Origin: Planctomycetota bacterium
Lineage (GTDB): Bacteria > Planctomycetota > Phycisphaerae > UBA1845 > PWPN01
Direction of reading: 5' to 3'
Assembly: GCA_020346805.1 (NCBI GenBank)
Contig: CP070790.1
Coordinates: 4,219,722-4,231,881, forward strand
Length of the DNA: 12,160 nt
Shown: positions 1 to 12,160 of the stretch, piece by piece
Layout: the number at the start of each line of letters is the position of its first letter
How positions within the stretch are numbered: position 1 is the stretch's first letter
Made by a program: the position numbers and the translations under genes
The notes under the pieces: model-generated
Databases searched by the model: none
The model's input: only the letters and a program-made list of their open reading frames with translations
Told to the model about the DNA's origin: nothing

Positions 1-236
1 TCAAGGGTGGGGGTTGCAGCGGATTCACATATTCGCTCGATCTGACCGGCACCAAAGGAGAGAACGATGAAGAATTCGAAGAATACGGTATCAAAATGAT
101 TTGCGACCCCAAAAGTTATTTATACTTGAACGACACGACGGTGGATTTCAAAGACGAATTGATGGAGCGCGGATTTGTTTTTGACAATCCAAACGCAACC
201 GGCACCTGTGGTTGCGGGAGCAGCTTCTCTCCGTAA
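1..236 (+). CDS. iscA: IscA-type Fe-S cluster assembly carrier protein, 3' end only
   Basis: This is the C-terminal 77 codons of an A-type iron-sulfur carrier, read in frame from base 3 to the TAA at 234-236; the 5' end lies outside the window. Visible family marks are the GGGCSGF segment (first ligand cysteine) at the start and the C-terminal NPNATGTCGCGSSF segment, whose CGCG holds the other two conserved cysteines. A-type carriers receive Fe-S clusters from the IscU scaffold and pass them to apoproteins in the cytoplasm. The gene is followed after 65 bp by hscB, hscA, fdx and iscX, the standard isc order, which favours iscA over sufA or erpA. ErpA cannot be excluded from the fragment alone, but the operon position makes it unlikely. 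Confidence 0.93.
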   Translation, partial: KGGGCSGFTYSLDLTGTKGENDEEFEEYGIKMICDPKSYLYLNDTTVDFKDELMERGFVFDNPNATGTCGCGSSFSP

Positions 237-287
237 AAATATTGTTCTAAAGAAGTTAGACCAAAACAACCACATAATTAATCATTT

Positions 288-292
288 GGAGA
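288..292 (+). promoter_or_regulatory. Ribosome binding site of hscB
   Basis: GGAGA lies 9 bases before a GTG codon at 302. The match and spacing support GTG as the true start of hscB; there is no competing in-frame ATG before the zinc-ribbon cysteines. Confidence 0.7.
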
Positions 293-301
293 ACAACTAT
301 A

Positions 302-928
302 GTGTCCGATAAAGCTTCGCCGACGCGTCCAACCCATTGTATTGACTGCGCCAAGCCGATGGAATCACCCATATGCTGCACGCATTGCGGGTCATTAAAT
401 CCGGTGCCACTGGTCTCCATCAATTACTTTGAGTTTTTTGACATCAAGCCGGGGTACGATATAAACCAAGACGAGCTACACAAAAAATATCTATGCCTGA
501 GTCGAACCACGCACCCGGACATGGCGGGCCGGGATTCGGATGAGATGCGAAATCGGGCATTGATGTTGAATGCCGAGTTGAACCGGGCATATGAGACATT
601 AAAGGATCCGATTGAACGAGCAGAATACTTGCTGGCGCTTGCCGGAGGACCTACGCCGTCGGACGATAAATCGGTACCCGGCGATCTGCTGGGCGAAATA
701 ATGATGATTCGTGAAGAAATTGAAGAGGCCAAGTCGACAAATAAGACTCCGATGCTGGAAACATTAAAAAATCAGATCTGCCAAAAAGAACGAACCGTCC
801 GGGAACAAATTGCTGTTCTGGCACGCTCGCTGGACAAAAACGATCCGACTAATAAAAAAGCTATGCGCAAACAGCTCAATGCAATCAAATACTGGAACAA
901 TCTGTTGGAACAACTACCGACAGGGTAA
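302..928 (+). CDS. hscB: HscB, J-domain co-chaperone of Fe-S cluster assembly, with N-terminal zinc-ribbon-like motif
   Basis: This 208-residue J-protein stimulates the ATPase of HscA and delivers the scaffold IscU to it. Residues 13-29 hold two CxxC pairs (C13/C16 and C26/C29) that look like a zinc ribbon; E. coli HscB (about 171 residues) lacks it, while eukaryotic HSC20/HSCB has a comparable tetracysteine domain. The J-domain spans about 41-113 (NYFEFFDIKPGYDI onward) with the catalytic HPD at 71-73, and residues about 125-205 form the helical region expected to bind IscU. The start is GTG, chosen from the GGAGA at 288-292. It sits between iscA (65 bp upstream) and hscA (24 bp downstream), so one transcript is likely. 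The HscB assignment rests on both sequence and context; zinc binding is inferred from the cysteine spacing. Confidence 0.95.
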   Translation: MSDKASPTRPTHCIDCAKPMESPICCTHCGSLNPVPLVSINYFEFFDIKPGYDINQDELHKKYLCLSRTTHPDMAGRDSDEMRNRALMLNAELNRAYETLKDPIERAEYLLALAGGPTPSDDKSVPGDLLGEIMMIREEIEEAKSTNKTPMLETLKNQICQKERTVREQIAVLARSLDKNDPTNKKAMRKQLNAIKYWNNLLEQLPTG

Positions 929-952
929 CCGTGTTGACATAAACAAAATACG

Positions 953-2926
953 ATGAGTAATGAAGCTAACGTCATAATCGGCATAGACCTGGGCACCACC
1001 AATTCACTGGTGGCATTTTGCGATGAAAAGGGGCCAAGGATCCTGAGCAATGAGTCGATTGAGGGGCAGATACCATCTGTTCTGGCTTTTGATCCGGAAA
1101 AAGGGGTCACCATCGGACGAGAAGCAAAAGTCCATGCCGTAGAGAAACCCGAAACGACGGTTTTTTCCATCAAACGGCTGATGGTCAGGGGTTATGACGA
1201 ACTGGCGAAAAGCGGGGAACTTGAACATCTTCCTTACCATGTGGTCAAACGAGTAGCTGAGTCTTCGGATCGTGACATAGCGGCAGTTGAGATTGAAGAC
1301 CGACTTATGACCCCGCCCGAACTCAGTGCCATTATTTTACGCGAATTGAAACAGCGAGCGGAGGCGGTGCTGGGATGCCAAATTGGTAAAGCGGTTATCA
1401 CGGTACCGGCCTATTTCGACGATGCCCAGCGCCAGGCAACACGGGATGCGGGAAAGATTGCCGGTCTTGAGGTAATGCGGATCATCAATGAGCCGACGGC
1501 AGCGGCCCTGGCATACGGGCTGGGAGTAAGGGATCAAACCGAGTTATCGCAAGATGAGGAAATCGAACTACCGTTAGCCCAACAGTGCAACTCGCTGGAT
1601 GATCAGGAAAAAGAATCATCAACAAACAGCGGATCAACAGACGACGAGCCGATCATTGCCGTATACGATCTGGGAGGGGGTACTTTTGACATCTCCATAT
1701 TGAGAATCGTCAACAACGTCTTTGAAGTGCTGAGCACGCATGGCAATACCCAACTCGGGGGTGACGACCTGGACCGGGAGATCATCAAGCTTATCCAGCG
1801 GGAGATCAAAGAGCAGTTCCGCATAAATATTGAATCGCCGCAAACCAAACAGGCCCTGCGAACATTTGCCGAAAATGTAAAGATCCGCCTGAGCACCGAG
1901 CAGCAGGCATCGGTAGAAATAGATATTGGTCAGGGCCGGTTGTACAAGAGGACCATAAGTCGCAATGAATTTGAAGCGATGATTGCTCCCTGGATCGACA
2001 AAACCATGGATTCCTGCCGCCGGGCTCTTACCGATGCCAGGATCGAGGCGGAAACTATCAGTCAGGTAATCATGGTTGGCGGCAGCACACGGATTCCGTA
2101 TGTAAGACAGCGAGCTGAAGGATTATTTGGCCGGCGTCCATACACCGCGTTAAACCCAGAAGAAGTTGTAGCCTTGGGCGCTGCCGTCCAGGCGGGTGTT
2201 TTGGCGAGAACGCGGAGTGATGCGCTGCTGCTCGTCATTATTCCGCTGTCGCTGGGTATCGAAACCATGGGCGGTGCAATGGGTAAACTGATTCTGCGTA
2301 ACACACGTATTCCCTGCCAGGCAGCTGAGTTTTTCAGCACCTTTGTCGACGGGCAAACCAATGTAAAAATCAACGTACTGCAGGGGGAGCGGGAACTGGC
2401 CAAAGATTGCCGATCGCTGGGTGAATTTGAGCTGCGAGATATTCCGCCCATGCCGGCAGGGATCCCCAAAATTCGAGTTTCATTCTTAATTGACGAAAAC
2501 GGAATACTAAACGTATCGGCAATCGAGGAGCGAAGCGCTAAGCAAGCAAGCATCCAGATTATCCCCACCCACGGCCTGACGGTGGACGAGGTCAAGCGGA
2601 TGGAAATCGAATCGATCATGCACGCACGCAAAGACATGACCGAACACTGGCTGATCGATCTGAGAAACCAGATTACTTTCGATACTAATAAAGCCGAACA
2701 AATGTTGGCCAAGGTAGGAGACCGAATGAATGCCCGGCAGCGCGGGGACATCGAACACGCCCTGCACAACCTGCGGATGCTGGCTGAAAAGAGCGACAGC
2801 GCTGAGCTGCTACAACGGGCCTTAGGCGAGTTTAATGAGATGACGGTACGACTGGCGGAATTGTCCATTACACAATCGCTGCAACAAGCCGGTGATTCAG
2901 ATCTATCCTCATCAAACGGTGTTTGA
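953..2926 (+). CDS. hscA: HscA, Hsp70-family chaperone of Fe-S cluster assembly
   Basis: This 657-residue cytoplasmic Hsp70 uses ATP to act on the IscU scaffold with HscB. The ATPase domain shows GIDLGTTNS (10-18), [11 protein letters not shown] (179-189), [11 protein letters not shown] (238-248), LGGDD (268-272) and [10 protein letters not shown] (375-384). The interdomain linker precedes [11 protein letters not shown] at 431-441, followed by the substrate-binding domain and a helical lid to the end. It is about 40 residues longer than E. coli HscA (616), mostly from an acidic Ser/Glu/Asp-rich insertion at about 193-232. The linker reads [11 protein letters not shown], so V428 stands where Hsp70s almost always have Asp. 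No clear Shine-Dalgarno precedes the ATG, and with only 24 bp after hscB, translational coupling is plausible. Its place between hscB and fdx separates it from DnaK. Confidence 0.96.
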
Positions 2927-2944
2927 CCTTCGAGGATCAACGGC

Positions 2945-2950
2945 GGAAGA
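2945..2950 (+). promoter_or_regulatory. Ribosome binding site of fdx
   Basis: GGAAGA stands 6 bases before the ATG at 2957. This favours that start over a second in-frame ATG at 2978. Confidence 0.55.
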
Positions 2951-2956
2951 TTCGAC

Positions 2957-3346
2957 ATGTTAAATAGTCACATCCAAATGCCTACACAAAACTATAAGAT
3001 TACCTTTCAACCGATGAATCGCACGGTTGAAGTCGATCCGGCGGATCTGCCCTACGGCAACCACGGTTTAGCGGGCAGCATCCTGGACATTGCCCTCAAG
3101 CATGGAATCCAAATCGAACATGCTTGCGGCGGGGTATGCGCCTGCTCAACCTGTCACGTAATCATCAAACAGGGCTTTAACGCATGTCACCGACCCACCG
3201 AAGATGAAGAGGATAAATTGGATGATGCCTACGGTCTCAAACCTCAATCCAGATTGGCCTGCCAATGCGTACCCGACGGCACAAAAGATATAGTGGTTGA
3301 AATACCCGAATGGAATCGCAATCTCGCCAAAGAAGGCGAAGATTGA
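2957..3346 (+). CDS. fdx: Isc-type [2Fe-2S] ferredoxin
   Basis: This 129-residue adrenodoxin-type ferredoxin is expected to carry one [2Fe-2S] cluster and supply electrons for cluster assembly on IscU. Cluster ligands are C57, C63 and C66 in [14 protein letters not shown], then C102 in RLACQC; the 35-residue gap from C66 to C102 equals that of E. coli Fdx, and C61 matches the extra non-ligand cysteine seen there. C104, next to the last ligand, and C77 are additional. The tail [17 protein letters not shown] resembles the E. coli VVEIPRYTINHAREH end. The protein is somewhat longer than E. coli Fdx (111), mainly at the N-terminus; a start at M8 (2978) would shorten it, but the better ribosome site favours 2957. 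It ends in tandem TGA-TAA stops, 16 bases before iscX. Confidence 0.96.
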
Positions 3347-3347
3347 T

Positions 3348-3353
3348 AAGGAG
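3348..3353 (+). promoter_or_regulatory. Ribosome binding site of iscX
   Basis: AAGGAG lies 9 bases before the ATG at 3363. A nearer ATG at 3358 is in another frame and stops after five codons, so 3363 is the working start. Confidence 0.75.
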
Positions 3354-3362
3354 AATCATGCC

Positions 3363-3578
3363 ATGTCGCCGTTGAAGTGGTCAGATGCTGAAGAAATCGC
3401 CATCCGTTTATACGAAAGCAAACCCCAACAGGATCCGCTGCAGGTGCGTTTTACCGACCTACATCAATGGGTATGTGAACTCGAAGATTTCGATGACGAT
3501 CAGAGCGCCTCCAATGAAGGCTTATTGGAAGCTATACAAATGGCCTGGCTGGAGGAATGGCAGGAGACACAGGAATGA
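3363..3578 (+). CDS. iscX: IscX, small acidic Fe-S assembly modulator
   Basis: This 71-residue protein closely follows E. coli IscX (66 residues): [10 protein letters not shown] near the start, then [10 protein letters not shown], the acidic LEDFDDD, and [10 protein letters not shown] before WLEEW. IscX (YfhJ) binds the cysteine desulfurase IscS and iron, and is thought to tune the rate of cluster assembly. The frame is open upstream to 3297, but the extra 22 residues overlap fdx and do not belong to the family. The start at 3363 has a good AAGGAG and yields the expected length. It is the last gene of the isc operon: a convergent gene lies beyond, and a possible terminator structure follows about 60 bp later. 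Confidence 0.95.
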
Positions 3579-3608
3579 TTCACAACCATGCATGTCCCAC
3601 AAAATCAC

Positions 3609-3620
3609 ATAAGTACTTAT
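3609..3620. repeat. 12-bp perfect palindrome after iscX
   Basis: ATAAGTACTTAT is its own reverse complement. It stands 30 bases after the iscX stop in AT-rich DNA. It could be a protein binding site or chance; nothing nearby decides this. Confidence 0.35.
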
Positions 3621-3639
3621 TAAATAACAATTTATATGG

Positions 3640-3735
3640 ATTCCGCTTCAAACGTGTGCCGGGTCTGGCTCAATTATTCCAAAGGAATATTGTGCCTGCT
3701 CCGCTCTCTTAGCGCATCTTTGAAGTGGAATTTTT
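3640..3735. terminator. Nested stem structure between convergent operons, possible terminator
   Basis: An outer stem pairs 3640-3652 (ATTCCGCTTCAAA) with 3719-3731 (TTTGAAGTGGAAT), 13 pairs with one G-U on the plus strand, followed by a run of T to 3735. Inside its loop is a second hairpin at 3667-3696: GGC, CAAT and ATTCC pair with GGAAT, ATTG and GCC around an AAA loop, with one T-T mismatch and one bulged T. It lies where transcripts of the plus-strand isc operon and the minus-strand sulfatase meet. The inner hairpin has no T run on either side, so it is not a textbook intrinsic terminator; RNA protection or a structured RNA are alternatives. Confidence 0.4.
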
Positions 3736-3785
3736 ATGACACCCAAACACTCTTACCGTAGGGTTTGCCCCGCCGATGTAGGGGA

Positions 3786-5306
3786 TTAGTTTGAAATCTC
3801 TTTCCATCCGCCGACATACGGAGAGCTATCCCAGCAATTATCCAGACCGAGTACTCTCGGATCGGCAGTTTCTTTTAACCAGTGGTCTAATTGGCCGCGC
3901 AACTTTTGTCTTACCTCCGCGTATTTTGGCCGATCGGCAACGTTGATCAGTTGGTGCGGATCTTGGTCCAGATCGTATAGTTCTTCGGCGGGGCGCTTGG
4001 CAAAAGCAAGTTTGTATAATGCCGATATTTGGGGATCGTTGCGACCGGCCAAGAGTGCATTTTTGGAAGGCGAATCGTCAACATCGCCAAATTGTCTGTC
4101 GAGTTTAAGTATCTTTTTTCTACCATTCCTTCTAAGAATCATATTCAAATGAGGTTCACCTTGCGGCCAACGATCGGGTAGAAAGTTGCGGATGTAGAGA
4201 TACTGCTTGGTACGGATGGCCCGGCTGGGATAGCTCAGATTGTCTTTACGGCAATATGCATGTCGTTCTCGCTCCAAAAATACCTTATCCCGGAGCACAG
4301 TGCTTCTGGAGTCGATGAGCAAATCAAGGAAGCTGCAACCGGTCATTTCCCGCAAGGGTTTCAAGTCCGCTGCCTCGAGGAAGGTGGGGGCAAAATCGGT
4401 AAAGCTGATAAAATCATCAACTCGTCGACCACCCTTAATCTTTACAGGCCAACGGACGGCCATAGGCATTCGGCTCCCGCAATCATAGAGATTGGCTTTG
4501 GCCCGAGGGAAAGGCATACCATTATCACTGGTCATCACTACCATAGTGTTATCTAACAGATTTCTGGCTTCCAGCAGCTCAAGCATCCTGCCCACTTGGC
4601 TATCGAAGCGTTGAACCTCAAAATAATAATCCAGCATATCGCTGCGGACTTCAGGTGTGTCGGGCAGGAACGGGGGCACAACCACATCTTCTATTTTCAT
4701 GCCCGATTTCAGGCCGGAGCCCTTTTCATAAGCCCGATGAGGATCATGACTGCCAAACCAGAAGCAAAACGGCCGGCCCAAGGGCACTTTTTCCAGAAAC
4801 TCTCTAAAGCCACCTTTGAATTTCGGCCCGGCAGGATTACGACTCCAACCCCCGAGTTGGTAGTTGCCGGGAGACCAACCTTTGCCGGTATAGCCAACGT
4901 AATATCCAGATGCCTCGAGGATGTCTGGGTAGACCCTGAACTTGTTCTGTAAGGTACTAAAGAGGTTACCCCCCTCTTCGAGTCTATGGATGGCCTGGCC
5001 GGTAAGAATCGCTCCCCGTGAAGGAGTACATGTAGGAGCGGCACAGAAGGCGTGAGTAAAAAGCACCCCTCGAGATGCTATCCGATCGAAAACGGGGGTC
5101 TTTATTACCTTGTCGCCGTAGACGCCGGCATGAGGCCAGGACCAGTCATCGGCAATGGCGAATAATATGTTCGGCCGATCATTGGCCCGCTCGCCAGCAG
5201 AGGTCCCCGCTGCCATTACGTTACAACTCAGCATTATTATCACCACCGCCGTAATACAGCATGTCAAGGTGGTACGTCTGACATCAATAACAGCGGTTGT
5301 TTGCAT
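3786..5306 (-). CDS. Secreted sulfatase, N-sulfoglucosamine sulfohydrolase (SGSH)-like
   Basis: This 506-residue type I sulfatase is expected to hydrolyse sulfate esters or sulfamates on sugars outside the cytoplasm. Residues 1-32 form a signal peptide (Arg pair, hydrophobic stretch, small residues at VMAAG). Metal site residues include D53-D54 and the SDNG at 260-263. CTPSRGAILTG from C93 is the formylglycine motif, cysteine type, so an anaerobic or FGE-type maturase is required. HDPHR (187-191), SDNGMPFP, TNLY-like NLYD, FLPDTPEVR and the C-terminal LYDLDQDPHQLINVADRP follow the heparan N-sulfatase pattern; the real substrate is unknown. The start at 5306 is preferred over 5327 because AAGGG lies 7 bases upstream and the signal peptide becomes typical; it also leaves a 4-bp gap to the upstream iolB-like gene, implying coupling. 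Confidence 0.92.
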   Translation of the reverse strand: MQTTAVIDVRRTTLTCCITAVVIIMLSCNVMAAGTSAGERANDRPNILFAIADDWSWPHAGVYGDKVIKTPVFDRIASRGVLFTHAFCAAPTCTPSRGAILTGQAIHRLEEGGNLFSTLQNKFRVYPDILEASGYYVGYTGKGWSPGNYQLGGWSRNPAGPKFKGGFREFLEKVPLGRPFCFWFGSHDPHRAYEKGSGLKSGMKIEDVVVPPFLPDTPEVRSDMLDYYFEVQRFDSQVGRMLELLEARNLLDNTMVVMTSDNGMPFPRAKANLYDCGSRMPMAVRWPVKIKGGRRVDDFISFTDFAPTFLEAADLKPLREMTGCSFLDLLIDSRSTVLRDKVFLERERHAYCRKDNLSYPSRAIRTKQYLYIRNFLPDRWPQGEPHLNMILRRNGRKKILKLDRQFGDVDDSPSKNALLAGRNDPQISALYKLAFAKRPAEELYDLDQDPHQLINVADRPKYAEVRQKLRGQLDHWLKETADPRVLGLDNCWDSSPYVGGWKEISN

Positions 5307-5310
5307 ACGG

Positions 5311-6324
5311 TCACCCTTTACTGACATCGATCCCCAATTGTTTGAGGTACATGGCCAGGATGTGGGCCTGCTCCCCGTCTAGACCGCCTTCCGCCGCCAG
5401 ACGTTTAAATTCGGCCTTTTTCAGCGGCTTTCGGGGACGATCGGCAGTTACCTTGTCCAGGATATCGCCAACTTCCTTGAGATAAGCGAATTCCGGCACA
5501 TCGAGCATTTTCAAGGTTGAGCCTTTACCGGCCAAACCCCAAATGTAAAGAATGTCGCTATTGGGACCAGCTATAACCGGATGGGCGGCGCCGGGGATGG
5601 CAAAGGCATCGCGATTGTGGATGACATAAGCATTATCTAAACCCTGATCGTCGAACAGCATCTGTACACCAAATGGCCCCCATGCCCCGACGGTGATCCT
5701 GGCCAGATGATAGTAAACCTCTTCATGGTCGGTCTGACCGTTTTCAGGATCATCTTTATCGTGAACATGGAGGGGGGTTCCCGACCATAAACCGGGCGGG
5801 CTATATGTTTCGCCCCCCACCAGGACGGTTGTCATATCCTCCGGCGTAAACATGGTTATGACTTCACGATACCATATACCGGTCCCGCGCGGCAGATTCT
5901 CCCGTTGGCCGGGCTCGACCATGGCCGGCGGCTTGTGCCCGTCTGCCGGTGCGGAGAAATATACCAGTTCGCCCTTCCCGGCGATCTCGATAGTGGCGTC
6001 GGCGGGTGCGTAGACGGCATAGGCATTACTTTGACCGGGTAATGTCGCAAAGGGGCCGCCATCCCGTCGCCCCTTAAACACCTCAGGGCCAATCTTTATT
6101 TCAAATTCGCCGACCGCGGGAACCAAAGCGAATTCACGATCACGAGTTTCCATTCGGTGAGGGCCGTTATCCAGCCGGCAGGCGCCGAAGGCCAGGATAG
6201 TCAGTGGAGTACTATCAACTTGGGGATCGAAGATTAATCCCGTACTTTGGCCATCCCACCGTACCAGTGGCGAAATCTCACCCGTACGAATACGTTTTCG
6301 ATACAGTTCCAGTGTTTTTTGCAT
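5311..6324 (-). CDS. IolB/KduI-family isomerase (5-deoxy-glucuronate isomerase-like) with C-terminal extension
   Basis: This 337-residue bicupin of the IolB/KduI family would interconvert an aldose or uronate with its ketose; IolB itself acts on 5-deoxy-glucuronate in myo-inositol catabolism. The metal site is seen as HVHD (H186, H188), an Asp-His-Glu-Glu segment with E201/E202, and H248 in GAAHPVIAGPNSDILYIWGLAG, which matches IolB well. The N-terminal half is the degenerate first cupin. After about residue 278 comes a roughly 55-residue charged, helical tail not found in the ~270-residue Bacillus IolB. ATG 6324 is chosen over TTG 6330 because GGGAG lies 7 bases upstream. The partner sulfatase starts 4 bp after its stop. 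With no other iol gene in view, the substrate may not be inositol-derived, so no gene symbol is given. Confidence 0.85.
   Translation of the reverse strand: MQKTLELYRKRIRTGEISPLVRWDGQSTGLIFDPQVDSTPLTILAFGACRLDNGPHRMETRDREFALVPAVGEFEIKIGPEVFKGRRDGGPFATLPGQSNAYAVYAPADATIEIAGKGELVYFSAPADGHKPPAMVEPGQRENLPRGTGIWYREVITMFTPEDMTTVLVGGETYSPPGLWSGTPLHVHDKDDPENGQTDHEEVYYHLARITVGAWGPFGVQMLFDDQGLDNAYVIHNRDAFAIPGAAHPVIAGPNSDILYIWGLAGKGSTLKMLDVPEFAYLKEVGDILDKVTADRPRKPLKKAEFKRLAAEGGLDGEQAHILAMYLKQLGIDVSKG
5314..5318 (-). promoter_or_regulatory. Ribosome binding site of the sulfatase gene
   Basis: On the minus strand AAGGG ends 7 bases before the ATG at 5306. It sits within the last codons of the upstream iolB-like gene, just before its TGA (5313-5311), an arrangement typical of translational coupling. 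It decides the sulfatase start in favour of 5306. Confidence 0.65.
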
Positions 6325-6331
6325 AAACAAA

Positions 6332-6336
6332 CTCCC
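6332..6336 (-). promoter_or_regulatory. Ribosome binding site of the iolB-like gene, inside a repeat arm
   Basis: GGGAG on the minus strand is 7 bases before the ATG at 6324. It lies within the outer inverted-repeat arm of the palindromic element at 6329-6504, so the element appears to supply the translation signal. Confidence 0.65.
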
Positions 6337-6403
6337 GGTATTTTTACGAATAAGTACGTGTTCAGCACTTCATAAACTACCGAATAACATTAGTAAAATC
6401 CCA

Positions 6404-6471
6404 GTCACCCTGAGCGGAGCGAAGGGTCTCCGTTTTCGATAACAGAGATTCTTCACTTCGCTCAGAATGAC
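6404..6471. repeat. Inner palindrome of GTCA-YY-CTGAGCG type
   Basis: Arms of 27 bases (6404-6430 and 6445-6471) agree at 21 positions when one is reverse-complemented; most differences are paired C/T or G/A changes. Each arm begins GTCAYYCTGAGCG and ends in TCTC. From memory, this motif is a dispersed intergenic repeat in genomes of several unrelated phyla. A 14-base loop separates the arms. Confidence 0.65.
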
Positions 6472-6548
6472 GCCTAACACGTACGGAAATATTACCGGGA
6501 GTTTAGGCCAAGTAGTGACAGCAAGCAAGTGGAAGTGGGAGTATAAGG

Positions 6549-7094
6549 TTAATAACCGCGGCGCATTACCCGGAAATCCTTTTTACGAGAGTTGACAACA
6601 ATTCCGTCTCTCCGCTCGAAAGAAATAATAAGTCGTATTTCCCGTCCGGTGAGTTCAAGATCGTCCCAGAGAATGTGCAGACGATACCCCCACCCACCGG
6701 TGGTGGGTTTTTTGGATCGGAAAGGCAGGGCTTCTTCGACATCAAAGGCCCATTCTTTGATCAATGTGGCAGAACGGGCGCCATCCGGCTTTTTATGAAT
6801 GGTATATAGTTTGGGATGAATCACACCATTACCGAAAACACCTGTCCCTTCGGGTCCTTTTAGATACAGGGCTTTGATGATAATACCGCGTGGCGTAACC
6901 TGATCCTCTGACCAAATGAAAGGATCATATCCGTCATAAAAGGCAACCACGCCGGTGACATTATCTTCGAGCATTTGAGCCACTTCCAGAGGGGTGGGAA
7001 CCTTTTCGCGCGATGCGTTCTTTCCAGGCGTAATCTGGCAGCCAACTGCAAATACATTAGCAATGATAAATGTCAATATAGATAGATGTTTCAT
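6549..7094 (-). CDS. Predicted lipoprotein of unknown function
   Basis: This 181-residue protein is not assigned to a named family. Its first 19 residues (MKHLSILTFIIANVFAVGC) are a short lipoprotein signal with an A-V-G-C lipobox, so C19 should carry lipid and anchor the protein in a membrane facing the periplasm. The mature part has aromatic and acidic patches (FYDGYDPFIW, GWGYRLHILWDDLEL) and ends in a beta-rich, basic stretch (LIISFERRDGIVV then RKKDFRV), suggesting a compact beta-sandwich-like domain. The frame is open to an ATG at 7136, with in-frame ATGs at 7124 and 7121; the 7124/7121 pair has a weak GGGA upstream and would give a longer signal, so the start is uncertain. It lies 146 bp after the secretin gene on the same strand; a shared role is possible but unproven. 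Confidence 0.75.
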   Translation of the reverse strand: MKHLSILTFIIANVFAVGCQITPGKNASREKVPTPLEVAQMLEDNVTGVVAFYDGYDPFIWSEDQVTPRGIIIKALYLKGPEGTGVFGNGVIHPKLYTIHKKPDGARSATLIKEWAFDVEEALPFRSKKPTTGGWGYRLHILWDDLELTGREIRLIISFERRDGIVVNSRKKDFRVMRRGY

Positions 7095-7161
7095 AATTTC
7101 ACGTATGGATAACGTGTGCATCATCAAAAATCCCACTTATCTTTAAGTGTTAAATGATACC

Positions 7162-7182
7162 GCAACCTTCGCCAAAGGTTGC
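7162..7182 (-). terminator. Hairpin downstream of the secretin gene, weak terminator candidate
   Basis: GCAACCTT (7162-7169) pairs perfectly with AAGGTTGC (7175-7182) around a 5-base loop. It begins 58 bases beyond the secretin stop and just upstream of the lipoprotein gene. On the minus strand the bases after it (GGTATCATTTAAC) are only modestly T-rich, so termination may be partial. The rest of 7095-7240 shows no gene. Confidence 0.45.
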
Positions 7183-7240
7183 ACCCTGAATAACTCGGGA
7201 GAAATCAAAATACTCCATCAACCACCGCAGGCATCGTGCA

Positions 7241-10200
7241 TTATCTTTCAGCCCGAATTACGATGGCACTTCGGGAAGGACCATATTCGATCGAGGAACT
7301 TGCCGGTCCGAATTCCTCCAGGGCAGGCCCCATTTGGTCAAGCTGCTGTTGATCCCGCTTTTTCCGATCGATGGGCCGCAGAGGTTCAACCGGACCCAAC
7401 TGATCCTCCTCCGGTTTTACTTGCAGCCTTTGCATAAGCGGATTCTTACGCATGTTGTCCAGCATGCCGGTTTGATCTCGCATTTCAATCGAAATAGTAC
7501 GCGCCTGATCCATATCACGAATAACATGCGGGGTAAGGACAATCAGCAATTCAGTTTTCGTATTTGATACGGTGTTAGTCCGGAAAAGATGTCCCAAACC
7601 AGGAATATCACCGAGCAGGGGCACCTTGGTTTCGCTGGTGTTCTCCCGACTGGTGATCAAACCACCGATTATGATCGTTTCACCATCTTTGACCGTCACC
7701 GCAGTTTCAGCCTTTCTTTCGTTTAAGATCGGCAAGTTGACCCCGGCCGCCACCGGAATACTTGACGTACCTATCGATGATATTTCAGGGAAGATTTCCA
7801 TGTTTACGTAACCGTCGGGGCTGATAATTGGAGTTACCGTAAGAATTATTCCAACATCCTGATAATCAACGCTGGGGGTTACACTTCCCGTAGAAGCTAC
7901 ATTGAAGTCCTTTACTATTGGAATACTTTCACCTACCGTAATACTTGCCTCTTTCTGATCCTGAACCAGGATGGATGGACGGGATAGGATTTCCAGTCTG
8001 CCTTCGGTCTGTAATGCCCTGAGCAGGAAATTGAAATCCTCCCCGGTGACGGTAAAGCTGAATCCGCCCAGGGTTCCACCCGCTGCTCCAATATCGGTAC
8101 CCATGATAAAATCAAAATTATCACCTTGCAGTGTGTTATTGGGCCCCAAGACTGCCTTTTCGCTGAACAGCAAATCCTGGACCGCAAACTCCATACCCAT
8201 CTCAAAACGATCCTCCAAGGTAACCTCCGCCATCAAGACCTGGATCATAACCGAGGGAGGTAACTGATCCAGTTCGTTGATCATGGTAATAACCTGCGAT
8301 TCCATTCTGGGGCTATAGCTAACCAGCAGGGTGTTGGCAACCTCGCCCGCATCGGTAATGGTCACTCGGCGTTCCATTTGCCGAGTAACCGCCTCACCTT
8401 CAACCTCTTCAACAATGCTGCTTTCCTCATCAAAGTACGCGCTCATTCTTTCGGCTACATCCTCTGCATCGACATGACGCAAAGGCACCACCTTAACAAT
8501 ACGTTCTTCGATCTCCTGATAGTCCAAATCTTGAACCAGCTTTTCCACCGTCTTGAGGTATATTTCACTACCGGCGGCAATCAACGAGTTGGTTCGCCTA
8601 TCTACGGAAAATGCCAGATCGAGACTGGCGGCACCTTCGGCACGCATCGGCGCCTGTCCTTCTCCGCCGATCACCAACTGACGGCGTTCCTGACCACTGT
8701 CACCTTCCTGGGTCTGGAATAACTCATCCAGCAGTTCCTTCATTTCAGTGGCGTCCGCGTTATAGAGGGTAAACATTCTTACCTTGGCAGTGAGCGGTTC
8801 AACACTATCCAACATCTCCACCAGCATTTGCATCATGTCAATGTGATCCTTAGGAGTCATAACCAGCAGCGAGTTGGTGTTCGTATCAGGCTTGATGGTA
8901 ACATCCTGATATACCAGGCTGGGAATAATATCCCCGACGACTTTCGGATCGGCACTGGTCTTGAAATTAATGATCAGTTGCCGGCTTTTTTCCTGGTCCC
9001 CGGCGCCCGCCGCTTCAAAAAATTCCTCCAGCAATTCAGAAAGATCCTCGGCATCGGCGTTGTACAGTTTGAACACCCTCATTGCCATTTCCGTCTTGGA
9101 TTTAACGTTATCCAACTGAGCGACAATAGTCTTGATGTTGGACAACATATCCGGGGAAGCCCAAACCAACAGTGAATTGGTTCGTTCCTCAGGGGTAATG
9201 GCAAATCCGCCCTTGGCATCCTTCATTCCTTCCTGCTGCTGCTGGAGCAAGTCCTCCAGAGTTTCGGCGAGTTCCTCAGCCCGGGCCTGCTCCAAGGAAA
9301 TGATTTCCACCTGCTCGGCCAGGGTGGACTTGCGATCCAACTTTGTGATCAGGTCAGCCACCATCAGATGATCTTCGGTGGAAGCGGTAACCACCAGGCT
9401 GTTGGATCCATCGTCCGGCAGAACAATAATGGGGGTTTGCTTGTCCTTCAGATCAGAGGGGATACGTTTTTCGAACAACTCGGTCATTACCGGTTCGAGC
9501 TGTGAAGCCGCCGCATCTTTCAACTTATAGACTCTGACCTCAGATGTAGGCATCACCGAAGGTTGATCCAACTTGGGAACCAGCTCTGCCGCCCGTTTCA
9601 TGGCCAGGCGTGTACCGGCCACTATCAGCACATTGCTGCGCATATCGGGTATCAGGGTAACCTCCAACTGTTCTTTCTCATCCTTCAAGGTATCCTGCAT
9701 ACCCTCGAATAGTTGTTCAAGAATGTCGGCAACCTTGACCACGTCGGCGTGCTGCAGCTTGAAGAAGCTGGCTTCGGCCTTGAACATAGGAGTATCTTCT
9801 TGGTCGATTTCCTTGAGCAGGGCCTCGATGATGGCAAAGTTTTCGGGGCTGGCGCTCACTATAAGCGAACTACTGCGTAGGTGAGGTACGATAGTAACCT
9901 TGGTTATCGACTCCGGTATATCCTTGTCGCCGGCACTTCCCCGATACACGCCCTCTTCGAACATCTTATCCAATAATTCAGCGGTATTGGTCACATCGGC
10001 ATATTGTATAAAGAAGGTGCGAATTAAACCCTCGACGGCCAAGGGTACATCCAGCTTCTCGACCAAGCGCATAACTTCGTCATATTTGGGTTTGGTCGAA
10101 GCTATCAGCAAGGTATTGGTGAGAGGTTCGGGAACCACGGCCACTCGCTCGGAAGGTCTTTCTTCCTCGCCTTTGGCCTGACTGATCTTGATCCTTTCCT

Positions 10201-12079
10201 CGAATAGCTTTTCAACGATCTCGGCCAGCTTGGTGGCATCATTATGCTTAAGGGGGACCAGACGAATGTCGGCCATGGGGGTCAGTTCCAGCTTTTCCAA
10301 CTGCTCGACAAGCTGTTTCATGGCTGTAACATCCTCGGTACTGGCTGCTACTACCAACGAGTTGCTCCGCGTATCAGCGACCAAAACCGGTTTATCCTCA
10401 GGAAGTTCCTCCTCCTTGCGAATCGCAGCCCGGCGTTCCCAAAGTTTCTCGATCTTCTCAACTATCTCAGAGGCGGCCAGGTTTGTCAGAGATATAATTT
10501 GAATATCACCGAAAGGGACCTTACCCATCTCGTCCAATTTTCGGGCCAGATTAACAATCTCGTCATAGTTGTCGTCCTTGGCCACTACAATCATGCTGTT
10601 GGTCCGGACATCGGGAATAACCAGTATCTGCTCACGTTCCTCGGCCAGCGGGCCGATCCGCTTGGCCGCTTTTTGCCGCATTTCCGCCAGTTCTTCTGCT
10701 ATCTCCGCTACCCGCCGAACATCCGCATGTTCCAGTTGGATCATTCGCAGAGGAAACCGATTTGCATGTTCGGGTACATCTATAGCGCTGATAACCTTTT
10801 CTATCAGCAGCAACTGATCGGGCTGGCCGGCGGCAACCAGCATGTTGGTTCGCGGATCCGACGACAAGCTGATGTTATGTACCAGAGACTTGCCCGGAAG
10901 TTCGGAAGGCACCCGGTCGGGGATTTTACTTTCCCGGCCGGGAAGTTTGACCAAATCCTTGGCGCTCTTGAACATATCCTCCAACATTTTTTGCAGCGAC
11001 TCGGCATCAGCGTACTTGAGTGGGAAAAGCTTGACCAACATATCCTCGGCAATAGGTACGGTATCCAATAGCCTGACGATCTCCCCCACCGATTTCAGGT
11101 TGGACTCCACACTGGCCACGATGACCGCATTAGCCGACACGTCGGAGAACACCTTAATCGGTTTATCCAGATCGAGATCGGCCAATATTTCATCCCCCAG
11201 GGTACCATCCGCCTTCCTGACCATTACCTGCAGGCGCCGGATCTGTTCCTGCATGGCCTTGGCGTCGTCGCCGGCCGACTGCAGCATGGTCTCCAGAGTG
11301 TCGGCCAGATCCTTGGCCACCGCTTTCTGCAGCGGGAAGACGGCCATCTTGACCATACTCCAACTCTCTTCGGTAGTCTCCACATCGATCAAGTCGATGA
11401 GATGCTTGATCTGTTTCAGATCTTCCTCGGGAGCCGAGATCAATAGCGAATTGGTCCTGACGTCAGCCTTGATGTCGAACAATTTGGTCTTGGACTGCCG
11501 GCGCTTCTGGAGATCTTCCAGCATTTTATTCAACATCTCTTCGGCTTCCAGAACCTTAATATGTTTGAGGGGAATTTGTTCATATAATCTTACTTCATCT
11601 TTTAAGGTAGGTTGATCGAGCTGATCGATGATATCCTTAATTTTATCCATACTATCCACGGTAGCGGCAACCATCAGGGTGTTGGTTCGCGCTTCGGGAA
11701 TGATAGTGATCCTATCCTCGGGCCGAGGTTTCCCGGTAATCGGCTTGGTAACCTCGTTCCAGAACTTTTCCACCTTTGGGGCAAGTTCGGCGGCCTGAGC
11801 ATGCTTCAGATTGATAATATGAAAAGTCGGCTCAATCCACGGCTGGTAATCCAGGACCTTGATAAATTCCGCCAGTATCTCCACGTCTTTTTCATCGCCG
11901 GTAAGAACCAGCTTTCCATCCGGTGTGGTGCTAATCTGAACCGGAAGGCCGGACAACTCGGAAACCGAATCGAAAGTAGTCGCCGGCTGGCTGGTCGCCT
12001 GCGAAGCCGGTTGTGTGGCGGGAGGGGCCTGCGCCGTCTGCCCCAATATCGCCGCCATCATAAGCATGTAGTATAACAT
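7241..12079 (-). CDS. Giant secretin (type II/III/IV pilus secretin superfamily) with about 14 N-domain repeats
   Basis: This 1612-residue protein should form a ring-shaped outer-membrane channel. In order: a short signal peptide (MLYYMLMMAAILGQTAQA), a Pro/Gln/Thr/Ala-rich linker to about 36, a half repeat (about 46-80), fourteen secretin-N-like repeats (about 86-1275), the secretin barrel domain (about 1276-1520), and a charged Gln/Pro-rich tail to 1612. The barrel domain shows DFNFLLRALQTEGRLEILSRP, then IGGLI and VPLLGDIPGLGHLF, hallmarks of GspD/PilQ/PulD. Ordinary secretins are 600-750 residues with three or four N-domains. ATG 12079 is chosen over 12097 because GGAGG lies 9 bases upstream of it. 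No partner such as an ATPase, platform protein or pilin is in the window, so type II secretion, type IV pilus or another system cannot be told apart. Confidence 0.93.
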   Translation of the reverse strand: MLYYMLMMAAILGQTAQAPPATQPASQATSQPATTFDSVSELSGLPVQISTTPDGKLVLTGDEKDVEILAEFIKVLDYQPWIEPTFHIINLKHAQAAELAPKVEKFWNEVTKPITGKPRPEDRITIIPEARTNTLMVAATVDSMDKIKDIIDQLDQPTLKDEVRLYEQIPLKHIKVLEAEEMLNKMLEDLQKRRQSKTKLFDIKADVRTNSLLISAPEEDLKQIKHLIDLIDVETTEESWSMVKMAVFPLQKAVAKDLADTLETMLQSAGDDAKAMQEQIRRLQVMVRKADGTLGDEILADLDLDKPIKVFSDVSANAVIVASVESNLKSVGEIVRLLDTVPIAEDMLVKLFPLKYADAESLQKMLEDMFKSAKDLVKLPGRESKIPDRVPSELPGKSLVHNISLSSDPRTNMLVAAGQPDQLLLIEKVISAIDVPEHANRFPLRMIQLEHADVRRVAEIAEELAEMRQKAAKRIGPLAEEREQILVIPDVRTNSMIVVAKDDNYDEIVNLARKLDEMGKVPFGDIQIISLTNLAASEIVEKIEKLWERRAAIRKEEELPEDKPVLVADTRSNSLVVAASTEDVTAMKQLVEQLEKLELTPMADIRLVPLKHNDATKLAEIVEKLFEERIKISQAKGEEERPSERVAVVPEPLTNTLLIASTKPKYDEVMRLVEKLDVPLAVEGLIRTFFIQYADVTNTAELLDKMFEEGVYRGSAGDKDIPESITKVTIVPHLRSSSLIVSASPENFAIIEALLKEIDQEDTPMFKAEASFFKLQHADVVKVADILEQLFEGMQDTLKDEKEQLEVTLIPDMRSNVLIVAGTRLAMKRAAELVPKLDQPSVMPTSEVRVYKLKDAAASQLEPVMTELFEKRIPSDLKDKQTPIIVLPDDGSNSLVVTASTEDHLMVADLITKLDRKSTLAEQVEIISLEQARAEELAETLEDLLQQQQEGMKDAKGGFAITPEERTNSLLVWASPDMLSNIKTIVAQLDNVKSKTEMAMRVFKLYNADAEDLSELLEEFFEAAGAGDQEKSRQLIINFKTSADPKVVGDIIPSLVYQDVTIKPDTNTNSLLVMTPKDHIDMMQMLVEMLDSVEPLTAKVRMFTLYNADATEMKELLDELFQTQEGDSGQERRQLVIGGEGQAPMRAEGAASLDLAFSVDRRTNSLIAAGSEIYLKTVEKLVQDLDYQEIEERIVKVVPLRHVDAEDVAERMSAYFDEESSIVEEVEGEAVTRQMERRVTITDAGEVANTLLVSYSPRMESQVITMINELDQLPPSVMIQVLMAEVTLEDRFEMGMEFAVQDLLFSEKAVLGPNNTLQGDNFDFIMGTDIGAAGGTLGGFSFTVTGEDFNFLLRALQTEGRLEILSRPSILVQDQKEASITVGESIPIVKDFNVASTGSVTPSVDYQDVGIILTVTPIISPDGYVNMEIFPEISSIGTSSIPVAAGVNLPILNERKAETAVTVKDGETIIIGGLITSRENTSETKVPLLGDIPGLGHLFRTNTVSNTKTELLIVLTPHVIRDMDQARTISIEMRDQTGMLDNMRKNPLMQRLQVKPEEDQLGPVEPLRPIDRKKRDQQQLDQMGPALEEFGPASSSIEYGPSRSAIVIRAER
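8255..11824 (-). repeat. Tandem array of about 14 secretin-N modules within the secretin gene
   Basis: Each module of about 76-106 residues follows one plan: a strand ending in PLKHADA-like sequence, a helix (LAEIVEKLFEE type), a variable loop, a strand leading into the recurrent RTNSLLVAA motif, then a helix ending in a LD pair. The RTNSL-type motif is seen as RTNTLMV, RTNSLLI, SANAVIV, RTNMLVA, RTNSMIV, RSNSLVV, LTNTLLI, RSSSLIV, RSNVLIV, GSNSLVV, RTNSLLV, NTNSLLV, RTNSLIA and VANTLLV, in order from the N-terminus. Modules 3, 4, 12 and 13 are longer because of loop insertions. The copies have diverged well at DNA level, so the expansion is old rather than recent slippage. Confidence 0.85.
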
Positions 12080-12088
12080 TGAACATAT

Positions 12089-12093
12089 CCTCC
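12089..12093 (-). promoter_or_regulatory. Ribosome binding site of the secretin gene
   Basis: GGAGG on the minus strand stands 9 bases before the ATG at 12079 and overlaps the region just after the alternative ATG at 12097. This is the strongest Shine-Dalgarno in the window and fixes the start. The remaining bases to 12160 have stops in all three minus-strand frames within the first few codons, so they are leader or the extreme end of a gene outside the window. Confidence 0.8.
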
Positions 12094-12160
12094 ACATTTA
12101 TAAATACTTATCGGCAATCGCCTATCCAGACGAGTACCTAATCACTTACCTTTACCGCTC

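Follow-up and report, generated by a model that had tools for sequence, protein, structure and literature searches.

A very long GspD-type secretin of Planctomycetota, apparently divided between two chains

Split secretins of the RhcC and HrcIIC kind are of ordinary length. According to the available text of two reports (PMC3574062, PMC3973906), the secretin gene of rhizobial-type type III secretion systems (T3SS) is divided into an N-terminal and a C-terminal piece (RhcC1/RhcC2, HrcIIC1/HrcIIC2), which may lie apart and number three in some strains; what the split signifies is unclear according to the former. The PilQ of Thermus thermophilus, as described in the available part of PMC5745081, displays six stacked rings (N0-N5) and a length of 350 Å including the cap; N0N1 and N2N3 form ring pairs, and the six-ring structure is flexible. 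No publication on giant or split planctomycete secretins was found among the matches listed in the literature searched, which leaves out most subscription journals, and the main text of PMC6668835 does not contain the string 'planctom'.

The window, i.e. the whole stretch of 12,160 nucleotides analysed here, belongs to a genome (G000) of one contig of 4.28 Mb. The secretin lies in an open frame of 1618 aa at 7241-12097 on the minus strand; the start at 12079, with GGAGG nine bases upstream, is preferred, coincides with the coordinate of the preliminary description and yields a protein of 1612 aa. Pfam, a profile of our own, NCBIfam and the start site together suggest that the gene (7241-12079, minus strand) codes for the outer half of a giant, split secretin of GspD type. 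All its features lie on the minus strand. A predicted signal peptide (MLYYMLMMAAILG, then Q; 12041-12079), recognized from the sequence and its likeness to relatives, is followed by a half N-domain (residues 48-83; 11849-11956), an array of 14 Secretin_N domains (PF03958; 8264-11821), the secretin barrel domain (PF00263; 7517-8017) and a charged C-terminal tail. The half N-domain, absent from the Pfam listing, was located by alignment with relatives, and a relative's joint was modelled; it corresponds to the second half of the domain (β2-β3-α2) and is predicted to be shared with an inner protein.

The preliminary description had counted about fourteen N-domain modules ahead of a canonical C-terminal barrel, and both points stand. 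Pfam reports 14 stretches of Secretin_N (E 2.3e-147), not three or four, and one barrel (residues 1361-1527, E 7.2e-51, 172.6 bits), and an N-domain profile built from the same genome likewise finds 14, at residues 93-1278. The series is far beyond chance by these scores, and the agreement of the two profiles rules out a miscount. Pairwise identity among the 14 domains has a median of 29% and reaches 40% in the best pair, TRF detected no DNA repeat in the window, and the domains are best regarded as old. No N0/STN domain was matched in the chain by Pfam; the chain begins mid-domain with the half N-domain, and the protein seems to be an incomplete secretin on its own. Fourteen is probably not the full count of the assembly, because the inner half is encoded elsewhere.

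The partner system, left as unknown from the window in the preliminary description, is taken from family matches and gene order to be the type II secretion system (T2SS). The window protein scores 632 bits with the NCBIfam model type_II_gspD (TIGR02517; cut-off 351.35), a sum of eight stretches of which the best aligns residues 1056-1536 to profile positions 114-600. The PilQ model TIGR02515 gives 298.9 (cut-off 284.35), far lower than GspD, and the neighbours in relatives are of gsp type; the score with TIGR02516 (T3SS SctC/RhcC), 212.3, lies under its cut-off of 238.45. Twenty regions around barrels and twenty around GspK were read. In the operon of G003, T2SSF, T2SSG, three pseudopilin-like ORFs (one with an N_methyl match, one without match, one with a weak T2SSJ match) and T2SSK are followed by a PilM-like GspL, a GspM-like ORF, the inner chain, the barrel chain and a lipoprotein. 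Across relatives, F, G, K and L of this cluster, which leads into the secretin, are assigned by family matches, and H, I, J and M by weak matches or position. The gspE/F/G or pil genes that the preliminary description had proposed to seek beside homologues were found in part, as T2SSF and T2SSG. T2SSK is present in 24 of 25 genomes (not found in G006), and 13 of the 25 have GspK 16-24 kb from the barrel, both genes being on one contig and in one orientation. G003 and G011 each have three T2SSK and six secretin matches (G003:C3, G003:C15, G011:C6, G011:C23), hence multiple T2SS-like systems may coexist.

Two barrels are encoded in the window's genome, that of the window secretin and a separate secretin of 673 aa with prepilin-like and PilM/PilN-like neighbours (by eye). 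The N-domain search also revealed an inner chain (L023) of 1589 aa at C1:443,981-448,750, separated from the window by about 0.5 Mb on a circular contig or by 3.8 Mb on a linear one. It carries 12 (Pfam) or 13 (own profile) N-domains and no barrel match; the end of the gene is partly masked and its last residues are unreadable. AlphaFold and a fold search recognized an N0-like start, and the chain is predicted from the model to begin with N0 and to have an N0-N1-N2 fold at its inner end. Of the two chains, N0 was found only in this one. The gene lies directly downstream of a GspM-like ORF in a gspJ-K-L-M-like cluster. This ORF has no family match and is 37-43% identical to the ORF at the same place in G003; the GspL-like ORF gives 98 bits with the PilM model (under the model cut-off of 133), GspK gives 61.7 bits with T2SSK_1st, and the GspJ-like ORF has weak matches only, under cut-off. 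With GspF and GspG side by side at 3.07 Mb, the J-K-L-M genes beside the inner chain and the secretin within the window, the T2SS genes of this genome are dispersed. GspC (T2SSC, PF11356) had no match in this genome, in a search whose control was positive in just 2 of 14 genomes. A third N-domain protein of the genome (L024:7912-9144, plus strand; 410 aa) has three Secretin_N domains without a barrel, and adjoins an ORF with a weak zf-HC2 (anti-sigma-like) match.

Relatives were recovered by an alignment-based search of genome contigs, a search with the single protein as query having found none. A secretin occurs in all 61 genomes searched (own included); its ORF is of at least 1400 aa in at least 53 of them and of at least 4000 aa in at least 24. 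The 53 include one artefact, in G017, where the 1887-aa frame joins an RpoB-like start (by eye) to a secretin via a masked stretch; it was left out of the architectures. Relatives with a name are assigned to Phycisphaerae or to other Planctomycetota. In the regions read, three layouts occur. When the secretin is split in two, the inner N-only gene lies directly before the barrel gene; the N-domains number 28+14 in G003, 30+14 in G011, 41+14 in G016, 18+14 in G042 and 13+13 in G019, and G008 and G009 are alike but interrupted by contig ends. Among barrel chains of family f1, six of the seven copies read have 14 N-domains and the seventh (G004, locus L107) has 11. Three genes (6+12+14) encode the secretin of G013, as in G020, where a contig end interrupts them; in this family (f2; L069 and L070) the second boundary seemingly also falls within an N-domain. 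Seven complete relatives of the order encode the whole in a single ORF of 4,465-5,181 aa with 27-40 N-domains and a barrel: G038 (4465 aa, 35 N), G050 (5181 aa, 40 N), G059 (4928 aa, 31 N), G018 (4466 aa, 30 N), G015 (4597 aa, 29 N), G021 (4714 aa, 33 N) and G043 (4507 aa, 27 N); the cut single ORF of G014 has 27. Counts in fused genes differ slightly between Pfam and our profile (32 vs 35 in G038, 26 vs 25 in L144). The fused giants are not gene-calling artefacts, since in every gene classed as fused the 420 residues that precede the joint are free of in-frame stops.

The comparison of repeat numbers across planctomycete secretins, which had been proposed earlier, shows wide variation, with up to 55 N-domains in one database protein. 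Outside the order, a Phycisphaeraceae-like clade has one ORF of 3300-4800 aa (23-36 N where complete). In a MAG labelled Phycisphaera mikurensis the protein has 3301 aa and 25-26 N. Gemmataceae records have 7 and 8 N (one of them cut) and, in a third, cut record, 3 N; a Pirellulales record has 5 N, and non-planctomycete secretins have 0-3 N by our own profile, which is blind to divergent N0/N1. In the protein database a giant query retrieved 118 barrel proteins with 23-55 N (median 36) among the best 120 of 247 matches, and among the best 120 of 418 matches of another search there were 114 barrel proteins of more than 1400 aa with 10-28 N (median 14), the window's own included. Two proteins (P0232 and P0234), each about 3,955 aa long and having both Secretin_N and a barrel, carry the source label Verrucomicrobia.

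The boundary between the two genes appears to lie inside one N-domain. Inner proteins end in a β-α segment followed by an Arg/Gly/Ser-rich tail and the stop, while in barrel proteins the signal peptide is followed by LSGxxV...DGxLVLxGxEEDxxxLExxIxxLD, apparently the second half of an N-domain. In fused genes the two half-domains follow each other in order, with the Arg-rich tail, a hydrophobic segment and a Pro/Thr-rich linker between them. Both chains thus seem, from the alignments, to break within the same N-domain, and a profile test partly backs this: the 99th percentile of shuffles, which 0.2 of 20 are expected to pass, is exceeded by 11 inner tails and 12 outer heads out of 20 each, against 5 tails and 1 head with swapped half-profiles. 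The test is weak, and its rows include near-copies; several of the five tails that pass when swapped contain a whole domain that had escaped detection. The head of the window protein scores −3.0, under the 99th percentile of its shuffles.

An AlphaFold prediction for the joint of the fused G038 protein, a monomer model from 24 alignment rows, gave pLDDT of about 92-94 in both halves and about 40 in the linker (pTM 0.41). VIA-align superposed it across the linker on GspD 3ezj_G (121 residues, 3.5 Å, model 157-391) and 5zdh_A (192 residues, 5.9 Å, model 156-471). The first half and the next domain supply at most 105 of the 121 residues aligned with 3ezj_G, and part of the second half must therefore be aligned together with the first as one N1 domain. 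The two half-domains of this relative are hence predicted, indirectly, to superpose on a single GspD N1 domain. These observations make it probable, in our judgement, that the window protein is the outer half of a two-chain T2SS secretin, joined via a split N-domain to an inner half encoded elsewhere and forming a very long conduit.

The linker of fused f7 genes contains the segment RxxAxTLPVFMMQVALSTAVAQ, which has a basic start followed by a hydrophobic core and closes with a signal-peptidase-like AxA-Q; the end reads A-x-A/G-Q in all 13 fused f7 genomes read. Mean identity of the segment is 38.7% as compared to 9-11% in its flanks (33 non-redundant database proteins), and 35 of 39 f7-type database proteins lie above the hydrophobicity cut. 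The search pattern demanded −3, −1 and Q, not core positions, and picked at least one wrong site (P0124). Position −9, in the middle of the hydrophobic core, is a polar Gln or Asn in 24 of the 33, which is unusual for a plain signal peptide. Split relatives have similar-looking N-terminal signal peptides (AAILG|Q in the window, AAAMG|Q in G008), and the window's signal peptide is predicted to be the counterpart of the internal segment. Bradyrhizobium FbcH, a cytochrome b/c1 precursor encoded by one ORF, is experimentally known to be cut at an internal signal peptide into two products. The conserved signal-peptide-like segment between the halves of f7 likewise suggests that fused products may be cut into two chains, which would then be the same two chains from one ORF; re-initiation within fused genes finds no support, several having no Met near the segment. 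We give an even chance to the alternative that the fused giants remain single chains, the hydrophobic segment being a membrane anchor or a fossil without cleavage site. An internal signal sequence is topologically awkward, as it is met only after the N-terminal part has been exported; the polar residue in mid-core and the loss of AxA-Q in most f4 copies, two of which have no hydrophobic segment picked at all, point the same way. The retention of all three signal-peptide elements in f7 and their resemblance to the N-terminal signal peptides of split relatives argue for cleavage.

In a tree of 76 barrels (quick method, SH-aLRT only), fused f7 (99) falls among split f1 (99) and f8/f2 (97), with weak forks between. 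The tree requires at least two switches between split and fused, in a count that leaves out 28 of the 76 rows as 'no joint' (contig-cut genes and split genes under the joint cut-off included), and refusion after a split, with the cleavage site kept in f7, would be the simplest reading. The inner chains of the congeners G003 and G011 are 95% identical and differ by one insertion of 152 aa comprising two N-domains; their barrel chains, of 1739 aa each, are 97.5% identical. Near-identical domains lie two apart in the inner chain of the window's genome (94% and 88%), and also in G004, G011 and G050. In 42 independent proteins with a pair of at least 60% identity, the most alike pair is two domains apart in 17, an even number apart in 29 and adjacent in one; 'always in pairs' would be too strong, because missed domains can shift the domain index. 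Array length has changed by two-domain steps in several cases, partly by duplication of such ring-pair units in the inner chain of the window's genome and its close relatives, so that reach could be tuned with the barrel untouched. A link to a wide or invaginated periplasm, as put forward in the preliminary description, is conjectural; so is a measuring role, though arrays do differ by two domains at a time in several cases.

All this might also be neutral, duplications piling up and the boundary drifting by fission and refusion with no gain from length. The wide variation of total N between relatives (26 to 55), the repeated changes between split and fused states and the decayed f4 joint would suit such drift. 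We find this account doubtful: the long arrays are kept in most genomes (at the 1400-aa threshold given above), the outer block is nearly constant in f1, and the internal segment of f7 is conserved far above its flanks.

If the rings stack, the 14 N-domains counted bear out the preliminary expectation of a tube that exceeds GspD or PilQ several-fold in length, and the two chains together would likely be among the longest protein-export tubes known. At a ring height of about 3-4 nm, extrapolated from other secretins, 26-27 rings would reach roughly 80-110 nm. The N-domains might alternatively not close into rings along the whole array, a flexible string then tethering the barrel to the inner platform over a variable gap. 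Our own profile places long loops in some N-domains, the fused joints have linkers of about 90-300 residues (of low pLDDT in the one modelled), and even the six-ring Thermus PilQ is described as flexible in the text available (PMC5745081). This is nevertheless unlikely, as the fold search on the G038 joint model identifies the ring-forming secretin N1/N2 fold, the gaps between adjacent N-domains of the window protein are short by our profile, and such domains form six stacked rings in Thermus PilQ according to the same source. That the barrel protein is a complete secretin of 14 N-rings without N0, and the N-only protein a separate periplasmic scaffold, is very improbable: it would suit the lack of linkage between the two genes in the window's genome, and also the separate signal peptide of the barrel protein and its rather constant N number in f1, but the genes are fused in seven complete relatives and adjacent in others, N0 is found in the inner chain only, and both chains seem broken in the same domain.

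A small gene at 6549-7136 (minus strand), just downstream of the secretin, encodes a putative lipoprotein (lipobox AVGC by eye) without family match in Pfam or NCBIfam. Of 19 other loci, 14 have a homologue in the corresponding position (E 3.3e-10 or better, when only the ORFs downstream of these secretins are searched), and none was found there in G038, G014, G015, G016 and G017. By position and lipobox only, it is a candidate pilotin or assembly partner. The window also carries HscB-like, DnaK-type and ferredoxin genes near the secretin (302-3346); J-domain-like and DnaK-like ORFs, assigned by a look at the sequence, lie near the secretin in G003 (G003:C15:24002-26479). A KduI/IolB-family gene (5311-6330) lies two genes downstream of the secretin, with similar ORFs (by eye) also downstream in G016 and G008.

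In the favoured reading of a two-chain secretin, the inner chain would contribute the N0 end and 12-13 N-domains, and the outer chain 14 N-domains and the barrel. The two half-domains would complete one N1-like domain linking the chains, and rings stacked along both would form a T2SS conduit of some 27 rings or more. Through this tube, folded enzymes may be secreted across a wide periplasm, driven by a pseudopilus, and the downstream lipoprotein may serve as the pilotin. By family matches and conservation the system is real: a conserved two-part secretin of GspD type and of great length, known in kind and new as a variant. Its fullest form, a tube of 26-55 rings and at least 80 nm, made of two chains locked by a half-domain, altered in its inner chain by ring pairs and in some relatives cut at an internal signal peptide from a fused precursor of 4,000-5,000 residues, is proposed tentatively, as a possibility somewhat short of likely. 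A class with 14-55 N-domains conserved in Planctomycetota (and, by two database labels, Verrucomicrobia) bears on how secretion can span an unusually wide periplasm. If the rings stack, tube length is expected to track domain number, and close relatives would, through the two-domain duplications, differ naturally in length; to join tube segments by completing one ring domain from two chains would, if true, be new.

As compared to known systems, the window system resembles GspD/PulD in the barrel, the barrel-adjacent N-domains, a TIGR02517 score above cut-off, a predicted N0-N1-N2 inner end and, in relatives, the operon genes T2SSF, T2SSG, T2SSK and a GspL-like gene. It differs in having at least 26-27 N-domains in two chains rather than N0-N3 in one, a boundary apparently within a domain and no GspC match in the search described. 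FbcH resembles the fused giants in its single ORF, internal signal peptide and two products, but is an unrelated respiratory protein, and cleavage in the giants is predicted. RhcC1/RhcC2 and HrcIIC1/HrcIIC2 share split secretin genes with the present system, but belong to T3SS, as given in the available text (PMC3574062, PMC3973906). Thermus PilQ shares the extended N-domain stack, which is said in the part of PMC5745081 available to cover most of the wide periplasm; it serves type IV pili and DNA uptake, however, and has one chain with six rings, as against 14 N-domains in the window chain and up to 55 in relatives.
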